DNA of 64,000 nucleotides from Geothrix sp. SG200 (lineage in GTDB: Bacteria > Acidobacteriota > Holophagae > Holophagales > Holophagaceae). Shown here piece by piece: positions 1-64,000 of the stretch. The stretch is taken from the NCBI RefSeq assembly GCF_022808935.1, contig NZ_JAKZFR010000006.1:186001-250000 (forward strand), written 5' to 3'. A program made the position numbers and the translations under genes. The notes beneath the pieces were generated by a model, which worked only from the letters and a program-made list of their open reading frames with translations, was not told the origin of the DNA and ran no database searches. The first letter of the stretch is position 1. The number at the start of each line of letters is the position of its first letter.

Positions 1-271
1 CGGTCAGGCTGAGGTTCAGGGCCCGCTGGATGCGGTCGCGGATCTGGGGCCACACGGCGGTGGCGGCGTCGCGCAGGGTACCGATCCGGGTCAGTTCCCA
101 GCAGCCCATCACGAGCACATTGTGCTCCACGCGAAGCGGGCGGGTGCGTTCCGCCAGGACGGGGCCCACCACGAAGACCCAGGCGGCGCGCAGGCGCGCC
201 AGGGCCTTCTGATCGGGCTGGCGGGCGCCCAGGGGCACCAGGCGGGGGGCGCGGCGGCGGTTGGCGTTCAT
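1..271 (-). CDS. DUF721/DciA-like protein (3' end cut by window)
   Basis: The first 90 residues are visible, read on the minus strand from ATG at 271; the C-terminus lies outside the window. After a basic N-terminus (NRRRAPR) comes the pattern AWVFVVGPVLAERTRPL, then a short strand and GCWELTRIGTLRDAA, followed by an amphipathic helix. This is the layout of the DUF721 family, which includes DciA, a protein that helps load the replicative helicase DnaB in bacteria lacking DnaC/DnaI. The ATG overlaps the stop of the upstream CoA-transferase gene (ATGA), so the two are probably co-translated. Family membership is judged by eye from a partial sequence. Confidence 0.7.
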   Translation of the reverse strand, partial: MNANRRRAPRLVPLGARQPDQKALARLRAAWVFVVGPVLAERTRPLRVEHNVLVMGCWELTRIGTLRDAATAVWPQIRDRIQRALNLSLT

Positions 272-1386
272 GGCTTCCAGCGCGGCGGGGGCAGGGGGGC
301 GCAGGCCCGCTCGCCGTTGAGGAGCACGGGCGAGGCCAGGGTGGGGATCATGGCGTTGGTCTCGGTTTCGAACAGGGGCTGGAGCAGGTTGTGGAGCTCG
401 CCGCCCTGGCGGAACAGCACCTCGTCCACAGTCCGGATGCGGCTGGCGGGGATGGCGTTGGGTTCGCAGAAGGCCAGCACCCGGTCCACGGTGCTGGCCA
501 GCGTGCGGGCCTCGATGAGGGCCACCAGCGCCTCCCGGTCCTTCACGCGGCCCCGGTTCTGCCGCCACTCGGGCCGTGCGTCCAGGTCCAGGCCCAGCCA
601 CATGGCCAGCACCTCGAACTGGCGGTCGCTGCCCACGGCAATGGCCACGTCGCCATCGGAGCATCGGAAGGTCTGGTAGGGCACGATCTGGGGGTGGGCG
701 TTGCCCCAGCGCTGCGGGGTCTTGCCGGTCATGAGGGCACCGGCCCCGACGTTCACCAGGCCTGCCAGGGCCGCCTCCATGAGGGGCACCTCGATGTGGA
801 GGGCCTCGCCGGTGCGCTCGCGGTGGAGGAGGGCCGCCTGGATGCCGTTGGCGCAGTAGAGGCCCGCCAGCACGTCCACCAGGGCCACGCCCACCTTCAT
901 GGGGCGGCCCTCCGGCTCGCCGGTGATGGCCATCCACCCGCTCTCGGCCTGGATGATGAAGTCGTACCCGGCCCGGCGGGAGGCCGTGACATCCGAGGCG
1001 AACCCGCGGACGGAGGCCAGGATGAGCTTGGGGAACCTGGCGTGGAGCCGCTTCCAGCCCAGCCCCAGGCGATCCGCGGAATCGGCGCGGAAGTTCTCCA
1101 CCAGCACGTCCGCGTCCTTCAGCAGCTCGAAGAGATAGGACCTGTCGTCCTCCGCGTGGAGGTCGATGGTCCGGCTGCGCTTGCCGCGGTTGCCGCAGCG
1201 GAAGTAGGCGCTCTCGCCGGATTCGCCCTGCTCGAAGGGCGGTCCCCAGCCTCGCGAAGGATCCCCGTCCGGGGGCTCCAGCTTCTGGACCTCGGCCCCG
1301 AAATCCGCCAGCAGCTGGGTCGAGAAGGGGCCTGCGAGCACGCAGGACAGATCCACGATCCTGATGTGGGACAAGGGCTTGGGCAT
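268..1386 (-). CDS. CaiB/BaiF family CoA-transferase (class III)
   Basis: This 372-residue protein fits class III CoA-transferases, which move CoA between carboxylic acids through an aspartyl-CoA thioester. The N-terminus (IRIVDLSCVLAGPF, then LADFGAEVQKLEPPDGDPSR) is the family's nucleotide-like binding start. The expected catalytic aspartate is D171 in VGVALVDVLAGLY. The length is slightly below the usual 380-430. GGAG sits 6 bases before the ATG. Substrate cannot be told from sequence; family members act on formyl-, succinyl-, benzylsuccinyl- or carnitine-CoA. It overlaps the DUF721 gene by four bases. Confidence 0.88.
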   Translation of the reverse strand: MPKPLSHIRIVDLSCVLAGPFSTQLLADFGAEVQKLEPPDGDPSRGWGPPFEQGESGESAYFRCGNRGKRSRTIDLHAEDDRSYLFELLKDADVLVENFRADSADRLGLGWKRLHARFPKLILASVRGFASDVTASRRAGYDFIIQAESGWMAITGEPEGRPMKVGVALVDVLAGLYCANGIQAALLHRERTGEALHIEVPLMEAALAGLVNVGAGALMTGKTPQRWGNAHPQIVPYQTFRCSDGDVAIAVGSDRQFEVLAMWLGLDLDARPEWRQNRGRVKDREALVALIEARTLASTVDRVLAFCEPNAIPASRIRTVDEVLFRQGGELHNLLQPLFETETNAMIPTLASPVLLNGERACAPLPPPRWKP

Positions 1387-1438
1387 CGGGTTCTCCGCTA
1401 CCCAGCCTACTTCATGTGCTTCGTGCGCCCGCGAGGGA

Positions 1439-1867
1439 TCAGCTGGCGGCCACGGTGCGGCGGTAGGCCGCGACCAGCGAGGCCGCGATGTCCCCTGGCT
1501 CGTGGCCCAGGAAATCCTGGCGCTGCATGAGGTGGACCAGCTGCCCGTCCTTGAAGATGGCGGCCTGGGGGCTGGTGGGCATGGCGCCCTCGAAGTACTC
1601 GCGGGCCTGGGCCGTGGCTTCCTTCTCCATGCCGGCGAAGACCGTGACCAGGTGATCGAAGCGCAGGCCCTGGGCGCGGAGGGCCTCGGTCACGCCCGGC
1701 CGCGCCCCAGCCGCCGCGCAGCCGCAGACGCTGTTCACCAGCAGGAGGGTCGTGCCGGGCTGCTGCAGGGCCTCGTCGACCTGCGCCGGCGTCAGAAGCT
1801 GGCGGAAGCCCGCCTGCACCAGTTCCTCGCGCATCGGGGCGACCATATATTCCGGGTAGTTCGACAC
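1439..1867 (-). CDS. BrxA/BrxB (YphP) family bacilliredoxin
   Basis: This 142-residue protein matches the bacilliredoxin family, thiol-disulfide proteins that remove bacillithiol or other low-molecular-weight thiols from oxidised proteins. It shows PEYMVAPMREELVQAGF at the N-terminus and the signature NSVCGCAA with the CGC motif at about residues 48-50. The longer upstream frame is not needed: GTG at 1867 has GGAGG five bases before it and gives the family's normal length. It diverges from the FMN reductase at 1940 across about 70 bases that hold a CRP/FNR-type palindrome. Confidence 0.85.
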   Translation of the reverse strand: MSNYPEYMVAPMREELVQAGFRQLLTPAQVDEALQQPGTTLLLVNSVCGCAAAGARPGVTEALRAQGLRFDHLVTVFAGMEKEATAQAREYFEGAMPTSPQAAIFKDGQLVHLMQRQDFLGHEPGDIAASLVAAYRRTVAAS

Positions 1868-1910
1868 CACAGCCTCCAGGGGTTCTAAAAGTTTACCTAT
1901 CGAGTCAAGA

Positions 1911-1924
1911 TTGATCCAGATCAC
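1911..1924. promoter_or_regulatory. CRP/FNR-type palindrome between brx and FMN reductase
   Basis: The site reads TTGAT-CCAG-ATCAC, a near-perfect match to the shared TGAT-N4-ATCA core of FNR and CRP family operators. It lies 15 bases before the FMN reductase ATG and about 44 bases before the bacilliredoxin start, so it could act on either gene. Two further sites with the same geometry occur at 16316 and 22592. The factor that binds is not in the window. Confidence 0.45.
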
Positions 1925-1939
1925 ATTTCCGGAGGTCCC

Positions 1940-2485
1940 ATGCGACTGGTCCTGCTGGGTGGAAGCCTGCGCCCTGCATCCCTGAACACCCGGTTTCTGA
2001 GGCACCTGGCGGCTGACCTGGAAACCCGCGGCCACGAGGTGTCCAGCTTCGCCGGGTCTGCGCTCCGCCTGCCGCTCTACGAAGAAGGTGAGGCGCCGAC
2101 AGAGGATCTCCAGGAACTGCACGGGAGGCTCGGGAAGGCCCAGGGCCTGGTGATCGTGTCGCCGGAGTACAACTCGGGCATCCCGGGCCACCTGAAGAAC
2201 GCCGTGGACTGGCTCAGCACCATGGCCCCCAGTCCCTGGCAGGGCTTGCCGGTGCTGCTGTGCGCCGCGAGTCCGGGCGCCTTCGGCGGGGCCCGCGGCC
2301 TGGTGGCGTGGCGGGCGACCCTCGCGAACATGGGTGCGCTGGCCTTTCCGGGCGCGATCACGGTTCCACATGCGGACCAGCAGCTCGACGAGCGCGGCGC
2401 CCCGACCGATCCCCGCACCGCCGCCTCCGACTCGAAGACGCTGGCGGGGTTTCTGGCCCTGGCGGCCCGGCTTCACCCCGAGTGA
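1940..2485 (+). CDS. NADPH-dependent FMN reductase family protein
   Basis: This 181-residue flavodoxin-fold protein starts with the strand and phosphate loop LVLLGGSLRPASLNTRF and carries the family signature SPEYNSGIPGHLKNAVDWLS at about residues 75-94. Members reduce FMN, quinones, azo dyes or chromate with NAD(P)H in the cytoplasm. The length is typical. GGAGG stands six bases before the ATG. It is transcribed away from a bacilliredoxin, which suggests a shared redox-stress setting, though that link is inferred from position only. Confidence 0.87.
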   Translation: MRLVLLGGSLRPASLNTRFLRHLAADLETRGHEVSSFAGSALRLPLYEEGEAPTEDLQELHGRLGKAQGLVIVSPEYNSGIPGHLKNAVDWLSTMAPSPWQGLPVLLCAASPGAFGGARGLVAWRATLANMGALAFPGAITVPHADQQLDERGAPTDPRTAASDSKTLAGFLALAARLHPE

Positions 2486-2522
2486 GTTCGTGCGATCCTG
2501 AAGCGTCCTCTCCGGAGCCGCC

Positions 2523-4295
2523 ATGAAGGATTTCTTCAAGACTTTCTTCGCCGCCCTGCTGGCCCTGATGGTGGCCGGCGCGCTGGCCTTCGTCATGTTC
2601 CTCGGAGTCCTGGCGGCCATCGGCTCATCCGGGAAGCCCGTGGTGCCCAGCAAGGCCGTGCTGGTGTTCGACCTGGACACCAGCTTGTCCGACGCGGATC
2701 GCGAGCCCGAGCCCAGCGAGGCGCTCAGTGAGGCCCTGGGCGGCGGGGGAGGACATGCCCAGTCGCTGCCTGCGGCCATCGAGGCCCTGGACAGGGCCGC
2801 CGCCGACAGCCGCATCACGGCGCTGTTCCTCACGGGCAACCTCCAGGGGGCGGGACCCGCCCAGCTCCGCGAGCTGCGGGAGGCGATCCAGCGCTTCAAG
2901 GCGAAGAAGCCCGTGCTGGCCTACAACCAGGGCTGGAGCAAGCGGGACTACTACCTCGCCGCGGGTGCCAGCACGGTGTTCATCAACCCCTTCGGCGAGA
3001 TGGAAGTGAACGGCCTGGCCAGCGAGCCCATGTTCTTCGGCGAGGCCTTCAAGAAGTACGGCGTGGAGGTGCAGGTCACCCGTGTTGGCAAGTACAAGAG
3101 CGCGGTGGAGCCCTTCATCACCGACCGCATGAGCGAACCCAACCGCGAGCAGGTGAAGAAGCTGCTGGAGGACATCTGGAGCGAGTGGAAGACCACGGTG
3201 GCGAAGGATCGCAAGAAGACCGCCGACGACCTCCAGCTCATCGCCGACGAGAAGGGGCTCGTGGAGGCCGATGAAGCCAAGAAGCTGGGCCTGGTGGACC
3301 GCCTCGCCCCCTACGACGAGGTGCTGGACGAGCTGAAGAAGCTGGCCGGGAAGCAGCCCAAGGACAAGGACTTCCCCCAGATCGCCCTGGCCACCTATGC
3401 GGGCATCCCCGGGGAAGCGAAGACCAGCAGGACCCGCATCGCCGTGGTCGTGGCCGAAGGCGAGATCGTGGATGGCGAAGGCAAGGCCAACCAGATGGGC
3501 GGCGAGCGCCTCAGCCGCGAACTGCGCAAGCTGCGCCTGGACGACCGCATCAAGGCGGTGGTCCTCCGCGTGAACAGCCCCGGCGGCAGCGCGGCGGCGT
3601 CCGAGCTCATCCAGCGGGAGGTCATCCTCACCAAGAAGGTGAAGCCCCTGGTGGTCTCCATGGGCCACCTGGCGGCCTCCGGCGGCTACTGGATCAGCAC
3701 CTACGGCGATCGCATCTTCGCCGAGCCCAGCACCATCACGGGCTCCATCGGCGTCTTCGGCCTGCTGCCCAACGTGAAGAAGCTGGCCAACGACCATGGC
3801 ATCACCTGGGACAGCGTGCAGACGGCCAAGCTGGCCAACCCCATGACCCTGGCCCGGCCCAAGAACGAGCTGGAGCTGGCGCGCATCCAGGGCCTGGTGG
3901 ACCGCATCTACGAGCAGTTCGTGGCCAAGGTGGCCGACAGCCGCAAGATGAAGAAGGAGGCGGTCCACGAGATCGCCCAGGGCCGCGTGTGGTCCGGGCA
4001 GGAAGCCGTGAAGCTTGGCCTGGTGGACGAGGTCGGCGGCCTGGATGCGGCGGTGAAGTACGCGGCGGGCCGGATCAAGGCGGGTGACGACTACCAGGTC
4101 GTGGGGCCCGAGCGGGAACCGGACACCCTCCGGGAGATCCTGAAGAACCTGGGCGGCAAGCCCAGGAAGCTCGCCAAGCCCGGCCCGGTGGATGGGCTGG
4201 TGGATTCGTTCCGCCACCAGCTGGACCTCCTGACCTCGCTGAACGATCCGCAGGGCGTCTACGCCAGGCTGCCCTTCGAACTCGAGCTGAAATAG
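2523..4295 (+). CDS. sppA: Signal peptide peptidase SppA, 67K type
   Basis: This 590-residue membrane protease cleaves leftover signal peptides in the inner membrane. Residues about 10-35 form the N-terminal anchor. It has the duplicated two-domain layout of the E. coli-type enzyme. The predicted general base is K192 in GKYKSAVEPF and the nucleophile is S386 in LAASGGYWIS; both halves of the Ser/Lys dyad are intact. The second domain also shows VNSPGGSAAAS. The gene starts 37 bases after the FMN reductase and ends only three bases before the MarC gene, so the pair is probably co-transcribed. Confidence 0.93.
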   Translation: MKDFFKTFFAALLALMVAGALAFVMFLGVLAAIGSSGKPVVPSKAVLVFDLDTSLSDADREPEPSEALSEALGGGGGHAQSLPAAIEALDRAAADSRITALFLTGNLQGAGPAQLRELREAIQRFKAKKPVLAYNQGWSKRDYYLAAGASTVFINPFGEMEVNGLASEPMFFGEAFKKYGVEVQVTRVGKYKSAVEPFITDRMSEPNREQVKKLLEDIWSEWKTTVAKDRKKTADDLQLIADEKGLVEADEAKKLGLVDRLAPYDEVLDELKKLAGKQPKDKDFPQIALATYAGIPGEAKTSRTRIAVVVAEGEIVDGEGKANQMGGERLSRELRKLRLDDRIKAVVLRVNSPGGSAAASELIQREVILTKKVKPLVVSMGHLAASGGYWISTYGDRIFAEPSTITGSIGVFGLLPNVKKLANDHGITWDSVQTAKLANPMTLARPKNELELARIQGLVDRIYEQFVAKVADSRKMKKEAVHEIAQGRVWSGQEAVKLGLVDEVGGLDAAVKYAAGRIKAGDDYQVVGPEREPDTLREILKNLGGKPRKLAKPGPVDGLVDSFRHQLDLLTSLNDPQGVYARLPFELELK

Positions 4296-4298
4296 CTC

Positions 4299-4907
4299 GT
4301 GGACTCCTCCTCTTTCGTCTCGGCCATCGTCCTGCTGGTGCTGGTGACCGATCCCCTGGGCAACATCCCGGTCTTCATCGGGCTGCTGCGCCAGGTGGAT
4401 CCGGCCCGGCGCCAGCGGATCATCATCCGCGAGGTGCTGTTCGCCTTCGCCATCCTGCTCTTCTTCGCGCTCTTCGGGCAGAAGGTGCTGCGGCTCATGC
4501 ACCTGACGGACACCTCACTGGGCATCGCGGGTGGCGTGATCCTCTTCCTCATCGCCCTGAAGATGGTGTTCCCCCACGCGGAGGCCCCGGCGGACCTCCC
4601 GGTCCACGGAGAGCCCTTCCTCGTCCCTCTGGCCATCCCTTTCATCGCCGGCCCCTCGGCCATCGCCACGGTGCTGCTGCTGGTGAGCCGCGAGCCCCAC
4701 CGGCTCTGGGAATGGCTGGGCGCCCTGTCCGTGGCCATGGCCATCTCGGCGGTGGTGCTCGGCTTTGCGGAGAGGATCGCCGCGTTCCTGGGCGAGAAGG
4801 TCACCCAGGCCTTCGAGCGGCTCATGGGCCTGGTGCTGACGGCCATGGCCATCGAGATGCTGCTGGCGGGCATCCAGAAGTTCGTGCTGCAGCTTCGGGC
4901 CGTCTAG
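4299..4907 (+). CDS. MarC family integral membrane protein
   Basis: This 202-residue protein has about six hydrophobic helices and the MarC-family signature VTDPLGNIPVFIGLL near the N-terminus, plus VPLAIPFIAGPSAIATVLLL in the centre. The role of MarC proteins is not settled; early links to multiple antibiotic resistance were withdrawn. The start is GTG three bases after the sppA stop, and a short inverted repeat GAGCT/AGCTC spans the junction, so translational coupling is likely. Its stop overlaps the stop of the convergent hotdog gene. Confidence 0.88.
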   Translation: MDSSSFVSAIVLLVLVTDPLGNIPVFIGLLRQVDPARRQRIIIREVLFAFAILLFFALFGQKVLRLMHLTDTSLGIAGGVILFLIALKMVFPHAEAPADLPVHGEPFLVPLAIPFIAGPSAIATVLLLVSREPHRLWEWLGALSVAMAISAVVLGFAERIAAFLGEKVTQAFERLMGLVLTAMAIEMLLAGIQKFVLQLRAV

Positions 4908-5389
4908 GCTTTCCGTTTCAGGCTCAGCTCCAGCGTGAACTCCGCCACGGGCTCGAAGGTGCCGTCCGGCAGCTTCACCGCGGCCTGGATGTGCATCGGT
5001 TCGGTGATGCGCCCCTCGGAGGCCAGGGCGCGGCGCACCTGGTCGCGGATGGCCGCGCCTTCGTCGCAGATGAAATAGACGTTGGATTCGGGACGCTTGA
5101 GGAAGGTGGCCTGGAAGGCCTTGAAGACCAGGGACACCTCCTGGCCGGACCGCTTGATCTGGTCCATGGCCAGCAGGCCCCCGGCGCAGTCCGCCCCGAT
5201 GGCGAGGGCGCCGAAATACATGGAGCCCAGGTGGTTCTTCGTCCAGCGCCGGAGCGGGATCCGCACCACGCAGCGGGCATCCGTCAGCTCGACGACGCTG
5301 GGGCGCACGGATGCCAGGAGGGGGATCTTCAGCCAGCCGAACAGGCGCATTCCGAAGGTCTGTTTGAGGCGTTCGAATCGGGGGGACAT
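4904..5389 (-). CDS. DUF4442 / hotdog-fold thioesterase-like protein
   Basis: This 161-residue protein resembles DUF4442 members with a single hotdog domain: a long N-terminal helix, VRIPLRRWTKNHLGSMYFGALAIGADCAGG in the helix and substrate-loop region (about 60-90), and a C-terminal strand set. Many such proteins are assigned as acyl-CoA or acyl-ACP thioesterases, but no substrate can be read here. It is the last gene of the ffh-rpsP-rimM block, 16 bases after rimM, in the slot where trmD is often found. The stop codon overlaps that of the MarC gene on the other strand. Confidence 0.78.
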   Translation of the reverse strand: MSPRFERLKQTFGMRLFGWLKIPLLASVRPSVVELTDARCVVRIPLRRWTKNHLGSMYFGALAIGADCAGGLLAMDQIKRSGQEVSLVFKAFQATFLKRPESNVYFICDEGAAIRDQVRRALASEGRITEPMHIQAAVKLPDGTFEPVAEFTLELSLKRKA

Positions 5390-5405
5390 CCTCCAATTCT
5401 CGGGC

Positions 5406-5951
5406 TCAGACCTGGTTCACGTCCAGCAGACCCTCGGGAGGATCCAGGTCCAGGTGCCGGTTCGCGAAGTCGAGCGTCCACCAGGCCTTGATGTAGGGGA
5501 TGTCGCGCTGGCCCGTGCGGCTGGGCCGCAAGTCCCGCATGACCACCATGTCGTAGCCCGCGGGCCCGGGGTCCAGGCGGAGCACCTCGCCCACCTTGCG
5601 CCCGCCGATGAAGACGTCGCAGCCGATCCACTGGTGCCGGAAGCTTTCGCCCTCCTCCAGCACCGCCGCCGATTCGGGCATCCACAGGGCCCAGCCCTTC
5701 AGCGCCTCGGCCGCCGTGCGGTCGGGCACCTCGGTGAAGGCCAGGCAGGGCCTGTCCTGGTGCCACCGGAAGCCTCGCAGCTTCACGGGTCGGGCCGGGG
5801 CGGCCGTCTCGCCATGCTCAAGGTCCATCTGAGGCGGAGCCAGCACCAGCCCAGCCATGCCGTCCAGCCGCTCGGGCTCGTCCATGACGGCATGGAAGAG
5901 GAACTCGCCCTTGAGCCCCTGGACCTTGGCGAGGTGGCCCGCAAGAAGCAT
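5406..5951 (-). CDS. rimM: 16S rRNA processing protein RimM
   Basis: This 181-residue protein matches RimM, which binds ribosomal protein uS19 and helps mature the 3' domain of the 30S subunit. It has the N-terminal barrel (LLAGHLAKVQGLKGEFLF), a central EVPDRTAAEALKGWALW motif and the C-terminal PRC-like domain with GGRKVGEVLRLDPGPAGYDMVVM and a DIPYIKAWWTLDF close. The length is normal. It follows the KH gene directly, as in most bacterial rpsP operons. Confidence 0.92.
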   Translation of the reverse strand: MLLAGHLAKVQGLKGEFLFHAVMDEPERLDGMAGLVLAPPQMDLEHGETAAPARPVKLRGFRWHQDRPCLAFTEVPDRTAAEALKGWALWMPESAAVLEEGESFRHQWIGCDVFIGGRKVGEVLRLDPGPAGYDMVVMRDLRPSRTGQRDIPYIKAWWTLDFANRHLDLDPPEGLLDVNQV

Positions 5952-6206
5952 CTAGGCCTCCCGTTCGTCCTCGTCGTCCAGCTCGAGGTTCACCACCAGG
6001 TCCGCCTTCTCCCCGGCGACCTTGCAGAGGGTGCGAAGCGCCGAGATCATGCGCCCGTGCTTGCCGATGATGCGCCCGCGGTCCCTGGGGTCTGCGAAGA
6101 CCAGCACATCACGCTTCTTGCCCTCGCCGCTGACCTCGACCCGGAGGGCCTCCGGATGGTCCAGCAGGGGGGTCAGCACATCGCGCAGGAAGGCTTCGGG
6201 ATTCAT
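5952..6206 (-). CDS. khpA: KH-domain RNA-binding protein (KhpA/YlqC family)
   Basis: This 84-residue protein is a single KH domain with the GXXG loop in GRIIGKHGRMISALRTL at about residues 45-61. The family (KhpA/YlqC) binds RNA and affects cell division and ribosome function in Gram-positives. Its place between rpsP and rimM is the conserved one. It ends with an acidic tail (DDEDEREA). Its stop is immediately followed by the rimM start, so the two are tightly coupled. Confidence 0.9.
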   Translation of the reverse strand: MNPEAFLRDVLTPLLDHPEALRVEVSGEGKKRDVLVFADPRDRGRIIGKHGRMISALRTLCKVAGEKADLVVNLELDDEDEREA

Positions 6207-6266
6207 GGGCGCTCCACGAACAAAGAAAGCCGGACCCTGGCCCGGCTTTCGGGGAACGGAAACCGG

Positions 6267-6509
6267 CTAGATGATCTGGTTCTTCTTGAACAGATCAAGG
6301 ACGGTCTTGGAGGGCTGGGCGCCCTTCTGGAGCCAGGACTTGGCCTTCTCGGCGTCGATGCGGACCTCTTCGCCGGCGCCGGCGATGGGGTTCACGAAGC
6401 CCAGCACCTCCACGGCGCGGCCGGTGGGGATGCGGTCATTCTCGGAGACGACGATGTGGTAGAACGGGCGCTTCTTGGCACCATTGCGAGCAAGTCGGAT
6501 CGAAAGCAT
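6267..6509 (-). CDS. rpsP: 30S ribosomal protein bS16
   Basis: The 80-residue product begins LSIRLARNGAKKRPFYHIVV, the hallmark of bS16, and continues with GRAVEVLGFVNP and a SWLQKGAQPSKTV segment. bS16 is needed for 30S assembly. A longer open frame to 6548 is rejected because ATG at 6509 has AGGGAG a few bases upstream and gives the family start. It is followed by the KH and rimM genes, and preceded by a TPR gene rather than directly by ffh. Confidence 0.95.
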   Translation of the reverse strand: MLSIRLARNGAKKRPFYHIVVSENDRIPTGRAVEVLGFVNPIAGAGEEVRIDAEKAKSWLQKGAQPSKTVLDLFKKNQII

Positions 6510-6566
6510 GGGCACTCCCTGAGCAGGAGAGTGTATCGCGGAATTCACCCGTTCCCAAGCGCTAAT

Positions 6567-8054
6567 TCAGGGCTCGAAGCTCGAGGGCGGGAAGCTACCT
6601 TCCATGACGGCCTGGCGCTCCCGGACATTTCGCCGGAGGGTCGGCCAGCGGGGGTGGGTCCGCATCTTCTCGAGGAATGGCGAGGATTCATACCAACGGG
6701 CGCAGCTGAATCCCTGGACGAAGGCCCGCGTGGCGCAATCCACGGCCCGATCCGAATCGCCGAGGAGCGAATAGGCTTCCGCATGCTTGAAGGTCAGTTC
6801 CCCGTCCGGAATGCGGAGCTTCCCTCGGACATCGTCGATCCGCCGGAGCTCGGCCAGGCCGTCCGTGGTCCGCCCCTCCAGCAAGGCGCGGTAGACCCGG
6901 GCGAGGTCCTGGAAGGGGCTGAAGCCCCCCGCCGTCTCGGCGTCCTTCATGCGCCCGAGGGCCGTCTTGCGGTCGCCTTTCAGCAGGGCCAGGTATCCCA
7001 TGTAGAACAGGACGCCTGAGTCCTCACGCAGGTTCCGCGCCTGCTGCACGTCCTGCTCGAAGCCGGACCAGTCGCCGATGTAGAGGTTGGTGGTCTCGAC
7101 GGTCCAGGAGGAGGCGGGGGACAGGGGGGCGAGGAGCCCCTGCCGTCGGATCATGGCCGACCGGGCTCCGGCCAGCAGGCCCGAGGTGCGGCCGGCGTAG
7201 GTGAGGCCGAGGAAGAGGTCGGGAACCTCCGGGCGCAGGCGCATGGCCTCGTCGAGGACGCGCAGGGCCACATCCTGGTTTCCCGTGTCCGTGAGCATCA
7301 GGGACCAGAGGAACGTGGCCCTGGGGTGGCCCGGCACCAGCTCCACGGCGCGCTGGAACGCCCGGTGGGTGCGGGAATTGAGGCCGATGCCGGCCTCGGC
7401 GGGATCCACCCACAGGCTGCGGTAGAGGTGATCCCCCAGCGTGGTCCAGGCGGTGGCGCACATGGGCTCGGCCTCGGCCAGGGCCTGGGTGGCGGGCAGC
7501 TGGTTCGTGGCTTCCCGGTCGTCCCGGATGGCCATGGCCCGCAGGAGCTGCCAGAACCGCCCAGGATCCCGGGGGTAGAGGTCAGCCCGGAAGCGGTGGC
7601 GTCGATCCAGGGGCCACCGCGCCACCCAGGTGTCCATGGCCTTGGCCGGATCCATGGGGGGCTGGGCGTCCCGGCGCCAGGGGCGGCCCGCCAGCAGCTC
7701 CGCAGGGGTGGTCCACTGGGTGGTCAGGGCCAGCCGCTGGCCGTCCCGGCGTCCGTGGAACCGGAACAGGGCGAGATCGGACGGGAGTTTCCGCAGATCC
7801 CCCGGGGCGGGGAGGGTCGCGGCGTGGGTGACCGTGATCCCCGCCAGCACTTCGAAGTGATCCGAGATCAAGGTCTCGAGGCCCAGGTTCACCTCGGTCT
7901 GCTGCGAAGGTTCGGCGCTGATGATGAGCACCCGCCGCGCTGTCGCGGAGTGGGCGCTGGACCGCCACAACCACGCCCCGGTCAGCCCGACTGCCAGGAG
8001 CACCCCGAAGGCCATCCAGGTTCTGGCGGATGTCAGGGGACGGGGAAGCACCAA
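6567..8054 (-). CDS. Membrane-anchored TPR-like protein of unknown function
   Basis: This 495-residue protein has one N-terminal membrane helix (about residues 13-30) and then a soluble part. Residues 40-100 resemble the post-membrane segment of CadC-like regulators (VLIISAEPSQQTEVNLGLE), but no DNA-binding domain is present. From about residue 200 there are helical TPR-like repeats, for example RAFQRAVELVPGHPRATFLW and ALRVLDEAMRLRPEVPDLF. The C-terminus, with SSPFLEKMRTHPRWPTL, recalls the tails of acidobacterial kinase/TPR proteins. It starts nine bases after ffh and sits between ffh and rpsP, an unusual insertion. The function is unknown. Confidence 0.7.
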   Translation of the reverse strand: MVLPRPLTSARTWMAFGVLLAVGLTGAWLWRSSAHSATARRVLIISAEPSQQTEVNLGLETLISDHFEVLAGITVTHAATLPAPGDLRKLPSDLALFRFHGRRDGQRLALTTQWTTPAELLAGRPWRRDAQPPMDPAKAMDTWVARWPLDRRHRFRADLYPRDPGRFWQLLRAMAIRDDREATNQLPATQALAEAEPMCATAWTTLGDHLYRSLWVDPAEAGIGLNSRTHRAFQRAVELVPGHPRATFLWSLMLTDTGNQDVALRVLDEAMRLRPEVPDLFLGLTYAGRTSGLLAGARSAMIRRQGLLAPLSPASSWTVETTNLYIGDWSGFEQDVQQARNLREDSGVLFYMGYLALLKGDRKTALGRMKDAETAGGFSPFQDLARVYRALLEGRTTDGLAELRRIDDVRGKLRIPDGELTFKHAEAYSLLGDSDRAVDCATRAFVQGFSCARWYESSPFLEKMRTHPRWPTLRRNVRERQAVMEGSFPPSSFEP

Positions 8055-8063
8055 GGGTCCTCG

Positions 8064-9422
8064 CTAGAAAGGCAGGTTGGGGCCGCCACCCATTTTCGCC
8101 ATGCGCTGCATGCGGGCCATGAACTTGGGATCGTTCATCTGGCCCATCATCTTCTTCGTTTCCACGTACTGCTTGATGAGCTGGTTGATCTCGCTCACGG
8201 GGCGGCCGCAACCGGCTGCGATGCGGCGCTTGCGCTTGCCGTCCAGCAGGTTGTGGTTGGCGCGCTCGGCGGGCGTCATGGAGTTGATGATGGCCTCCAG
8301 GTGCTTGATGCGCTTGTCCGTGGCCACCTGAGCGAGCTGGTCCTTCATCTGCCCCAGGCCCGGCAGCATGCCCAGGATCTTGTTCATGGAGCCCAGCTTC
8401 TGCACCTGCTGGAACTGCTTGCGCATGTCCTCCAGGGTGAACTGGTTCTTGGCCAGGCGCTTGGCCATGACCTCGGCTTCCTTCTCGTCGATCTTGTCCT
8501 TGGCGTGCTCGATGAGGCTGAGAACATCGCCCATGCCCAGGATGCGCTGGGCCATGCGGTCCGGGTGGAAGCGCTGGAAGTCCTCCAGCTTCTCCCCCTC
8601 GCCCACGAACTTCAGGGGCTGGCCCGTGGCCTGCTTGATGCTGAAGGCCGCGCCGCCGCGGGTGTCCCCGTCGGTCTTGGTGAGCACCACGCCCGTGATG
8701 CCCAGCTTCTCGTGGAAGGCCGTGGCGCTGCGGACCGCGTCTTGGCCCGTCATGGCGTCGGCCACGAAGAGGATCTCGTCCGGAGAGACCGAGCCCTTGA
8801 TGCGGACCAGCTCCTCCATGAGGGCTTCATCGAGGTGCAGGCGGCCCGCGGTGTCGAGGATGACCGTGTCCCAGCCCTTGAGCTTCGCCTCGGCCAGGGC
8901 CGCGGCGCAGATGGCCACCGGATCCTTCTCGTCGGTGCGGAAGGAGGGCACGCCGGCGTCCTTGGCCACCACGTGCAGCTGCTCGATGGCGGCGGGGCGG
9001 TAGACGTCTGCGGGCACCAGCAGGGGCGAGCGGCCCAGCTTCTTGAGGAACACCGCCAGCTTGCCGCAGGTGGTGGTCTTGCCGGCGCCCTGCAGGCCCA
9101 CCATCATCACCACCGTCGGCGGCTTCGAGGCGAAGGCGATGGGGTGCTCGGGGGCCTGGCCACCCATGATCTCCACCAGCTCGCGGTGGACGATGTCGAT
9201 GAAGGCCTGGGCGGGATTCAACCCCTGCATCACCTCGGCGCCGAGGGCCTTCTCCTTCACGCGCTGGAGGAAGGTGCGGGCCACGCTCACGTGGACGTCC
9301 GCCTCCAGGAGGGCCATGCGCACTTCGCGCAGCACGGCTTCGAGGTTGGCTTCCGTCAGCTTCGACTGGCCCCGGAGGGCCTTCATGGCCTGGCTGAGTT
9401 TCTGGGTGAGGCTGTCGAACAT
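8064..9422 (-). CDS. ffh: Signal recognition particle protein Ffh
   Basis: This 452-residue GTPase binds 4.5S RNA and signal sequences and brings ribosomes to FtsY at the membrane. The N domain is followed by GTPase motifs GLQGAGKTTT, DTAGR and TKTDGDTRGG, then the methionine-rich M domain with GCGRPVSEINQLIKQY and a tail rich in Met (KKMMGQMNDPKFMARMQRM). A GTG six codons upstream is open, but ATG at 9422 has GGAG four bases before it and gives the family start. It is the first gene of the block running to the hotdog gene. Confidence 0.96.
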   Translation of the reverse strand: MFDSLTQKLSQAMKALRGQSKLTEANLEAVLREVRMALLEADVHVSVARTFLQRVKEKALGAEVMQGLNPAQAFIDIVHRELVEIMGGQAPEHPIAFASKPPTVVMMVGLQGAGKTTTCGKLAVFLKKLGRSPLLVPADVYRPAAIEQLHVVAKDAGVPSFRTDEKDPVAICAAALAEAKLKGWDTVILDTAGRLHLDEALMEELVRIKGSVSPDEILFVADAMTGQDAVRSATAFHEKLGITGVVLTKTDGDTRGGAAFSIKQATGQPLKFVGEGEKLEDFQRFHPDRMAQRILGMGDVLSLIEHAKDKIDEKEAEVMAKRLAKNQFTLEDMRKQFQQVQKLGSMNKILGMLPGLGQMKDQLAQVATDKRIKHLEAIINSMTPAERANHNLLDGKRKRRIAAGCGRPVSEINQLIKQYVETKKMMGQMNDPKFMARMQRMAKMGGGPNLPF

Positions 9423-9476
9423 GGGGCTCCGGGACGGCACGAAAATTCCATTCTACCGGTGTGGGCGGGCATTTCC

Positions 9477-9505
9477 CTGTCGCGAAAGGCATCCTCGGGC
9501 ATAAT
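9477..9505 (+). promoter_or_regulatory. Candidate sigma-70 promoter for DUF255 gene
   Basis: CTGTCG at 9477-9482 and CATAAT at 9500-9505 are separated by 17 bases. The -10 matches consensus at five of six positions and the -35 at three. The expected start would leave a 5' leader of about 14 bases before the ATG at 9526. Confidence 0.4.
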
Positions 9506-9525
9506 CCGGTCCGGGGGAGCCGGAT

Positions 9526-11520
9526 ATGTCCAATCATCTCGCTGGAAGCCTCAGCCCCTACCTGCTCCAGCACGCCCACAACCCCGTGGACTGGTTCCCT
9601 TGGGGGGAGGAGGCCCTGGCCAAGGCCCGGACTGAAGAGAAGCCCATCTTCCTCAGCATCGGCTACAGCGCCTGCCACTGGTGCCACGTCATGGAGCGGG
9701 AGAGCTTCGAGAACCCGGCCGTGGCCGAGGTGCTCAACACCCACTTCGTGAGCATCAAGGTGGACCGGGAGGAACGGCCGGACCTGGACGACCTCTACAT
9801 GGACGCCGTGCAGGCGATGACCGGCCGGGGCGGCTGGCCCATGAGCGTGTGGCTCACGCCGGACCTGGAGCCCTTCTACGGGGGCACCTACTTCCCGCCA
9901 GAACCCCGGGGCGGCATGCCGGGTTTCGCCCCCCTGCTGCGGCGCATCGCCGAGGTGTGGCGGGAAGACCGGGCAGGCGTGGTGGGGCAGGCCGGCCGAC
10001 TGGCGACGGAGCTGCGGCGGCAGGCGGCGGTGGAGGCGGGCGCCGCGCTTCCGGATGAGGCGGCGCTCGACGGGGCCCTGGCCCAGCTGCGGGCCGCGTT
10101 CGATCCCCGGTGGGGAGGCTTCGGCCCGGCGCCCAAGTTCCCCCAGTCCATGGCCGTGGAACTGATCCTGGCCCGGGGCACGGCGGAGGATCGGGCCATG
10201 GCTCTGCGCACCCTGGACGCCATGTGGGAGGGCGGCATGTACGACCACCTGGGCGGCGGCTTCGCCCGCTACAGCGTGGACGGCCAGTGGCTGGTGCCCC
10301 ACTTCGAGAAGATGCTCTACGACAACGCCCAGCTGGTCTGCGCCTACCTGGCGGCCTTCCAGGCCACGGGAGAGACCCGCTACGGCCAGGTGGCGCGGGA
10401 GACGCTGGACTACATGCTCCGGGAGCTCTGCAATCCCGCTGGGGGCTTCCACTCCAGCGAGGACGCGGACAGCGAGGGCGAGGAGGGGAAGTTCTACGTC
10501 TTCACGCCCGCCGAAGTCCGCGAAGCCCTGGGCGAGGTGGATGGCCCGCGCTTCTGCGCGGCCTTCGGTGTCACCGATGGCGGGAATTTCGAGCACGGGA
10601 AGAGCGTGGTTCACCGCTTTTCCTGTCCTCGGGAAGCTTCCCTTCCAGACGAAGACGATCGAAGGCTGCGAGCGCGCCTGCGGCAATGGCGCGACCGCCG
10701 TGTGCACCCGGGCAAGGACGACAAGGTGCTGGCGTCATGGAACGGCCTCGCGCTCTCCGCCTTGGCCCGGGGCTTCCAGGTGCTGGGCGAGGCCCGCTAC
10801 CTCGAAGCCGCCCGGGACTGCGCCAGCTTCCTGCGCCGGGAACTCTGGCGGGACGGACACCTGCTGCGCGTCTGGCGGCAGGGGAAGGCCCACACGCCGG
10901 GGTTCCTGGAGGACAGCGCCGCCGTGGTGGAAGGACTGGTGGACCTCTACGAAGCGGGTTTCGATCCCGCCTGGCTGCGCTGGGCGGAATCGCTGGCCGA
11001 GGGGCTGCTGGCACGGTTCCAGGATCAGGCCGACGGCGGCTTCTTCAGCACGGAGGCAGATCAGCCGGACCTCCTCTTCCGCCTGAAACCAGGATTCGAC
11101 AACGCCATCCCCGGCGGCAACACGCTGGCGGCGCGGGCCCTGCTGCGGTTGTCCCGCCACCTCCAGCGGGAGGACTTCCGGTTGGCCGCCGAGGGCGCGC
11201 TCCGCTGCTTCGCCCCCTGGATGCGGCGGGCGCCCCGGGCCTTCCTGGGGATGCTCGGCGTGTTCGACCTGGCCTTGCGCGAGCCGGTGGAGGTGGCCAT
11301 CTCCGGCAACCCGCGCAGCTCCGCGGTGCAGGCCATGCTGGCGGAGGTCCACCGCCGCCACCTGCCCGGGCGGGTCCTGTCTGTCTCGGAGGATCAGCTC
11401 CTCCCCCTGCATGAGGAACGCGCCGCCTCGAAGGAGGGCCCCTTCGCCTTCGTCTGCCGCGGCCGCACTTGCGCCCGGCCCGTGACATCGTCGGTGGAAT
11501 TGGCTTCGCTTCTCCGCTGA
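9526..11520 (+). CDS. DUF255 thioredoxin-fold/(alpha/alpha)6-barrel protein (YyaL/SPATA20 family)
   Basis: This 664-residue protein matches the YyaL/SPATA20 family. The N-terminal thioredoxin-like domain contains [29 protein letters not shown] (CHWCH, about residues 49-53) and [15 protein letters not shown]. The rest is the glycosidase-like helical barrel with [29 protein letters not shown] and [16 protein letters not shown]. The substrate and reaction are not established for this family; a redox or nucleoside-sugar related role has been proposed. The length is normal and the CXXC is intact. A short leader and a candidate promoter precede it. Confidence 0.9.
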
Positions 11521-11639
11521 CCGGCCTTCCGGATGTGACCCGTTGCCCTGGGGTAGATTGGCTACACTGGGGTGATCATTCGCGTGAGCATCCACGGAAT
11601 GCCGGCGCGTTCGCGCGACCATGTGACATAGGGGCTGCC

Positions 11640-13370
11640 ATGAAGACCTTCACGCTGAAGATCGACCCGCTGACGGGCGAGGAATATTACGAGGTCTATG
11701 TCCGGGGCCGGCAGCTGCTGAACAATCCGCATCTGAACAAGGCGTCGGCGTTCACCAAGGAAGAGCGCCTGGGGTTGGGCCTGGACGGCATGCTGCGGCC
11801 CGGCATCTCCACCCTGGAATCCCAGCTGGACCGCACCTACGAGGCGTTCCTGCGCAAATCTGACGACCTGGAGAAGTACATCTACCTGTCGGGCCTCCTG
11901 GACCGGAATGAGGTCCTCTTCTACCGCCTCCTGGTGGACCACCTGGATGAGATGGTGCCCATCGTCTATACGCCCACAGTGGGCCAGGCGTGCCTCCAGC
12001 TGAGCCACATTCAGCGGCGCTACCGGGGCATCTACATCACGCCCGAGAACATCGGAAACATCGACCAGATCTTCCACGGCCTCTCCCAGCCGCAGGTGAA
12101 CCTCATCGTGGTGACGGATGGGGAGCGCATCCTGGGCCTGGGAGACCTGGGCTCGGACGGCATGGGCATTCCCGTGGGCAAGGTGAGCCTCTATGTGGCC
12201 GCCGGCGGCGTCCACCCGGGGGTCTGCCTGCCCGTCACGTTGGACGTGGGCACCAACAATCCCCGGCTGCTGGAAGATCCCCTCTACCTGGGCATCCGCA
12301 AACCCCGGCTCCGGGGCGCAGAGTACGAAGAACTGGTCGAGAAGTTCGTTCTCGGCGTGAAGCGCAACTTCCCCGGCGCCCTGCTCCAGTGGGAGGACTT
12401 CGCCAAGCACACGGCCTTCAAGAACCTCGATCGCTACCGCGAGCGCATCCTCTCCTTCAACGACGACATCCAGGGCACGGGCTCGACGGCCCTGGCGGCG
12501 CTGATGACCGCCATGCGCATCAAGAAGAGCCGCTTCCAGGATGAGCGCTACGTCATCGTGGGCATGGGCCAGGCCGGCACCGGCATCGCCATGAACATCC
12601 GCGCCGCGCTGAAGGCGGAAGGCCTCTCCGACGCGGAAGCCCGCAAGCGCATCTTCGCCGTGGACATGCAGGGCCTGCTCATCGAAGGCGATCCCCTGCT
12701 GGAAGAACCCCAGATGCCGCTGGCGCAGTGCCGCTCCTCGGTGGAGGGCTGGAAGCTGGATGATCCTTCCCGCATCGGTCTCCAGGATGTGGTGCGCAAT
12801 GCGCATCCCACGGTGCTCATCGGCGTCACCGCCCAGCCGAACCTCTTCGACGACGCCATCCTGGCGGAGACCGCGAAGCATTCCGAACGGCCCATCGTGC
12901 TGGCGCTCTCGAACCCCACCCACAAGTGCGAGTGCTCGCCCGAGGCGGTCTGGAAGGCCACGGACGGCAAGGGCCTGGTGGCCACCGGCAGCCCCTTCGC
13001 GCCAGTGGAATGGAAGGGCCGCACGCTCCAGGCCTCCCAGTGCAACAACATGTACATCTTCCCGGGCGTGGGCCTCGGCGCCCTGGTCTGCAAGGCCACC
13101 CGGATCACCGACAGCATGTTCCTGGCGGCCAGCAAGGCCATCAGCACCTTCGTGACGCCGGAGCAGGAAGCCACCGGCCTGCTGCTGCCGGAGATGAAGG
13201 ACATCCGCCAGGTCTCCGCCGCCGTGGCCAAGGCCGTGGGCATCGAGGCCAGGAATGCCGGCCTCGGCCGTCTGCTCGACGACGACCAGTTGGAGTCCAT
13301 CGTCACCAAGGCCCAGTGGGAGCCGCACTACACCACCTACCGGGCCGGCGCGCCGGGCCTGATCGACTGA
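11640..13370 (+). CDS. maeA: NAD-dependent malic enzyme (decarboxylating)
   Basis: This 576-residue enzyme belongs to the long-form malic enzymes that convert malate to pyruvate, CO2 and NAD(P)H. The catalytic tyrosine lies in IVYTPTVGQAC (Y110); the metal and substrate regions include GERILGLGDLGSDGMGIPVGK and FNDDIQGTG; the dinucleotide fold has VGMGQAGTGIA. The C-terminal part holds ALSNPTHKCECSPE and the CNNMYIFPGVGLGAL signature. The upstream in-frame extension of 57 codons is rejected because ATG at 11640 has AGGGG before it and gives the family length. It stands alone. Confidence 0.94.
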   Translation: MKTFTLKIDPLTGEEYYEVYVRGRQLLNNPHLNKASAFTKEERLGLGLDGMLRPGISTLESQLDRTYEAFLRKSDDLEKYIYLSGLLDRNEVLFYRLLVDHLDEMVPIVYTPTVGQACLQLSHIQRRYRGIYITPENIGNIDQIFHGLSQPQVNLIVVTDGERILGLGDLGSDGMGIPVGKVSLYVAAGGVHPGVCLPVTLDVGTNNPRLLEDPLYLGIRKPRLRGAEYEELVEKFVLGVKRNFPGALLQWEDFAKHTAFKNLDRYRERILSFNDDIQGTGSTALAALMTAMRIKKSRFQDERYVIVGMGQAGTGIAMNIRAALKAEGLSDAEARKRIFAVDMQGLLIEGDPLLEEPQMPLAQCRSSVEGWKLDDPSRIGLQDVVRNAHPTVLIGVTAQPNLFDDAILAETAKHSERPIVLALSNPTHKCECSPEAVWKATDGKGLVATGSPFAPVEWKGRTLQASQCNNMYIFPGVGLGALVCKATRITDSMFLAASKAISTFVTPEQEATGLLLPEMKDIRQVSAAVAKAVGIEARNAGLGRLLDDDQLESIVTKAQWEPHYTTYRAGAPGLID

Positions 13371-13394
13371 TGGCTGCCAGGACAGTTTTTCCCC

Positions 13395-13422
13395 TTGAGA
13401 GGGGTGGAGGCCGGCCTAGCCT
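13395..13422 (+). promoter_or_regulatory. Candidate promoter of an intergenic small RNA
   Basis: TTGAGA (13395-13400) and TAGCCT (13417-13422) are 16 bases apart. The -35 has one mismatch to consensus. The same TAGCCT hexamer is found just before the zinc-ribbon gene at 36964. No open frame of its own with a ribosome site follows; a structured stretch and a terminator do. Confidence 0.42.
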
Positions 13423-13428
13423 GTGAGT

Positions 13429-13540
13429 CGGGAAGAGTTTCTCTTTCCTCCCACGGGGCGACCGTTCACGCCAGCCCCTTCCGGCCCGCGATCCTAGTGG
13501 CCGAGACATATTGGGCACCCTTCGGGGTGCCCTTTTGTTG
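13429..13540 (+). ncRNA. Candidate small structured RNA, unknown family
   Basis: Between the candidate promoter and a strong terminator lies about 108 bases that fold locally. A hairpin GGGAAGAG-TTT-CTCTTTCC spans 13430-13448 with one G-U pair, a second stem GGGGC/GCCCC spans 13455-13478, and the third is the terminator stem. No start codon with a ribosome site is convincing. It does not match 4.5S, 6S, tmRNA or tRNA by eye. It could instead be the long 3' end of the malic enzyme mRNA, 60 bases upstream. Confidence 0.38.
13513..13540 (+). terminator. Rho-independent terminator with TTCG tetraloop
   Basis: GGGCACCC-TTCG-GGGTGCCC (13513-13532) is a perfect eight-pair stem with a stable TTCG loop, followed by TTTTGTT. 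It ends transcription coming from the malic enzyme gene and/or the candidate small RNA. Confidence 0.88.
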
Positions 13541-13763
13541 TCCGGGGGTTCCCCCCGCAACGCATGCGTTGCAGGGATCTATGGGCTCGCTGCGCGAACA
13601 CCCCCGGGCCCCCGCGGCAAATCCCGGCGTAGCCGGGCTTTGCCTTGCCCCATCGTCCGGGGGTTCCCCCCGCAACGCATGCGTTGCAGGGATCTATGGG
13701 TTCGCTGCGCGCATACCCCCGGGCCCCCGCGGCAAATCCCGGCGCAACCGGGCTTTGCCTTAT
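13541..13763. repeat. Two tandem copies of a 115-bp palindromic repeat
   Basis: Copy one starts at 13541 and copy two at 13656, a period of 115 bases. Each begins TCCGGGGGTTCCCC, contains the 16-base perfect palindrome GCAACGCATGCGTTGC (13557-13572 and 13672-13687), a CGCTGCGCG segment and a terminal CCCGGC/GCCGGG stem followed by TTTGCCTT. A third, inverted copy lies at 23833-23941. Short open frames run through it on both strands but have no ribosome sites. It is a dispersed repeat with repeated DNA hairpins, not a CRISPR array. Confidence 0.85.
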
Positions 13764-13821
13764 TCGAATGTCCGCAGGCCCCTGCGCGCAAGCTCGTCGG
13801 GGTTTCATCTCCAGGGGTCCC

Positions 13822-13870
13822 TTGACAATCGGGCGAATCTACACAAAATTGTCTACACCATCTTGTGTAG
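13822..13870 (+). promoter_or_regulatory. Promoter with overlapping BlaI-type operator
   Basis: TTGACA (13822-13827) and CAAAAT (13844-13849) are 16 bases apart and form a good promoter. The perfect inverted repeat CTACACAA (13839-13846) / TTGTGTAG (13863-13870) overlaps the -10 and start region, and another TACA half-site lies between its arms. TACA/TGTA half-sites are what BlaI/MecI repressors bind, so the downstream repressor probably controls its own operon from here. Confidence 0.7.
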
Positions 13871-13877
13871 GATTCCC

Positions 13878-14249
13878 ATGAAGCGACCGAACAAGCCGAC
13901 CGACGTGGAGCTCAAGTTCCTGCGGGTCCTCTGGGACCTGGGGCCGTCCACCGTGAAGGAGGTGCATGCCCGCCTGAACCTCACGGAGGAATACGCCTAC
14001 ACCGGCGTCCTGCGGATGCTCCAGGTGATGCTGGACAAGGGCCTGGTGACCCGGGACGAGCGCCAGCGCAGCCATGTCTATGCCCCAGCCCACAGCCGGG
14101 CGGCCATGGAGGGGGGGCTGGTGTCTGATCTGAGCGAGCGCCTCTTCGGAGGATCCGCCGCCGCGCTGGTGCTCGCGGCCCTCCGCTCCGGCCCCGTCAG
14201 TCCCGAGGAAAAGGCCCGCATCCGCGAGCTGCTGGGGAGGGAGGAGTGA
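13878..14249 (+). CDS. BlaI/MecI/CopY family transcriptional repressor
   Basis: This 123-residue winged-helix protein has the family layout: PTDVELKFLRVLWDLGPSTVKEVHARL, a recognition helix region EYAYTGVLRMLQVMLDKGLVTRDE, then the wing RSHVYAPAHS and a C-terminal dimerisation helix set. Such repressors are released when the partner M56 peptidase triggers their cleavage. The start at 13878 is chosen because it follows the operator and begins the family's N-terminus; a longer frame through the repeats is rejected. Its stop overlaps the start of the M56 gene (TGATG), and an extended GGAGGGAGGAG precedes that junction. Confidence 0.92.
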   Translation: MKRPNKPTDVELKFLRVLWDLGPSTVKEVHARLNLTEEYAYTGVLRMLQVMLDKGLVTRDERQRSHVYAPAHSRAAMEGGLVSDLSERLFGGSAAALVLAALRSGPVSPEEKARIRELLGREE

Positions 14250-16000
14250 TGGCTGCCATCGTTCAGATCCTGGGATGGGCTCTCGTCCACGCCCTCTGGC
14301 AGGACGGTCTGCTGGCGGCCCTGGCGGCCTTGGGTGGCCTCCTTCTCCGGGGCCGGGCACGGCACGCCATGAATGGCCTGATCCTGGCCCTCTGCCTGGG
14401 GCTGCCTGCGGCCACGGCCTGGCATTTCCACCGTCCGGCCCTGCTGGGGGCGGGCCCGGTCCAGGTGGCCGAGGCCGCGCAGGGTGGCCCGGCGGCCTTC
14501 CTGCCCCGGGCGGACAGGGCCTCCAGGCCCCTGCTGGCGCGGCTGGAGGCCGCGCTCCAGCCCCGTCTGCCCGCCCTGGTGGTTCTCTGGGCGGTGGGAG
14601 CGAGCCTCATGGCCCTCCGCCTGGGCGGCGGGTATGCCCTCAGCTTGAGCTGGAAGCGGAGGGGCGTACCGGCCCCCCGGGACTGGCAGGACTCGCTCGA
14701 TGACCTGGCCCGGCGCCTGGGAATCCTGCGCAAGGTGCGTCTTCTCCTGGTGGGGCATGGCCAAACGCCCCAATCGCCTGTGGCCCTCGGGCTCTGGAAG
14801 CCGGTGGTGCTCCTTCCGGCAACCCTGCTCACAGGCCTTCCGCCCGGCTTCCTGGAGGCGCTCCTGGCCCATGAATTGGCCCACGTGCGCCGCCTGGACT
14901 ACCTGGCCAACCTCCTCCAGGGCATCGCAGAGACCCTCCTCTTCTTCCATCCCGCCATCTGGTGGCTTTCGGCCAGGATCCGGGCCGAACGCGAGGAGCT
15001 CTCCGACGACCTGGCGGCCGAGATGCTTGGCGATCCGCGGCGCCTGGCCTTGGCCCTCAACGCGCTGGACGACCTCCAGCGACCCCTTCCCCACCTGTTG
15101 TTCCCGGCCCTCGCGGCCCGAGGAGGACATCTGCTCACCCGAATCGAACGTCTGCTCTCCCCGAAACCTGTCAGGGGTCCCCTCGGAGGCGCCCTGACCT
15201 TCCTGCTGCTCCCCGGCCTGGCCCTCGCCTTGCGGGCCGCGGCTCCGGCGTTCCCACCCATCGGGGCTCCGGCCACCGTCATCGCCCAGCTGGACGTCCT
15301 GGCCGCTCGGGAGGGGCTGGACCCCCAGCTGCTCCGCAGCATGGCCTGGGTGGAGAGTGGCTTCAACGCCAAGGCCAAGAGCACCATGGGTGCCACGGGG
15401 ATGCTCCAGGTCATGCCCGAAACCGCCCGGAAATTCGGTGCGACGGACCTGGAGGATCCCGCCCAGGTGATGGCCGCAGGCGCGAAGTACCTGCGCTTCC
15501 TGCTGGACCGGTACCAGGGGGACGTCCAGAAGGCGGTGGCGGCCTACAACTGCGGGGAGAAGGCCCTGGACGAGGGGCGCATCACCGAGGAGGCCACCCG
15601 CTACCGGAGCCTGGTGATGGATGTGCTGGCCGCGAAGGCCGTGCAGCCGGAGGCCCCGCTGGCCGAGGGCGAAGTGCAGGGTGTGATCCGGCGGGGAGGC
15701 GGAGGCCAGATCACGCTCCAAATCCGTGCGAGCAGCCGCGGCAGCCTGAAACTGGACCTGCTGCCCGCGGAAGGCGCCAAGGCGTTGGGCACCATCCAGA
15801 TCGGGGAGAAGCGCCAGGACGGGACCTACGCCGTGGGGCCCTGGGAGGAGGTCAGGCCCAGGATCCTGGTGGACGCTTCGAAGGCCGGGGCGAGCCTGGT
15901 GATCCGTGGCGAGGAGCCCGGCACGGGCTGGCGCGGAGACACCCGAGTGCTGCTGGACGCCCCCTGGAAGACCTTCACCTTCCAGATGAAGAAGCCATGA
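14249..16000 (+). CDS. BlaR1-type M56 peptidase fused to a lytic transglycosylase domain
   Basis: This 583-residue membrane protein has four likely membrane helices (about 5-33, 41-58, 107-130, 313-332). The M56 zinc peptidase motif is HELAH at 208-212, with EREELSDD at 248-254 as the likely third-ligand region. Where BlaR1 carries a penicillin-sensing domain, this protein carries an SLT-type lytic transglycosylase domain: IAQLDVLAAREGLDPQLLRS, WVESGFN with catalytic E369, STMGATGMLQVMPETA and AVAAYNCG. A C-terminal beta-rich domain of about 110 residues follows. It is co-translated with the BlaI repressor. The fusion suggests sensing of peptidoglycan rather than of a beta-lactam; that is inference. 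Confidence 0.88.
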   Translation: MAAIVQILGWALVHALWQDGLLAALAALGGLLLRGRARHAMNGLILALCLGLPAATAWHFHRPALLGAGPVQVAEAAQGGPAAFLPRADRASRPLLARLEAALQPRLPALVVLWAVGASLMALRLGGGYALSLSWKRRGVPAPRDWQDSLDDLARRLGILRKVRLLLVGHGQTPQSPVALGLWKPVVLLPATLLTGLPPGFLEALLAHELAHVRRLDYLANLLQGIAETLLFFHPAIWWLSARIRAEREELSDDLAAEMLGDPRRLALALNALDDLQRPLPHLLFPALAARGGHLLTRIERLLSPKPVRGPLGGALTFLLLPGLALALRAAAPAFPPIGAPATVIAQLDVLAAREGLDPQLLRSMAWVESGFNAKAKSTMGATGMLQVMPETARKFGATDLEDPAQVMAAGAKYLRFLLDRYQGDVQKAVAAYNCGEKALDEGRITEEATRYRSLVMDVLAAKAVQPEAPLAEGEVQGVIRRGGGGQITLQIRASSRGSLKLDLLPAEGAKALGTIQIGEKRQDGTYAVGPWEEVRPRILVDASKAGASLVIRGEEPGTGWRGDTRVLLDAPWKTFTFQMKKP

Positions 16001-16012
16001 GGCTTTCCCGTA

Positions 16013-16047
16013 CGCAGAACGGCCCGGCATCGCCGGGCCGTTCTGCG
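16013..16047. terminator. Long hairpin between convergent genes, no U-tract
   Basis: A perfect 16-pair inverted repeat (arms 16013-16028 and 16032-16047, loop ATC) lies between the M56 fusion gene and the 68-residue minus-strand gene. Neither side has a T-run, so it may act as a two-way mRNA end or transcription barrier rather than a classical terminator. Confidence 0.6.
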
Positions 16048-16059
16048 CAGGATCGGGCT

Positions 16060-16266
16060 TTAGGCTGCGAAGGTCCGATGGCTGCGGTGCATGACCTCGG
16101 CCTCGAGCTCGGCCTCGAGGGCCTGCACCTGGCGAAGGACGGCGAGGCCGCGCGGGGAGGCGCTCATCTTGGACTCGAGCTGGTTGAAGACCTCGTGCAG
16201 CCGCTCGGCGGTGGTCCAGAAGGCGGGGTTGTGCTGTCGAACGCTGGCATCCATGTGCATGGCCAC
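16060..16266 (-). CDS. Small helical protein, 68 residues, unknown
   Basis: The product is short and mostly helical: AFWTTAERLHEVFNQLESKM, then SASPRGLAVLRQVQALEAELEAEV and a basic end MHRSHRTFAA. No signal peptide or membrane segment is seen. GGAG sits five bases before the ATG at 16266. I do not recognise the family. Upstream is an unusually AT-rich region crowded with inverted repeats, including a CRP-type site, which suggests tight regulation. The alternative is an ATG at 16260 with two fewer residues. Confidence 0.55.
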   Translation of the reverse strand: MAMHMDASVRQHNPAFWTTAERLHEVFNQLESKMSASPRGLAVLRQVQALEAELEAEVMHRSHRTFAA

Positions 16267-16426
16267 TCCACTGCTTGCTGGACATCATCATCGTCTTTGA
16301 TGATTCCCAATGCTAGTGATAGACATCACAAGAAATGTCACGAGTTACGGACATTTTTGTCATGGTCGCCATGACAATTCCGGAAGCCCTTGAAAAACAT
16401 GACATTCAGGTTGTCAACGGGGCGGA
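16267..16426. promoter_or_regulatory. AT-rich control region with several inverted repeats
   Basis: This 160-base gap before the 68-residue gene holds four dyads: ATCATCA/TGATGAT (16284-16304), the CRP-type site GTGAT-AGAC-ATCAC (16316-16329), TGTCATGG-TCG-CCATGACA (16358-16376), and loose GACAT/ATGTC copies around them. The base composition is far lower in GC than the neighbours. It is most simply a multi-operator promoter region for the minus-strand gene. Confidence 0.55.
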
Positions 16427-16921
16427 TCAGACCCGCCGGGTGGCCAGCAGATGGCCGATGGCCACGGCGGCGGCGTCGGCCGCATCGGCCGCCAGGGGCT
16501 CCCTCAGGTTCAGCAGGGTCATGACCATCTTCCCCACCTGGCTCTTGTCTGCCCAGCCGTAGCCGCTGACGGCCTTCTTCACCTGCATGGGGTTGTAGTC
16601 GCCCACGGGCAGGCCGTGGAGGGCCGCCGTGAGCAGGATGCCGCCCCGGATCTGGCCCAGCTTCAGGGCCGTGGCGGCGTTCTTCTCCACGAAGGGGGAC
16701 TCCACGGCCATGAAGCCGGGCTCGTGGGTGGCGATGGCCTCCGCCAGGCGCTCATGGATGCGCAGGGCCCGCTGGTCGAAGTCGGCGCCCCGGGGGCTGC
16801 GGATGACACCTGCCTCCACCAGGGTCAGGCGCGAGCCGAAGCGCTCCACCACCGCCCAGCCGCAGGCCAGGGAGCCCGGGTCCACGCCCAGGCACCGCAC
16901 GGGCGAGGGCGCGACGATCAT
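16427..16921 (-). CDS. ruvC: Crossover junction endonuclease RuvC
   Basis: This 164-residue resolvase cuts Holliday junctions after RuvAB branch migration. It has CLGVDPGSLACGWAVVE at the N-terminus, FMAVESPFVEKNAATALKLGQIRG in the centre and the terminal acidic motif DAADAAAVAIGH, which together supply the four metal-binding acidic residues. The length is normal. It overlaps the rnr stop by ATGA, so ruvC is translated with rnr; ruvA and ruvB are not in the window. Confidence 0.94.
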   Translation of the reverse strand: MIVAPSPVRCLGVDPGSLACGWAVVERFGSRLTLVEAGVIRSPRGADFDQRALRIHERLAEAIATHEPGFMAVESPFVEKNAATALKLGQIRGGILLTAALHGLPVGDYNPMQVKKAVSGYGWADKSQVGKMVMTLLNLREPLAADAADAAAVAIGHLLATRRV

Positions 16922-19182
16922 CGGCCCTTCCGCTTGCCGCCGCCCCGGACCGACCCCTTGGGCGGTTTGGGTTTGGCCTCCCGGGCCTTCTTCGGCGGCC
17001 GGCCCTTCGGCGGCGCCTCATGACGCACCTTGGGCTCCCGGGCCCGGCCCCCGCCCCCCCGCCTCGGCTTCTCGAAGTCGCCTTCCCGCAGCGTCGCGGG
17101 CGCGGCGAGCGTCGGCACGAACGTGAACGCCTTCCCGTGGGCGTCCTGGGCCTTGGCTTCGGTCATCCAGGCGCTGATGCGGCGCAGGTCCTCGTCCACG
17201 GCGGTGACCTCGACCTCCACGGCGTCGCCGATGGTGAGCACGACGGACCCGCGGAGCCCCGTGGCCTTGGTGCGGTGCTCGTCGATCCAGAAACCGCCGC
17301 CCAGGGCCGCCAGGGGAACGCCCACCTCCACGAAGGGAGCGTCGAGGGTGATGAACACCACCTTGGCGGAGAAGCCCTGGATGCGGCCCCGGAAACGTTG
17401 CCCAATGCGGGACTTCATCAGCAGGCAGGCCTTCCACTTGTCGTTCTCGCGCTCGGCCTCGGTGGCCTTCTGCTCGGCGTCGCTGGCACCCTTGGCCAGC
17501 ACGGCCAGGTGGCTCTGGAGAGCCTCGGGCAGCCGCTCGCCCCGCAGCACTTTGCGCAGCATCCGGTGGACGACGAGGTCGGGATAGCGGCGGATGGGGC
17601 TGGTGAAGTGCAGGTAGTTCTGAAGCGCCAGGCCCGAGTGGCCGATGTTCTCGGCGCTGTACTCGGCCCGCTTGAGGCTGCGCAGCAGCAGGGTGTTGAT
17701 CATCACCTCCAGAGGGCCGCCCCGGATCTTGTCCAGCATGGCGTTGAGGTGCTCCGGCGTGGGGGTCTCCTTGGGCTTCAGCAGACCGAAGGTGCGCGCC
17801 ACCTCCGCGAAGATCTCCAGCTTCAGCGGGTCGGGCTCGTCGTGGATGCGGTAGATGGTGGGGACCTTCCTGCGCGTGAAGAACTGGGCCACGGCTTCGT
17901 TGGCCAGCAGCATGAACTCCTCGATCATGCGGTGGGCATCGTGGCGCGGATAGCGGCGCGCGTCCACGGGGCGGCCTTCGGCGTCGAAGATGAACTCGGC
18001 CTCCTCGGTGTCCAGGTTCATGGCGCCGCGGCCCAGGCGGGCCACGGTGAGGCGCCGCGACAGCACCAGCGATTCGTCGAGCAGGGCGCAGAGGTCCTCG
18101 CCCAGCTCGGCCCGTTTCCGCGTCGAGAGGTCGATGCAGGCCTCCTTCACCTCGTCGTAGGTGAGGCGCTTCGCGCTGCGGATGACGCTTTCGGAGAGGC
18201 GCGTCTCCACCACTTCCAGGTCGGGCGAGATCGTCATCCAGGCCGTCATGGTCAGGCGGTCCACGCCTTCTCGCAGGCTGCACAGATCGCCACTGAGGCG
18301 GTCCGGGATCATGGGGATGGCCTCGTCCGGGAAATACACCGAGGTGCCCCGCAGGCGGGCCTCCTCATCCAGGGGGCCACCCTCCGCGACGTAGTGGCTC
18401 ACGTCCGCGATGTGGACGCCCAGCAGCCAGCCGCCGCCTTCGGACTTGGGCAGCACCTCCAGGCTGATGGCGTCGTCGAAGTCCTTGGCCGTGGGGGGGT
18501 CCACGGTGCACGTGAGCGTCTGCCGAAAGTCCTCCCGCCCCTGGATCCACTCGGCGGAGATCGCCGTGGGGAAGGGCGCCAGCTCCTTCATCACGGCCTC
18601 AGGGAAGGCCGTGCGCAGGTTGAAGAGCGCAGCGGTCAGCCTGTTCTCGATCTTCAGATCGGTCTTCTTCCCCAGCCGGGCCACCACGGTGCCGTGCAGC
18701 TGCTTGGCCTCGGGATCGGCGTCCAGCTTCACGCTCACCAGCTCGCCATCCTCGGCCAGGTCCGTGGGTGCGACGGAGATGATCTGGGAGAGGCGGGGTT
18801 CCAGGGGCACCACCCGCCAGCCCCAGGGCTGCTTCTGGAGCGTGCCCGGCAGGGGGACCTCGCCCCGGCCCTTGACCTCCAATACACGGGCCTTGAGGCG
18901 GCCGTCCCAGCCCTCGCCGCAGACTTCGGCCAGGACCCTGTCGCCGTGGATGGCGCCGTGGGCATCCCGCCAGTCCACGAGGAGGTCCATGCCGGGGCCC
19001 TTGGGCATCCCGGCCAGCCGCAGGAAGCCGCCGGCGCCTTCGGGATGGCCCAGGAAGGTGGCCTCGAAGGTTTCGTACGGACGAAGCCCCGCGGCAGGCC
19101 GCGGGGCTTTCGGGGATTCCCGCCGATCGGGTGTGCGAGCCGGGGGACGGACGGGGATGCGGGAGGTGGAACGGCGGGCCAT
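16918..19182 (-). CDS. rnr: Ribonuclease R (RNase II/R family)
   Basis: This 754-residue 3'-5' exoribonuclease degrades structured RNA. The cold-shock-like domains occupy the first 210 residues, then the RNB catalytic domain starts with TVDPPTAKDFDDAISLE, carrying the metal-binding aspartates, and includes HIADVSHYV, GTSVYFPDEAIPMIP and HFTSPIRRYPDLVVHRML. An S1 domain follows, then a basic tail rich in Lys, Arg, Gly and Pro. ATG at 19182 with GAGG before it is chosen over a 77-codon in-frame extension that reads into the next gene's region. Codons 25-33 hold a perfect hairpin. Confidence 0.93.
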   Translation of the reverse strand: MARRSTSRIPVRPPARTPDRRESPKAPRPAAGLRPYETFEATFLGHPEGAGGFLRLAGMPKGPGMDLLVDWRDAHGAIHGDRVLAEVCGEGWDGRLKARVLEVKGRGEVPLPGTLQKQPWGWRVVPLEPRLSQIISVAPTDLAEDGELVSVKLDADPEAKQLHGTVVARLGKKTDLKIENRLTAALFNLRTAFPEAVMKELAPFPTAISAEWIQGREDFRQTLTCTVDPPTAKDFDDAISLEVLPKSEGGGWLLGVHIADVSHYVAEGGPLDEEARLRGTSVYFPDEAIPMIPDRLSGDLCSLREGVDRLTMTAWMTISPDLEVVETRLSESVIRSAKRLTYDEVKEACIDLSTRKRAELGEDLCALLDESLVLSRRLTVARLGRGAMNLDTEEAEFIFDAEGRPVDARRYPRHDAHRMIEEFMLLANEAVAQFFTRRKVPTIYRIHDEPDPLKLEIFAEVARTFGLLKPKETPTPEHLNAMLDKIRGGPLEVMINTLLLRSLKRAEYSAENIGHSGLALQNYLHFTSPIRRYPDLVVHRMLRKVLRGERLPEALQSHLAVLAKGASDAEQKATEAERENDKWKACLLMKSRIGQRFRGRIQGFSAKVVFITLDAPFVEVGVPLAALGGGFWIDEHRTKATGLRGSVVLTIGDAVEVEVTAVDEDLRRISAWMTEAKAQDAHGKAFTFVPTLAAPATLREGDFEKPRRGGGGRAREPKVRHEAPPKGRPPKKAREAKPKPPKGSVRGGGKRKGR
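19084..19109. repeat. Terminator-like hairpin inside rnr 5' coding region
   Basis: AAGCCCCGCGGC-AG-GCCGCGGGGCTT is a perfect 12-pair inverted repeat at codons 25-33 of rnr. In the rnr mRNA it would form a very stable stem near the translation start. It could slow early translation or serve as an RNase target. Confidence 0.6.
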
Positions 19183-19211
19183 GTCCTCAGGGTACAAGGC
19201 CCAGGAGGGGT

Positions 19212-20099
19212 TCAGCCCTTCTTTCCCTTCCTGGCGGGCTTGGCGGGCTTCACGGGCGTGGCCGGGGCCTTCCCGAACAGGACGTCGAGCTGGTGCTGGA
19301 CCTTCTTGCTCTCGGGATCCAAGACGGCCAGGCGGTACAGGAAGCGCGCCTTGCCGGCCTTGTCGCCCTGGGCCTCGAGGTAGGCCGGGCTGGAAACCAC
19401 GGCTTCGACCCACTTGAGCTTGTCGCCCTTGCCGGCCTTGTACTCCTCCACCTGGTTGGCCTCGCCCTTGAGCTTGTCCTCCATGACCTTCACCAGGGGG
19501 TCATAGGCCTCGGTCTCGCGCTTGGTGACGTCGAGGTAGGTCTGGAAGAACTTCACCCACTTGGCGTCGTCCGCCTGCTCCTTCTCCACCCCCAAGGCGA
19601 GGTCCAGCTCCTGGCGCTCGCCGGGGTCGAGCACGCTCTTCCCCTTGAGCTCCTTGATGCGGGCGTCGTTCTCCTCAAGCACCTGCTTGGCTCGGGCGCC
19701 GGCCTGGGTGTAGTAGGTGACGGTCTGGGTGAAGGGATCCTTGATGGCCTCATAGCTCTCAGTGGCTAGGGTCTTGGCGGTCTTCGCGTATTCCAGGGCC
19801 TTCTCCCACTGGCCGGCCGCATCCGCGGTCTCCACGGCCATCCGGTAGGCCTGGCAGAGGTCCATGTAGGTCACGGCGCTCTGGACCATGGTCTGGTTGT
19901 CCTTCTTGTCGAAGGCGGGCTTGGCGGCGGGAAGCAGGCTCTCGGCCCGCTTCATGGCCTCGGGGTACTGGAGATCCGCCACCAGCTTGTCCACGACCGG
20001 GCGTTCAGCCTTCAGCCGGTCCCCGAGGGACGCGGCTGGCGCCTGGGCGATCAGGGCGGCAGGGAAGAGCAGGGCAGGAAGAAGGGCGAATGTACGCAT
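19212..20099 (-). CDS. Secreted helical protein of unknown function
   Basis: This 295-residue protein starts with a signal peptide (MRTFALLPALLFPAALIAQA). The mature part is strongly helical and charged, with TPR-like or coiled-coil character (LQYPEAMKRAESLLPAAKPAFDK, GQWEKALEYAKTAKTLATES). It closes with a lysine/proline tail (KPAKPARKGKKG). A 52-codon upstream extension is rejected because the ATG at 20099 begins a clean signal peptide. I recognise no family. It is read in the same direction as rnr, whose start lies 29 bases downstream of its stop. Confidence 0.72.
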   Translation of the reverse strand: MRTFALLPALLFPAALIAQAPAASLGDRLKAERPVVDKLVADLQYPEAMKRAESLLPAAKPAFDKKDNQTMVQSAVTYMDLCQAYRMAVETADAAGQWEKALEYAKTAKTLATESYEAIKDPFTQTVTYYTQAGARAKQVLEENDARIKELKGKSVLDPGERQELDLALGVEKEQADDAKWVKFFQTYLDVTKRETEAYDPLVKVMEDKLKGEANQVEEYKAGKGDKLKWVEAVVSSPAYLEAQGDKAGKARFLYRLAVLDPESKKVQHQLDVLFGKAPATPVKPAKPARKGKKG

Positions 20100-20251
20100 C
20101 AGTCGTAACCCAAAGTTGAGGGGGCGTCCCCCGGGGGAAAACGTCCATTGTGGTTCCATGGTCCAGCTTTGACTAGTCCGCCTTTTATGTCGGCTTATCC
20201 CAAGGCTTCGGCCACCCGGCGAGCGGTGAGCATCGGAGACCGCAGGCGGTG
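20100..20251. other. Intergenic, no gene seen
   Basis: The 152 bases between the acyltransferase stop and the secreted-protein start contain a small GGGGGCGTCCCCC-type stem and no convincing gene. A promoter for the minus-strand secreted protein is expected here but I could not place it. Confidence 0.4.
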
Positions 20252-21073
20252 TCACCTGCTGGTTTCAGACTGGCCCCGGATCTCGGCCTTGATCCTCGCC
20301 ATATCCTCACGCTCGATCCTCCGCGCGGGGACACCGCCCCAGGTCTCCCCCGCCCCCACCCGACTTCCCGGCAACACCACGCTCTCGGGCAGGATGGTGG
20401 CGTCGTCGCCGATGACCACGTCGCCCATGACGCAGCACGCCAGGCCCAGGGTGGCGCGGTGCCCGACCGTCACGGGGGCGATGACCAGGTTCCCGGCGCC
20501 GCCGTAGTGGGCGCAGAGGCGCACGCTGCCGCCCAGCGCCGCGTCATCGCCGATGGTGATGAGCTGGGGATCGCTGATGTATTCCGTGTTGATGAAGGCA
20601 TGGCGCCCGACCTTCATGCCCATGGCCTTGAGGAACCACACCCCGAAAGGCGTGAGCGTCACGAAGGGGAGGAAGGTATAGCGCACCAGGTAGAAGAGCC
20701 CGTTGTGGAGGAACCAGGGCACGGCGTGCAGGGTGTAGTAGCCGCCCTTGAAGGGCTTCACCCGGGTGGGCAGCAGCCAGTTGTAGAGGGGGACCACCAC
20801 CAGCAGGGTCAGGCCGAAGATGAAGAAGCAGATGGCCAGGGCAATCCCTTGGGTCACCCAGGGCAGGACGCCGGGGAGCCGCTGCAGTCCCGGATGGACC
20901 TGGGCCCAGGTCCACAGGGCCGGCGCCAAGGCGAGGCCCAGCGCCGTGGAGACGAGGGCGTACATCAGCAGGACCGCCACCAGGTAGGCGCTCCTGCCGA
21001 AGCGGCGGAGCAGGCGATCCAACCCGTTCAGGGCCGGGGGATTCTTGGACTGGTCCATGGCGAAGGGCTTCAT
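20252..21073 (-). CDS. Membrane-attached left-handed beta-helix acyltransferase-like protein
   Basis: This 273-residue protein has two strong membrane segments (about 27-52 and 70-98), then a hexapeptide-repeat domain: MGMKVGRHAFINTEYISDP, LITIGDDAALGGSVRLCAHYG, LVIAPVTVGHRATLGLACCV, GDVVIGDDATILPESVVLPG. This is the LbH fold of acyl- and acetyltransferases, and the layout recalls the C-terminal Pls/NRPS-associated membrane acyltransferases. The acceptor is unknown. ATG at 21058 (MDQSK) is an alternative start. It diverges from the GT9 glycosyltransferase, hinting at envelope glycolipid work. Confidence 0.78.
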   Translation of the reverse strand: MKPFAMDQSKNPPALNGLDRLLRRFGRSAYLVAVLLMYALVSTALGLALAPALWTWAQVHPGLQRLPGVLPWVTQGIALAICFFIFGLTLLVVVPLYNWLLPTRVKPFKGGYYTLHAVPWFLHNGLFYLVRYTFLPFVTLTPFGVWFLKAMGMKVGRHAFINTEYISDPQLITIGDDAALGGSVRLCAHYGGAGNLVIAPVTVGHRATLGLACCVMGDVVIGDDATILPESVVLPGSRVGAGETWGGVPARRIEREDMARIKAEIRGQSETSR

Positions 21074-21099
21074 GCCACCAGCGTAACGAAAGCCGCAGG

Positions 21100-21105
21100 T
21101 AGCAT
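21100..21105 (+). promoter_or_regulatory. -10-like TAGCAT six bases before the GT9 ATG
   Basis: TAGCAT is followed by GGGGAC and then the ATG at 21112. This spacing puts the predicted transcription start on the ATG itself. The GGGGA could instead be a close ribosome site. Confidence 0.4.
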
Positions 21106-21111
21106 GGGGAC

Positions 21112-22116
21112 ATGGATCTGGTCCTGCTCCGCCTCTCCGCCCTCGGCGACATCCTCCGGGTGATGCCGGCCTGGGCCAACCTCCGGGAAGCTTTCCCGGA
21201 GGCGCGCTTCCGGGCCGTCGTGGAGGACCGCCATGCGTTCCTGCTGGAACCGCTCCCCTGGCTGGAACCGGTGATCGTCTGCCGGAAGCGCCTTTCGAAT
21301 CCCCTGTCAGCCCTGCCGGAACTGCGGCGCGTGGCGGGCCTGGTTCGGGATGCCGAGGCCAGCCTGGATTTCCACGGCATCCTCAAGGCGGCCCTCATCC
21401 CGAAGCTGGCGGCCATCCCTGAGCGCTGGGGCGATGGCGTCACCAAGGAGTTCGCGGGGTCGCTCCAGACCCATCCAGTCGCCTTCCACCGCCAGACCCG
21501 GTACGACCAGGCCCTGGGGTTGGCCGAGGCCTTCGGGCGGGACCGGGGCGTCCCAGGTCTGGGCCGCTTCAGACCTGTGCTCCAAGCCGGGAACCTGCCG
21601 GATCCTGGCGAGGTCTGGCCCGTCCGGACGAAACCTCGCGCCGTCCTGGTGCCCGGCGCCTCCCGCCGCGGCGCCATCAAGCGCTGGCCCCTGCGCCACT
21701 GGATCACCCTCGCCGGGATGCTGAAGGACTGGTGGGACCTGAGGTGGTCCCTGGGGCCCGAGGAGGAGGATCTCCGCGGCTGGCTGCCTGGCGAAACCGG
21801 GGTTCCGGCCCTGCCGCGCCTGGGCTTCTGGCAGCTGGCGGCGGCCCTGCGGCAGGCGGATCGGGTGGTGGCGCCGGACACGGGCCTCCTGCATCTGGCG
21901 GTCGTCCTGGGCGTGCCGGCCCTGGGCCTCTACGGCTCCAGCGATCCCGTAGTGGCCGGCCTGCCCGTGGGGTCAGGACGCGTGCTCCGCACGGGCATCA
22001 GCTGCTCCCCGTGCCGGGAACGTGCCTGCCAGCGGCGCCAGTGCCTGGAGGAGCTGGCTCCGGAGGCGGTGCGCGCCGCCCTCCTGGAATCGCCGGGAAC
22101 CCTCAGCGGATATTGA
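21112..22116 (+). CDS. Glycosyltransferase family 9 (heptosyltransferase-like)
   Basis: This 334-residue protein has the GT9 start VLLRLSALGDILRVMPAWANLREAFP and the C-terminal donor-binding region AALRQADRVVAPDTGLLHLAVVLGVPALGLYGSSDP. Members add ADP-heptose or related sugars to lipopolysaccharide core in the cytoplasm before export. Four cysteines cluster near the end (CSPCRERACQRRQC), as in other GT9 enzymes. The acceptor cannot be read. The 3' end overlaps the convergent cytochrome gene by 14 bases. Confidence 0.9.
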   Translation: MDLVLLRLSALGDILRVMPAWANLREAFPEARFRAVVEDRHAFLLEPLPWLEPVIVCRKRLSNPLSALPELRRVAGLVRDAEASLDFHGILKAALIPKLAAIPERWGDGVTKEFAGSLQTHPVAFHRQTRYDQALGLAEAFGRDRGVPGLGRFRPVLQAGNLPDPGEVWPVRTKPRAVLVPGASRRGAIKRWPLRHWITLAGMLKDWWDLRWSLGPEEEDLRGWLPGETGVPALPRLGFWQLAAALRQADRVVAPDTGLLHLAVVLGVPALGLYGSSDPVVAGLPVGSGRVLRTGISCSPCRERACQRRQCLEELAPEAVRAALLESPGTLSGY

Positions 22117-22459
22117 ACTTGAACTTGCCCTCGTGGCATTCCAGGCACTTCACCTTCGGGGCCTGGTGTTGCCGGTGGCATTCGGTGCAGGGGATCTCGC
22201 CCAGATGGGAATCGTGGGGGTTGGGCTTCACGTCCTTGGTCAAGGCTTTCATGGCGGGGTAGTCGCCGTGGCAGGTCATGCAGGAATCGGAAGCCACGGC
22301 CTTCTTGGTGGGCTTTTCCTCGTGGTGGCAGTCGAAGCAGTGGACGCCCGCCTTCGCATGGTGCTCCGGCAGCTTGTGGGCGGCTGGATCCTGGGCCCAC
22401 ATCGGCGCCGCCATGAGCAGGCCGCAGAGCAGGCTGGCTAGACAACGGGCAAGTGCCAT
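22103..22459 (-). CDS. Periplasmic small tetraheme cytochrome c
   Basis: The 118-residue precursor has a signal peptide ending near AAPMWAQ and four CXXCH heme sites at C41-H45, C60-H64, C91-H95 and C105-H109. Several extra histidines (HHAKAGVH, PHDSH) can supply axial ligands. Size and spacing resemble the small tetraheme cytochromes and the heme domain of flavocytochrome c3, which carry electrons in the periplasm during anaerobic respiration. The gene stands alone on the minus strand, divergent from a PstS-like gene across a region with a CRP/FNR-type site. Confidence 0.92.
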   Translation of the reverse strand: MALARCLASLLCGLLMAAPMWAQDPAAHKLPEHHAKAGVHCFDCHHEEKPTKKAVASDSCMTCHGDYPAMKALTKDVKPNPHDSHLGEIPCTECHRQHQAPKVKCLECHEGKFKFNIR

Positions 22460-22770
22460 GGCGATCCCTCGGGCCGGCGGGGCGGGGCCGCCAGATTCAC
22501 GAGCAGTCTACCGGAGCCCGGATCCCGATCCAGGGGACAGGATCCAGGGGAGTTCCGAAGATGCAGACCTGGAGGGCGTTTTTGCCTCCGGCGTGATCCG
22601 GATCACGTTTCCATGCGGGGACCGGGGGGATTGGGGTTCGGGTGTACGATGACGACCTAAAGGGCATTTATGGCGGCATCTTTCCAGGTCATTGGCAGTT
22701 AACCGGGGAACACTCAGGGGACCGGCAGGGGGTATCCCAGTCGGAATGCCTGATTCAACAAGGGGTTCAT
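22460..22770. other. Divergent control region, 311 bases
   Basis: This gap separates the tetraheme cytochrome (minus) from the PstS-like gene (plus). It holds the CRP/FNR-type palindrome at 22592-22607, a short GGAG/CTCC hairpin next to it and a repeated GATCCAGGGG. The region 22642-22770 is open in the PstS frame, but it lacks a signal peptide and a ribosome site, so I treat it as leader. No other gene is seen. Confidence 0.55.
22592..22607. promoter_or_regulatory. Perfect CRP/FNR-type palindrome
   Basis: CGTGATCCGGATCACG is a perfect 16-base palindrome containing GTGA-N6-TCAC, the CRP/FNR family core. It is about 133 bases upstream of the cytochrome start and about 164 bases upstream of the PstS-like start. 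Anaerobic control of a cytochrome gene would fit. Confidence 0.6.
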
Positions 22771-23769
22771 ATGAGAGGGAACCACACCTACCTCGCCGCG
22801 GGCATGGCCATGGCGCTGGGGATGTCCTGTTTCACCGGGCTCCAGGCCCAGACAGCCCAGATCCGGGCGAAGGTGCCCGCTTCGATCCCCCGCTACCAGG
22901 CCCAGGCCGCAGTGAAGGGCCCCATCGATCTGCCAGGGGCGGACGAGCTCATGGATCTCGGCGACGAGTGGTCCGCCGGTTTCCGGAAGTTCCATCCCGA
23001 AGCCAACCTGATCTACCGGTCAAAGCTCACGAAGGAGGCGGTCAAGGAATTCCAGGATGGCGCCGCCCTGCTCATTCTCGCTGACCGCGAGTTCACGCCC
23101 GAGGAGACCAAGGCCTTCCAGACGAAGTTCGGCTACATGCCCATGCGCATCCCCGTCTGCCTGGACGCGAACATCGTCTTCGTCAACAAGGCCAATCCGA
23201 TCACCTCCATCACCATGGAGCAGCTGGACGCCATCTACTCCAGGACCCGCCTCGGCGGCAGCAAGGCGCCGGCCCTCACCTGGGGCGACCTTGGCGTCAA
23301 GGGCGAGTTGGCCAAGATGCCCATCGTCGCCTATGCGCGGGCCGAAGGAACGAACACGCGCACCTCGTTCGCCGCCCAGGCCATGCTCAAGGGCGAGTAC
23401 CGGCCCGGCATTCAGGAACGCGGCGATTCCTCGGCGCTGGCTGAGGCGGTCATGACCGATCGGGCGGGCATCGCCTTCGGCACCATGTCCTCCTGGTACT
23501 TCGCCAACAAGGTGCTGCCGGTGACGCCCTATCACATTGAAGACGCCCGCTTCCCGAACCAGGAGGCGGTCACCACCAGCAAGTACCCCATGCCCCGGCT
23601 CTTCTACGCCTACCTGAACCGGACCCCCGGCCAGCCTCTTCCGGCTCCGGTGAACGAGGTCATCCACTTCCTCCTGACCCAGGAAGGGCAGAACGCCGTC
23701 GCTGATTCTGGCCTCCTCCCCGGTCCCCCGGAGTTCATCCAGATCGCGTTGAAGCGACTCAGCCGCTGA
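22771..23769 (+). CDS. PstS-like periplasmic substrate-binding protein (orphan)
   Basis: The 332-residue product has a signal peptide (about 1-26, ending SCFTGLQAQ) and a phosphate-binding-protein-like fold: LMDLGDEWSAGFRKFHPEAN, ADREFTPEETKAFQTKFGY, NKANPITSITMEQLDAIYS, GTNTRTSFAAQAML. The C-terminus matches the end of the domain (PVNEVIHFLLTQEGQNAVADSG). No pst transporter genes are near, so the ligand and partner are unclear. The ATG at 22771 follows AAGGGG; longer upstream frames lack a signal peptide. Confidence 0.82.
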   Translation: MRGNHTYLAAGMAMALGMSCFTGLQAQTAQIRAKVPASIPRYQAQAAVKGPIDLPGADELMDLGDEWSAGFRKFHPEANLIYRSKLTKEAVKEFQDGAALLILADREFTPEETKAFQTKFGYMPMRIPVCLDANIVFVNKANPITSITMEQLDAIYSRTRLGGSKAPALTWGDLGVKGELAKMPIVAYARAEGTNTRTSFAAQAMLKGEYRPGIQERGDSSALAEAVMTDRAGIAFGTMSSWYFANKVLPVTPYHIEDARFPNQEAVTTSKYPMPRLFYAYLNRTPGQPLPAPVNEVIHFLLTQEGQNAVADSGLLPGPPEFIQIALKRLSR

Positions 23770-23778
23770 GGCCTTCGC

Positions 23779-23818
23779 GCAGAAAGACCCTCGTGCCCAG
23801 GCACGAGGGTCTTTCTGC
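23779..23818 (+). terminator. Strong hairpin after PstS-like gene
   Basis: A perfect 19-pair inverted repeat (arms 23779-23797 and 23800-23818, two-base loop) starts ten bases after the stop. The T-run is inside the arm (CTTTCT), not after it. It probably ends the transcript and may also limit readthrough from cysS on the other strand. Confidence 0.7.
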
Positions 23819-23832
23819 ATAGTGAATGGATT

Positions 23833-23941
23833 TAAGCAGAAGCCCGGCTTGGCCGGGATTCTGCGCGGGGGTCCGGGGGTGTGCGCGCAGCGCGACTTTA
23901 GATCCTCGCAACGCATGCGTTGCGAGGGGGACCTCCGGGAA
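23833..23941 (-). repeat. Third, inverted copy of the 115-bp palindromic repeat
   Basis: Read on the minus strand this copy matches the two at 13541-13763 along its length: a GGAGGTCCCC start, the GCAACGCATGCGTTGC core at 23908-23923 (here part of a 24-base palindrome), CGCTGCGCGC and a CCCGGC/GCCGGG stem followed by TTCTGCTT. It ends three bases before the cysS stop. Confidence 0.8.
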
Positions 23942-23944
23942 ACA

Positions 23945-25393
23945 TCAGCCTCTGCGCCAGCCCACGGTGCCGTCCTTGCGGTCCTCCAGGACGATGCCCA
24001 TGGCCTTGAGCTGGTCGCGCACGCGGTCGGCCTCGGGCCAATTCTTCGCGGCCTTGGCGGCGCGGCGGGCCTCGATGAGAGCTTCCACATCGGCATCCAG
24101 GCTGGCCTCCTCGTGGGGCCAGGCGGCGAAGATGGCATCGGCCTCGTCCAGGAAGGCCAGCACGGCGTCGCGTTCCTCGCGGGTGAGGGCCACGTGGTCG
24201 TCCTGGGCGTTGAGGTCGCTGATGAGGGTGAAGATGGCCGCGAGGGCCTCGGGTGTGTTCAGGTCGTCGGCCATGGCGGCCCAGAAGGCCTCGCGGGCCT
24301 GGTCCAGGCGGGTCATGGGGTCGATGGCCTCCGCCCAGGGGCCGCCGCCGGCCTGACCCTCGCCCTCCATGCGCTTGCGGAAGGCCCGGATGCGCTTGAG
24401 GGAGTTCTCGGCGGCCCGCAGGCCCTCGAAGCTGAAGTTCAGCACCTTGCGGTAGTGGTTGCTCTGGATGGCGTAGCGCAGGGCGATGGGGTCCACGCCC
24501 TTCGCAATGAGGTCGCGCAGGGTAAAGAAGTTCCCCAGGCTCTTGGACATCTTCTGGCCTTCCACCAGCAGGAACTCGCCGTGGACCCAGTGCTCCACCC
24601 AGCGGTGGCCGAGCTTGCCCTCACTCTGGGCGATCTCGTTCTCGTGGTGGGGGAAGATCAGGTCCACGCCGCCGCTGTGGATGTCCACCCGCTCGCCCAG
24701 CAGCTCCATGCCCATGGCCGAGCACTCGATGTGCCAGCCGGGACGGCCAGGGCCCCAGGGGCTGTCCCACCAGGGCTCGCCGGGCTTGGCGGCCTTCCAC
24801 AGGACGAAGTCGGTGACGGAGTCTCGTTCGTATTCGTCGGCGTCCACGGAGGCGCCCGCCTGCATGCCCTCCCGGTCCAGGTGGGCCAGGCAGCCGTACT
24901 GGGGCAGGCCGGCAATGCGGTAATAGACGCTGCCTTCGCGGGCGTAGGCCAGGCCCCTGGCTTCGAGATCCTGCACCAGGCGGATCATCTGGGGGATGTA
25001 GGCCGTGGCCCGGGGCAGGAAGTCCGCCTTCCGGATGTGGAGGGTGTCCAGGTCTTCCAGGAAGATGGCCGTGAAGCGCTCGGTGAGGGCCGTCATGGCC
25101 CCGTGGCGGGTCTCGTTGGAGGCGTCCGCGGGCAGGCCGCCCTGCGAATCCCGGATGATCTTGTCCTCCACATCCGTGATGTTCATGCAGTGACGGACGT
25201 CGTGGCCAGCGGCCTGGAAGGTCCGCTTGAGCAGGTCCTGGAAGAGGAAAGTACGCAAATTTCCAATGTGTGCGTAGTTGTAGACCGTGGGACCGCAGGT
25301 GTACAACGAGAGTGACCCGGGCACCACAGGCACCACAGGTTCGATCTTTCGGGTCAGGGTGTTGAAAAGGGAGATCGGCCGCCGCATCTTCAT
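23945..25393 (-). CDS. cysS: Cysteinyl-tRNA synthetase
   Basis: This 482-residue class I synthetase charges tRNA-Cys. It starts LFNTLTRKIEPVVPV and shows YTCGPTVYNYAHIGNLRTFL, with the first zinc cysteine and the HIGN version of HIGH. It also has the zinc-site WHIECSAMG region, FPHHENEIAQSE and KMSKSLGNFFTLRDL. The C-terminal anticodon-binding part ends LKAMGIVLEDRKDGTVGWRRG. The length is near the family norm. It diverges from the GAF gene. Confidence 0.95.
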   Translation of the reverse strand: MKMRRPISLFNTLTRKIEPVVPVVPGSLSLYTCGPTVYNYAHIGNLRTFLFQDLLKRTFQAAGHDVRHCMNITDVEDKIIRDSQGGLPADASNETRHGAMTALTERFTAIFLEDLDTLHIRKADFLPRATAYIPQMIRLVQDLEARGLAYAREGSVYYRIAGLPQYGCLAHLDREGMQAGASVDADEYERDSVTDFVLWKAAKPGEPWWDSPWGPGRPGWHIECSAMGMELLGERVDIHSGGVDLIFPHHENEIAQSEGKLGHRWVEHWVHGEFLLVEGQKMSKSLGNFFTLRDLIAKGVDPIALRYAIQSNHYRKVLNFSFEGLRAAENSLKRIRAFRKRMEGEGQAGGGPWAEAIDPMTRLDQAREAFWAAMADDLNTPEALAAIFTLISDLNAQDDHVALTREERDAVLAFLDEADAIFAAWPHEEASLDADVEALIEARRAAKAAKNWPEADRVRDQLKAMGIVLEDRKDGTVGWRRG

Positions 25394-25434
25394 GGCACTA
25401 GGTAACCATCTTTATCGCTTCTTCTGAAGGCTTC

Positions 25435-26088
25435 GTGTGCCCCATGGGTTTCTTCGGTGGAAAGACCAGGGACCTCGCGTCGGTGGGACGGGAGGAGCGG
25501 CTGCGTCAGCTTGAGGAGGAGAACCGGGCGCTCCGGAACCGCATGGCGGAGACCCAGGAGCTGGTGCGGCACCTGGACGAGGACCGGGACCTTCTTCTGG
25601 GCGCCGCGAAACGCCTCCGCCCCGGCCTCTCCCCCCGCGAACTCGGCGAGGCCCTCATGGAGGTCTCCTTCAAGCCCCTGGGCCTGGCCTGCTTCTACGT
25701 GGCCCTGGCGGACTGGGACAACGACCAGCTGCAGTTCGTGTTCTACCACGAGGGCGGGCGTCTCCGGCAGCACCCGTCCCGGCGGCTTTCGGATCGGGCG
25801 GGCCTGTCCGAGCGCGTGCTCTCCGGCAATCGGGCCATCTACATCCGGACCATGGAGGAGGGACAGGCGGCCGGAAGCCTCCTGACCGCGGCGGAGCAGG
25901 CCACAGGCCTCATCCCCCATTCGTGGTACGGCATCCCGCTGGGAACGGGCGGGCGGCCCGTGGGTCTGGTGAGCTTCCAGAGCTTTCAGACCGATGCCTT
26001 CAGCGAGAGCCGGCGGGGGGTCATGGATGCCCTGGCGGCCCTGCTGTCCAATTGCCTCTGCCTGCAGGTCGAGCTTCAGGGGCGCTGA
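25435..26088 (+). CDS. GAF-domain protein with N-terminal coiled coil
   Basis: This 217-residue soluble protein has a coiled coil at about residues 17-55 (REERLRQLEEENRALRNRMAE) and then a GAF-like domain: GEALMEVSFKPLGLACFYVALAD, LSDRAGLSERVLSGNRAIYI, GIPLGTGGRPVGLVSFQS. GAF domains bind small ligands or sense redox state; no output domain is attached. GTG at 25435 has AAGG four bases upstream; ATG at 25444 is an alternative. Its end overlaps the convergent thioesterase by 13 bases. Confidence 0.75.
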   Translation: MCPMGFFGGKTRDLASVGREERLRQLEEENRALRNRMAETQELVRHLDEDRDLLLGAAKRLRPGLSPRELGEALMEVSFKPLGLACFYVALADWDNDQLQFVFYHEGGRLRQHPSRRLSDRAGLSERVLSGNRAIYIRTMEEGQAAGSLLTAAEQATGLIPHSWYGIPLGTGGRPVGLVSFQSFQTDAFSESRRGVMDALAALLSNCLCLQVELQGR

Positions 26089-26468
26089 ATCAACTCCAGG
26101 AGATCATCCGGCAGCACGCGGGCCCGGTTGTCCGAGCCGGCCACCAGATGGGTGCTCTCGCCCTCGGCCAGCAATGTCCCGTCGCGTTCGATGCGGTAGC
26201 CGAACACGACGCGGCGGCGGCCGGTCTCCCGGAGGAAGGTCCGGACCTGCACCAGTTCGTCATAGCGGGCCGGTGAACGGAAGCGGACGCGGATCTCGTT
26301 GACCACCAGGCGCACGCCCCGGGCCTCCCAGTCCGCATAGCTCTGGCCCAGCTCCCGCAGGAAGTCGCTGCGGCCCAGCTCCATCCACACCGGATAGGTC
26401 GCGTGATGCACGATGCCCATGGCGTCGGTCTCGGCGTAGCGCACTCGAAGTTCGGTCAGTGATTCCAT
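26076..26468 (-). CDS. YbgC/FadM-type acyl-CoA thioesterase
   Basis: This 130-residue hotdog protein carries the 4-hydroxybenzoyl-CoA thioesterase signature VRYAETDAMGIVHHATYPVWME with the catalytic aspartate at D16. Members hydrolyse short- or medium-chain acyl-CoAs; YbgC often accompanies Tol-Pal, but no tol genes are near. The length is normal. A block of four heptamer repeats lies just upstream of its start. Confidence 0.88.
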   Translation of the reverse strand: MESLTELRVRYAETDAMGIVHHATYPVWMELGRSDFLRELGQSYADWEARGVRLVVNEIRVRFRSPARYDELVQVRTFLRETGRRRVVFGYRIERDGTLLAEGESTHLVAGSDNRARVLPDDLLELIQRP

Positions 26469-26476
26469 GGCGGGGC

Positions 26477-26504
26477 GGTCCTCGGTCTTCAGTCCTCAGT
26501 CTTC
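26477..26504. repeat. Heptamer tandem repeat, four units (RGTCYTC)
   Basis: GGTCCTC, GGTCTTC, AGTCCTC and AGTCTTC follow one another without gaps, eight bases upstream of the thioesterase start. Related four-unit heptamer blocks are found at 37468, 37533, 39443 and 50434. Confidence 0.8.
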
Positions 26505-26529
26505 AGTGCGGGGATTCCGGCGTCCATCA

Positions 26530-26553
26530 AAAAGCCCCGCCGAAGCGGGGCTT
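26530..26553 (-). terminator. Rho-independent terminator, minus strand
   Basis: Read on the minus strand, AAGCCCCGC-TTCG-GCGGGGCTT is followed by TTT and TGATGG. It lies about 25 bases after the stop of the secreted protein at 26579 and is its terminator. Confidence 0.85.
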
Positions 26554-26578
26554 GGGGTGCGTGCGGAGGGGCTCCCGG

Positions 26579-26926
26579 CTACTCGATGGTGACTCGGATG
26601 TGATCGCCCTTGTCCGTGGTGACTTCCAGGAGCAGGTCGCCCGGCTTGGCGTCGGACAGCAGCTTCTGGAGCTGTTCGGGCTTCATGCCCTTCTTCGTCT
26701 CGCCATTGATCTTGATTTCCCCATCACCGGCCATGTCGAGGATGCCGTTGGCCAGGCTGATGGGCATGCGCACATGCACTTCGCTGGGACCATCCGCACC
26801 CTTGTGCCTGGCATGGTGCTGGAAGGACTTGGAGATGATGTCCACCTTGAGGAACCGCGCGGTCTGCGCGGCCAGAGGAAGACTGAGGCTGGCCGCCAGG
26901 GCCAGCGGGATCATGACGGCACGCAT
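26579..26926 (-). CDS. Small secreted protein of unknown function
   Basis: The 115-residue product begins with a signal peptide (MIPLALAASLSLPLAAQ). The mature part mixes HHARHKGADGPSEVHVRMPIS with a ubiquitin-like or PDZ-like stretch EIKINGETKKGMKPEQLQKLL and ends LLLEVTTDKGDHIRVTIE. I recognise no family. AAGGAGG lies eight bases before the ATG at 26926, which decides the start against a longer open frame. It diverges from the thioredoxin-fold gene and has its own terminator. Confidence 0.75.
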   Translation of the reverse strand: MRAVMIPLALAASLSLPLAAQTARFLKVDIISKSFQHHARHKGADGPSEVHVRMPISLANGILDMAGDGEIKINGETKKGMKPEQLQKLLSDAKPGDLLLEVTTDKGDHIRVTIE

Positions 26927-27094
26927 GGGCGGCCTCCTTGGAAGGAATGGGGGTCCGGCACTCGCCGGTTCGCATGGGATTACGGGGCTCCGGGTGGGCG
27001 GATTAGCCGGATATCCTGGGAGATGGAACGGAAGCCCGGTTGGCTCCATCCAACATCCTGTGCGGTGCATCCGCCCTCTCTCCGGAGTTCCAGC

Positions 27095-27502
27095 ATGAAA
27101 GCCCTCGCCGCCCTCCTGCTCATCGCCGCGCCCCTGGTGGCCCAGGGACCCGTGAAGTGGGAGCACGACTACCAGTCCGCCCTCAAGCGCGCCAAGGCCG
27201 AAAAGAAGGTCATCTTCATGGACCTCTGGACCGAGTGGTGCCCGCCCTGCCAGTACCTTCAGAAGAATGTCTTCCCCAGCGCCGAGGGCCAGGCCGCCCT
27301 CGCCAAGGTGGTGCCCTTCTCCGCCCTCGTGGAGAAGCGGGACCGCACCCCCCTGGCCGAGGGGAAGCAGCTGGCCGACAAGTTCCGCCTCGAAGCCTTC
27401 CCGACCATGGTGATCCTCGACGCCAACGGCAAGGAGGTCCGCCGCCAGGTGGGCGCCTTCCGCACCGGTGCCGAGTTCGCGGCCTGGCTGGGGACGAAGT
27501 AG
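27095..27502 (+). CDS. Periplasmic thioredoxin-fold protein (CPPC)
   Basis: The 135-residue precursor has a signal peptide (ALLLIAAPLVAQ) and a thioredoxin domain with IFMDLWTEWCPPCQYLQKNVF, active-site C49-PP-C52, and the cis-proline region FRLEAFPTMVILDANGKE. It resembles the C-terminal domain of DsbD and Thioredoxin_7 proteins, which reduce periplasmic disulfides. CPPC is unusual compared with the CGPC of thioredoxins. The ATG at 27095 follows CCGGAG; the long upstream frame is antisense to the preceding gene. Confidence 0.87.
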   Translation: MKALAALLLIAAPLVAQGPVKWEHDYQSALKRAKAEKKVIFMDLWTEWCPPCQYLQKNVFPSAEGQAALAKVVPFSALVEKRDRTPLAEGKQLADKFRLEAFPTMVILDANGKEVRRQVGAFRTGAEFAAWLGTK

Positions 27503-27504
27503 CG

Positions 27505-27525
27505 ATCAGCCGCCAGCTGTCAGTA
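27505..27525. repeat. Degenerate heptamer repeat, three units
   Basis: ATCAGCC, GCCAGCT and GTCAGTA share the NYCAGYN pattern and lie just after the thioredoxin stop. Confidence 0.5.
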
Positions 27526-27530
27526 AAAGC

Positions 27531-27558
27531 ACGGCGGCCTCCGGGCCGCCGTTTCTTT
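27531..27558 (+). terminator. Terminator of thioredoxin-fold gene
   Basis: ACGGCGGCC-TCCG-GGCCGCCGT is a nine-pair stem followed by TTCTTT. It is bracketed by inverted heptamer blocks on both sides. Confidence 0.85.
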
Positions 27559-27579
27559 AGCTGATGGCTGAGAGCTGAC
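27559..27579. repeat. Heptamer repeat, three units (RGCTGAN), inverted
   Basis: AGCTGAT, GGCTGAG and AGCTGAC follow the terminator and end five bases before the BatB-like stop. The orientation is opposite to the block on the other side of the terminator. Confidence 0.65.
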
Positions 27580-27583
27580 AGCC

Positions 27584-29128
27584 CTACAAATCCTTCACCC
27601 CTCCCGGGGTCTTCGGGGGCTTGGGCAGGCGCTGCTTGATGCCCTCCAGCTCGTCCTGCTGGGCACCCATGCTGGGGCGGGGTGGCGGAGGGGGCGGGGG
27701 CGTCTTCGGATTGGGGGGTGGTGGCGTGGTGTCCTTCACCAGGGTCTGCAGATCGTGGATGGCGTCCGCCTGGCCCGGATGTTCCAGCAGCAGGCGCTCC
27801 AGCAGGGCCCGGGCTTCAGCGGGGCGCCCGGCCTCAAGGTGTGCCCGGGCGGCCAGGAGCAGGGCGGGCGTCCGCCAGGGCGGCAGCGGCCGCGGGGCCC
27901 CCTGACCCACCAGGGGGGACAGGACCTTCAGGGCCTCTTCAGGAAGGCCGGTCCTCAGGTCGATCTGGGCGGCCAGGAGCACATGGGATGGCTTGGCGTC
28001 CCCCGGACGCCACTGGCGGGCGCCGGGCAGGTCTCCATTCTCCAGGGCCCGCTGGGCGAACCAGGCCTTCACGCTCGGGGGTGCCCAGGCCTTCCCGGAC
28101 TGGGCGCGGAGGGGCGCGGCCAGGGCCAGCAGGAAGAGCAGGGCAGGCCGCCACCGGGCCATGGGCTTGCCGGCGAAGGCCAGCCAGAGAGCCAGTCCCG
28201 CCAGGGCCAGCCAGGCACCCACCTCGGGGTGGGCCGGCTGGAGGGAACGCCGGGCCGGCAGGGGCAGTTTGCCGGCGGCCAGGGCCTGGAGGCCCCCGGC
28301 GGCGGATTCGCCGTTCATGAACACCTGGCCCCCGGTGGCCTGGGCCAGGCGGGCCAGGAACTCCGGGTGGGCGGTGCTCGCGGCGGGTTCGGCCGCCGAG
28401 GACTGGGCTGATGGTTGGGTGGGAGGGTGGGCGGGGGACTGGCCTTCGGGCGCGGGCCTGGCGGGCACGGCGTGGGGTTGGCCGTCTCCCAGGGCCAGCA
28501 CGCAGACCGGGAGCTTCGCCTTCTTCAGGGCCTCCACAGCACGGGCCAGGGCGATCTCGGGAACCTCCCAGGTCTCTTCGCCGTCGCTGAGCAGGAGGAT
28601 GACGGCGGGCGCATCGCGGTCCGCCTGGGCAGCCACCTGGGACAGGCCGCGGCCCAGGCTCGTGCCGGGGGAGCCCACCTCGCCGGGCACCACGGCGCGC
28701 AGCGCCTCGCGGAGCAGGGTGCGGTCTTCCCCGGGGGGCTGGAGAGGGATGTCGTCGCCGGTGAGCAGGTCCAGGCTCCAGCGCAGGCCGGCCTGGGGCT
28801 GGGACCAGATGCGGTCGAGGGCGGCCACGGCGGCGTCCCAGCGCGAGCGGCCCCCCGCATCAGGCACGGTCATGGATCGGCTGGCGTCCAGCACCACATG
28901 CACGGTCAGCCTCGGGAACTCCGGCAGACCCCAGCGGGGCTCAGCCAGGCCGAGCCCCAGGCCCGCCAGCATCAGCGCCATGCCCAGCCCCTGCCAGAGC
29001 GGGCGCTGGCCCACCACCTGCACGCCCAGGCCCGGCCGCAGGTGGGCGCGCAGGGCGAGGACCAGGGCCACGACTGCCGCCGCGCCGAATGGCGCCAGAA
29101 CCCAGGGGTGGGTGAAGGGGAGGTTCAT
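27584..29128 (-). CDS. BatB-like von Willebrand A protein with C-terminal TPR
   Basis: This 514-residue protein has N-terminal membrane helices (about 8-28 and 45-62) and a VWA domain with the metal site DASRSM, then LLSDGEETWEVPEIALARAV. Another membrane segment lies near 310-345. The last third has TPR-like repeats (PEEALKVLSPLVGQG, GRPAEARALLERLLLEHPG) and a long proline stretch before a charged tail. It looks like BatB joined to a BatC-like TPR. Bat proteins are linked to envelope stress tolerance. It is the last gene of the DUF58-Bat operon, two bases after the BatA-like gene. Confidence 0.82.
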   Translation of the reverse strand: MNLPFTHPWVLAPFGAAAVVALVLALRAHLRPGLGVQVVGQRPLWQGLGMALMLAGLGLGLAEPRWGLPEFPRLTVHVVLDASRSMTVPDAGGRSRWDAAVAALDRIWSQPQAGLRWSLDLLTGDDIPLQPPGEDRTLLREALRAVVPGEVGSPGTSLGRGLSQVAAQADRDAPAVILLLSDGEETWEVPEIALARAVEALKKAKLPVCVLALGDGQPHAVPARPAPEGQSPAHPPTQPSAQSSAAEPAASTAHPEFLARLAQATGGQVFMNGESAAGGLQALAAGKLPLPARRSLQPAHPEVGAWLALAGLALWLAFAGKPMARWRPALLFLLALAAPLRAQSGKAWAPPSVKAWFAQRALENGDLPGARQWRPGDAKPSHVLLAAQIDLRTGLPEEALKVLSPLVGQGAPRPLPPWRTPALLLAARAHLEAGRPAEARALLERLLLEHPGQADAIHDLQTLVKDTTPPPPNPKTPPPPPPPRPSMGAQQDELEGIKQRLPKPPKTPGGVKDL

Positions 29129-29130
29129 GT

Positions 29131-30087
29131 TCAGGGTCCCTCCACCCAGGCGGGCCGCGGCTTGCCGCGCTTGAAGGCGAGGTCCGCGGCCAGGGGCAGC
29201 GCCAGCAGGGCCGCCGCCAGGAGGAACCAGCTCGCCAGGGGCTCGCCTTCCGTGGGCTGGTCCACGGGCAGGAGCGTCTTCTCAAGCTGGTCGACGGAGG
29301 CGAGGCTGCGGGCCAGGCCGCCCGGATCCTCGGCGCTGAAGGACTCGCCGCCGGTGAGGTGGGCCACCTGCTTCAGGGTGGCGTGGTCGACCTCCACGCG
29401 GAGGCGGGCGAAACCGCCGCCCTCCAGGGGCACCAGGCTCTCGCCGTCGTTGCCGATGGCCACGGCGTGGATGCGGATGCCGTTGCGTTGCGCCTCTTCC
29501 GCGGCCTCCACGGGGGTCACCCGGCCGCGGTTCTGCACCCCGTCCGTGATGAGGAGGATCACGCGGCTGCGGGCCGGGCTGTCCTCCAGACGGCGCACGG
29601 CAGTCATCAGCGCCGAGCCGATGGCCGTGCCGTCGTCCCGGCTGTCGAGGTCGAGGCGGGCCAGCATCCGCAGCAGCCTCGTGTGGTCCGCCGTGAGGGG
29701 GCTGAGGGTCACCGGGTGGGCGCTGAAGAGGATGAGGGCGAAGCGGTCATCCGGCCGGCGCTGGACGAACTGGGCCAGGGTGCGGCGCGCGGCGTGCCAA
29801 CGATCCTCGCCGGGCCGGTCGAGGATCTTCATGCTGCTGCTGCCGTCCAGCACGACGGCGAAGTCCACCACGGGGGCCTCGCCCCGCACGGGCCGGCGCC
29901 ACTCGGGGCCTGCGGCGGCCAGGCCCAGGGCCAGGGCCAGCACCGGCGGCAGCCAGTGGGAGCTGAGGCGCGCCAACGCGCTGGAGGGTCGCGACGAGGG
30001 GATGCCCCACCGGTAGACCACCCGCCAGGCCCAGACCAGCAGGGGCACGGCCACCAGGAGAAGGAGGGGCTGGCGCAGGGCGATCAC
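29131..30087 (-). CDS. BatA-like von Willebrand A membrane protein
   Basis: The 318-residue product has a membrane helix pair at the N-terminus (LLLLVAVPLLVWAW; LPPVLALALGLAAAG), a VWA domain with metal site VVLDGSSSMKI and ILLITDGVQNRG, and a C-terminal helix (WFLLAAALLALPLAADLAF) with a basic end. The GTG at 30087 overlaps the preceding stop (GTGA) and has GGGGGA upstream; the longer frame is a shadow of the neighbour. It sits between the BatD-like and BatB-like genes. Confidence 0.87.
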   Translation of the reverse strand: MIALRQPLLLLVAVPLLVWAWRVVYRWGIPSSRPSSALARLSSHWLPPVLALALGLAAAGPEWRRPVRGEAPVVDFAVVLDGSSSMKILDRPGEDRWHAARRTLAQFVQRRPDDRFALILFSAHPVTLSPLTADHTRLLRMLARLDLDSRDDGTAIGSALMTAVRRLEDSPARSRVILLITDGVQNRGRVTPVEAAEEAQRNGIRIHAVAIGNDGESLVPLEGGGFARLRVEVDHATLKQVAHLTGGESFSAEDPGGLARSLASVDQLEKTLLPVDQPTEGEPLASWFLLAAALLALPLAADLAFKRGKPRPAWVEGP

Positions 30088-30902
30088 GCGTCCCCCTTCT
30101 GGTCGCCGCGGGCGTCCAGGGCGGCCACCAGCGGCTCCGGGGCCGGGAAGGGCGGCTCGGTCCGGCCGAAGCGGGCCGCATCCAGGCTCCTGGTCCACTG
30201 GTCCCAGGGGCCCAGGTTGCGGGCCTGGAATTCCGCAGGACCCCAGGCGCGGGCGGCATCCCCGAAGCGGGCGGCCAGCAAGTCGCGGCCCAGGGCATGG
30301 GCGGCGTCGAGGGCAGTGCGATCCCGCCGGGCCGGGGGCCAGTGCCGGCGGAAGACCTGGGTCGCGTGGTGCAGGTGGCGCTTGGCTGAGCCCTTCCGCC
30401 AGCGGCGGATGATCCAGAAGGCCAGCGCGAGGGGGGGCAGCAGCAGGAGGCTGGCCCAGGCCCAGGGGAAGGGGATGGCGGGCAGGAGATCCTCGTTCCC
30501 GCCGCCGAAGCCCACCCAGGGTCCGCCGTAAGGGATGGTTCGGGGCACCTCCAGCCGCAGCTCCGGAGCCCGCTGGCCATTGCCCAGGTCCAGGGCGGGG
30601 ATCACCGCCTGCCCCGGCTCCAGGGCCTGCACCTGGAAGCGCCAGCCCCGCCCATCGGGCAGGGGTTCCATGGAACGCAGGCGCAGGGGCCCCAGGCGAT
30701 CCTCCACCGTGGGCCGCGGCGGCGCCGGCGCGGCGGGGTCCTCCTCCCGCAGCTCCAGCACCTGGAGTTCGCCCAGCTTCAGCGGGCCCGACGCCTTCCA
30801 GGTGGGCGAGGCGGAAGCCGTCAGGCTCGCCGCCATCAGGATGGCGCTCGGAATTCGCAAGCGAATTCCGAGCAGGGACGAGCGATCGGAGGAACCACCC
30901 AC
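30084..30902 (-). CDS. BatD/DUF4381-like membrane protein
   Basis: This 272-residue protein has an N-terminal hydrophobic stretch (IPSAILMAASLTASA), an extracytoplasmic beta-rich region (residues 40-130) and one membrane helix near 145-165 (AWASLLLLPPLALAFWIIRRW), then a helical cytoplasmic domain. Position and layout fit the BatD or DUF4381 proteins of Bat operons, but the match is weak. The start is uncertain: GTG at 30902 keeps the basic lead to the signal, while ATG at 30836 falls after a perfect hairpin. It begins two bases after the DUF58 stop. Confidence 0.6.
   Translation of the reverse strand: MGGSSDRSSLLGIRLRIPSAILMAASLTASASPTWKASGPLKLGELQVLELREEDPAAPAPPRPTVEDRLGPLRLRSMEPLPDGRGWRFQVQALEPGQAVIPALDLGNGQRAPELRLEVPRTIPYGGPWVGFGGGNEDLLPAIPFPWAWASLLLLPPLALAFWIIRRWRKGSAKRHLHHATQVFRRHWPPARRDRTALDAAHALGRDLLAARFGDAARAWGPAEFQARNLGPWDQWTRSLDAARFGRTEPPFPAPEPLVAALDARGDQKGDA
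30846..30873. repeat. Perfect 13-pair inverted repeat at BatD-like start
   Basis: GCTCGGAATTCGC-AA-GCGAATTCCGAGC lies ten bases upstream of the alternative ATG at 30836, inside codons 10-19 if the GTG start is used. It may attenuate downstream Bat expression or mark a former intergenic hairpin. Confidence 0.6.
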
Positions 30903-30904
30903 GC

Positions 30905-31669
30905 CTAGGCCCCCCCCGCCCGAAGCCAGGCATTCAGCTTCACGATGGGGTCCTCCAGGAGGTCCCAGCGCTGCCGCTCGATGGCGGGGGAGAAGCCCGG
31001 GTCGGGCCAGGTCGGGGCCTTGGGCCCCTCAGGTGTCTCCGGCTGGAACCAGACCAGCCGGTGCCGCGTGGCCAGGGGCTTCAGGAGGGGCGCCAGGCCC
31101 TGCAAACCCGCGCCGTTGCTGAAGAGCCAAAGGCGGTGCCCCTTGCCATGCTCGCCCCAGTGGCCCAGGGCCTCGCGCCAGGCGGCCTCCGTGGGAATGG
31201 AGGGGCCGCGCTCGGCCAGGGTCTCCAGGATGCGCAGGCCGTGGATGCGACCCCGCTTGGGCGCGATCCGCAGCGCGGGGGTGCGTCCGTCGCCGGGGAC
31301 GATGAGGCCCAAGCGGTCGCCGGTGGCCTGGAGGGTGGCGAAGGCGGCGCCGCATAGCTCCAGGGCCCAGCGCAGCGGCGAGACCGGATCGCCCAGGAAC
31401 ATGGAGGGCGAGGGGTCCACCACCAGCCACAGCACCAAGTCGCGGCTGCTCTCGAAGCGCTTCATGATCGGTTCGCCCGTGCGAGCGGTCAGGGGCCAGT
31501 TGATGAAACGGGGATCATCGCCCGGCACGTAGGGCCGGTTCTCCACGAAGGTGAGCCCCGCGCCCTTGAGCTTCGATGGATGCAGGCCCTCGGTGCCGCC
31601 GCCCAGCCGCCCGCGGAGGCGCAGGGGCAGGCGTCGCAGACGGGCGAGGAAGCGGGCGGGGAGGGGCAT
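30905..31669 (-). CDS. DUF58 domain protein
   Basis: The 254-residue product shows the DUF58 signature VENRPYVPGDDPRFINWPLTARTGEP at about residues 42-67, followed by LVVDPSPSM, a VWA-like metal site, and MKRFESSRDL. DUF58 proteins are encoded with MoxR ATPases and VWA proteins. Here the MoxR gene is missing from the cluster, although the VWA genes follow directly. It is soluble with a basic N-terminus. Confidence 0.88.
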   Translation of the reverse strand: MPLPARFLARLRRLPLRLRGRLGGGTEGLHPSKLKGAGLTFVENRPYVPGDDPRFINWPLTARTGEPIMKRFESSRDLVLWLVVDPSPSMFLGDPVSPLRWALELCGAAFATLQATGDRLGLIVPGDGRTPALRIAPKRGRIHGLRILETLAERGPSIPTEAAWREALGHWGEHGKGHRLWLFSNGAGLQGLAPLLKPLATRHRLVWFQPETPEGPKAPTWPDPGFSPAIERQRWDLLEDPIVKLNAWLRAGGA

Positions 31670-31719
31670 GGCAGTTCAGTATGGCGCAGGTCCGCACTGC
31701 CCACATGCCCCTCTTCGCC

Positions 31720-33153
31720 CTACCACCTCACCCGCACGCGGTAGGTCAGCGTGGCTTTGCCTTCGGCCGGGACGGCCACCTGGAACTTTCCGGTGCCGGC
31801 GGCGGCCTTGGTGCAGGGGTGGCTGCTCTGGAGCACCTCCCAGTCGCCGGGCATGGGCTCCAGCACGGTGACCGTGACGGGCTCCTTCTTGGCGTTCTTC
31901 AGCTCGATCTCGAAGGCGGACTCGTGCACGAAGCCGTACTTTCCCTGCTTGCCGAGGCTCTTGTAGTCGGTCTGCTTCCGCCGGGCCGTAATGTCGAAGG
32001 CCTCGCCCAGCTTGAGTCGCACCACCTCGTTCTTCGGGGTGTGGTCGATGCTGTCCTCGCCCACGAACTGGGCGCGGCCCTCGCCGTCCCGCTTGTAGAC
32101 GCGGATGATGCCCTTGGGCAGCGGCATGCCCAGGCGGCTGGCCTCCTTGTTGTCGAACTCGACGAACACGCCCACCTTCTGCTTGTCGCCCAGGTCGCCG
32201 TAGCTGCCGGAGTAGTAGTAGGCCTGGCCCTGGAGCAGGTACTCCTTCCGCACCGGCACCGCGCTGGCGCTGAGGAGCGCCACCTGTTTGGTTTGGTTCA
32301 CCGCCAGGGTGGTGGGGCGGTCCAGGGTGTAGAGGTGGTATTCGAAGAGGCTCTCCTCGGCCATCTTGGGAGCGGGTGGGGGAGGCGGGGCCATCATGGC
32401 CCTGGCTGCGTACTCCGGCACGGCAGCACGCTCCCTGACCCGGTTCACATCCCCCGCCACCAGCTGCAAAGTGGCATTGGGGTAGGCCGCGCCGCTCTGG
32501 TTGGTGAGGGTCACCCAGCCGCTGAGGTCGAGGGTCTTCTCATCGGCGGCGAGGTTGGCCACATAGTCCGCCCGCCAGGAGAGGCCGCCCGTGAGGTAGC
32601 TCAGCTCCAGCTTCTGCTCGCGGTCGGCGCCGCTGTTGAGGCTGATCACCAAGGTGGGCCGGGCCCTCAGGTTACCGGGCACCTTCGGGAAGATGAGGCG
32701 GCCCGGGATGCTCGTCTCGATGCGGTCGGCGAACTGGAGCACCGTGCCGTTGTTGGTGGCCAGCACCGTGGCCTCCTCGCGCACCTCCTTCGCCCCCGCG
32801 CCGGATTCGTTGGGCACGCTGCGCACCACCGTCACCTTCTCGCCCACGTATTTCTCCAGCAGCTTCTGGGGCGTGAGCAGGTCGAAGTCGAAGTTCTGCT
32901 CCGCCACCCAGAAGTCCTTCGGGTACGTCAGGTTCCGCAGCAGGGCCGTCTCGGGCCGGATCTGGGCCGACACCTCCTGGAAGGCCAGCCGGGACTCGCC
33001 CTTCGGCAGCCGCACCTCCCGCGTGTCCTTCACCAGGGCCAGGTTGTCGTTGTAGATCGTGACCGCCAGGGCCTTCTGGTCTTTCAGCGTGGTGACGGAC
33101 TCCTGGGCGACCAGGAGCGAGGGCAGGGCGGCGAGCAGCAGGGCGGGGCGCAT
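31720..33153 (-). CDS. DUF4139 family secreted protein (copy A)
   Basis: This 477-residue protein has a signal peptide (LLLAALPSLLVAQ) and the DUF4139 pattern: ALVKDTREVRLPKGESRLAF near the N-terminus, LSYLTGGLSWRADYVANL, then the beta-sandwich TLTNQSGAAYPNATLQLVAGDVNRV and the close FEIELKNAKKEPVTVTVLEPMPGDWE. The family is widespread in Bacteria and fungi; its function is not established. A second copy lies immediately upstream. About 50 bases separate it from the DUF58 gene, so it may lead the Bat operon. Confidence 0.88.
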   Translation of the reverse strand: MRPALLLAALPSLLVAQESVTTLKDQKALAVTIYNDNLALVKDTREVRLPKGESRLAFQEVSAQIRPETALLRNLTYPKDFWVAEQNFDFDLLTPQKLLEKYVGEKVTVVRSVPNESGAGAKEVREEATVLATNNGTVLQFADRIETSIPGRLIFPKVPGNLRARPTLVISLNSGADREQKLELSYLTGGLSWRADYVANLAADEKTLDLSGWVTLTNQSGAAYPNATLQLVAGDVNRVRERAAVPEYAARAMMAPPPPPAPKMAEESLFEYHLYTLDRPTTLAVNQTKQVALLSASAVPVRKEYLLQGQAYYYSGSYGDLGDKQKVGVFVEFDNKEASRLGMPLPKGIIRVYKRDGEGRAQFVGEDSIDHTPKNEVVRLKLGEAFDITARRKQTDYKSLGKQGKYGFVHESAFEIELKNAKKEPVTVTVLEPMPGDWEVLQSSHPCTKAAAGTGKFQVAVPAEGKATLTYRVRVRW

Positions 33154-33233
33154 GGAACCTCCAAAGAAGGGGTGCCGGGCCGTGGGCCCGATACCTGGTC
33201 ATGTCGTGACGGGGAACATCCTTTCAGAAAACC

Positions 33234-34952
33234 TCATTCGGAACTCTCGGGCACTGATTCAGGTGGCGTCAGGGCTGTGTAGCGCAGAATGGCCTCTCCA
33301 TGGGCTGGGAGGGGAACCTCGAAATCCCAGGCGTTTTCGCCGGAGCGATGGCCGGGGTGGGTTTTTCGAAGCACTTCACCTCCTGCCTGCACCGGCTCCC
33401 GCACCGTCACCGATGCTGTTTCCGGCCGGTCATTGGCGATGCGGACCTCCACTGTGTACGCCCAGCGGCGCTGAGGGCGGAGCCTTTCCTGGCCATCGCT
33501 GAGGGGGTCCGCGGGGCGGACTTCCGCCGCCAGTCCCTTTCGTTCCACGCGGAAGCCCCGAGCCGGGCCGAGCATTAGTTCCACCTCCTCGCCGGGGGGT
33601 GTCTGAGGGAAGGTGGAGCCGGAGTCCCCCTCTCCCGGAAGCAACACCAAGGCGCCGAAGGGGTCCTGGTAGCGGAGGGTGAGCGACCCCAGCGGGAGGG
33701 CGCGGCCGAGGCGCGAGGCCCGGGTGTTCTTGAAGGTCGCCAGCCTCTGGACCTTCGGGTGATGGCGGAGGCGCCATTGCCCACTGGGCCACTCGCGCTC
33801 GAAGAGATCCGACTGGCTGCGCGTGGTCTCCCCATCGGGCGAGGCGAGGCGTCCGGCCAAGGGCACGGGGCTGAATCCCGGGTGGGCCGGTTCGGCCTGG
33901 AACAGCGGCCCGACCAGGAGTGCTGAGGGTGACCCGGTGTAATCCTCATAGGGCTGCTGGATCAGGAAGCGGGAGGCCAGGGGAATCCGCTTCGCGGAGA
34001 AGAGGTGGAGCTGCTTCGAGGAATGGGCACCCAGTGTCACCGGCCGATCAAAGGTGAACAGAGGAAATTCGGAGAGCTTTTCCTCCTTGAAAACGGGTGG
34101 TCCTGCGATGGCCGAGGCGACCACTTCAACCGTGGTGGCGTCCACGGAGAAGGCCTTCCGTTCGGGGGGATCCCAGATCGTGTTCGGCTCGCCGGCCACC
34201 AGTTGCAAGGTGGTGTTGGGAAGTAATTCCGCTCCGGGGTTGTTCACGGTGGCGAACGCCTCCAGGTCGAGGTGCTTCCCATCTGAGGCCAACCTTGCCA
34301 CGTAGGCAGCGGTCCAGCTGAGGTGCGTGGCGGTGTAGAGCAGCGTGAGGTCGCGGGTCCCGTCTACGTCGATTTCCAGGCCCTGCACCAGGGTGGGAGA
34401 GGATCGGAGCTCGGGCGGGATACCTTTGAAGGCAAGTTCGGCGGGTAGGGCCGCTCTGGTGCCATCGGCACTCTGGACGACCACCCCCGGATCTGGAGGC
34501 TGGACGAAGGCCTGGGGGAGGCGCGCGATGCGTTCGAGGGGTTTGGCCCCTGCTCGGAAGGGCGGGTGTTGCAGGGGCAGCGATATCTGGATGCCTGACA
34601 GGTCGGGCTTGCCATCCTCACCCTTGATCCTCACAGGCAGGCCGAGGCTGGCATCCAGCAGGGAGGCCGGGGAGAGCAGGTTGAACTCGAAGTTCCGCTC
34701 GCGCACCTGGAGACCGTGGCCAGGGTCAAGCAGGACGGCGCTCTTGGGGCGCAGGGAGGGCAGCAGGTCCGCGAAGGCGAGGCGGCTGGGGCCTTTGGGC
34801 AGATGTACCCGGCGCGTATCGCGCACGGCGGCGAGGTCGTTCTGGTAGATGGTGACGCTCAGAGCCATGCGGTCCTTGGCGGTCGTGCGCACCTCCGGCA
34901 CCTGAGCCGCAAGGGCCAGGGAGGCGCCGAAGAGGACCAGAAGGTTTCGCAT
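33234..34952 (-). CDS. DUF4139 family secreted protein (copy B)
   Basis: This 572-residue paralogue of copy A begins with a signal peptide (LLVLFGASLALAAQV) and DRMALSVTIYQNDLAAVRDTRRV. It keeps the same landmarks: LLYTATHLSWTAAYVARL, NNPGAELLPNTTLQLVAGEPN and VEVRIANDRPETASVTVREPV. It is about 95 residues longer, mainly in the N-terminal third and centre. The two copies diverge strongly, so the duplication is old or the genes were selected for different partners. Confidence 0.87.
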   Translation of the reverse strand: MRNLLVLFGASLALAAQVPEVRTTAKDRMALSVTIYQNDLAAVRDTRRVHLPKGPSRLAFADLLPSLRPKSAVLLDPGHGLQVRERNFEFNLLSPASLLDASLGLPVRIKGEDGKPDLSGIQISLPLQHPPFRAGAKPLERIARLPQAFVQPPDPGVVVQSADGTRAALPAELAFKGIPPELRSSPTLVQGLEIDVDGTRDLTLLYTATHLSWTAAYVARLASDGKHLDLEAFATVNNPGAELLPNTTLQLVAGEPNTIWDPPERKAFSVDATTVEVVASAIAGPPVFKEEKLSEFPLFTFDRPVTLGAHSSKQLHLFSAKRIPLASRFLIQQPYEDYTGSPSALLVGPLFQAEPAHPGFSPVPLAGRLASPDGETTRSQSDLFEREWPSGQWRLRHHPKVQRLATFKNTRASRLGRALPLGSLTLRYQDPFGALVLLPGEGDSGSTFPQTPPGEEVELMLGPARGFRVERKGLAAEVRPADPLSDGQERLRPQRRWAYTVEVRIANDRPETASVTVREPVQAGGEVLRKTHPGHRSGENAWDFEVPLPAHGEAILRYTALTPPESVPESSE

Positions 34953-35097
34953 GGGGGCCTGGCCAGGATGCCTGAATCATCCCGGGTCAGCCAAGCCATG
35001 ACGGCACGGTGGGCCAGGAGAAGGCTCGGAAGTCCTTATTCTTGACTCCGCTCTCCTCCGTCCCTCCGCCTCCTCCGCTTATTCGATTCCTTTTATT
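34953..35097. other. Intergenic, pyrimidine-rich
   Basis: The 145 bases between copy B's start and the SRPBCC stop include a run of CTCC/TCCG units near 35050-35080. No gene, hairpin of note or clear promoter was found. Confidence 0.4.
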
Positions 35098-35520
35098 TCA
35101 GATCTGCCCGGCCCCAGCCAGTTCCTGGATACGCGCCAGGCCGCTGTCGAGCTGGCCCTGGAGCAGCTTCTCGGCACCCATCATGGCCATCATCATGGGG
35201 ATGTCGGCCTCGTCCACCAGGCGCAGGGTGCAGCCGCCATCGGCGGGGGCGATCTCGAAGCGCAGCTCGTGGTCGAACATCTTCTTCGCGCCGGGCACCA
35301 GCACCACCCGCTGGCCGGGGACGCGCTCCTTCACCACCAGCTCCTGGGGCATCTTCATGCCCATGACCTCGATGACGTAGCTGTGCCGGTCCAGTTCACC
35401 CTGGAAGTTCATGGCGGCCGGCTCCAGGAAGGCGCGGTGCTTCGAGAGGTCCGAGAGGAAGGCGTACAGCACGTCGGCGGAGACGGGCAGCGAGGCCGTG
35501 GCGGTCTTGATCGTGGTCAT
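35098..35520 (-). CDS. SRPBCC (START-like) family protein
   Basis: This 140-residue protein has the SRPBCC layout: N-terminal strand TIKTATASLPVSADVLYAFLSDLSKHR, a central sheet with YVIEVMGMKMPQELVVKERVPG, and a long C-terminal helix after LVDEADIPMMMAMMG. This fold binds hydrophobic ligands or acts as a cyclase/dehydrase or Hsp90 cochaperone; none can be chosen here. GGAG lies five bases before the ATG. It stands alone. Confidence 0.8.
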   Translation of the reverse strand: MTTIKTATASLPVSADVLYAFLSDLSKHRAFLEPAAMNFQGELDRHSYVIEVMGMKMPQELVVKERVPGQRVVLVPGAKKMFDHELRFEIAPADGGCTLRLVDEADIPMMMAMMGAEKLLQGQLDSGLARIQELAGAGQI

Positions 35521-35597
35521 GGAAGCTCCAGGGCTGAAAGAGCCATCGAACCACGAAGCCGATGGGACTGCGAGGCCCTACCCCCGGACAGGATGGC

Positions 35598-36269
35598 TCA
35601 GCGGGCGTACACTCGCTCGCCGAAGAAGGCGGTGCCGATGCGGATCTGGTCCGATCCCGCGGCGATGGCGGCCTCCAGGTCGGCGCTCATGCCCATGCTG
35701 AGGCGCAAGGGGCGCCCCAGGTCCTGCTGCAGCCGCTCGCGCAGGCCGGCCAGCTGGACGAAGGCGGCTTCGTCCTCGGGCGGGGGGATGGCCATGAGGC
35801 CCCGCAGGGGCAGGCGGGGGTCGTCGCCCAGGGCCTGGATCAAGGCGGGCAGGTCCGCCTCGGCGCAGCCGCCCAGCTTGGTGGCCTCGTTCCAGAGATC
35901 CACCTGGATCCAGACCGGGCGCACCACCTGGAGTTCCTCCGCGAGGTGGCGCAGGCGCTCCGCCAGCTCGGGGCGGTCCAGGCTCTGGATCTCGGCGAAG
36001 TGCTGGAGGGCGGGCTTGGCCTTGTTGCGCTGGAGCGGGCCGAGGAGGACGAAGGCCAGGTTGGGCAGGGCCGCGGCCTTGTCGGCGCCTTCCTGCACAT
36101 AGTTCTCGCCGAAGCGCGTGAAACCCAAGGCCGTCGCCTCCTGGATCAGCGCAAGGGATTGCTTCTTTGAAACAGGCAGCAGTTCAAGGCTGCCTGGGTC
36201 GCGGCCAGAGGCCTCGCAGGCGCGGGCGATGCGGTCCCGCAGGGCCCCGACGCGGTCCGCCAGGCTCAC
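35598..36269 (-). CDS. YggS family PLP-binding protein (PLP homeostasis)
   Basis: This 223-residue protein matches YggS/PROSC, which carries pyridoxal phosphate and keeps free PLP in balance. The PLP lysine is in ELLPVSKKQSL (K35), then FGENYVQEG, LGPLQRNKAKPAL, VDLWNEATKLGG, GLMAIPPPED and the phosphate-binding SMGMSADLEAAIAAGS. The GTG at 36269 overlaps the stop of the zinc-ribbon gene (GTGA); upstream residues in the longer frame belong to that gene's region. Confidence 0.92.
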   Translation of the reverse strand: MSLADRVGALRDRIARACEASGRDPGSLELLPVSKKQSLALIQEATALGFTRFGENYVQEGADKAAALPNLAFVLLGPLQRNKAKPALQHFAEIQSLDRPELAERLRHLAEELQVVRPVWIQVDLWNEATKLGGCAEADLPALIQALGDDPRLPLRGLMAIPPPEDEAAFVQLAGLRERLQQDLGRPLRLSMGMSADLEAAIAAGSDQIRIGTAFFGERVYAR

Positions 36270-36964
36270 GGCAGGAAGAGGATCCGCTGGCAGGACTCGC
36301 AGGCCACGGGACCCTTGGCCTCCTTCAGCTGGAAGAGGAAGGGGCCGCGCAGCTTGACATGGCATCCGGTGCAGGCGCCGTTCTCCACGGGCACGACCAC
36401 CCGCCCCTGGCGGGCGCCGGCGAGCCGATGGAAGCGGGCGACCTCGGTGGTCGAGAGCTTCGCTTCCAGTTGCGCCTGCTTGGTCTGGAGCTGCTTGCGC
36501 CCCTCAACCTGGTTGGCATGCTCGTCCAGGAAAACCGAATGGAGCTCGTCGAACTTCACCTTGAGGGTGGCCCGTTCGGCTTCCAGGGTCTCCAGGGCCT
36601 GTTCCAGGGCCTTCGCTTCAGTCTCCAGGGCCTTCAGGGGCTTGGCGATGGAGGACTTCAGCCGCTCCTTCTCGTCCAGCTCGCGGATGGCCGCCGCGTA
36701 CTGCACCTTCTGGCTGGTGGTCTTCACGGCGGCGCGGGCCCGCTCCTCTTCCTTCTGGGCCTGGGCCAGCTCCTTGGTCTTCACCTGGATGTGGACCCGG
36801 GCCGACTCCAGGGCCTTGGTCTTTTCTGCCGTCTGCTTCTCGATGGCTTTGAGCCGGGTGTCCATGACCGCCAGATCCGGAGGCAGGGCCGACAGGTCGC
36901 GCTCAATGGTCCGAAGGTAGTCCAGGGTGGCTTGCAGGTCGCGCAGGATGGCGAGGTGTTCCAT
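36266..36964 (-). CDS. Coiled-coil protein with C4 zinc ribbon (CdsZ-like)
   Basis: The 232-residue product is a long helical hairpin or coiled coil (about residues 1-175; many Lys, Glu, Ala) ending in a zinc ribbon: NGACTGCHVKLRGPF and GPVACESCQRILFLP. This is the zf-RING_7/C4-type family, exemplified by the chlamydial type III chaperone CdsZ. Elsewhere it is common next to yggS or rnhA. A -10-like TAGCCT ends seven bases before the ATG and no ribosome site is seen, suggesting a leaderless mRNA. Confidence 0.88.
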   Translation of the reverse strand: MEHLAILRDLQATLDYLRTIERDLSALPPDLAVMDTRLKAIEKQTAEKTKALESARVHIQVKTKELAQAQKEEERARAAVKTTSQKVQYAAAIRELDEKERLKSSIAKPLKALETEAKALEQALETLEAERATLKVKFDELHSVFLDEHANQVEGRKQLQTKQAQLEAKLSTTEVARFHRLAGARQGRVVVPVENGACTGCHVKLRGPFLFQLKEAKGPVACESCQRILFLP

Positions 36965-36971
36965 GGAATTG

Positions 36972-36977
36972 AGGCTA
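36972..36977 (-). promoter_or_regulatory. -10-like TAGCCT seven bases before zinc-ribbon ATG
   Basis: On the minus strand TAGCCT is followed by CAATTCC and the ATG at 36964. The same hexamer serves the candidate promoter at 13417. Confidence 0.38.
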
Positions 36978-37080
36978 CACCCTGCGGGGGCTCCTGGTCC
37001 GCATTTGGGTATCTGACATTTGGCGGAAGAAAATATGAATTGCGCGCACTAAGATTTATGGCCACTCAGGAAGATCCCGC

Positions 37081-37135
37081 TTGACCGGGTCGGGGGCCGA
37101 TGACAGACTTGGCACTCGCTGTGGCCGAGTGCTAA
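37081..37135 (+). promoter_or_regulatory. groE promoter with CIRCE operator
   Basis: TTGACC at 37081-37086 with a weak -10 (CAGACT, 37104-37109, 17-base spacing) precedes the CIRCE element TTGGCACTC-N9-GAGTGCTAA at 37109-37135. The element matches the consensus at all but one base. HrcA is expected to repress groES-groEL here; hrcA is not in the window. The CIRCE overlaps the predicted start of transcription. Confidence 0.9.
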
Positions 37136-37176
37136 CAGTCCCATTCGTTTCTTTCTCTTCTTTCCAAGGAGGTCCC

Positions 37177-37464
37177 ATGGCCATCAAGCCCCTCTCCGAC
37201 CGCGTCGTGCTGAAGCGCGTCGATCCCGCCGAAGTCGTCAAGGGCGGCATCATCATCCCGGACACCGCCAAGGAGAAGCCCATGGAGGCCGAGGTCGTGG
37301 CCGTGGGCGAAGGCAAGATCAACGAGAACGGCACTCGCAACCCCATGTCCGTGAAGGCCGGCCAGAAGGTGCTGATCGGCAAGTACAGCGGCACGGAAGT
37401 GAAGATCGACGGTGTCGACCACGTGATCGTGCGCGAGGACGAGATCCTGGCGATCGTGGGCTGA
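37177..37464 (+). CDS. groES: Co-chaperonin GroES
   Basis: The 95-residue product starts AIKPLSDRVVLKRVDP and has the mobile loop GGIIIPDTAKEKPMEAEV, then GQKVLIGKYSGTEVKIDG and the terminal VREDEILAIVG. It caps GroEL and helps fold proteins. AAGGAGG stands six bases before the ATG at 37177. It is followed by groEL after a 150-base gap that contains two inverted heptamer repeat blocks. Confidence 0.97.
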   Translation: MAIKPLSDRVVLKRVDPAEVVKGGIIIPDTAKEKPMEAEVVAVGEGKINENGTRNPMSVKAGQKVLIGKYSGTEVKIDGVDHVIVREDEILAIVG

Positions 37465-37467
37465 GGC

Positions 37468-37495
37468 CAGTCCTCGGTCCTCAGCCTTCAGTCCT
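37468..37495. repeat. Heptamer tandem repeat, four units, groES-groEL gap
   Basis: CAGTCCT, CGGTCCT, CAGCCTT and CAGTCCT follow without gaps just after the groES stop. A similar block in the opposite orientation lies at 37533-37560, so the two can pair as a large imperfect hairpin in the groE mRNA. Confidence 0.8.
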
Positions 37496-37532
37496 CAGGT
37501 TGGCGCCGACCCATTCGATCTGCCTCGCCCGA

Positions 37533-39434
<1,902 letters not shown>

Positions 39435-39442
39435 AAGCAACT

Positions 39443-39470
39443 GGCAGCCATCAGCTTTCAGCTGTCAGGG
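39443..39470. repeat. Heptamer tandem repeat, four units (NNCAGCY type)
   Basis: GGCAGCC, ATCAGCT, TTCAGCT and GTCAGGG follow in phase, immediately before a terminator stem. Confidence 0.75.
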
Positions 39471-39502
39471 AAACGCCCCGCGTGTGCGGGGCGTTTCTCG
39501 TT
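39471..39502 (+). terminator. Second terminator downstream of groEL
   Basis: AAACGCCCCGC-GTGT-GCGGGGCGTTT is an 11-pair stem followed by CTCGTTTC. No gene lies between it and the groEL terminator; it may back up the first one or belong to the repeated groEL-end segment. Confidence 0.75.
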
Positions 39503-39552
39503 TCAGGCCGAAATAAAGGGGACTTTGACGTCCCAAGAACACGTTGCGATGT

Positions 39553-39686
39553 GACAAAACCCCACCCGCAGGGGGACTGAGGACGGAAGGGGAAAACCTC
39601 TCCCGATGGGGTGGGCTGGCGGCAAGATCCAGGCGGCCTAACCCGCGCCGTTCCTGGGAACTGCTTCGCGCAAGCGAGGCTTTTTT
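39553..39686 (+). ncRNA. Structured leader RNA with intrinsic terminator, unknown class
   Basis: The stretch folds into ordered elements: an outer stem CCCCACCC (39560-39567) with GGGGTGGG (39608-39615) enclosing an inner GGGGGA/TCTCCC plus GAGG/CCTC stem; a second stem CCAGG-CGGC / GCCG-CCTGG (39629-39657); then the terminator GCTTCGC-GCAA-GCGAGGC-TTTTTT (39663-39686). It ends 126 bases before the HybA-like ATG. The layout is that of a riboswitch or attenuator, or of an independent small RNA. It does not match cobalamin, c-di-GMP, Moco, glycine or SAM consensus by eye. Confidence 0.5.
39663..39686 (+). terminator. Terminator with GCAA tetraloop in the HybA leader
   Basis: GCTTCGC-GCAA-GCGAGGC with one G-U pair is followed by TTTTTT. 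It would stop transcription before the redox operon unless a conditional fold prevents it or a second promoter lies in 39690-39740. Confidence 0.85.
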
Positions 39687-39769
39687 CTTATATCAGACAA
39701 CATCGTCATTTTTAATTGCTACCAAGGGGTTGACTATGATTCCGGCCGAATGGATGCTTCTTCCGAATC

Positions 39770-39788
39770 CCCGGGAATGTCTCCCGGG
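39770..39788 (+). promoter_or_regulatory. Leader hairpin before HybA-like gene
   Basis: CCCGGGA-ATGTC-TCCCGGG is a perfect seven-pair stem 24 bases before the ATG at 39813 and 18 bases before its ribosome site. It may tune translation. Confidence 0.45.
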
Positions 39789-39812
39789 CACCTTGAAAAA
39801 GCAGGAGAACCC

Positions 39813-40592
39813 ATGGGCATGGGCCTTCTCTTTGACGCCACGCGCTGCATCGGATGCGGCGCCTGCAGCTCCGCCTGCAAGGAGCAGAACAAGCTACCGG
39901 GGAAGGTAGAGGAGGTGTTGACGGCCTACACCTGGACCACGGTCCAGGAGCGGGAGGGCCTCAACGTCCGGCGCCTGTGCATGCACTGCGAAGTCCCCAC
40001 CTGCGCCTCCGTCTGCCCCGTGGGCGCCCTGAAGAAGACGCCGGAAGGCCCCGTGGTCTACGATGCCGAGCGCTGCATGGGCTGCCGCTACTGCATGATG
40101 GCCTGCCCCTTCGAGATCCCGAAGTACCAGTGGGACCGCCCCGTGCCCGTGGTCGGCAAGTGCATCATGTGCGCGGGCCGCCTCAAGGAGGGCAAGCCCA
40201 CCGCCTGTGCGGAGGCCTGCCCGGCGGAGGCCACCATCTTCGGGAAGAAGGAGGACCTGATCTGGGAGGCCCGGACGCGCATCCGCCAGAAGCCCGGCGC
40301 CTATGTCGACCACATCTACGGCCTCACGGAGGCCGGTGGAACCTCGGTCCTGATGATCTCCAACGTGCCCTTCGACAAGCTGGGCCTGAAGTCCAACCTG
40401 CCCGGGGAGCCCCCGGCCATGAAGACCTGGCAGGTGCTGTCCAACATTCCGGACTTCGTCGCGGTATGGGCCGTCTTCCTCTACGGGGTGCACTGGATCA
40501 CCGCCAGGCGCGAGGAGGTGGCGAAGGCCGCGGCCAACGGAAACGGGAACGGCCGCAACGGACAAGGCCACGGACGGGAGGACCGGTCATGA
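39813..40592 (+). CDS. HybA/DmsB-like four-cluster ferredoxin with C-terminal membrane helix
   Basis: The 259-residue product has 16 cysteines in four groups fit for four [4Fe-4S] clusters: C12-C15-C18-C22, C56-C59-C64-C68, C88-C91-C94-C98 and C117-C120-C132-C136. A membrane helix follows near 215-235 (DFVAVWAVFLYGVHWIT), as in HybA. Unlike HybA it has no Tat signal, so it may face the cytoplasm. AGGAG sits six bases before the ATG at 39813; the longer frame from 39750 lacks a ribosome site. It should pass electrons between the NrfD-like quinone protein and an unidentified partner. Confidence 0.88.
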   Translation: MGMGLLFDATRCIGCGACSSACKEQNKLPGKVEEVLTAYTWTTVQEREGLNVRRLCMHCEVPTCASVCPVGALKKTPEGPVVYDAERCMGCRYCMMACPFEIPKYQWDRPVPVVGKCIMCAGRLKEGKPTACAEACPAEATIFGKKEDLIWEARTRIRQKPGAYVDHIYGLTEAGGTSVLMISNVPFDKLGLKSNLPGEPPAMKTWQVLSNIPDFVAVWAVFLYGVHWITARREEVAKAAANGNGNGRNGQGHGREDRS

Positions 40593-41767
40593 ACACCACG
40601 CTCACCACGCCCGCCACGCTGGCCGGACGCCGGTTCCGCCCTGGCTTCTGGACTGCCGTCTTCGGAGTCCTCTTCCTCGCGTTCTGCACCGTCTCGGTGA
40701 TCCGCTACACCAAGGGGCTGGGTGCGGTCACCAACCTGAGCGACCAGTTCCCCTGGGGGCTCTGGATCGGCTTCGACCTCCTCTGCGGCGTGGGCCTGGC
40801 CGCCGGGGCCTTCACCCTCACGGCGGTGGTCCATCTCTTCAACCTGCGCCGCTACGAACCCATCGTGCGCCCCACCATCCTCACCGGCTTCCTGGGCTAC
40901 GCCTTCGTGATCGTGGCGCTGCTCCTGGACCTGGGCCAGCCCTGGCGCATCTGGCACGCCATCGTCTACTGGAACACGCACTCGGTCATGTTCGAGGTGG
41001 CCTGGTGCGTGATGCTCTATACCACGGTGCTGGCAGTGGAGTTCTCGCCAGTGGTCTTCGAGTACTTCGGCTTCCACGCGCCGGCGAAGTTCATCCACCA
41101 GCTCATCACGCCCCTGGTCATCCTCGGCGTGATCCTCTCGACGCTCCATCAGTCCTCGCTGGGATCCCTCTACCTCATCGTTCCCAGCAAGCTGCACCCG
41201 CTCTGGTATTCGCCGATGCTGCCGCTGCATTTCTACATTTCGGCCATCGGGGCGGGCATCGGCATGATCGTCCTGGAATCCTACCTCAGCAAGCGGGCCT
41301 TCCACCGCCACCTGGAGATGGATCTCCTGGAGCCACTGGCCCGGGGCATGGTGGTGGCGCTCGGCATCTACGGCCTCATGCGGCTCCAGGGGATCGCCCG
41401 CAACCATGCGTTCGGAACGATCTTCGACCTCAGCTATGAAGGGCGCATGTTCCTCCTCGAGTTCGCGCTGGGCGTGGTGCTGCCTGTGGTGCTGATGTCC
41501 TTCCGGAGGCTGCGCACGAACCCCGATTGGCTGGTGGCGGGCGCCTTCCTCGCGGTGCTCGGGTTCGTCATGAACCGCCTCAACGTGAGCATCACGGGCA
41601 TGGAGGCGGCTTCCGGCACCCGCTACCTCCCCTCGGCCATGGAGATCACCGTCTCCCTCGGCCTCGTGGCCATCGGCATGGCGGTCTTCGCCTTCGCCGT
41701 CCGCACCTTCTCTGTCTTCCCCGAGGGGCCGGTCGCAGGCTCGAAGGAGCTGCCGAGGAGAGGCTAG
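40589..41767 (+). CDS. HybB/NrfD-like integral membrane quinone-interacting subunit
   Basis: The 392-residue product has about ten membrane helices. The start FRPGFWTAVFGVLF, QFPWGLWIGFDLLCGVGLAAGAF, and especially LGSLYLIVPSKLHPLWYSP are typical of HybB, the membrane subunit of [NiFe] hydrogenase-2, and of NrfD/PsrC proteins that exchange electrons with menaquinone. It overlaps the ferredoxin stop by ATGA. No hydrogenase subunit, molybdoenzyme or cytochrome partner is adjacent; instead a sensor kinase and regulator follow directly. Confidence 0.9.
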   Translation: MNTTLTTPATLAGRRFRPGFWTAVFGVLFLAFCTVSVIRYTKGLGAVTNLSDQFPWGLWIGFDLLCGVGLAAGAFTLTAVVHLFNLRRYEPIVRPTILTGFLGYAFVIVALLLDLGQPWRIWHAIVYWNTHSVMFEVAWCVMLYTTVLAVEFSPVVFEYFGFHAPAKFIHQLITPLVILGVILSTLHQSSLGSLYLIVPSKLHPLWYSPMLPLHFYISAIGAGIGMIVLESYLSKRAFHRHLEMDLLEPLARGMVVALGIYGLMRLQGIARNHAFGTIFDLSYEGRMFLLEFALGVVLPVVLMSFRRLRTNPDWLVAGAFLAVLGFVMNRLNVSITGMEAASGTRYLPSAMEITVSLGLVAIGMAVFAFAVRTFSVFPEGPVAGSKELPRRG

Positions 41768-41769
41768 GC

Positions 41770-43302
41770 ATGCGAACCCGAATCGGCACGCGGCTCGTCC
41801 TGGGCGCTGGGCTCGCGACCGCGGTGGTGATCGGAGGCATGGCCTTCGCCGTCCTCCGATCCCACACGGCGCAGCTCCTCGCCGAACGTACCCGCAGCGC
41901 CGACCAGCTCAGCGAGACCATCAAGAGCGCCACCCACTTCGACATGCTGGAAAACCGGCGGGAGAACCTGCACCGCCAGATCCGGGCGGTGGGTGATCTG
42001 CGCGGGGAGGGCATCCGGAAGGTGCGGGTGTTCAACAAGGAGGGTCGCATCATGTTCTCCTCCGCGGAGGAGGAGATCGGAACCAGCCTGGATATCCGCG
42101 GCGAGGCCTGCTACGCGTGCCATGCCGAGGGACGTCCCCTGGAGCGCCTCGGCATCCAGGCCCGGGCCCGCACCTTCCGCGCGCCGGACGGGACACGTGT
42201 CCTGGGGCTCATCAACCCAATCCCCAATGAGCCTTCCTGCTCGACGGCGGCCTGCCACGCCCACAGCGCGAAGCAGAGCCTGTTGGGGGTCCTTGATGTG
42301 AACGTGTCCCTGGCCGAGGTGGACCGCCAGATCAGCCGCAGCCGGATGCTGATGGGGCTTTCCGCCACCGTGGCCATCCTGGCGGGCGGCCTGATCCTCT
42401 GGCTCCTCAACCGGAGCCTGGTGGTCAAGCCCGTGGCGGCCCTCGTGGCGGGGACCCGCCGGGTGGGCGAGGGGGATCTCGGCACCACCATCCCCGTGAG
42501 CGGCAACCACGAGCTGGGCGAGCTGGCCGGGGCCTTCAACACCATGTCCCAGCGGCTGGCCGAAACCCAGCGCCAGCTGGCCCAGGCGGACAAGCTGGCC
42601 TCCGTGGGCCGGTTGGCCGCCGGGGTGGCCCACGAGATCAACAACCCCCTGACGGGCGTGCTGAGCTACGCCTCCCTGCTCCGCAAGCGGCTGGACGGCG
42701 ACAAGGAATCCTGCGATGACCTGGATGTGATCGTGCGGGAGACCGTCCGGTGCCGCGGAATCATCCGTGGCCTGCTCGACTTCGCCCGGCCCACCCCGCC
42801 CGCCCGCAAGCCCATGGATCTGAACGAGGTGGTTCGGCGGGCTGTGTCCGTGGTGATGACTCAGCTGTCTCTGAACCAGGTGGATCTGTCGCTGGACCTG
42901 GCGCCCCAGCTTCCTGTGGTTCACGCGGACGCGAATCAGATCCAGCAGGTGGCCGTGAACCTGCTGCTGAACGCCGGAGACGCCATCAACGGCGACGGCG
43001 GCATCATCAAGCTCACCACGCGGGCCGGCTCGGAGGGCTCTGTGGAAATGCTCGTCCAGGACAATGGACGCGGCATTCCGCCGGAAGACCTGCCGCGCAT
43101 CTTCGAGCCGTTCTACACCACCAAGGGAAGCCATGGCACTGGCCTGGGCCTCGCCGTGAGCTGGGGCATCGTGGAAGCCCACGGTGGAACCCTGGAGGTC
43201 CACAGCGGCCCGGGCCAGGGCACCTGCTTCACCCTCCGCATCCCCGCGTCCGCCGGTTCCGGCGAGGGCACCGGCCCATTCCCCATTCCCACCACCACCT
43301 AG
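41770..43302 (+). CDS. Membrane histidine kinase with periplasmic c-type heme motifs
   Basis: The 510-residue protein has a membrane helix at about 7-29, a periplasmic domain to about 193, a second helix (193-213), HAMP, and a kinase core with H288 in VAHEINNPLTGV, plus DNGRGIPPEDLPRIFEPFYTT and GTGLGLAVSWGIVEAHGG. The periplasmic domain has CYACH (C114, C117, H118) and CSTAACH (C157, C162, H163), a CX2CH and a CX4CH heme site. It therefore likely senses redox state or a ligand through heme. It starts two bases after the HybB-like stop. Confidence 0.9.
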   Translation: MRTRIGTRLVLGAGLATAVVIGGMAFAVLRSHTAQLLAERTRSADQLSETIKSATHFDMLENRRENLHRQIRAVGDLRGEGIRKVRVFNKEGRIMFSSAEEEIGTSLDIRGEACYACHAEGRPLERLGIQARARTFRAPDGTRVLGLINPIPNEPSCSTAACHAHSAKQSLLGVLDVNVSLAEVDRQISRSRMLMGLSATVAILAGGLILWLLNRSLVVKPVAALVAGTRRVGEGDLGTTIPVSGNHELGELAGAFNTMSQRLAETQRQLAQADKLASVGRLAAGVAHEINNPLTGVLSYASLLRKRLDGDKESCDDLDVIVRETVRCRGIIRGLLDFARPTPPARKPMDLNEVVRRAVSVVMTQLSLNQVDLSLDLAPQLPVVHADANQIQQVAVNLLLNAGDAINGDGGIIKLTTRAGSEGSVEMLVQDNGRGIPPEDLPRIFEPFYTTKGSHGTGLGLAVSWGIVEAHGGTLEVHSGPGQGTCFTLRIPASAGSGEGTGPFPIPTTT

Positions 43303-43311
43303 GAGGTTCCC

Positions 43312-44433
43312 ATGACCGCCCTGCTGATCCTTTTCATGTTCGTCGCCTTCGTGGGCATCGACTTCCTGGTGCGCACGAGCCTCCGCCGCATGCGGGAGAA
43401 GCGTGAGCGTCAGGCCCGGGAAGCGGTGCTGAACACCGCCATCCACCTCGACTTCACCTACGAAGCCAAGAGCCTGAAGCGCGTGGAGGTTCCCAATCCC
43501 AAGGCCAGGATCCTGGCGGTGGACGATGAGGGCGTGGTGCTCGACTCCTTCCGGCGGATCCTGGTGCTCGAAGGCTTCAGCGTGGACACCGTCGAGCACG
43601 GCCCCGAAGCCCTGGGCCTGATCCAGCGCCACGACTACGACTTCCTCTTCACAGACCTCAAGATGCCGGACATGGATGGCGTGGACGTGGTGAAGGCGGC
43701 CAAGCATCTCCGGCCAGACCTGGACGTGGTGGTGATCACCGGCTACGGCAGCATCGACACCGCCGTGCAGACCCTCCAGTTCGGGGCCTGCGAGTACGTC
43801 CAGAAGCCCTTCACGGCCGACGAACTGGCCGAGTTCGCGAAGAAGATCCTCATCAAGCGGGAGGCCCGCCTCGAGGCGCAGCGACGCCCGAACGTGCGCG
43901 TGGTGGCGCCGGAGATGGCCGAGGTCCTGTCCGCCAGCGAGTTCTGCGTGCCCGGCGGCGCGTTCCTGTCCACGGGCCACGCCTGGGTGCGCATCGAGCC
44001 CGAGGGGCAGGTCCGCGTGGGCATCGACGACTTCGTGCGGAAGGCCCTCGGCTCGGTGAAGGGCGTGGTGCTTCCAGAACGGGGGAAGACCGTGCGGAAA
44101 GGCGACATCCTGTTCACCCTGAAGGGCGCCTCCGGCGAAGTTCACGTGGCCGCGCCGCTCAGCGGCAGCGTCGAGCACCACAATGAGGGCCTTCTCTCCT
44201 CGCCTTCCGACCTCATGCACAGCCCCTACGATCGCGGCTGGGTCTGCCTTATGACGCCCAGCGACCTGGCCGGCGAGCTGGCGGCCCTCAAGATCGGGCA
44301 GCCCGTCATCGACTGGTACCAGGAAGAGATCACCCGCTTCAGGACCGCGGAGACGCCTCTGGCCGCCGGCACCCTGGATTGGTCCACCTTCGAGAAGCAG
44401 TTCCTGGGCCAGGGCGAGCACGCCCCGGTCTGA
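43312..44433 (+). CDS. Membrane-anchored response regulator with GcvH-like domain
   Basis: The 373-residue protein starts with a membrane helix (3-20), a basic helix, then a REC domain (about 65-185) with the acidic pair in VDDEG, phospho-acceptor D115 in FTDLKMPD, the TGYGS switch and K in VQKPF. After a linker comes a GcvH-like lipoyl/biotinyl fold (about 200-300: HAWVRIEPEGQVRVGIDDFV, GVVLPERGKTVRKGDILFTL, VAAPLSGSVEHHNEGL, YDRGWVCLM). The lipoyl lysine position appears to be serine in the GASGEV turn. No DNA-binding or enzymatic output is present. It follows the kinase by nine bases. Confidence 0.88.
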   Translation: MTALLILFMFVAFVGIDFLVRTSLRRMREKRERQAREAVLNTAIHLDFTYEAKSLKRVEVPNPKARILAVDDEGVVLDSFRRILVLEGFSVDTVEHGPEALGLIQRHDYDFLFTDLKMPDMDGVDVVKAAKHLRPDLDVVVITGYGSIDTAVQTLQFGACEYVQKPFTADELAEFAKKILIKREARLEAQRRPNVRVVAPEMAEVLSASEFCVPGGAFLSTGHAWVRIEPEGQVRVGIDDFVRKALGSVKGVVLPERGKTVRKGDILFTLKGASGEVHVAAPLSGSVEHHNEGLLSSPSDLMHSPYDRGWVCLMTPSDLAGELAALKIGQPVIDWYQEEITRFRTAETPLAAGTLDWSTFEKQFLGQGEHAPV

Positions 44434-44479
44434 GCCTCGGCGCCCGCGGGGAGAAGCCTGTCGGGAGAGCTTCGGGGAC

Positions 44480-45364
44480 CTAGCCCTCGAAGCTCTCCTT
44501 CGCGTGGTAGCTGGACCGCACGAGCGGGGCGGACTCCACCCGCTGGAAGCCCATCTCCAGGCCCTTCCGGCGGTACAGGTCGAACTCGGCCGGTTCCACG
44601 AAGCGGTCCAGGGGCAGGTGCAGCTCCGAAGGGGGAAGATACTGGCCGATGGTGGCGATGTCCACGCGGCTGCGCCGCCAGTCGGCCATCAGCTCGATCA
44701 CCTGCTCCGGCGTCTCCCCCAGGCCCACCATGATGCCGCTCTTCACGCGCATGGCCGGGGCGTGGACATCACGCCACTCCGCTGTCCGGCGCAGCACCGT
44801 GAGGCTCTGGGCGTAGTCGGCGTCCGGCCGCACCCGCCGGTAGAGGTGGGGCACCGTCTCGACGTTGTGGTTCAGCACATCGGGCCGGGCCTCCAGCACC
44901 GTGAGCAGGTCCGCCTCGCGGCCGCGGAAGTCGGGGATGAGCACCTCCACCCCACAGTGGGGCGACAGGGTGCGGATCCACTGGATGGTGGCGGCGAAGT
45001 GGGCGGAACCCCCGTCCGGAAGGTCGTCCCGGTTCACGGAGGTGACCACCGCGAACTTCAGGCCCAGGCGGGCGACGGCTTCGGCCACGCGCTGGGGCTC
45101 CTCCGGGTCCAGCTCGCCCGGGCGGCCCTTGCCCACATTGCAGAAGCCGCAGTGCCGGGTGCAGACGTCGCCCATGAGCATGAAGGTGGCCGTGCGGTGG
45201 ACGCCCCAGCACTCATGCAGGTTGGGGCAGCGGGCCTCCTCGCAGACCGTCACCAGCCGCTGCTCGCGGATGAGCCCCTCGACCTCCGCCACCACCTCTG
45301 GCGCCGGCACGCGGATCTTCAGCCAGTCGGGGCGGGGGCCGGGGAGGACAGGAGGTCGGGCCAT
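44480..45364 (-). CDS. lipA: Lipoyl synthase
   Basis: This 294-residue radical SAM enzyme inserts two sulfurs into protein-bound octanoate. The auxiliary cluster cysteines are C41, C46 and C52 (CEEARCPNLHEC), the radical SAM cysteines are C68, C72 and C75 (CTRHCGFC), and the C-terminal RSSYHA supplies the serine ligand. It also has VTSVNRDDLPDGG and DVLNHNVETV. ATG at 45364 is chosen over a 39-codon extension that reads into scpA's upstream region. lipB is not nearby. It diverges from scpA. Confidence 0.95.
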   Translation of the reverse strand: MARPPVLPGPRPDWLKIRVPAPEVVAEVEGLIREQRLVTVCEEARCPNLHECWGVHRTATFMLMGDVCTRHCGFCNVGKGRPGELDPEEPQRVAEAVARLGLKFAVVTSVNRDDLPDGGSAHFAATIQWIRTLSPHCGVEVLIPDFRGREADLLTVLEARPDVLNHNVETVPHLYRRVRPDADYAQSLTVLRRTAEWRDVHAPAMRVKSGIMVGLGETPEQVIELMADWRRSRVDIATIGQYLPPSELHLPLDRFVEPAEFDLYRRKGLEMGFQRVESAPLVRSSYHAKESFEG

Positions 45365-45402
45365 AGCTTTCCATTGTCGCTCAAGGGCGCCCGTTGGCGA
45401 GG

Positions 45403-45408
45403 TAGAAT
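45403..45408 (+). promoter_or_regulatory. -10-like TAGAAT six bases before scpA ATG
   Basis: TAGAAT, then GGCCCC, then ATG at 45415. No ribosome site is visible, so a leaderless transcript is likely. Confidence 0.5.
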
Positions 45409-45414
45409 GGCCCC

Positions 45415-46230
45415 ATGTCCGACACCCCCCAGGAAGTTCCCGAATCCATGGCTGAAGGTGTGCCTGCGCCGGAGGTTCCAAAAACCTTCGAGCCTCCCAA
45501 GGGCTTCGAGACGAAGTTCCGGGGGCTTGCGCTCCATCTGTCGGCCTTCGAAGGCCCGCTGGACCTGCTTCTGCACCTCATCCACGAGCAGAAGCTGGAC
45601 ATCCTGAACCTGCCCATGGCGGAGGTCACGCGGCAGTACATGGAATACCTCAAGCTCATGGAGGAGCTGAACCTGGAGATCGCGGCGGAGTTCGTGGCCA
45701 TGGCGGCCCAGCTGCTGCAGATCAAGTCCCGGCTCATGCTGCCCCGTCCGCCCCAGGAATCGGGAGAGGAGGATCCCCGCGAGGCGCTGGTGCAGCGCCT
45801 GCTGGACTACCAGCAGGTGAAGGCCGCGGCCCAGGCCCTGTCCGAGCGCGAGTCCGACTGGCAGAAGGTGGCCTTCGCCCCGGGCCTGGACCTGGAGGAC
45901 CACAAGCGCGTGGAGGACGAGCCCATCCGGGCCACGCTGTTCGACCTGCTCGGCGCCTACCGGGAGGCCCTCAAGCGCCTGCTCCCGCCGCCGCCGGTGG
46001 AGGTGCGGACCCAGCCCAAGACGCTGGAGCAGCGGGTGATGGAGGTGCTCCGCGATCTCCAGGATGGCCTGTGGAAGCCCTTCCAGGGCCTGCTGGGCCC
46101 GGCGCGGACCCGGGAGGAGCTGGTGCTGACCTTTCTGGCCCTTCTGGAGCTGGTGCGGACCGGCCGCATCTCCTTGGTTCAGGGCGAGGCATTCGGGGAG
46201 ATCCGCGTCAAGGCCTCCGAGGCCGCGTGA
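45415..46230 (+). CDS. scpA: Segregation and condensation protein A
   Basis: The 271-residue product matches ScpA, the kleisin that bridges SMC heads in chromosome compaction. It has LHLSAFEGPLDLLLHLIHEQKLDILNLPMAEVTRQYMEYL near the N-terminus of its domain (split here by the usual helices) and AAEFVAMAAQLLQIKSRLMLP. The C-terminal winged helix holds TFLALLELVRTGRISLVQGEAFG. The first 35 residues are an acidic, low-complexity lead. scpB is not adjacent, contrary to the usual order. Confidence 0.92.
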   Translation: MSDTPQEVPESMAEGVPAPEVPKTFEPPKGFETKFRGLALHLSAFEGPLDLLLHLIHEQKLDILNLPMAEVTRQYMEYLKLMEELNLEIAAEFVAMAAQLLQIKSRLMLPRPPQESGEEDPREALVQRLLDYQQVKAAAQALSERESDWQKVAFAPGLDLEDHKRVEDEPIRATLFDLLGAYREALKRLLPPPPVEVRTQPKTLEQRVMEVLRDLQDGLWKPFQGLLGPARTREELVLTFLALLELVRTGRISLVQGEAFGEIRVKASEAA

Positions 46231-46700
46231 TCGAGGCGCCCGAGCACCTCCGGATGGCCTGCCGCCAAGCCCGCCTCGTGGGATTGGCCCTCTGCCTCGG
46301 CACGCCCATCCTCGTCGGCGCCCTGATCCTGTCCGGTCTCCTGCCGCCCGGGAGCCATCCGCCGGAGGGGACGTATCTCCAGGTGGGCCATCTCTTCACC
46401 GGCCTGGTCTTCTTCTCCGCCGCCTGGGTGCTCTGGCGGCGCGGGGCGGTGCTGAAGGCCTTTGCCGGGATTCCCGCTGGGCAGCAGGCCGGCGTGGTCC
46501 TCCGGGAAACCCTCCTCTACGCGGCGCTGTTCGAGCTGAGCAGCCTCTACGGACTGGTGTACTGGCTGCTGGTGGGGGCCCACGCCCCGCGGCACGTATT
46601 CGGATTCATCGTGCTGTCACCGCTCCTGTTCCTGGCCTTCGCCCCCCGGCTCCGCCACTGGGCGAAACCGCTGGAATCAGGTCCCGGGGGCGGCAAGTGA
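46227..46700 (+). CDS. Small integral membrane protein, unknown
   Basis: The 157-residue product has four hydrophobic helices (LVGLALCLGTPILVGALILSG, VGHLFTGLVFFSAAWVLW, LLYAALFELSSLYGLVYWLLVG, VFGFIVLSPLLFLAFAP). The GTG at 46227 overlaps the scpA stop (GTGA), which decides the start and implies coupling. I recognise no family; the helix pattern recalls small membrane proteins encoded with ATP synthase or cell-division genes, but nothing specific. Confidence 0.7.
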   Translation: MIEAPEHLRMACRQARLVGLALCLGTPILVGALILSGLLPPGSHPPEGTYLQVGHLFTGLVFFSAAWVLWRRGAVLKAFAGIPAGQQAGVVLRETLLYAALFELSSLYGLVYWLLVGAHAPRHVFGFIVLSPLLFLAFAPRLRHWAKPLESGPGGGK

Positions 46701-46749
46701 GCCGCCTGGCATTATCCTGAGTGTCGCCAGTCGAGAGCCAGGGGGGGCC

Positions 46750-47253
46750 ATGAGTGAACACGAGACGCGGCCAGGCCAGGAAGGCGCCCCGGACCAGACC
46801 CACAAGCTGGTCCTGCCCATGACGTCCGATCCGGTCCAGCGAACACAGAAGATCTCCATCCAGGCCGGGACCTCCGGGCAGACGCAAGCGCCTGGCGCGC
46901 CGGCCAATGCTTCCCGGCCATGGACCTGGAAGCTGCTCTTGGGTTTCGGGGGCATCCTCGCGCTGGGGGGAGCGGCGCTCCTGCTGTCCTCCCGGGGGCC
47001 GGAGATCGGGGTACCCAAGCCCCAGGGTGGAGTTCCGGAAGCGGGTGCGCCGGACGCAATCCGGGCCTACATGGATCAGGCCCAGGCCGGTGACGTCCAT
47101 GCCATGCGGATGCTTGGCGTGATGTACTACTACGGGCTCAACGTGCCGCAGGACCGGGAGAAGGGCCTCCATTGGTACCGCCAGGCGGCGGAGAAAGGCA
47201 GTGACGCGGCCCGCGAGGATCTCTCCAGGCTCCAGATGGGGGCCGCGAAGTAG
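46750..47253 (+). CDS. Membrane protein with a single Sel1 repeat pair
   Basis: The 167-residue product has a charged, proline/glutamine-rich N-terminus, one membrane helix near 63-80 (LLLGFGGILALGGAALLLSS), and a C-terminal Sel1-like unit: AQAGDVHAMRMLGVMYYYGLNVPQDREKGLHWYRQAAEKG. Sel1 repeats mediate protein contacts in envelope signalling. GGGG lies close to the ATG. The partner is unknown. Confidence 0.78.
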   Translation: MSEHETRPGQEGAPDQTHKLVLPMTSDPVQRTQKISIQAGTSGQTQAPGAPANASRPWTWKLLLGFGGILALGGAALLLSSRGPEIGVPKPQGGVPEAGAPDAIRAYMDQAQAGDVHAMRMLGVMYYYGLNVPQDREKGLHWYRQAAEKGSDAAREDLSRLQMGAAK

Positions 47254-47256
47254 GCC

Positions 47257-48171
47257 TCAGAAGGTGACCACCACCTGCAGGCTGCCGCCCCAGAAGTGGT
47301 AGGTCGAGACCTTTTCGCCCCAGGTGGCTTCCGCCTTCAGGGCCAGGGACGGGCTCAGCGGCCAGTGTCCCGAGAGGCTGGCGAGGCGCTCCTGGGGACG
47401 GGCGCCAAGCAGGGAGGTCGCGGCGCCCGTCGTGCCGCCCATCATGGACGACCCGCTGCCGCCATATCCGAACCGTCCTCCGTATCCGCTTCCGCCCGTG
47501 GTCATGGCTGTGGTCGTCGAGGCAAGGCCGCCCCCGGAGGCGGTGCTTTCGATGATGCCCCGCCCCCAGGCCAGCCGCAGGTTGTGCCACATGTCGAAAT
47601 CGTTTCCGCCGAACCTGAGGTTCAGGATGCAGCCGCCATCGGAGTCCCCGTAGGGTTCGTACTGGAGCCGCTGGTACCACACGGAGGCGCTCCAGGACCG
47701 GCCCTGGTAGCCGGGGCCCGCCTGGAGCAGCCGGACCTCCTGGTCCCCGTCGAAGCGGCTGAGCGCGCCTGCCAGATCCACCTTCCAACCGTGGGCGACG
47801 TCCAGGTGGAAGTCCACGTCCACCCGCCCTCTCGGCAGAATGTCCGTGTTGGTGCCGCCGCTGACGCCCAGGAAGACCGATGAGGCCTTGCCGATGAGCA
47901 GGTATTTGCCCGCGGAGAAGAGCGTTCCTTTGCCCTCGGGTCGATCGAACCCCACGGCGGCGAGCTGCCAGGGCCCGCCGCGGGTGGGGTAGATGGTGCC
48001 TTCGAGTGTCCAGCCCTTCCACCGGCCGTAGCCATCGGAGAATGCCTGGTCGTACCCGCCCACGGCCACGCGCGTGAGGGTGGTGGGCTGGGGAAGGTCG
48101 AAGTCGAGCGGATCTTCCTGGGCAGACAGCCCCAGGCAGGCCAGCAGGAGGAGGACGGGACGCTTCATCAT
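47257..48171 (-). CDS. YaiO-like outer-membrane beta-barrel protein
   Basis: The 304-residue precursor has a signal peptide (LLLLACLGLSAQ) and alternating strands typical of a barrel (TLTRVAVGGYDQAF, RWKGWTLEGTIYP, SSVFLGVSGGTNTD, WSASVWYQRLQYEPYGDSDGG), with a terminal phenylalanine (SLQVVVTF). The pattern resembles the YaiO family. A glycine/serine/methionine-rich loop lies near 215-250. It overlaps nothing and converges on the Sel1 gene. Confidence 0.72.
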   Translation of the reverse strand: MMKRPVLLLLACLGLSAQEDPLDFDLPQPTTLTRVAVGGYDQAFSDGYGRWKGWTLEGTIYPTRGGPWQLAAVGFDRPEGKGTLFSAGKYLLIGKASSVFLGVSGGTNTDILPRGRVDVDFHLDVAHGWKVDLAGALSRFDGDQEVRLLQAGPGYQGRSWSASVWYQRLQYEPYGDSDGGCILNLRFGGNDFDMWHNLRLAWGRGIIESTASGGGLASTTTAMTTGGSGYGGRFGYGGSGSSMMGGTTGAATSLLGARPQERLASLSGHWPLSPSLALKAEATWGEKVSTYHFWGGSLQVVVTF

Positions 48172-48217
48172 CGGGGCTCCAGGTCTGCGTGGTCAGGTTC
48201 GATCATGGTGCGGCCGT

Positions 48218-48493
48218 TCAGCGTCCCCGGCCACCCCTGCCGGCCGCCCGTCCGGACCTCTGGCCCGTGCCCAGCGCCTGGCCGCAGCTGCCATCGCGCT
48301 TGCGGAGCTGATCCCGGGTCTTTGTCTGGTCTCGCGTCTGGTCCCGCGTCTGGTCCCGGTCGCGGGTCTGGGCCTGTGCCTGATCCCGGGCCTGGGAACG
48401 GGTCTGTGAGCGGGTCTGGTCCTTCTGAGGTGTCTGGGCCGAGAGGGCGAGGGCCGCGCCGAGTGCCGCGGCCAGGCAGATGGGAGTCTTCAT
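48218..48493 (-). CDS. Small secreted protein with DQTR repeats
   Basis: The 91-residue product has a signal peptide (MKTPICLAAALGAALALSAQ) followed by a low-complexity stretch of QTRSQ, QARDQ and DQTRD units (about residues 25-62), then a Cys-containing basic glycine tail. The repeat is visible in DNA as GTCTGGTC units. I recognise no family; a nucleic-acid, lipopolysaccharide or metal binding role is possible but not shown. ATG at 48493 begins the signal peptide and has a GGAGG-type site upstream. Confidence 0.55.
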   Translation of the reverse strand: MKTPICLAAALGAALALSAQTPQKDQTRSQTRSQARDQAQAQTRDRDQTRDQTRDQTKTRDQLRKRDGSCGQALGTGQRSGRAAGRGGRGR

Positions 48494-48596
48494 GGGTGCC
48501 TCCATGGGGAGGTGCGGACTGGTCCGCACACCTGGAGAGAGGCGCCTTCTTCCATGTTGGTTGAGAGGAATCCACCTGACGTCAGGGTCGATGGAA

Positions 48597-50423
48597 TCAG
48601 CCGTTGCCCTGGGGTTGCGCGCGTCTCCACGCCTCGATGCGGCCTGTGGCGGCCGGGCCGACCGCCGCCGCCAAGTCTGTCTCGCTGGCTTCGCGAACTC
48701 GCGCGGCACTGCCGAAGGCCTGGAGCAGCTTCTTCGCCGTGGCAGGGCCGATGCCGGGGATCTGCGTCAGCTCCGTCTGGAGCGTGCGCTTGGCCCGCAG
48801 GTTCCGGTGGTAGGTGATGGCGAAGCGGTGGGCCTCGTCCCGGATGCGCTGGAGCAGCTGCAGCACGGGCGAGGACTTGGGGATGCGCAGGGGCTCGCTG
48901 GAGCCTGGCCGGAAGACCAGCTCCTCCTTCTTGGCGAGGCTGCCCAGCTCCAGCTGGTCGATGCCCAGTTCCTTCAAGGCGGCCTCCGCCGCATGGAGCT
49001 GGCCCAGGCCGCCGTCGATGAGCACCAGGTCCGGGAACGCCTGTCCCTCGTCCCGGAGCCGCTTGTAGCGCCGCGTCACCGCCTCATGCATGTTGGCGAA
49101 GTCGTCGTTCTGTTCGTTGGTCATCTTGAAGCGTCGGTAGCGGGCCTTGTCGGGAGCGCCGTCAGTGAACACCACGCAGCTGCCCACCACCTCGCGGCCT
49201 TGGCCGTGGCTGATGTCGAAGCACTCCATGCGCCGGGGCAGGTGGCTGAGGCCCAGGAAGGCCTGCAGGCCCTCGAGCACGGCCTCGTTGAGGCGCGCCG
49301 GCTCGAACTTGCGCTCCAGGGCCAGGCGGGCGTTCTCCTGGGCCATGGCCAGCAGGTCCACCTTCTCGCCCTTCTTTGGAACGGTGATCTGGGGACGGCT
49401 GCCCCGCATGCCGCCCAGCCAGTCCCGCAGGAGCTCGGCGTCCTCCGGCTCCACTTCCGCCAGGATGCGGCCGGGGACGGGATCGGCGCTGTAGACGCGC
49501 TGGAGCACCTGGGCCAGCACAGCGCCGTCGAAGGTCTCGACCTCATTCAGCACATACTCCTGGCGCCCCATCATGCGGCCGTCCCGCAGCATGAGGCGGT
49601 GGACGCAGGCTCGGCCGTCCAGCACGGCGCTGCCGTACACATCCAGGTCCTCCAGGTTCGGGCTGGCGGCTTTCTGGCGGGTGAACCAGGCATCCACCTG
49701 CTGGAGGGCGTCCCGGTGCTGGGCGGCCTGCTCGAAGGCGGCGGCCTCCGCGGCCTTCCACATGGCGGCCTCCAGCCGCGCCTTCAGCTCATCGCGTTTG
49801 CCTTCGAGGAACAGCCGCGCCTCCCTGGCCTGCTCCCGGTAGGCCTCCTGGCTCACGGCGGCGATGCAGGGGGCCGTGCAGCGGTGAAGCTGGTACTTCA
49901 GGCAGGCCCGGCCCCGCTTACCGTCGATCTCGATGTCGCAGTCGCGGATCTGGAAGAAGCGGTACACCAGCTCCGCCGTGCGGTAGGCCGTGCTGGCCGG
50001 GAAGAAGGGGCCGTAGTAGAGGCCGCCGTCCTTCCGCACCTTCCGCGTGACGAAGACCTTGGGGAACGCCTCCTTCCAGGTGAGCTTCACGTAGGGGTAG
50101 CTCTTGTCGTCGCGCAGCAGGATGTTGAAGGGGGGCAGATGCTCGTTGATGAGGTTGTTCTCCAGCACCAGGGCCTCGAGCTCCGTCTCGCAGACGATGA
50201 ACTCCAGGTCCCAGATGCGGGCCACGAGGCGGCGGGTCTTGGCGTCCAGGTGCTTGTTCTGGAAGTAGGACTTCACCCGGTTCCGCAGCACCTTGGCCTT
50301 GCCGATGTAGAGCAGGGCCCCCTTCTGGTCGCGGTAGAGGTAGCACCCGGGACGCAGGGGCAGGTCCGACAGCTTGCGCTGGAGGGCGGGAGACTTGTCG
50401 AGGTTGTTCCGGATGGCGGCCAC
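48597..50423 (-). CDS. uvrC: UvrABC system protein C
   Basis: The 608-residue product makes both incisions in nucleotide excision repair. It has the GIY-YIG domain (RPGCYLYRDQKGALLYIGKAK), the UvrB-binding UVR motif region (RDELKARLEAAMWKAAEAAAFEQAAQ in part), the RNase H-like domain with MECFDISHGQG and DLVLIDGGLGQLHAA, and C-terminal helix-hairpin-helix motifs (LTQIPGIGPATAKKLLQAFG). The length is normal. Its start region holds a heptamer repeat block on the way to the MBL gene. Confidence 0.95.
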   Translation of the reverse strand: MAAIRNNLDKSPALQRKLSDLPLRPGCYLYRDQKGALLYIGKAKVLRNRVKSYFQNKHLDAKTRRLVARIWDLEFIVCETELEALVLENNLINEHLPPFNILLRDDKSYPYVKLTWKEAFPKVFVTRKVRKDGGLYYGPFFPASTAYRTAELVYRFFQIRDCDIEIDGKRGRACLKYQLHRCTAPCIAAVSQEAYREQAREARLFLEGKRDELKARLEAAMWKAAEAAAFEQAAQHRDALQQVDAWFTRQKAASPNLEDLDVYGSAVLDGRACVHRLMLRDGRMMGRQEYVLNEVETFDGAVLAQVLQRVYSADPVPGRILAEVEPEDAELLRDWLGGMRGSRPQITVPKKGEKVDLLAMAQENARLALERKFEPARLNEAVLEGLQAFLGLSHLPRRMECFDISHGQGREVVGSCVVFTDGAPDKARYRRFKMTNEQNDDFANMHEAVTRRYKRLRDEGQAFPDLVLIDGGLGQLHAAEAALKELGIDQLELGSLAKKEELVFRPGSSEPLRIPKSSPVLQLLQRIRDEAHRFAITYHRNLRAKRTLQTELTQIPGIGPATAKKLLQAFGSAARVREASETDLAAAVGPAATGRIEAWRRAQPQGNG

Positions 50424-50433
50424 GGTTCAGTGT

Positions 50434-50461
50434 AGCTGTCAGCTCTCCGCTATCAGCTGTC
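50434..50461. repeat. Heptamer tandem repeat, four units (AGCTNTC)
   Basis: AGCTGTC, AGCTCTC, CGCTATC and AGCTGTC follow in phase between divergent uvrC and MBL genes. Confidence 0.8.
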
Positions 50462-50478
50462 GGCGAGGGCGGATCTGG

Positions 50479-50484
50479 GACAAT
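50479..50484 (+). promoter_or_regulatory. -10-like GACAAT six bases before MBL ATG
   Basis: GACAAT, then GGGGGG, then ATG at 50491. The G-run could act as a weak ribosome site; otherwise the geometry is that of a leaderless mRNA. Confidence 0.42.
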
Positions 50485-50490
50485 GGGGGG

Positions 50491-51114
50491 ATGCTGAACC
50501 TCGAGACCTTCCCCGTGGGCCCGCTGGGCTGCAACTGCTCTCTGCTGTGGGACCCCGACACCGGCCGGGGCGTGGTGGTGGACCCGGGCGGGGACGGCGC
50601 GAAAATCCGGAAGCGCGTGGAGGCCCTGGGCTTCCGGGTGACCGCCCTCCTGCACACCCACGCCCACTTCGACCACGTGGGCGCCACCAAGGAACTGCAG
50701 GACCTCTGGCAGTGCCCCGCCCACCTGCACGGGGACGATACCTTCCTCATCGAGGCCCTGGCCCAGCAGACGTCGATGTTCGGGATGCCGGCCATCCCTC
50801 AGCCCGAGATGACAGGCCTGAACGCCGGGGACCGGCACATGGACCTCGACACCCTGCACACCCCGGGCCACACGCCGGGTTCCTGCTGCTTCCACGGCAC
50901 CTTCGAGATGGGTCAGGTGCTGCTGGCCGGCGATACCCTCTTCCGGGGCGGCGTAGGCCGCACGGATCTCTGGGGTGGGAACTGGGACGCGCTGGAGCAG
51001 AGCATCCGGCGCGAACTCTACGTCCTGGACGGCGCCACGCTGGTGATCCCGGGACACGGGCCCGCCACTACCCTGGGCGAAGAGGCGGCGAGCAATCCCT
51101 TCGTTCGGAAATAG
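50491..51114 (+). CDS. MBL-fold metal-dependent hydrolase (glyoxalase II-like)
   Basis: The 207-residue product has the metal-binding motif LLHTHAHFDHVGA (H57, H59, D61, H62), then HTPGHTPGSCCF, LLAGDTLFRGGVGRTDLWGG and LVIPGHGPATTLGEE. This is the YcbL/glyoxalase II-like branch that hydrolyses thioesters such as S-lactoylglutathione; the natural substrate is not certain. The length fits the short YcbL type. The long upstream frame is rejected because it crosses the heptamer repeats and uvrC. Confidence 0.9.
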   Translation: MLNLETFPVGPLGCNCSLLWDPDTGRGVVVDPGGDGAKIRKRVEALGFRVTALLHTHAHFDHVGATKELQDLWQCPAHLHGDDTFLIEALAQQTSMFGMPAIPQPEMTGLNAGDRHMDLDTLHTPGHTPGSCCFHGTFEMGQVLLAGDTLFRGGVGRTDLWGGNWDALEQSIRRELYVLDGATLVIPGHGPATTLGEEAASNPFVRK

Positions 51115-51115
51115 G

Positions 51116-51715
51116 CTATCGGCCGAACCGGAAGACGGCGCTCACGGCGAGCCAGCTGATCGAGTCCATGCCCAGGCCGTCGGCCCCGTTCTTCTCCACC
51201 GACACGCTGTTGAGGTGACCCTCGAGGCTGAAGACGCGGGAGAAGGTGTAGCCCCCTCCGATGCGGACGCCGATGCGGCCGGACTGGTTGGCCTCCACAT
51301 CCGGGAACCCCGCGAGTTCGTAGGTGGCCTTCACCTTGTTCACGTTCAGGCCCACCAGGAAGTAGCCTCCCAGGGACGGCGAGATGGCGTTGAAGACGTA
51401 GTCGGCTCCGAACTGGGCCACGCCGAACCGGTTCTGCTGGGTGTTCCCGAAGATCGTCTGCTCCTTGCTCGCGAACCCGTTCGCGTTGAGGACCAGGCGC
51501 ATCTGGTGGTGCTGGGTGAAGTTGAAGTCGATGTGCCCCCCGAAGTGGACGCCGAGGCCCTGGTTGGCGCCGAGGTAGTAGCCCCCCTCCTTCTTGTCGG
51601 CGAAGTCGCCGACGGGGAAGCCGAGGCCCGCCTGCAGCCCTCCGTTCAAGGTGGTGGACTGGGCGATCAGGCCGGTTCCGGCCGCGAGCAGGAGCGCCAG
51701 GATCTTCGCGTTCAT
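51116..51715 (-). CDS. Outer-membrane beta-barrel protein
   Basis: The 199-residue precursor has a signal peptide (ILALLLAAGTGLIAQ) and a run of amphipathic strands: TLNGGLQAGLGFPVGDF, GGYYLGANQGLGVHFGGHIDFNF, FGVAQFGADYVFN, LGGYFLVGLNVNKVKATYEL, IGVRIGGGYTFSRVFSLEGHL and a terminal SAVFRFGR. It resembles OmpW/OmpA-like eight-stranded barrels without a periplasmic domain. AGGAGG is close to the ATG. The stops of this gene and the MBL gene are adjacent. Confidence 0.8.
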   Translation of the reverse strand: MNAKILALLLAAGTGLIAQSTTLNGGLQAGLGFPVGDFADKKEGGYYLGANQGLGVHFGGHIDFNFTQHHQMRLVLNANGFASKEQTIFGNTQQNRFGVAQFGADYVFNAISPSLGGYFLVGLNVNKVKATYELAGFPDVEANQSGRIGVRIGGGYTFSRVFSLEGHLNSVSVEKNGADGLGMDSISWLAVSAVFRFGR

Positions 51716-51816
51716 ACACCCTCCTGGAAGAAACCGCCCAAAGGATAGCCGAGAAGCGGGTTGTCTTTCCCGGCTTTCTCTGGTGGCATGATGGGCATCC
51801 CCCCCGGAGGTCCTCG

Positions 51817-52590
51817 ATGCCAGAACTCCTCGCCACGTCGTTCGGCTGCTTCGGCCCGATCGCGCTCGTCCTGCTGATCTACTTCTTCGCCTGCCTCAAG
51901 GTGGTGAACGAGTACGAGCGGCTGGTGGTCTTCACCCTCGGCAAGGTGGAGGACCGGCCCAAGGGTCCCGGCCTCTGCTTCGTGTGGCGGCCCTTCCAGA
52001 CGGCCGTGACCGTCAGCCTGCGAACCGTCGTGATGGACGTGCCCAGCCAGGATATCATCACCCGCGACAACGTGAGCCTGAAGGTGAGCGCCGTCGTCTA
52101 CTTCAAGGTGCTGGATCCCAAGGCGGCCATCGTGGGCGTGGAGAACTACTACTACGCCACCAGCCAGATGGCCCAGACCACGCTGCGCAGCATCCTGGGC
52201 GAGGTCACGCTGGACGAGCTGCTGGCGGACCGCGAGAAGCTGAGCCAGCGCCTGCGGGAGATCATCGATCACTCCACCGAGCCCTGGGGCATCGAGGTCA
52301 CCAGTGTGGAGCTGAAGAGCGTGGACCTGCCCGAGCAGATCCAGCGCGCCATGGGCAAGCAGGCCGAGGCGGAGCGCGAGAAGCGGGCGAAGATCATCGC
52401 CGCGCAGGGCGAGCTCATGGCCAGCCAGCAGCTCCTGGAGGCCGCCAACAAGATCAGCGAGAACCCCACGGCCATCCAGATGCGCTACCTGCAGACCCTC
52501 GCGGAGATCGCCACGGAGAAGAACAGCACCATCGTCTTCCCGCTGCCCATGGAGTTCATGAAGGCCTTCGAGAAGTTCACGAAGAGCTAG
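51817..52590 (+). CDS. Slipin/SPFH family membrane protein
   Basis: The 257-residue product has a membrane helix at about 8-28 and an SPFH domain: VNEYERLVVFTLGKVEDRPKGPGLCF, MDVPSQDIITRDNVSLKVSAVVYFKV, QTTLRSILGEVTLDELLADREKL. A coiled coil follows (PEQIQRAMGKQAEAEREKRAKIIAAQGE) and an IVFPLPMEFMKAFEK end. Slipins organise membrane microdomains and often pair with NfeD, which is absent here. GGAGG is placed well before the ATG. The 3' end overlaps the convergent transglutaminase by 14 bases. Confidence 0.92.
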   Translation: MPELLATSFGCFGPIALVLLIYFFACLKVVNEYERLVVFTLGKVEDRPKGPGLCFVWRPFQTAVTVSLRTVVMDVPSQDIITRDNVSLKVSAVVYFKVLDPKAAIVGVENYYYATSQMAQTTLRSILGEVTLDELLADREKLSQRLREIIDHSTEPWGIEVTSVELKSVDLPEQIQRAMGKQAEAEREKRAKIIAAQGELMASQQLLEAANKISENPTAIQMRYLQTLAEIATEKNSTIVFPLPMEFMKAFEKFTKS

Positions 52591-54529
52591 GTCGTTTCCA
52601 ATTCCGCCAGGCCGCGGCCTCCGCCTTCGCCAGGGCGGAGGCCGCGCCGTTCCGGCCGCCGTAGGCCTCGGCATCCACCCGGTTGGCGAGCTCCATCAGG
52701 GCCCTGGAACGCTCGGGTCGCAGGGCGCCGAGCCGCAGCAGCCACGCCCTGGCCGTCTCTCCAGCCAAGGGGGCGGCCACGCGCCGGGTCCGGGCCAGCA
52801 GGGGACGCAGGGCCCGGACAGCTCCTGGGCCCGCTGGCGCGGGTCGCCAGAGCCGCCGCGTCCGCCAGGCGATCCAGGCGGCGGCCGCCAGGGCGAGGCC
52901 CCAGGACAGGCGGGCGGGGGGAGCCTTCCAGCGCCACTCCCAGCCCTGGACCCGCGCCTGGATCCAGGAGAGGCCCGCCACCTGGTCCTGGTCGGAGAAT
53001 CGCACCACATGGCGGTCCCACTCGTAGCGCAGCGTGTCGAGCCAGCGCGAGAGGAAGCCGAGGCTGTGCGGACCTTCCCGGGGATCCAGGCCCGCGGCGG
53101 CCGGCGTGGGATCGGCCACATGCCAGCGGCCCTGATCCCAGTACTCCACCCAGCTGTGAGCCTGGTCCTGGCTCACGCGGAAGTAGCCGCCCTCGGGAAT
53201 CCAGGGGCCCAGGCGGAAGCCGTTCACGACCCGGGCGGGCACGCCCCGGGCCCGCAGCATCAGGGCCATGGCCGAGGCGAAGTACTCGCAGTGGCCAGCC
53301 TGGGTGCGGTCCAGGAAATCCTCCAGAGGATTTGCCGCCCGGCCGGAGGGATTGTCCAAGGTATAGCGGAATCCGCGCAGGGATCGCTCCAGGGTCTGGG
53401 CCAGCTCCGGCGTGGGCAGGATGCCCGGCGCCAGGCGCAGGCTCCAGCGCCGGGCGGCCTCATGTTCGGGGCCCAACTCAAGCAGGTGCTCCAGCCGCCG
53501 GGAGGACAGGACCGTCTCCGCCGGGCCGGCGTTTCCCGGACTCCAGGTCACCGCCAGGGGCATGGGGCTGGTCCGGGGGAACCGCCAGCGGAGGCTGCCC
53601 CCTCCCCCGCGGCGAAGGGGCGTGTCAGGGGCCAGACCCGTGGTTCCGTAGGGCAGGGTGAGGATGCCCTGGGCGCTGGGATAGAACAGGAACTCCGCCT
53701 GTCTGGCGCCGGCTCCACCCTGGGGGCTTCTCCCACCGGCGGGTGTCAGGTCCCAGACGCTCCAGCGCGGGCCCTGGACCGTCTCCAGGGCCAGGCCGCG
53801 CAACAGGTCCAATCCAGGCACGGTCGCCGGATCCGTGCCGGAAGGCGGAGCGATGCGCAGGACCACCTCGGGATTGGGTTCGATGGGGCCGCCGCCGGCC
53901 AGGTCCAACTGGTCGCCGAAACCCGCCCGGCCTGCGGCCGCCGCGGTTCCCATGAACGCCGCGTGACGAAACCCGGCTTGGAGGCGTGGAAGGATGAGGA
54001 AGAAGGCGGCGCCGATCAGCAGCGTCGCGCCGATCCAGCCGGGGATGCGGGCATAGGGCGGCGGGGAGAGCACGCCCCGGCGCAGGCTGGCGGAGCCCTC
54101 CCAGCTCTGCTGGAGCAGGGCGGCGGCGGCTGATCCCAGCCAGAGCAGGGCCCAGGCCAGGAACACCAGATCCGTGGTGCTGACGGCCGTCGTGAGGAAG
54201 AGCAGGAACCCCATGAGCACCAGCTGGCGGCGCTGCGGCAGCCCTCTGGGCAGGATCAGCCTCATGCCAGCCAGCACGAACAGGGTGTGGATGGCCACCG
54301 GGAAGATGCCTCGGCCCCGGGCGAGATCGGCCAGGAAGAAGACCAGGGCACCAACCTCCAGCCAGCGTTGGTGCCGGCCCAGGTCCCAGCGCAGGGTCTC
54401 CACCACGGCCGCCGCCCCCAGGGGCAGGGCCATGACCGCCAGCTCGCCGGGCTCGTAGATGTCCGTGGACACGGCCGCGCCGAAGGCCACCCAGAGAGGC
54501 AGGTGGTCGACCCAGCGGGCGAGCCTCAC
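52577..54529 (-). CDS. Transglutaminase-like membrane protein (DUF3488-TGc)
   Basis: The 650-residue product has N-terminal membrane helices (about 1-190), an extracytoplasmic transglutaminase domain with the catalytic triad in RTQAGHCEYFASAMALMLRA, QAHSWVEYW and WHVADPTP, and another membrane helix near 545-565, with a cytoplasmic tail. This is the TgpA-like layout, often encoded with DUF58 and MoxR genes. Here it is apart from the DUF58 gene at 31 kb. The GTG at 54529 overlaps the anmK stop (GTGA). Confidence 0.88.
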   Translation of the reverse strand: MRLARWVDHLPLWVAFGAAVSTDIYEPGELAVMALPLGAAAVVETLRWDLGRHQRWLEVGALVFFLADLARGRGIFPVAIHTLFVLAGMRLILPRGLPQRRQLVLMGFLLFLTTAVSTTDLVFLAWALLWLGSAAAALLQQSWEGSASLRRGVLSPPPYARIPGWIGATLLIGAAFFLILPRLQAGFRHAAFMGTAAAAGRAGFGDQLDLAGGGPIEPNPEVVLRIAPPSGTDPATVPGLDLLRGLALETVQGPRWSVWDLTPAGGRSPQGGAGARQAEFLFYPSAQGILTLPYGTTGLAPDTPLRRGGGGSLRWRFPRTSPMPLAVTWSPGNAGPAETVLSSRRLEHLLELGPEHEAARRWSLRLAPGILPTPELAQTLERSLRGFRYTLDNPSGRAANPLEDFLDRTQAGHCEYFASAMALMLRARGVPARVVNGFRLGPWIPEGGYFRVSQDQAHSWVEYWDQGRWHVADPTPAAAGLDPREGPHSLGFLSRWLDTLRYEWDRHVVRFSDQDQVAGLSWIQARVQGWEWRWKAPPARLSWGLALAAAAWIAWRTRRLWRPAPAGPGAVRALRPLLARTRRVAAPLAGETARAWLLRLGALRPERSRALMELANRVDAEAYGGRNGAASALAKAEAAAWRNWKRPSSS

Positions 54530-55659
54530 GGCCAGACCCAGCTGCCGAGCGCCACAGGCCGCGCGGCGCCGGTCACCTCCGGCAGGTTCCCGGGCAGACC
54601 CAGGGCGCTGGCCGCGCCCAGGAGGGCCCAGCTCACGGCCTCCCGGGCGCCGGAGGGGAAGGCCGCGTCGTCTACGAGAGGCAGCGGCAGGCGCGAGGCC
54701 AGCTCCGCGCGAAGGCGGCCGTGCAGGGCCCCGCCGCCGCTCACCAGGCCGCGGGTATCCGGCGTGAACGGGGCCAGACGCGTCGCTTCGCGGGCCACGG
54801 CCTCGGCGCTGAAGGCGGCGAGCGTGGCCAAGCGATCCGCCATTGGAAGGGATTCCAGTCTCCCGGTTTCAGCCTCGAGCCAGGCGTCGCCGAAGACCTC
54901 CCGCCCGGTGGACTTGGGAGGCACCGCCTGGAAGTGCGGATGCGACAGCCACCGTTCCAGCAGGCCGGTGTGCACCGTTCCGGTGGCCGCGGCACCTCCG
55001 GGATCGAAGGCCTGGCCGAGCCAGCGCCGGGCCGCGAGGTCCAGGAGGGACATGCCCGGACCCGTGTCCCAGGCCTGGAGACGGTGGCCGTCCCAGTAGG
55101 CCAGGTTGGCGATGCCGCCCAGGTTCAGGGCCAGCCAGGGTTCGGGACCCCGCAGCCAACGCTCGGGCAGGGGCACCAGCGGAGCGCCCTGGCCGCCCAG
55201 GGCCATGTCGCGGCGGCGAAGGTCCCACACCACAGGGCATCCCAGTACCTCAGTCAGCACGTAGGGGTCCGCCAACTGGAGGGTGGCACCTTCCGCAGGC
55301 CGGTGTTGGACAGTCTGGCCGTGAAGGGAAGCCAGGTCGGGAACCAGGTTCAATCCGGCGCAGAGATCCGCCGCGGCACGGGCGTGGTGGTCCCCCAGGC
55401 GCCGCTGGAGGATGCAAAGCTCCGCGGGAGCCAGTCGGTTCGAGGCAGCTGCGAGGATTGCGGTTTTCAGTCCTTCGGAATAGGGTTCCGCCCGATGGCC
55501 CAGGAGGGCGCGGAAGGGCCGCCCGGCTTCGAAGCCCCTGGGGTCCACCTCCACCGCCGCCACATCCACGCCGTCGGCGCTGGTGCCGGACATGAGGCCC
55601 AGCACACGCCAGGGGCGGTCCTCCGGGAGCGGGATGCGGGAACGCATGATGCTGATCAT
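54526..55659 (-). CDS. anmK: Anhydro-N-acetylmuramic acid kinase
   Basis: The 377-residue product phosphorylates and opens 1,6-anhydroMurNAc recovered from the cell wall. It has VLGLMSGTSADGVDVAAVEV at the N-terminus, ASLHGQTVQHRP, LNLGGIANLAYWDG, AWDTGPGMSLLDLAARR and a C-terminal GLVSGGGALHGRLRAEL. The start could be ATG at 55659 or at 55647; neither has a strong ribosome site. With the M56-transglycosylase at 14 kb it points to peptidoglycan turnover, though murQ and nagZ are not in the window. Confidence 0.92.
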   Translation of the reverse strand: MISIMRSRIPLPEDRPWRVLGLMSGTSADGVDVAAVEVDPRGFEAGRPFRALLGHRAEPYSEGLKTAILAAASNRLAPAELCILQRRLGDHHARAAADLCAGLNLVPDLASLHGQTVQHRPAEGATLQLADPYVLTEVLGCPVVWDLRRRDMALGGQGAPLVPLPERWLRGPEPWLALNLGGIANLAYWDGHRLQAWDTGPGMSLLDLAARRWLGQAFDPGGAAATGTVHTGLLERWLSHPHFQAVPPKSTGREVFGDAWLEAETGRLESLPMADRLATLAAFSAEAVAREATRLAPFTPDTRGLVSGGGALHGRLRAELASRLPLPLVDDAAFPSGAREAVSWALLGAASALGLPGNLPEVTGAARPVALGSWVWP

Positions 55660-55716
55660 GCCAGCAAGTACCCCCTGGGGTTTCGAGGTACCCTTAAGGT
55701 TCCCCGGGGGTTCCCC

Positions 55717-56304
55717 ATGTTCTGGATCATCCTCATCATCGGCATCGTGCTCTTCTTCGTCCTCCGCGGGAAGAAGGACCGCCCCGAGCAGCTTGGCGCC
55801 TCCCGTCGGGCTCTCCCGACCGCGCCGCTGGAACCGCACACCTTTCCGTGTCCTTATCCCAAGTGCCCCGCCTGCGGCGCCACGGGCGACAAGATGGTCC
55901 AGGAATGGGATGGCCTCCGCGCCGTGAAGTGGACCTGCGGCTACTGCGGCGCCCTGGCCGGGGTGCAGACCCTGAAGGACGAGGAGCTGCCCCCCTCCGC
56001 GCGACGGCGCCTGGGCCTGGATGCGCCCATGCAGGGAGCGGCCCCCATGCAGCAGGGCGGCTATGGCCAGCCGGGCGGTGGCATGGGCGGGCTACTCACC
56101 GGCATGATGATCGGGAGCATGATGGGCGGCGGAAACCACCACCATCACGACGGGCAGAGCGGCGATGATGGCTGGGGCGGCGGCGCTTCCGGCGGCGGCT
56201 CCAGCGACTGGGGCGAGTCGAGCGGGGGCGACTGGGGCGACTCCGGTGGCGGAAGCGACTGGGGCGGTGGGGATTCCGGCGGCGACTCCGGTGGTGATTG
56301 GTAA
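55717..56304 (+). CDS. Membrane protein with zinc ribbon and Gly/Ser/Trp-rich tail
   Basis: The 195-residue product has one N-terminal membrane helix (MFWIILIIGIVLFFVLRG), a zinc-ribbon-like core with CPYPKCPACGATG and WTCGYCGALAG, and a low-complexity end: glycine and methionine rich, HHHH, then repeated GGSSDWGES and GGDSGGDW units. The tail resembles those of YgcG/TPM-type envelope proteins. The function is unknown. The ATG at 55717 is the only start before the helix. It diverges from anmK across about 58 bases. Confidence 0.72.
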   Translation: MFWIILIIGIVLFFVLRGKKDRPEQLGASRRALPTAPLEPHTFPCPYPKCPACGATGDKMVQEWDGLRAVKWTCGYCGALAGVQTLKDEELPPSARRRLGLDAPMQGAAPMQQGGYGQPGGGMGGLLTGMMIGSMMGGGNHHHHDGQSGDDGWGGGASGGGSSDWGESSGGDWGDSGGGSDWGGGDSGGDSGGDW

Positions 56305-56522
56305 TAGGGAACTCAGGATCAGGGCACGGGAATCTGGGCGGTCAGGTTGGCTGATCTTGTCTTGATTCAGCTAGATACCTGTATCGACATAAATGATGAT
56401 CATTGTATCGTTAATGAGTGCCGTGGAAATTTTCCTTGATGCAGACATTCAAATGTCCATGATGAAGCCACTTCTTTTTTGAACCTGGCCATCCGATGGT
56501 GGCCATTCCTTTTGGAGCGGCC
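56305..56522. other. AT-rich promoter region of the TonB receptor
   Basis: These 218 bases are much lower in GC than their surroundings. Besides the Fur-like box they hold a GACATT-CA-AATGTC dyad at 56444-56457. No gene is seen. A clear -35/-10 pair was not placed. Confidence 0.5.
56389..56407 (+). promoter_or_regulatory. Fur-box-like operator before the TonB receptor
   Basis: The core AATGATGATCATT (56392-56404) matches the central 13 bases of the Fur consensus at 12 positions and is itself a 6-1-6 palindrome. It lies about 130 bases before the receptor ATG inside an AT-rich region, with GTATCG copies on both sides. Iron-dependent repression by Fur is the natural reading. Confidence 0.6.
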
Positions 56523-59246
56523 ATGGCCAGCCGTCGCATGCGCTATCTGACCCTGCTTCTAGCCTCCGGAGCCGTTCTCTCGGCCCAGACCACGGGGTCC
56601 CTGCAGGGGCGCGTGATGGATCCGAAGGGACGGCCGGTCGTCGGCGCCACCGTGTCCGTCAGCGGGGCGGGGATCCAGGGAGGCCGCTCCACCACCACCG
56701 ATGAATCCGGCACCTATCGCATCGGCCTGCTGCCCCCGGGACTTTGCACCATCACCGCCACCAAGGAAGGCCTGAACGCCGCGAAGGCGCAGATCCAGGT
56801 CGGCCTGGACCGCACGGCCACGGTCGATATGACGCTGAAATCCGTCGCAGCGGCGACCGTGGAAGTGACGGACGCTCCCGCGACCGTGGATCTGAAGGCC
56901 ACCACCGCCGGGAGCAACTTCACCAGTGAGGCCATCCTGAAGCTGCCCACCACCCGCGACTTCGCCAATGTGGCGCTGCTCGCGCCCGGCGTATCCCAGG
57001 ACAACGTGGGCTTCAAGGTCTACGGATCCTCCGGGGCCGAGAACAACTTCGTGGTGGATGGCATCAACACCACCAACGTGGAGTTCGGCACCCAGGGCAA
57101 GAAGATCCCCCAGGAGTTCGTCCAGGAATTCCAGGTCAAGACCGGGGGGTACGAGGCGGAATACGGCAAGGCCACCGGCGGCATCATCAATGTCATCACC
57201 AAGTCGGGCGGCAACGAATTTTCGGGGGACGTGTTCGCCTATTCCGAGGGACGGGCCTTCAAGAGCGGGAACCGGCACACGGACGACGCCAACCTCCGCC
57301 TGAAGCCCCTGCTCCTGGAGAACCGCACCTCTGAATTCGGCTTCGACATCGGCGGCCCGATCATCAAGGACAAGCTCTGGTTCTTCGCCGCCTATGACCG
57401 GCGCACCAACTCCCAGGAATCCCAGGTGCGGGTGCCGGGGCCGGATTATGGATTGAAGGCTCCCACGGACTCCACCCGCGACCTGTACGCCCTGAAGCTC
57501 ACCTGGCGACTCGCCGAAAACCAGACCCTCATCGCCTCGATCCTCGGCGACCCCGAGAAGGTCACGGGGGCTGTGAAGGATCCCCAGGGTCCCTCAACCA
57601 CCTGGGATGGCGAGCGGAAGATCGGTGGCACGGACCTGAGCCTGCGCTATGAGCTGACCGGCCAGTCCTGGTTCGTGCAGCTCCAGGCCAGCCAGCACGA
57701 GGAGAAGAATTCCGTCCTGCCCACGGGCGCCGGAGCCACGCTCATCCAGACCGTGGACAACACCACCCAGCGGAACAGCGGCGGGTTCGGCCGCTACGAC
57801 GACAAGGACTTCACCCGCACCAATGTCTCGGGTTCGCTCACCTGGTACCTCGGGCCGCACGAGCTCAAGGGCGGGTTCGACCTCCAGACCGACAAGGCCA
57901 CCATCCACCGCGGGTATTCGGGCGGCCAGCAGGTCACGGATTACGGCAACGGCACCTATTCCCACTACTACTGGACCGTCGCCGGCGCGGACGTGAACAA
58001 CGCGCCCAGCATCATCTTCAACGCCTCCCCGAAGCACGAGAGCGCGGGCTACTTCGTCCAGGACAAGTGGTCCGCCACCCCGGCCCTCACCTTCAACCTG
58101 GGCGTCCGCCTCGACACCACCAAGATCAAGGACCAGCACGGGGCCACCAAGATCGACCTGAAGGATCAGTGGGCCCCCCGGCTGGGCGTCATCTGGGACT
58201 GGGCCGGGAAGGGGCAGGACAAAGTCTATGTGAGCCTGTCACGGTTCTACGAGCAGGTGCCCCTCGATCTCGTCATCCGCTCCTTCAGTGACGAGAGCAA
58301 TCCCACGATCTTCAACTTCAGCCCCACCAGCCTGGTCCCGGACCCCGCCGCGGGCACCAGCTCCATCGTCGGGTCGTACATCGAGCCGGTGGATCCCGAT
58401 CTCAAGGGCCAGTACTCGGATGAGCTCATTCTGGGGGCCGAGACGACCGTGGCCGCCAACTACGTCCTCGGAGCCAAGTACATCCGCCGCTACGTGGGGC
58501 GGGCCATCGAGGACTCCCTCGATGTGAACAGCCCCCTGGGCGACTACTTCATCATGAACCCCGGAACCAGCCAAACCGGCAAGCAGTACCCCCGGGCCAC
58601 CCGCGACTACAAGGGCGTGGAAGTCAGCGTGCAGCGGAAGTTCGCGGACCACTACACGTGGCAGGCCTCGTACCTCTGGAGCAAGCTGGACGGCAACTAC
58701 GAGGGCGCCTACCAGGGGGTCGGCGGACCGGATGGGACCGGGCAGCTGGACCCAAACATCAACTCGGCCTTCGATGAGCCCGCCTTCATGGTCAACAGCG
58801 AGGGACGGCTCAGTGGCGACCGCACCCATCAGGTCAAGGCGAACGGCTACTACGAATGGGACTTCGGCCTCAGCCTCGGCGCCTCGTTCACTTACGCCAC
58901 GGGCACCCCGGTCAACCGCCTCGGCTTCGCGGACCAGGTGCAGCCCTTCCCCTACACCCGGTACGAGCTCTTCCTCACGCCTCGCGGATCCGAAGGGCGC
59001 ACCCCGAACACCAGCCGCCTGGATCTGAACCTCGGCTACACCTTCAAGATCGTCGGTAAGCAGCAGGTGCGCCTCTCGCTCGACGTCACCAATGTGCTCA
59101 ACAGCCAGAGCGCCACCGCTCTGGACCAGCGTTACGATTTCACAGGTGATCCGAACGTGCCTAACCGACTCAACCCCGACTTCAAGGCCCCCACCACCTT
59201 CCAGGCGCCGCGCTCGGTCCGTTTCGGTGTCCGCTACAGCTTCTGA
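56523..59246 (+). CDS. TonB-dependent receptor, Oar-like with carboxypeptidase-regulatory domain
   Basis: The 907-residue precursor has a signal peptide (MRYLTLLLASGAVLSAQ), then a CarboxypepD_reg-like domain (about 25-110: GSLQGRVMDPKGRPVVGATV). A plug domain follows (about 125-235: NNFVVDGINTTNVEFGTQG, EYGKATGGIINVITKSGGNEF), and a long barrel ending in VRFGVRYSF. This is the Oar-type receptor common in Acidobacteriota and Myxococcota. The substrate is unknown; the Fur-like box suggests iron. GGAG lies five bases before the ATG at 56523, preferred over the one at 56496. Confidence 0.9.
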   Translation: MASRRMRYLTLLLASGAVLSAQTTGSLQGRVMDPKGRPVVGATVSVSGAGIQGGRSTTTDESGTYRIGLLPPGLCTITATKEGLNAAKAQIQVGLDRTATVDMTLKSVAAATVEVTDAPATVDLKATTAGSNFTSEAILKLPTTRDFANVALLAPGVSQDNVGFKVYGSSGAENNFVVDGINTTNVEFGTQGKKIPQEFVQEFQVKTGGYEAEYGKATGGIINVITKSGGNEFSGDVFAYSEGRAFKSGNRHTDDANLRLKPLLLENRTSEFGFDIGGPIIKDKLWFFAAYDRRTNSQESQVRVPGPDYGLKAPTDSTRDLYALKLTWRLAENQTLIASILGDPEKVTGAVKDPQGPSTTWDGERKIGGTDLSLRYELTGQSWFVQLQASQHEEKNSVLPTGAGATLIQTVDNTTQRNSGGFGRYDDKDFTRTNVSGSLTWYLGPHELKGGFDLQTDKATIHRGYSGGQQVTDYGNGTYSHYYWTVAGADVNNAPSIIFNASPKHESAGYFVQDKWSATPALTFNLGVRLDTTKIKDQHGATKIDLKDQWAPRLGVIWDWAGKGQDKVYVSLSRFYEQVPLDLVIRSFSDESNPTIFNFSPTSLVPDPAAGTSSIVGSYIEPVDPDLKGQYSDELILGAETTVAANYVLGAKYIRRYVGRAIEDSLDVNSPLGDYFIMNPGTSQTGKQYPRATRDYKGVEVSVQRKFADHYTWQASYLWSKLDGNYEGAYQGVGGPDGTGQLDPNINSAFDEPAFMVNSEGRLSGDRTHQVKANGYYEWDFGLSLGASFTYATGTPVNRLGFADQVQPFPYTRYELFLTPRGSEGRTPNTSRLDLNLGYTFKIVGKQQVRLSLDVTNVLNSQSATALDQRYDFTGDPNVPNRLNPDFKAPTTFQAPRSVRFGVRYSF

Positions 59247-59263
59247 TTTCTCTTCCAGCTGAT

Positions 59264-59291
59264 GGGAAACGGCTCCTCGGGGCCGTTTCCT
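59264..59291. terminator. Terminator between TonB receptor and gatC
   Basis: GGAAACGGC and GCCGTTTCC form a nine-pair stem with an eight-base loop and a short TT after it. It lies between convergent genes and ends nine bases before the gatC stop. Confidence 0.7.
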
Positions 59292-59299
59292 TGCTTAAG

Positions 59300-59584
59300 T
59301 CAGAGGACTTTCGGCACGACGAAGTGCCCCCAGTCCTGTTCCGGCGCGTTGGCCAGGGCCTGGGCCTGCGTGAACGTGTCCCGCGGTTCGTCCTCGCGGC
59401 GGGGCAGGGGGTGGGCCAGGGCCTGGAACATCGGTTCCACGTCATCCAGCGGAAGGTCATCCAGGCTGGCCGCATGGGAGAGCATGCGGGCCATGGCCAC
59501 CCGCATGGGCTCGATCTCCTCCTCCCGCAGGCTCAGGTGGGCCAGGGCGGCGCAGCGCAGCACATCTTCGCGGGTGACGTCCAT
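59300..59584 (-). CDS. gatC: Asp/Glu-tRNA amidotransferase subunit C
   Basis: The 94-residue product matches GatC, which stabilises GatA in the GatCAB amidotransferase that makes Gln-tRNA and Asn-tRNA. It shows VTREDVLRCAALAHLSLREEEIEPMR, then ARMLSHAASLDDLPLDDVEPMF and the C-terminal WGHFVVPKVL. gatA and gatB are not adjacent in the window. It starts one base after tsaD ends, so the two share an mRNA. Confidence 0.92.
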   Translation of the reverse strand: MDVTREDVLRCAALAHLSLREEEIEPMRVAMARMLSHAASLDDLPLDDVEPMFQALAHPLPRREDEPRDTFTQAQALANAPEQDWGHFVVPKVL

Positions 59585-59585
59585 G

Positions 59586-60608
59586 TCAGGCTCCGAGTTT
59601 GAGGTCCGCGTCGGCGTTCTGGATCCAGGGCTCGGTGTCCGGCTCCAGCAGGGCGCCCGCGGCGGCGATCATGGCGCCGTTGTCCGTGCAGAGGCGCGGT
59701 TCGGGGATGGCCAGGGTCAGGCCGGCCCGGGCGGCCAGGACCGCGGCGTCGGCGCGCAGCCTCGAGTTGCAGGCCACGCCGCCGCTGATCACGAGGCTCC
59801 GGGCGCCATGCTCTTCGGCCAGCGCGGGCACGGGCTTCAGCAGCCAGGTGCTGATGGCCTCCTGAAGGCTGCGGCAGAGGCCTTGGACATCAGAATCATC
59901 AGCGCCCGCCGCGGCCAGGCGCGGGTTTCGCTCCACCCGCAGCTTCACGGCGGTCTTCAGGCCCGAGAAGCTCCAGGAGGCCTTGCCGTCGCGGAACTTC
60001 GGCGGCGTGAAGGGATCCGCGGCCTTATTCGCGGTGCGGGCGCAGGCGTCCACCACCGGGCCGCCGGGATAGCCCAGGTTCAGCATGCGGGCGGCCTTGT
60101 CGAAGGCCTCGCCCGCCGCGTCATCCCGCGTTTTCTGGAGAAGCTGGAGCGAGGTCCAGTCCTTTGCCAGGTAGAGGTGGGTGTGCCCGCCGGAAACCAG
60201 CAGCACCAGGGCCGGAAACGGCAGGTCGGGCGCGGAGAAGCGGGCGGCGTTCAAGTGCCCCAGCAGGTGGTGGACCCCCACCCATGGGATTCCTTCCTGC
60301 CAGGCCAGGGCCTTGCTGGCGCTGAAGGTGGCCAGCAGGCTGCCCACCAAGCCGGGCCCGCGGGTGACGGCGATGCGGTCGAGATCCTTCAGCCCGATTC
60401 CGGCCTGCGCCACCGCCTCGGCCATGACCGCGCGCACCTGCAGCAGGTGCTCTCGCGCGGCGAGTTCGGGCACCACGCCGCCGAAGGGGCCGTGGATGGC
60501 GTCCTGGCTCTCCCGCACCAACGATTTCAGCACCGGACCCGCGGCCGTCTCCTCCACCACCGCGGCGGAGCAGTCGTCGCAGGAGGATTCCAGGCCGAGG
60601 ACCAGCAT
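59586..60608 (-). CDS. tsaD: tRNA threonylcarbamoyladenosine synthase TsaD
   Basis: The 340-residue product transfers threonylcarbamoyl to A37 of ANN-decoding tRNAs. It has LGLESSCDDCSAAVVEE, the metal site VHHLLGHLNAARF, LLVSGGHTHLYL, FDKAARMLNLGYPGGP and FSGLKTAVKLRVERNP, plus the C-terminal VISGGVACNSRLRADAA and CTDNGAMIAAAG. The longer frame to 60983 is antisense to the next gene and is rejected. ATG at 60608 has no ribosome site but a -10-like TACACT six bases upstream. Confidence 0.95.
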   Translation of the reverse strand: MLVLGLESSCDDCSAAVVEETAAGPVLKSLVRESQDAIHGPFGGVVPELAAREHLLQVRAVMAEAVAQAGIGLKDLDRIAVTRGPGLVGSLLATFSASKALAWQEGIPWVGVHHLLGHLNAARFSAPDLPFPALVLLVSGGHTHLYLAKDWTSLQLLQKTRDDAAGEAFDKAARMLNLGYPGGPVVDACARTANKAADPFTPPKFRDGKASWSFSGLKTAVKLRVERNPRLAAAGADDSDVQGLCRSLQEAISTWLLKPVPALAEEHGARSLVISGGVACNSRLRADAAVLAARAGLTLAIPEPRLCTDNGAMIAAAGALLEPDTEPWIQNADADLKLGA

Positions 60609-60614
60609 CCGGAT

Positions 60615-60620
60615 AGTGTA
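60615..60620 (-). promoter_or_regulatory. -10-like TACACT six bases before tsaD ATG
   Basis: On the minus strand TACACT is followed by ATCCGG and then the ATG at 60608. No ribosome site is present. Confidence 0.45.
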
Positions 60621-60642
60621 ACTTGGCACCTGGAGCCTCCCC

Positions 60643-61869
60643 ATGCGTGGTCTAACGATGCTGCTGATGCCCGCTCTGCTGCTGGCCCAGCGACCCCCCG
60701 CATCTCCCGCCGCCGCCTTCGACCGGGAACTGAAGCGGAACCGGTTCGGCACCTGGCTGGTCCTGGAGGACGAAGGGGCCGCCTGGGGCGCGGCCATGCG
60801 GGCGGCCCTGGACGAGGAACCCATGATCCTGCTCAACCTGCCGCTGAAGGTGGTGGCGGGGGGAAAGAAGGCCGACGCCCTGGCCCCGGTCCTCCGGGAG
60901 CGCTTCGGCTGGCCGAAGGGAGCCCACTGGGCCCTGTTGGACGCGAAGGGCCGCGTGAAGGCCGAGGGGGCCGGAACCCCCATGCCAGGGGCTCTGGGCC
61001 GGGCCGTGGAGCAGGCTGGAACCTCTTCCCGGGCGCAGGAACTGGAGGCCTTCCTCCGGCAGAACCCGGACCGCCAGGATGCGCGGGCGGCATTGGTCCA
61101 GGACTACCTCGCCGTGGCGACCCGGCGGACGCAGAAGGCCCTGAACCTCTCTGGATCCAAACCGGCGCCTTCGGAGCTGGTTCCCGTCAAGCCGCTCGAT
61201 CCCGAGGTGGACCTGAAGATCTGGGCCGCGGTGGCCCAGCAGCTGGACACAGTCCTCCGCGAAGTTGGCGGCGCGCCCGATGGCTCCCATGGGTTTCTGC
61301 TCGGCCATCAGATCCGGAGATCTGCTGCGGAGCACTCTCCATCCATGATCGCGGTGCTGGAGCGGCACAAGGCGACCTTGGAGGAGACGCTTCGCCGGTC
61401 GCCAGAGAACTTCGCCACGTGGCAACTCTGGATCGCCGCCGCGAAGACATGCGGAGGGTGGCCCCTTCAACCCCTGCTGGCGACCATTCCAGCCTTGCCT
61501 GGCACTCCGCCGGGGTCCTGGCCGCCCCAGGGCATCTTCGAGGCGTATCTGAAGGACGCGAAATCCCGGAGCGACTGGACGACGATCCGGGAGGTCCTGG
61601 AACCCCGCTGGAATGACCTCCGGGACGCCGTCCTGGATGGTCAGATGCATTTGGGGAACAACGCCATCTCCTGGGACTGGAGCCTCGGCCCCTTGCTGGA
61701 GGCGCAGGTCTCCCAGGGAGACATCGGGGCCGCTGACCAGGTACTGAACGAAGCGGCCGAGGTGGTGGGCTGGCCCGGCCTTCCGGGCAAGGCCCGGGAC
61801 CTTGCCACGCGGCTGAACCGCCCCGATCTCGCGGCCCGCTGGGGCGCCCTCGCCGTGAAGGGCCGATGA
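60643..61869 (+). CDS. Secreted protein with helical repeats, unknown
   Basis: The 408-residue precursor has a signal peptide (LLMPALLLAQ). The first part (about 20-130) has a thioredoxin-like feel (TWLVLEDEGAAWGAAMRAALDEEPMILLNLPL, GAHWALLDAKGRVKAEG) but no CXXC. The rest is helical and TPR-like (NPDRQDARAALVQDYLAVATRR, GDIGAADQVLNEAAEVVG). I do not recognise it. GGAG lies seven bases before the ATG. Its stop overlaps the priA start (ATGA), tying it to priA, an odd pairing for an exported protein. Confidence 0.7.
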   Translation: MRGLTMLLMPALLLAQRPPASPAAAFDRELKRNRFGTWLVLEDEGAAWGAAMRAALDEEPMILLNLPLKVVAGGKKADALAPVLRERFGWPKGAHWALLDAKGRVKAEGAGTPMPGALGRAVEQAGTSSRAQELEAFLRQNPDRQDARAALVQDYLAVATRRTQKALNLSGSKPAPSELVPVKPLDPEVDLKIWAAVAQQLDTVLREVGGAPDGSHGFLLGHQIRRSAAEHSPSMIAVLERHKATLEETLRRSPENFATWQLWIAAAKTCGGWPLQPLLATIPALPGTPPGSWPPQGIFEAYLKDAKSRSDWTTIREVLEPRWNDLRDAVLDGQMHLGNNAISWDWSLGPLLEAQVSQGDIGAADQVLNEAAEVVGWPGLPGKARDLATRLNRPDLAARWGALAVKGR

Positions 61870-64000
61870 GTCTCGTCCCCACGCGCATCCAGCTCAACCG
61901 CCCCCTGCCGCCGCTCACCTACTTGGCGCCGGAGGGCCTGCCTGCAGGGGTGCGGGTGCGGGTGCGGGTGCGGAACAGCCTGGCGGTGGGCCTGGCCATG
62001 GGGCCGGATCCCGCGCCTCCCGCGGCTAAGCTGCGCCCCGTGGAGGCGGTGCTCGATCCCTTCCCCCTGCTGCCGCCGAAGCTGCGGGAGCTGCAGGCCT
62101 TCGCCGCCCGCTACTACGGCTGCCTGGAGGCCCACCTGCTGCCCCTGAGCCTGCCTCAGGCCCTGCTGCCCCACTGGGAGGCGGACGAGGATGGACAGCG
62201 GCTGTCGTTCCAGCGGGAACGGGGCGCCTGGGACGTGCTGGGGGATCTGGGCGAAGCCTGGCACCGGGACCCGTCCATCCTCCCCACGCTGCTGCACCGG
62301 CCCCTGCTGCGGGGCGCGGGCTTCACGGAGGTGCGCCTCACCGGCGCCCCCCACCCGCCCCGGGTGACCTCCGCCCAGGCGAAGATCCTCCTGGCCCTGG
62401 AGGAGGCCGGCGGCGCCCTCATGGAGCCGGAGCTGCTGGAAGCCGCCGGCGTGGGCGCCTCCGTGCTGGGCACCCTGGAGAAGCGCGGCCTCGTGGCGCG
62501 CATGAAGCGGGTGGACCTCCTGGCGCAGCGCCGGGAGGCGGGCGCGGACCGCACCGTGGTCCTCAACGAGGAGCAGCGGGCGGCCCTGGAGGCTGTGGAT
62601 CCCGGGAGCTTCGGCGTGCATCTGCTCCAGGGCGTCACCGGCTCGGGCAAGACCGAGGTGTACCTGGCCCTGGCGGAGCGGGTGCTGGCGGCCGGTCGGC
62701 GGGTGCTCTGGCTGGTGCCGGAGATCGGCCTCACGGCCCGGCTGCTGGACCGCCTGGAGGCCCGCTTCCCCGGCCGCGTCGCCGTGGGCCATGCCGGTCT
62801 CAACACCGGCGAGAAGCACGGCGACGTGGTGCGGCTGCTCTTCAACGGCGCGGACCTCTTCGTGGGCGTTCGGAACGCGGTGATGGCCCCCCTTCGGGAC
62901 ATCGGGCTCGTCATCGTGGACGAGGAGCATGAGGGTTCCTACAAATCCGAGGAACACCCCCGCATCCACGCCCGTGACCTGGCCATCAAGCGGGCCCAGC
63001 TCGAGGGCTGCCCCATCGTGCTGGGCAGCGCCACACCCAGTCTCGAAAGCTGGCAGGCGGCGCAGAGCGGGCGCTACCGGTTGCTCCAGCTGAAGCAGCG
63101 GCCGGCGGGCATCACCCTCCCGGCCGTGGAGGTGGTGGATCTGCGGGACGCGTACCGGGAGATGCGGCGCAAGGTGATCCTGACGCCGCTGTTGATGCGG
63201 GCCCTCACGGAGGTCCAGGCACGGGGCGAGCAGGCCCTGCTCCTGCTGAACCGCCGGGGATACGAGAACTTCTGGATGTGCCGGGCCTGCGGCCGGACGC
63301 TCGGCTGCCCCCACTGCGCCATCTCCCTCACCTACCACCGCGGCGATTTCCGCCTGCGCTGCCACCTGTGCGGCCACGAGACCGTACCGCCGGAGGCCTG
63401 TCCCGACTGCGGTGCCGATCACCTTCGGGGCGTGGGCGAGGGCACGGAGCAGGTGGAGGAGCACCTGAAGCAGCTCTTCCCCGCCGCCCGCATTCTGCGC
63501 CTGGACCGGGACACCACGCGCCGCCGGGGCTCCTTCGAGGCGGGCCTGCTGGCCGCCGAGACTGGCGAGGTGGACATCCTGGTGGGCACCCAAATGCTGG
63601 CCAAGGGGCACACTTTCCCCAAGCTCACCCTGGTGGGCGTGCTCAACGCGGACCAGGGCCTGAAGGTGGCGGACTTCCGGGCCTCCGAGCGCACCTTCCA
63701 GCTGCTCACCCAGGTGGCGGGCCGCGCGGGCCGGGCCGAGCTGCCGGGCCGGGTGATCCTCCAGACCTACTCACCCGAGCATCCGGCCATCACCTTCGCC
63801 CTGGCCCAGGACTTCGAGGGCTTCGCCGCCTCGGAGCTGCCCTTCCGTGAGGGTCTGGGCTACCCGCCCTTCACGGCCCTCAGTCTCTACCGTGCCGAGG
63901 CGGACACGCCGAAGGAGGCCCGCGAGGCCCTGGAGGCCTTCCGGCAACGCCTGACTGTCCCGGGCCTGCGCGTGCTCGGTCCCCTGGAGGCTCCCGTGCC
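61866..64000 (+). CDS. priA: Primosomal protein N' (helicase PriA), 3' end cut
   Basis: At least 711 residues are visible and the frame runs off the edge. PriA restarts stalled replication forks. It has the N-terminal DNA-binding domain, Walker A GVTGSGKTEVYLALAE, DEEH box VIVDEEHEGSYK, LGSATPSLESWQ, the zinc site CRACGRTLGCPHC / CHLCG / CPDCG and the motif QMLAKGHTFPKLTLVGVLNAD. Residues 29-36 are VRVRVRVR, encoded by four GTGCGG units (61950-61973), in the start of the 3'-DNA-binding domain. The ATG overlaps the previous stop. Confidence 0.95.
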   Translation, partial: MSLVPTRIQLNRPLPPLTYLAPEGLPAGVRVRVRVRNSLAVGLAMGPDPAPPAAKLRPVEAVLDPFPLLPPKLRELQAFAARYYGCLEAHLLPLSLPQALLPHWEADEDGQRLSFQRERGAWDVLGDLGEAWHRDPSILPTLLHRPLLRGAGFTEVRLTGAPHPPRVTSAQAKILLALEEAGGALMEPELLEAAGVGASVLGTLEKRGLVARMKRVDLLAQRREAGADRTVVLNEEQRAALEAVDPGSFGVHLLQGVTGSGKTEVYLALAERVLAAGRRVLWLVPEIGLTARLLDRLEARFPGRVAVGHAGLNTGEKHGDVVRLLFNGADLFVGVRNAVMAPLRDIGLVIVDEEHEGSYKSEEHPRIHARDLAIKRAQLEGCPIVLGSATPSLESWQAAQSGRYRLLQLKQRPAGITLPAVEVVDLRDAYREMRRKVILTPLLMRALTEVQARGEQALLLLNRRGYENFWMCRACGRTLGCPHCAISLTYHRGDFRLRCHLCGHETVPPEACPDCGADHLRGVGEGTEQVEEHLKQLFPAARILRLDRDTTRRRGSFEAGLLAAETGEVDILVGTQMLAKGHTFPKLTLVGVLNADQGLKVADFRASERTFQLLTQVAGRAGRAELPGRVILQTYSPEHPAITFALAQDFEGFAASELPFREGLGYPPFTALSLYRAEADTPKEAREALEAFRQRLTVPGLRVLGPLEAPV

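Follow-up and report, generated by a model that had tools for sequence, protein, structure and literature searches.

An M56 receptor of Geothrix with a lytic transglycosylase domain in the position of the BlaR1 sensor, its BlaI operator and a predicted deacetylase target

The window analysed here, a stretch of 64,000 nucleotides from Geothrix sp. SG200, contains an operon for a BlaI-family repressor and an M56 metalloprotease whose outer part is a lytic transglycosylase (SLT) domain instead of a penicillin-binding domain. We consider the chances about even that these proteins form a circuit similar to BlaR1/BlaI in which glycan is read by the transglycosylase domain and whose output is more of the circuit itself together with, in certain species, a wall deacetylase. 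The order of the domains, their intact active sites, the predicted location of the SLT domain outside the cell, the conserved operator and the sharing of this operator with deacetylase genes are indicated by sequence comparisons and structural models. The initial annotation had proposed a BlaI-controlled operon in which the sensor of BlaR1 is exchanged for an SLT domain, and this proposal was upheld by Pfam matches above the cut-offs and by superpositions of AlphaFold models. The features of the operon, in window coordinates, are as follows:

13822..13849, plus strand: sigma-70-type promoter (promoter prediction), with TTGACA at 13822-13827, a 16-nt spacer and the -10-like CAAAAT at 13844-13849
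13839..13870, no strand: putative BlaI operator consisting of two overlapping 18-bp dyads, 13839-13856 and 13853-13870 (conservation)
13878..14249, plus strand: blaI-family repressor, 123 aa (Pfam PF03965)
14249..16000, plus strand: M56-SLT receptor of 583 aa, whose start codon shares bases with the stop codon of blaI
14567..15010, plus strand: core of the M56 protease domain, residues 107-254 (Pfam)
14870..14884, plus strand: HELAH zinc/catalytic motif, H208-H212 (invariance in orthologues)
15185..15241, plus strand: last transmembrane helix, residues 313-331 (positive charges before it, almost none after)
15251..15652, plus strand: SLT lytic transglycosylase domain, residues 335-468 (Pfam, fold match)
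15353..15355, plus strand: codon of the catalytic Glu369 (invariant in about 30 orthologues)
15671..15997, plus strand: C-terminal beta-sandwich, residues 475-583 (AlphaFold)
16015..16045, no strand: 14-bp perfect hairpin 3' of the operon, without a T run (raw sequence)

Architecture of the operon and its receptor

The two genes overlap as TGATG. The first encodes the winged-helix Penicillinase_R domain (PF03965) that characterizes BlaI/MecI repressors, with a score of 85.6 bits against the Pfam cut-off of 22.6, and its product is 77-97% identical among the Geothrix orthologues; the closest orthologue of the operon, in G025, is 89% identical. The hairpin that follows the operon has no entry in the computed list of terminators, and it likely marks the end of transcription between convergent genes. 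Beyond it lies a short reading frame of about 55-66 aa (...MDASVRQHNPAFWTTAERLHEVFNQLESKMSASPRGLAVLRQVQALEAELEAEVMHRSHRTFAA; 16060-16270, minus strand) that is convergent with the operon, and hence, by position, the operon has no further gene. The stretch that separates blaI from the malic enzyme gene contains, at 13540-13775, a nearly identical pair of direct repeats, each of about 115 bp (GGGGGTTCCCCCCGCAACGCATGCGTTGCAGGGATCTATGGG...). An anmK gene in the window had been suggested to provide a recycling context. Its signature (GLMSGTSADGVD) is indeed found near 55.6 kb (position 55600) on the minus strand, but this is 40 kb from the operon and anmK was not retained as part of its context.

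The receptor matched the M56 family (PF05569) with 69.6 bits and the SLT family (PF01464) with 81.8 bits, the curated Pfam cut-offs for these families being 31 and 21.3 bits, respectively. In an alignment of 29 members, the residues H208, E209, H212 and E249 were invariant, while position 210 of the HELAH motif, generally L, was F in three orthologues. The HEXXH motif and the third Glu of the M56 metalloprotease of BlaR1/MecR1 are thus both present, with E249 as the candidate third zinc ligand. An AlphaFold model of the receptor, built on 29 orthologues, had a mean pLDDT of 80.5, with low confidence in the linkers and in the outer loop that follows helix 2. Residues 8-293 of this model superposed on BlaR1 of Staphylococcus aureus (8exs) with a Z score of 19.1 over 249 residues and an rmsd of 3.9, which indicates the same transmembrane/protease architecture. 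The retention of the four-helix layout and of HELAH, which had been claimed earlier, is in agreement with this superposition and with the invariance of H208, E209 and H212, found at the expected positions in 29-30 orthologues.

Hydrophobic peaks were observed near residues 16-24, 48-52, 111-120 and 317-329 of the receptor, and positively charged residues concentrate in the presumed cytoplasmic loops, the mean number of K+R around the last helix being 3.3 before it and 0.3 after it. Based upon this positive-inside pattern, the SLT domain is predicted to be located outside. The initial annotation had likewise placed it there, naming an SLT domain that faces the cytoplasm as one of two results that would defeat its proposal; the charge pattern does not point to such an orientation.

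In fold searches with residues 335-468, the matches were to MltF, Slt, MltE and LtgA (Z scores of 14 to about 17, with 16.7 for MltF/Slt) and also to the catalytic domain of a Ralstonia chitinase; at the sequence level, the domain matched the Slt, MltC, MltD and MltF families and phage murein transglycosylases. The residues E369, G384, Q387, P390, Y433 and N434 were invariant in the 29-member alignment, and the GMLQVMP and AYN motifs are intact and largely invariant among the orthologues. The domain therefore possesses the catalytic Glu, the G-x-x-Q-x-x-P motif and the AYN motif of the family 1 lytic transglycosylases (SLT/GH23), such as Slt70, MltF, MltE and MltC, whose fold it also shares. 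In contrast to these enzymes, it forms one polypeptide with a signalling protease, whose helices hold it in place, and its enzymatic activity is predicted. The receptor is probably a membrane-anchored transglycosylase. E369 had been picked out earlier as the catalytic residue of an SLT domain standing where a penicillin-binding domain would be expected; it was found where it had been placed, invariant in 29-30 orthologues. No match to any transpeptidase or PBP family was obtained for the outer part of the receptor in Pfam, NCBIfam or fold searches, and the score of the receptor against the BlaR1 equivalog of NCBIfam was 39.5 bits, the cut-off being 400. The C-terminal beta domain that had also been described was recovered by AlphaFold, with a pLDDT of 89.6 when modelled alone; it gave only generic Ig/C2-like matches and no Foldseek hit below 0.001.

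The catalytic Glu and the substrate motifs would not have to be so strictly conserved if the SLT domain only tethered or positioned the receptor on the wall, with the trigger being either a muropeptide that acts on BlaI in the cytoplasm or a membrane stress perceived by the transmembrane part. Such an arrangement would fit with the direct binding of a peptidoglycan-derived dipeptide to BlaI/MecI in the Bacillus licheniformis system (PMC3305447) and with the existence in Mycobacterium tuberculosis of an M56 homologue of BlaR1 that has no BlaR1-like sensor (PMC9834060), but we consider it quite improbable.

Promoter and operator of the operon

The putative operator comprises the dyads CTACACAAAATTGTCTAC and CTACACCATCTTGTGTAG, which have CTAC (4 bp) in common and whose centres are 14 bp apart. 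Neither of them is a perfect palindrome, self-matches being seen at 12/18 and 14/18 positions, and two such dyad matches were present in 0 of 100 shuffled windows. The initial annotation had described a single perfect dyad overlapping the promoter. The overlap holds, as a conserved operator covers the -10 of the blaI promoter; the single wide dyad, however, was rejected in favour of two 18-bp dyads because the orthologues keep both of them, and the arms CTACACAA and TTGTGTAG, 16 bp apart, are the outer halves of this tandem. The element TTGAC[AG] together with the tandem dyads is kept in about 20 Geothrix species, whereas the flanking sequences have diverged. Upstream of the orthologues generally, TTGAC[AG] is found in nearly all cases, the exceptions being L031, L032 and the clade of L034-L036. 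Conserved dyads at the promoter of the repressor's own gene are characteristic of BlaI/MecI, and based upon them BlaI is predicted to autoregulate its operon. For two BlaI proteins of Clostridium thermocellum, it has been determined experimentally that they use paired sites for four protomers and control small regulons that include their own genes (PMC8457756).

Predicted regulon and distribution of the fusion

A scan of 14 Geothrix genomes for TACACAAnnTTGTGTA, allowing up to 2 mismatches, located this sequence at the blaI-m56-SLT promoter of every genome and just upstream of a gene for a secreted CE4 polysaccharide deacetylase in all six genomes with an orthologue of that gene (G002, G032, G025, G017, G019, and G037). 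The deacetylase site was first met in two closely related genomes and the remaining orthologues were then checked; apart from these, the scan gave a single site in G041 and, in G018, one repeated sequence. The dyads at the deacetylase promoters, one at each of them in Geothrix, mostly overlap or adjoin a TATACT-like -10. An orthologue of the deacetylase (72% or more) is present in 6 of the 21 Geothrix genomes that contain M56-SLT vs. 0 of the 26 that lack it (p about 0.005, with the kinship of the genomes ignored). In some species, the operator thus appears to control the CE4 deacetylase as well, and the cell-wall theme of the initial annotation gains support from this second predicted target.

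The CE4 domain (PF01522) of the deacetylase scored 65.9 bits (cut-off 23.1) and contains the FDDG and HxxxH motifs of this family. Its nearest solved relatives, which share these characteristics, are peptidoglycan GlcNAc deacetylases (4L1G, 5O6Y), from which it differs by its long C-terminal extension and by scores below the equivalog cut-offs, the best being 55 bits for the PgdA model vs. 400 required. As it matches deacetylase models of both the NodB/chitooligosaccharide and the peptidoglycan type, each below the cut-off, and as the Ralstonia chitinase domain has the SLT fold too, one may envisage that the polymer read by the SLT domain and deacetylated by the CE4 enzyme is not the wall of the cell itself but a GlcNAc polysaccharide of the capsule or the surroundings, such as a chitin-like polymer or an exopolysaccharide. 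This is, in our estimation, quite improbable, for the sequence matches of the SLT domain are to murein transglycosylase families and the operon consists of two genes only.

The deacetylase orthologue is absent from the window genome and from seven other operon-bearing Geothrix genomes of the scan, and in these eight no convincing second promoter target was recognized; relaxing the search pattern revealed no second operator in the window genome except for one match with 3 mismatches. No beta-lactamase or resistant PBP target was detected by the operator scan, which divergent sites could escape, and in the genus g5 (G059, G066) operators were found at the operon's own promoters only. A pure sensor would therefore control only itself in the window genome, and the SLT domain may combine the roles of sensor and effector. 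It is even conceivable, if unlikely, that the receptor is mainly an effector, viz. a self-regulated membrane-anchored lytic transglycosylase whose level is set by M56/BlaI, e.g., by homeostatic self-derepression, the deacetylase being an occasional accessory. The intact Glu369, GMLQVMP and AYN, which exceed the needs of a pure binding sensor, and the 8 of 14 scanned genomes with no recognized second target are in its favour, and the situation in the window genome keeps it alive. Nevertheless, the operator is shared with the deacetylase in two separate clades of M56-SLT, Geothrix having the deacetylase gene in trans and the genus g11 having it in cis, as would be expected of a signal receptor that governs a distinct output gene.

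The genus g11 belongs to the same family as Geothrix. At three of its loci (G069 contig 53; G069 contig 169, where the receptor is cut by the contig end; and G073 contig 150), a deacetylase that is 73-76% identical is divergently oriented from blaI-m56-SLT, while in G064 the deacetylase (60%) is on another contig than the receptor, under the same g11 operator TACATTnTTTATCGTAC. The g11 operator, TACATTTTTTATCGTAC and near-copies thereof, differs from that of Geothrix, and it is present both at the receptor promoters and at the separate G064 deacetylase promoter. The presumed recognition helix of BlaI also differs between the two groups (TGVLRMLQVM in Geothrix vs. TAVLKLMQTM in g11). As the operator has changed together with its target, these observations are hard to explain without regulation, and at the level of sequence g11 offers independent support for the deacetylase as a target.

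A domain search and phylogeny of M56-SLT fusions had been suggested. The search revealed them, with or without the beta-sandwich, in five Holophagaceae genera besides Geothrix, and three genomes from two other acidobacterial families (L173, L183, and L184) also have such fusions adjoining blaI. The SLT domains of the latter are of a distant subtype with the same catalytic motif (E about 1e-16 vs. 1e-33 to 1e-45 for free SLTs). In the M56 tree, the Holophagaceae fusions fall in two groups; an independent origin of the L173, L183 and L184 fusions was considered, but the trees are compatible with one origin as well as with several. In the orthologues L031-L033, the SLT domain and the C-terminal part are separated by an additional domain of some 100 residues.

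The window genome encodes five other M56 proteins which, like the receptor, adjoin blaI-family genes and have a variable outer C-terminus, their C-terminal domains and operator sequences being different from those described here. Three further M56 receptors with blaI-family genes form a cluster at another place on the contig of the window (L001-L003; G000:C7:47033-52805), each with a different, unassigned outer C-terminus and with TACACTTTTTATCGTA-type sequences upstream. In another case (L005; G000:C1:1103517), an M56 protease with a TonB C-terminal domain (M56-TonB_C) adjoins a blaI-family gene with a TACGAATCGGTTCGTA dyad.

Relation to known systems and proposed mechanism

The Geothrix system resembles BlaR1/BlaI and MecR1/MecI of staphylococci and bacilli in the cytoplasm-facing HEXXH of the M56 protease, the four-helix layout, the C-terminal outer domain, the adjoining BlaI repressor and the dyad operators at its own promoter. 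It differs from them in that the SLT domain and beta-sandwich stand in place of a class-D-like penicillin-binding sensor, the gene order is blaI and then the receptor, with the genes overlapping, and a deacetylase in some species, rather than a beta-lactamase or PBP2a, is the second target. An M56-BlaI pair devoid of the BlaR1-type penicillin sensor is also known from M. tuberculosis, but there the sensor is missing (PMC9834060), whereas in Geothrix a complete enzyme domain has taken its place. The relay corresponds to that of BlaR1/BlaI, while the sensor and the target are new; the receptor is not BlaR1 proper, but is built to work like one. A literature search, subscription papers aside, yielded no paper on an M56-SLT fusion or on a transglycosylase or deacetylase controlled by BlaI.

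In the glycan-reading circuit that we favour, BlaI on both dyads would repress its own operon until the SLT domain engages the glycan of peptidoglycan, or products that accumulate under wall attack. The signal would then travel via the last helix and the outer loop to the cytoplasmic M56 protease, which, by analogy with BlaR1, would remove BlaI. In BlaR1 itself, the membrane helices change once the outer domain is engaged, the M56 site becomes active, and BlaI is removed (PMC9834060). The output would be more receptor and, where its gene is present, the secreted CE4 deacetylase. The N-acetyl group of MurNAc takes part in the reaction catalysed by transglycosylases, and deacetylation of the glycan impedes lysozymes; in view of this chemistry, the deacetylase could both shield the wall and damp the signal. 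Deacetylated glycan would be a poorer substrate for transglycosylases and lysozymes, and a negative feedback would thereby close. The ligand, the cleavage of BlaI, the activity of the enzyme, peptidoglycan as the substrate of the deacetylase and this feedback are parts of the scheme that we infer. Its fullest form, a loop of wall homeostasis in which the receptor transglycosylase gauges the cleavability of the glycan (i.e., its acetylation), proteolysis of BlaI induces the deacetylase and the receptor is silenced, is put forward tentatively and is possible rather than probable. The main difficulty for the circuit as favoured here is the window genome, in which neither a deacetylase orthologue nor a second operator was found. 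In addition, each Geothrix deacetylase promoter has one dyad vs. the two needed by the two BlaI regulators studied in C. thermocellum (PMC8457756), and chitin-type glycans are also possible substrates for enzymes of the CE4 family and of the SLT fold.

BlaR1 and MecR1 are known as detectors of antibiotics. If the present proposal is correct, it would point to the M56/BlaI relay as a general modular platform for the monitoring of the cell wall, which, as suggested by the six M56 proteins with different outer parts in the window genome, may carry many sensors, and it would provide a testable route by which bacteria feel lytic activity on their own glycan.
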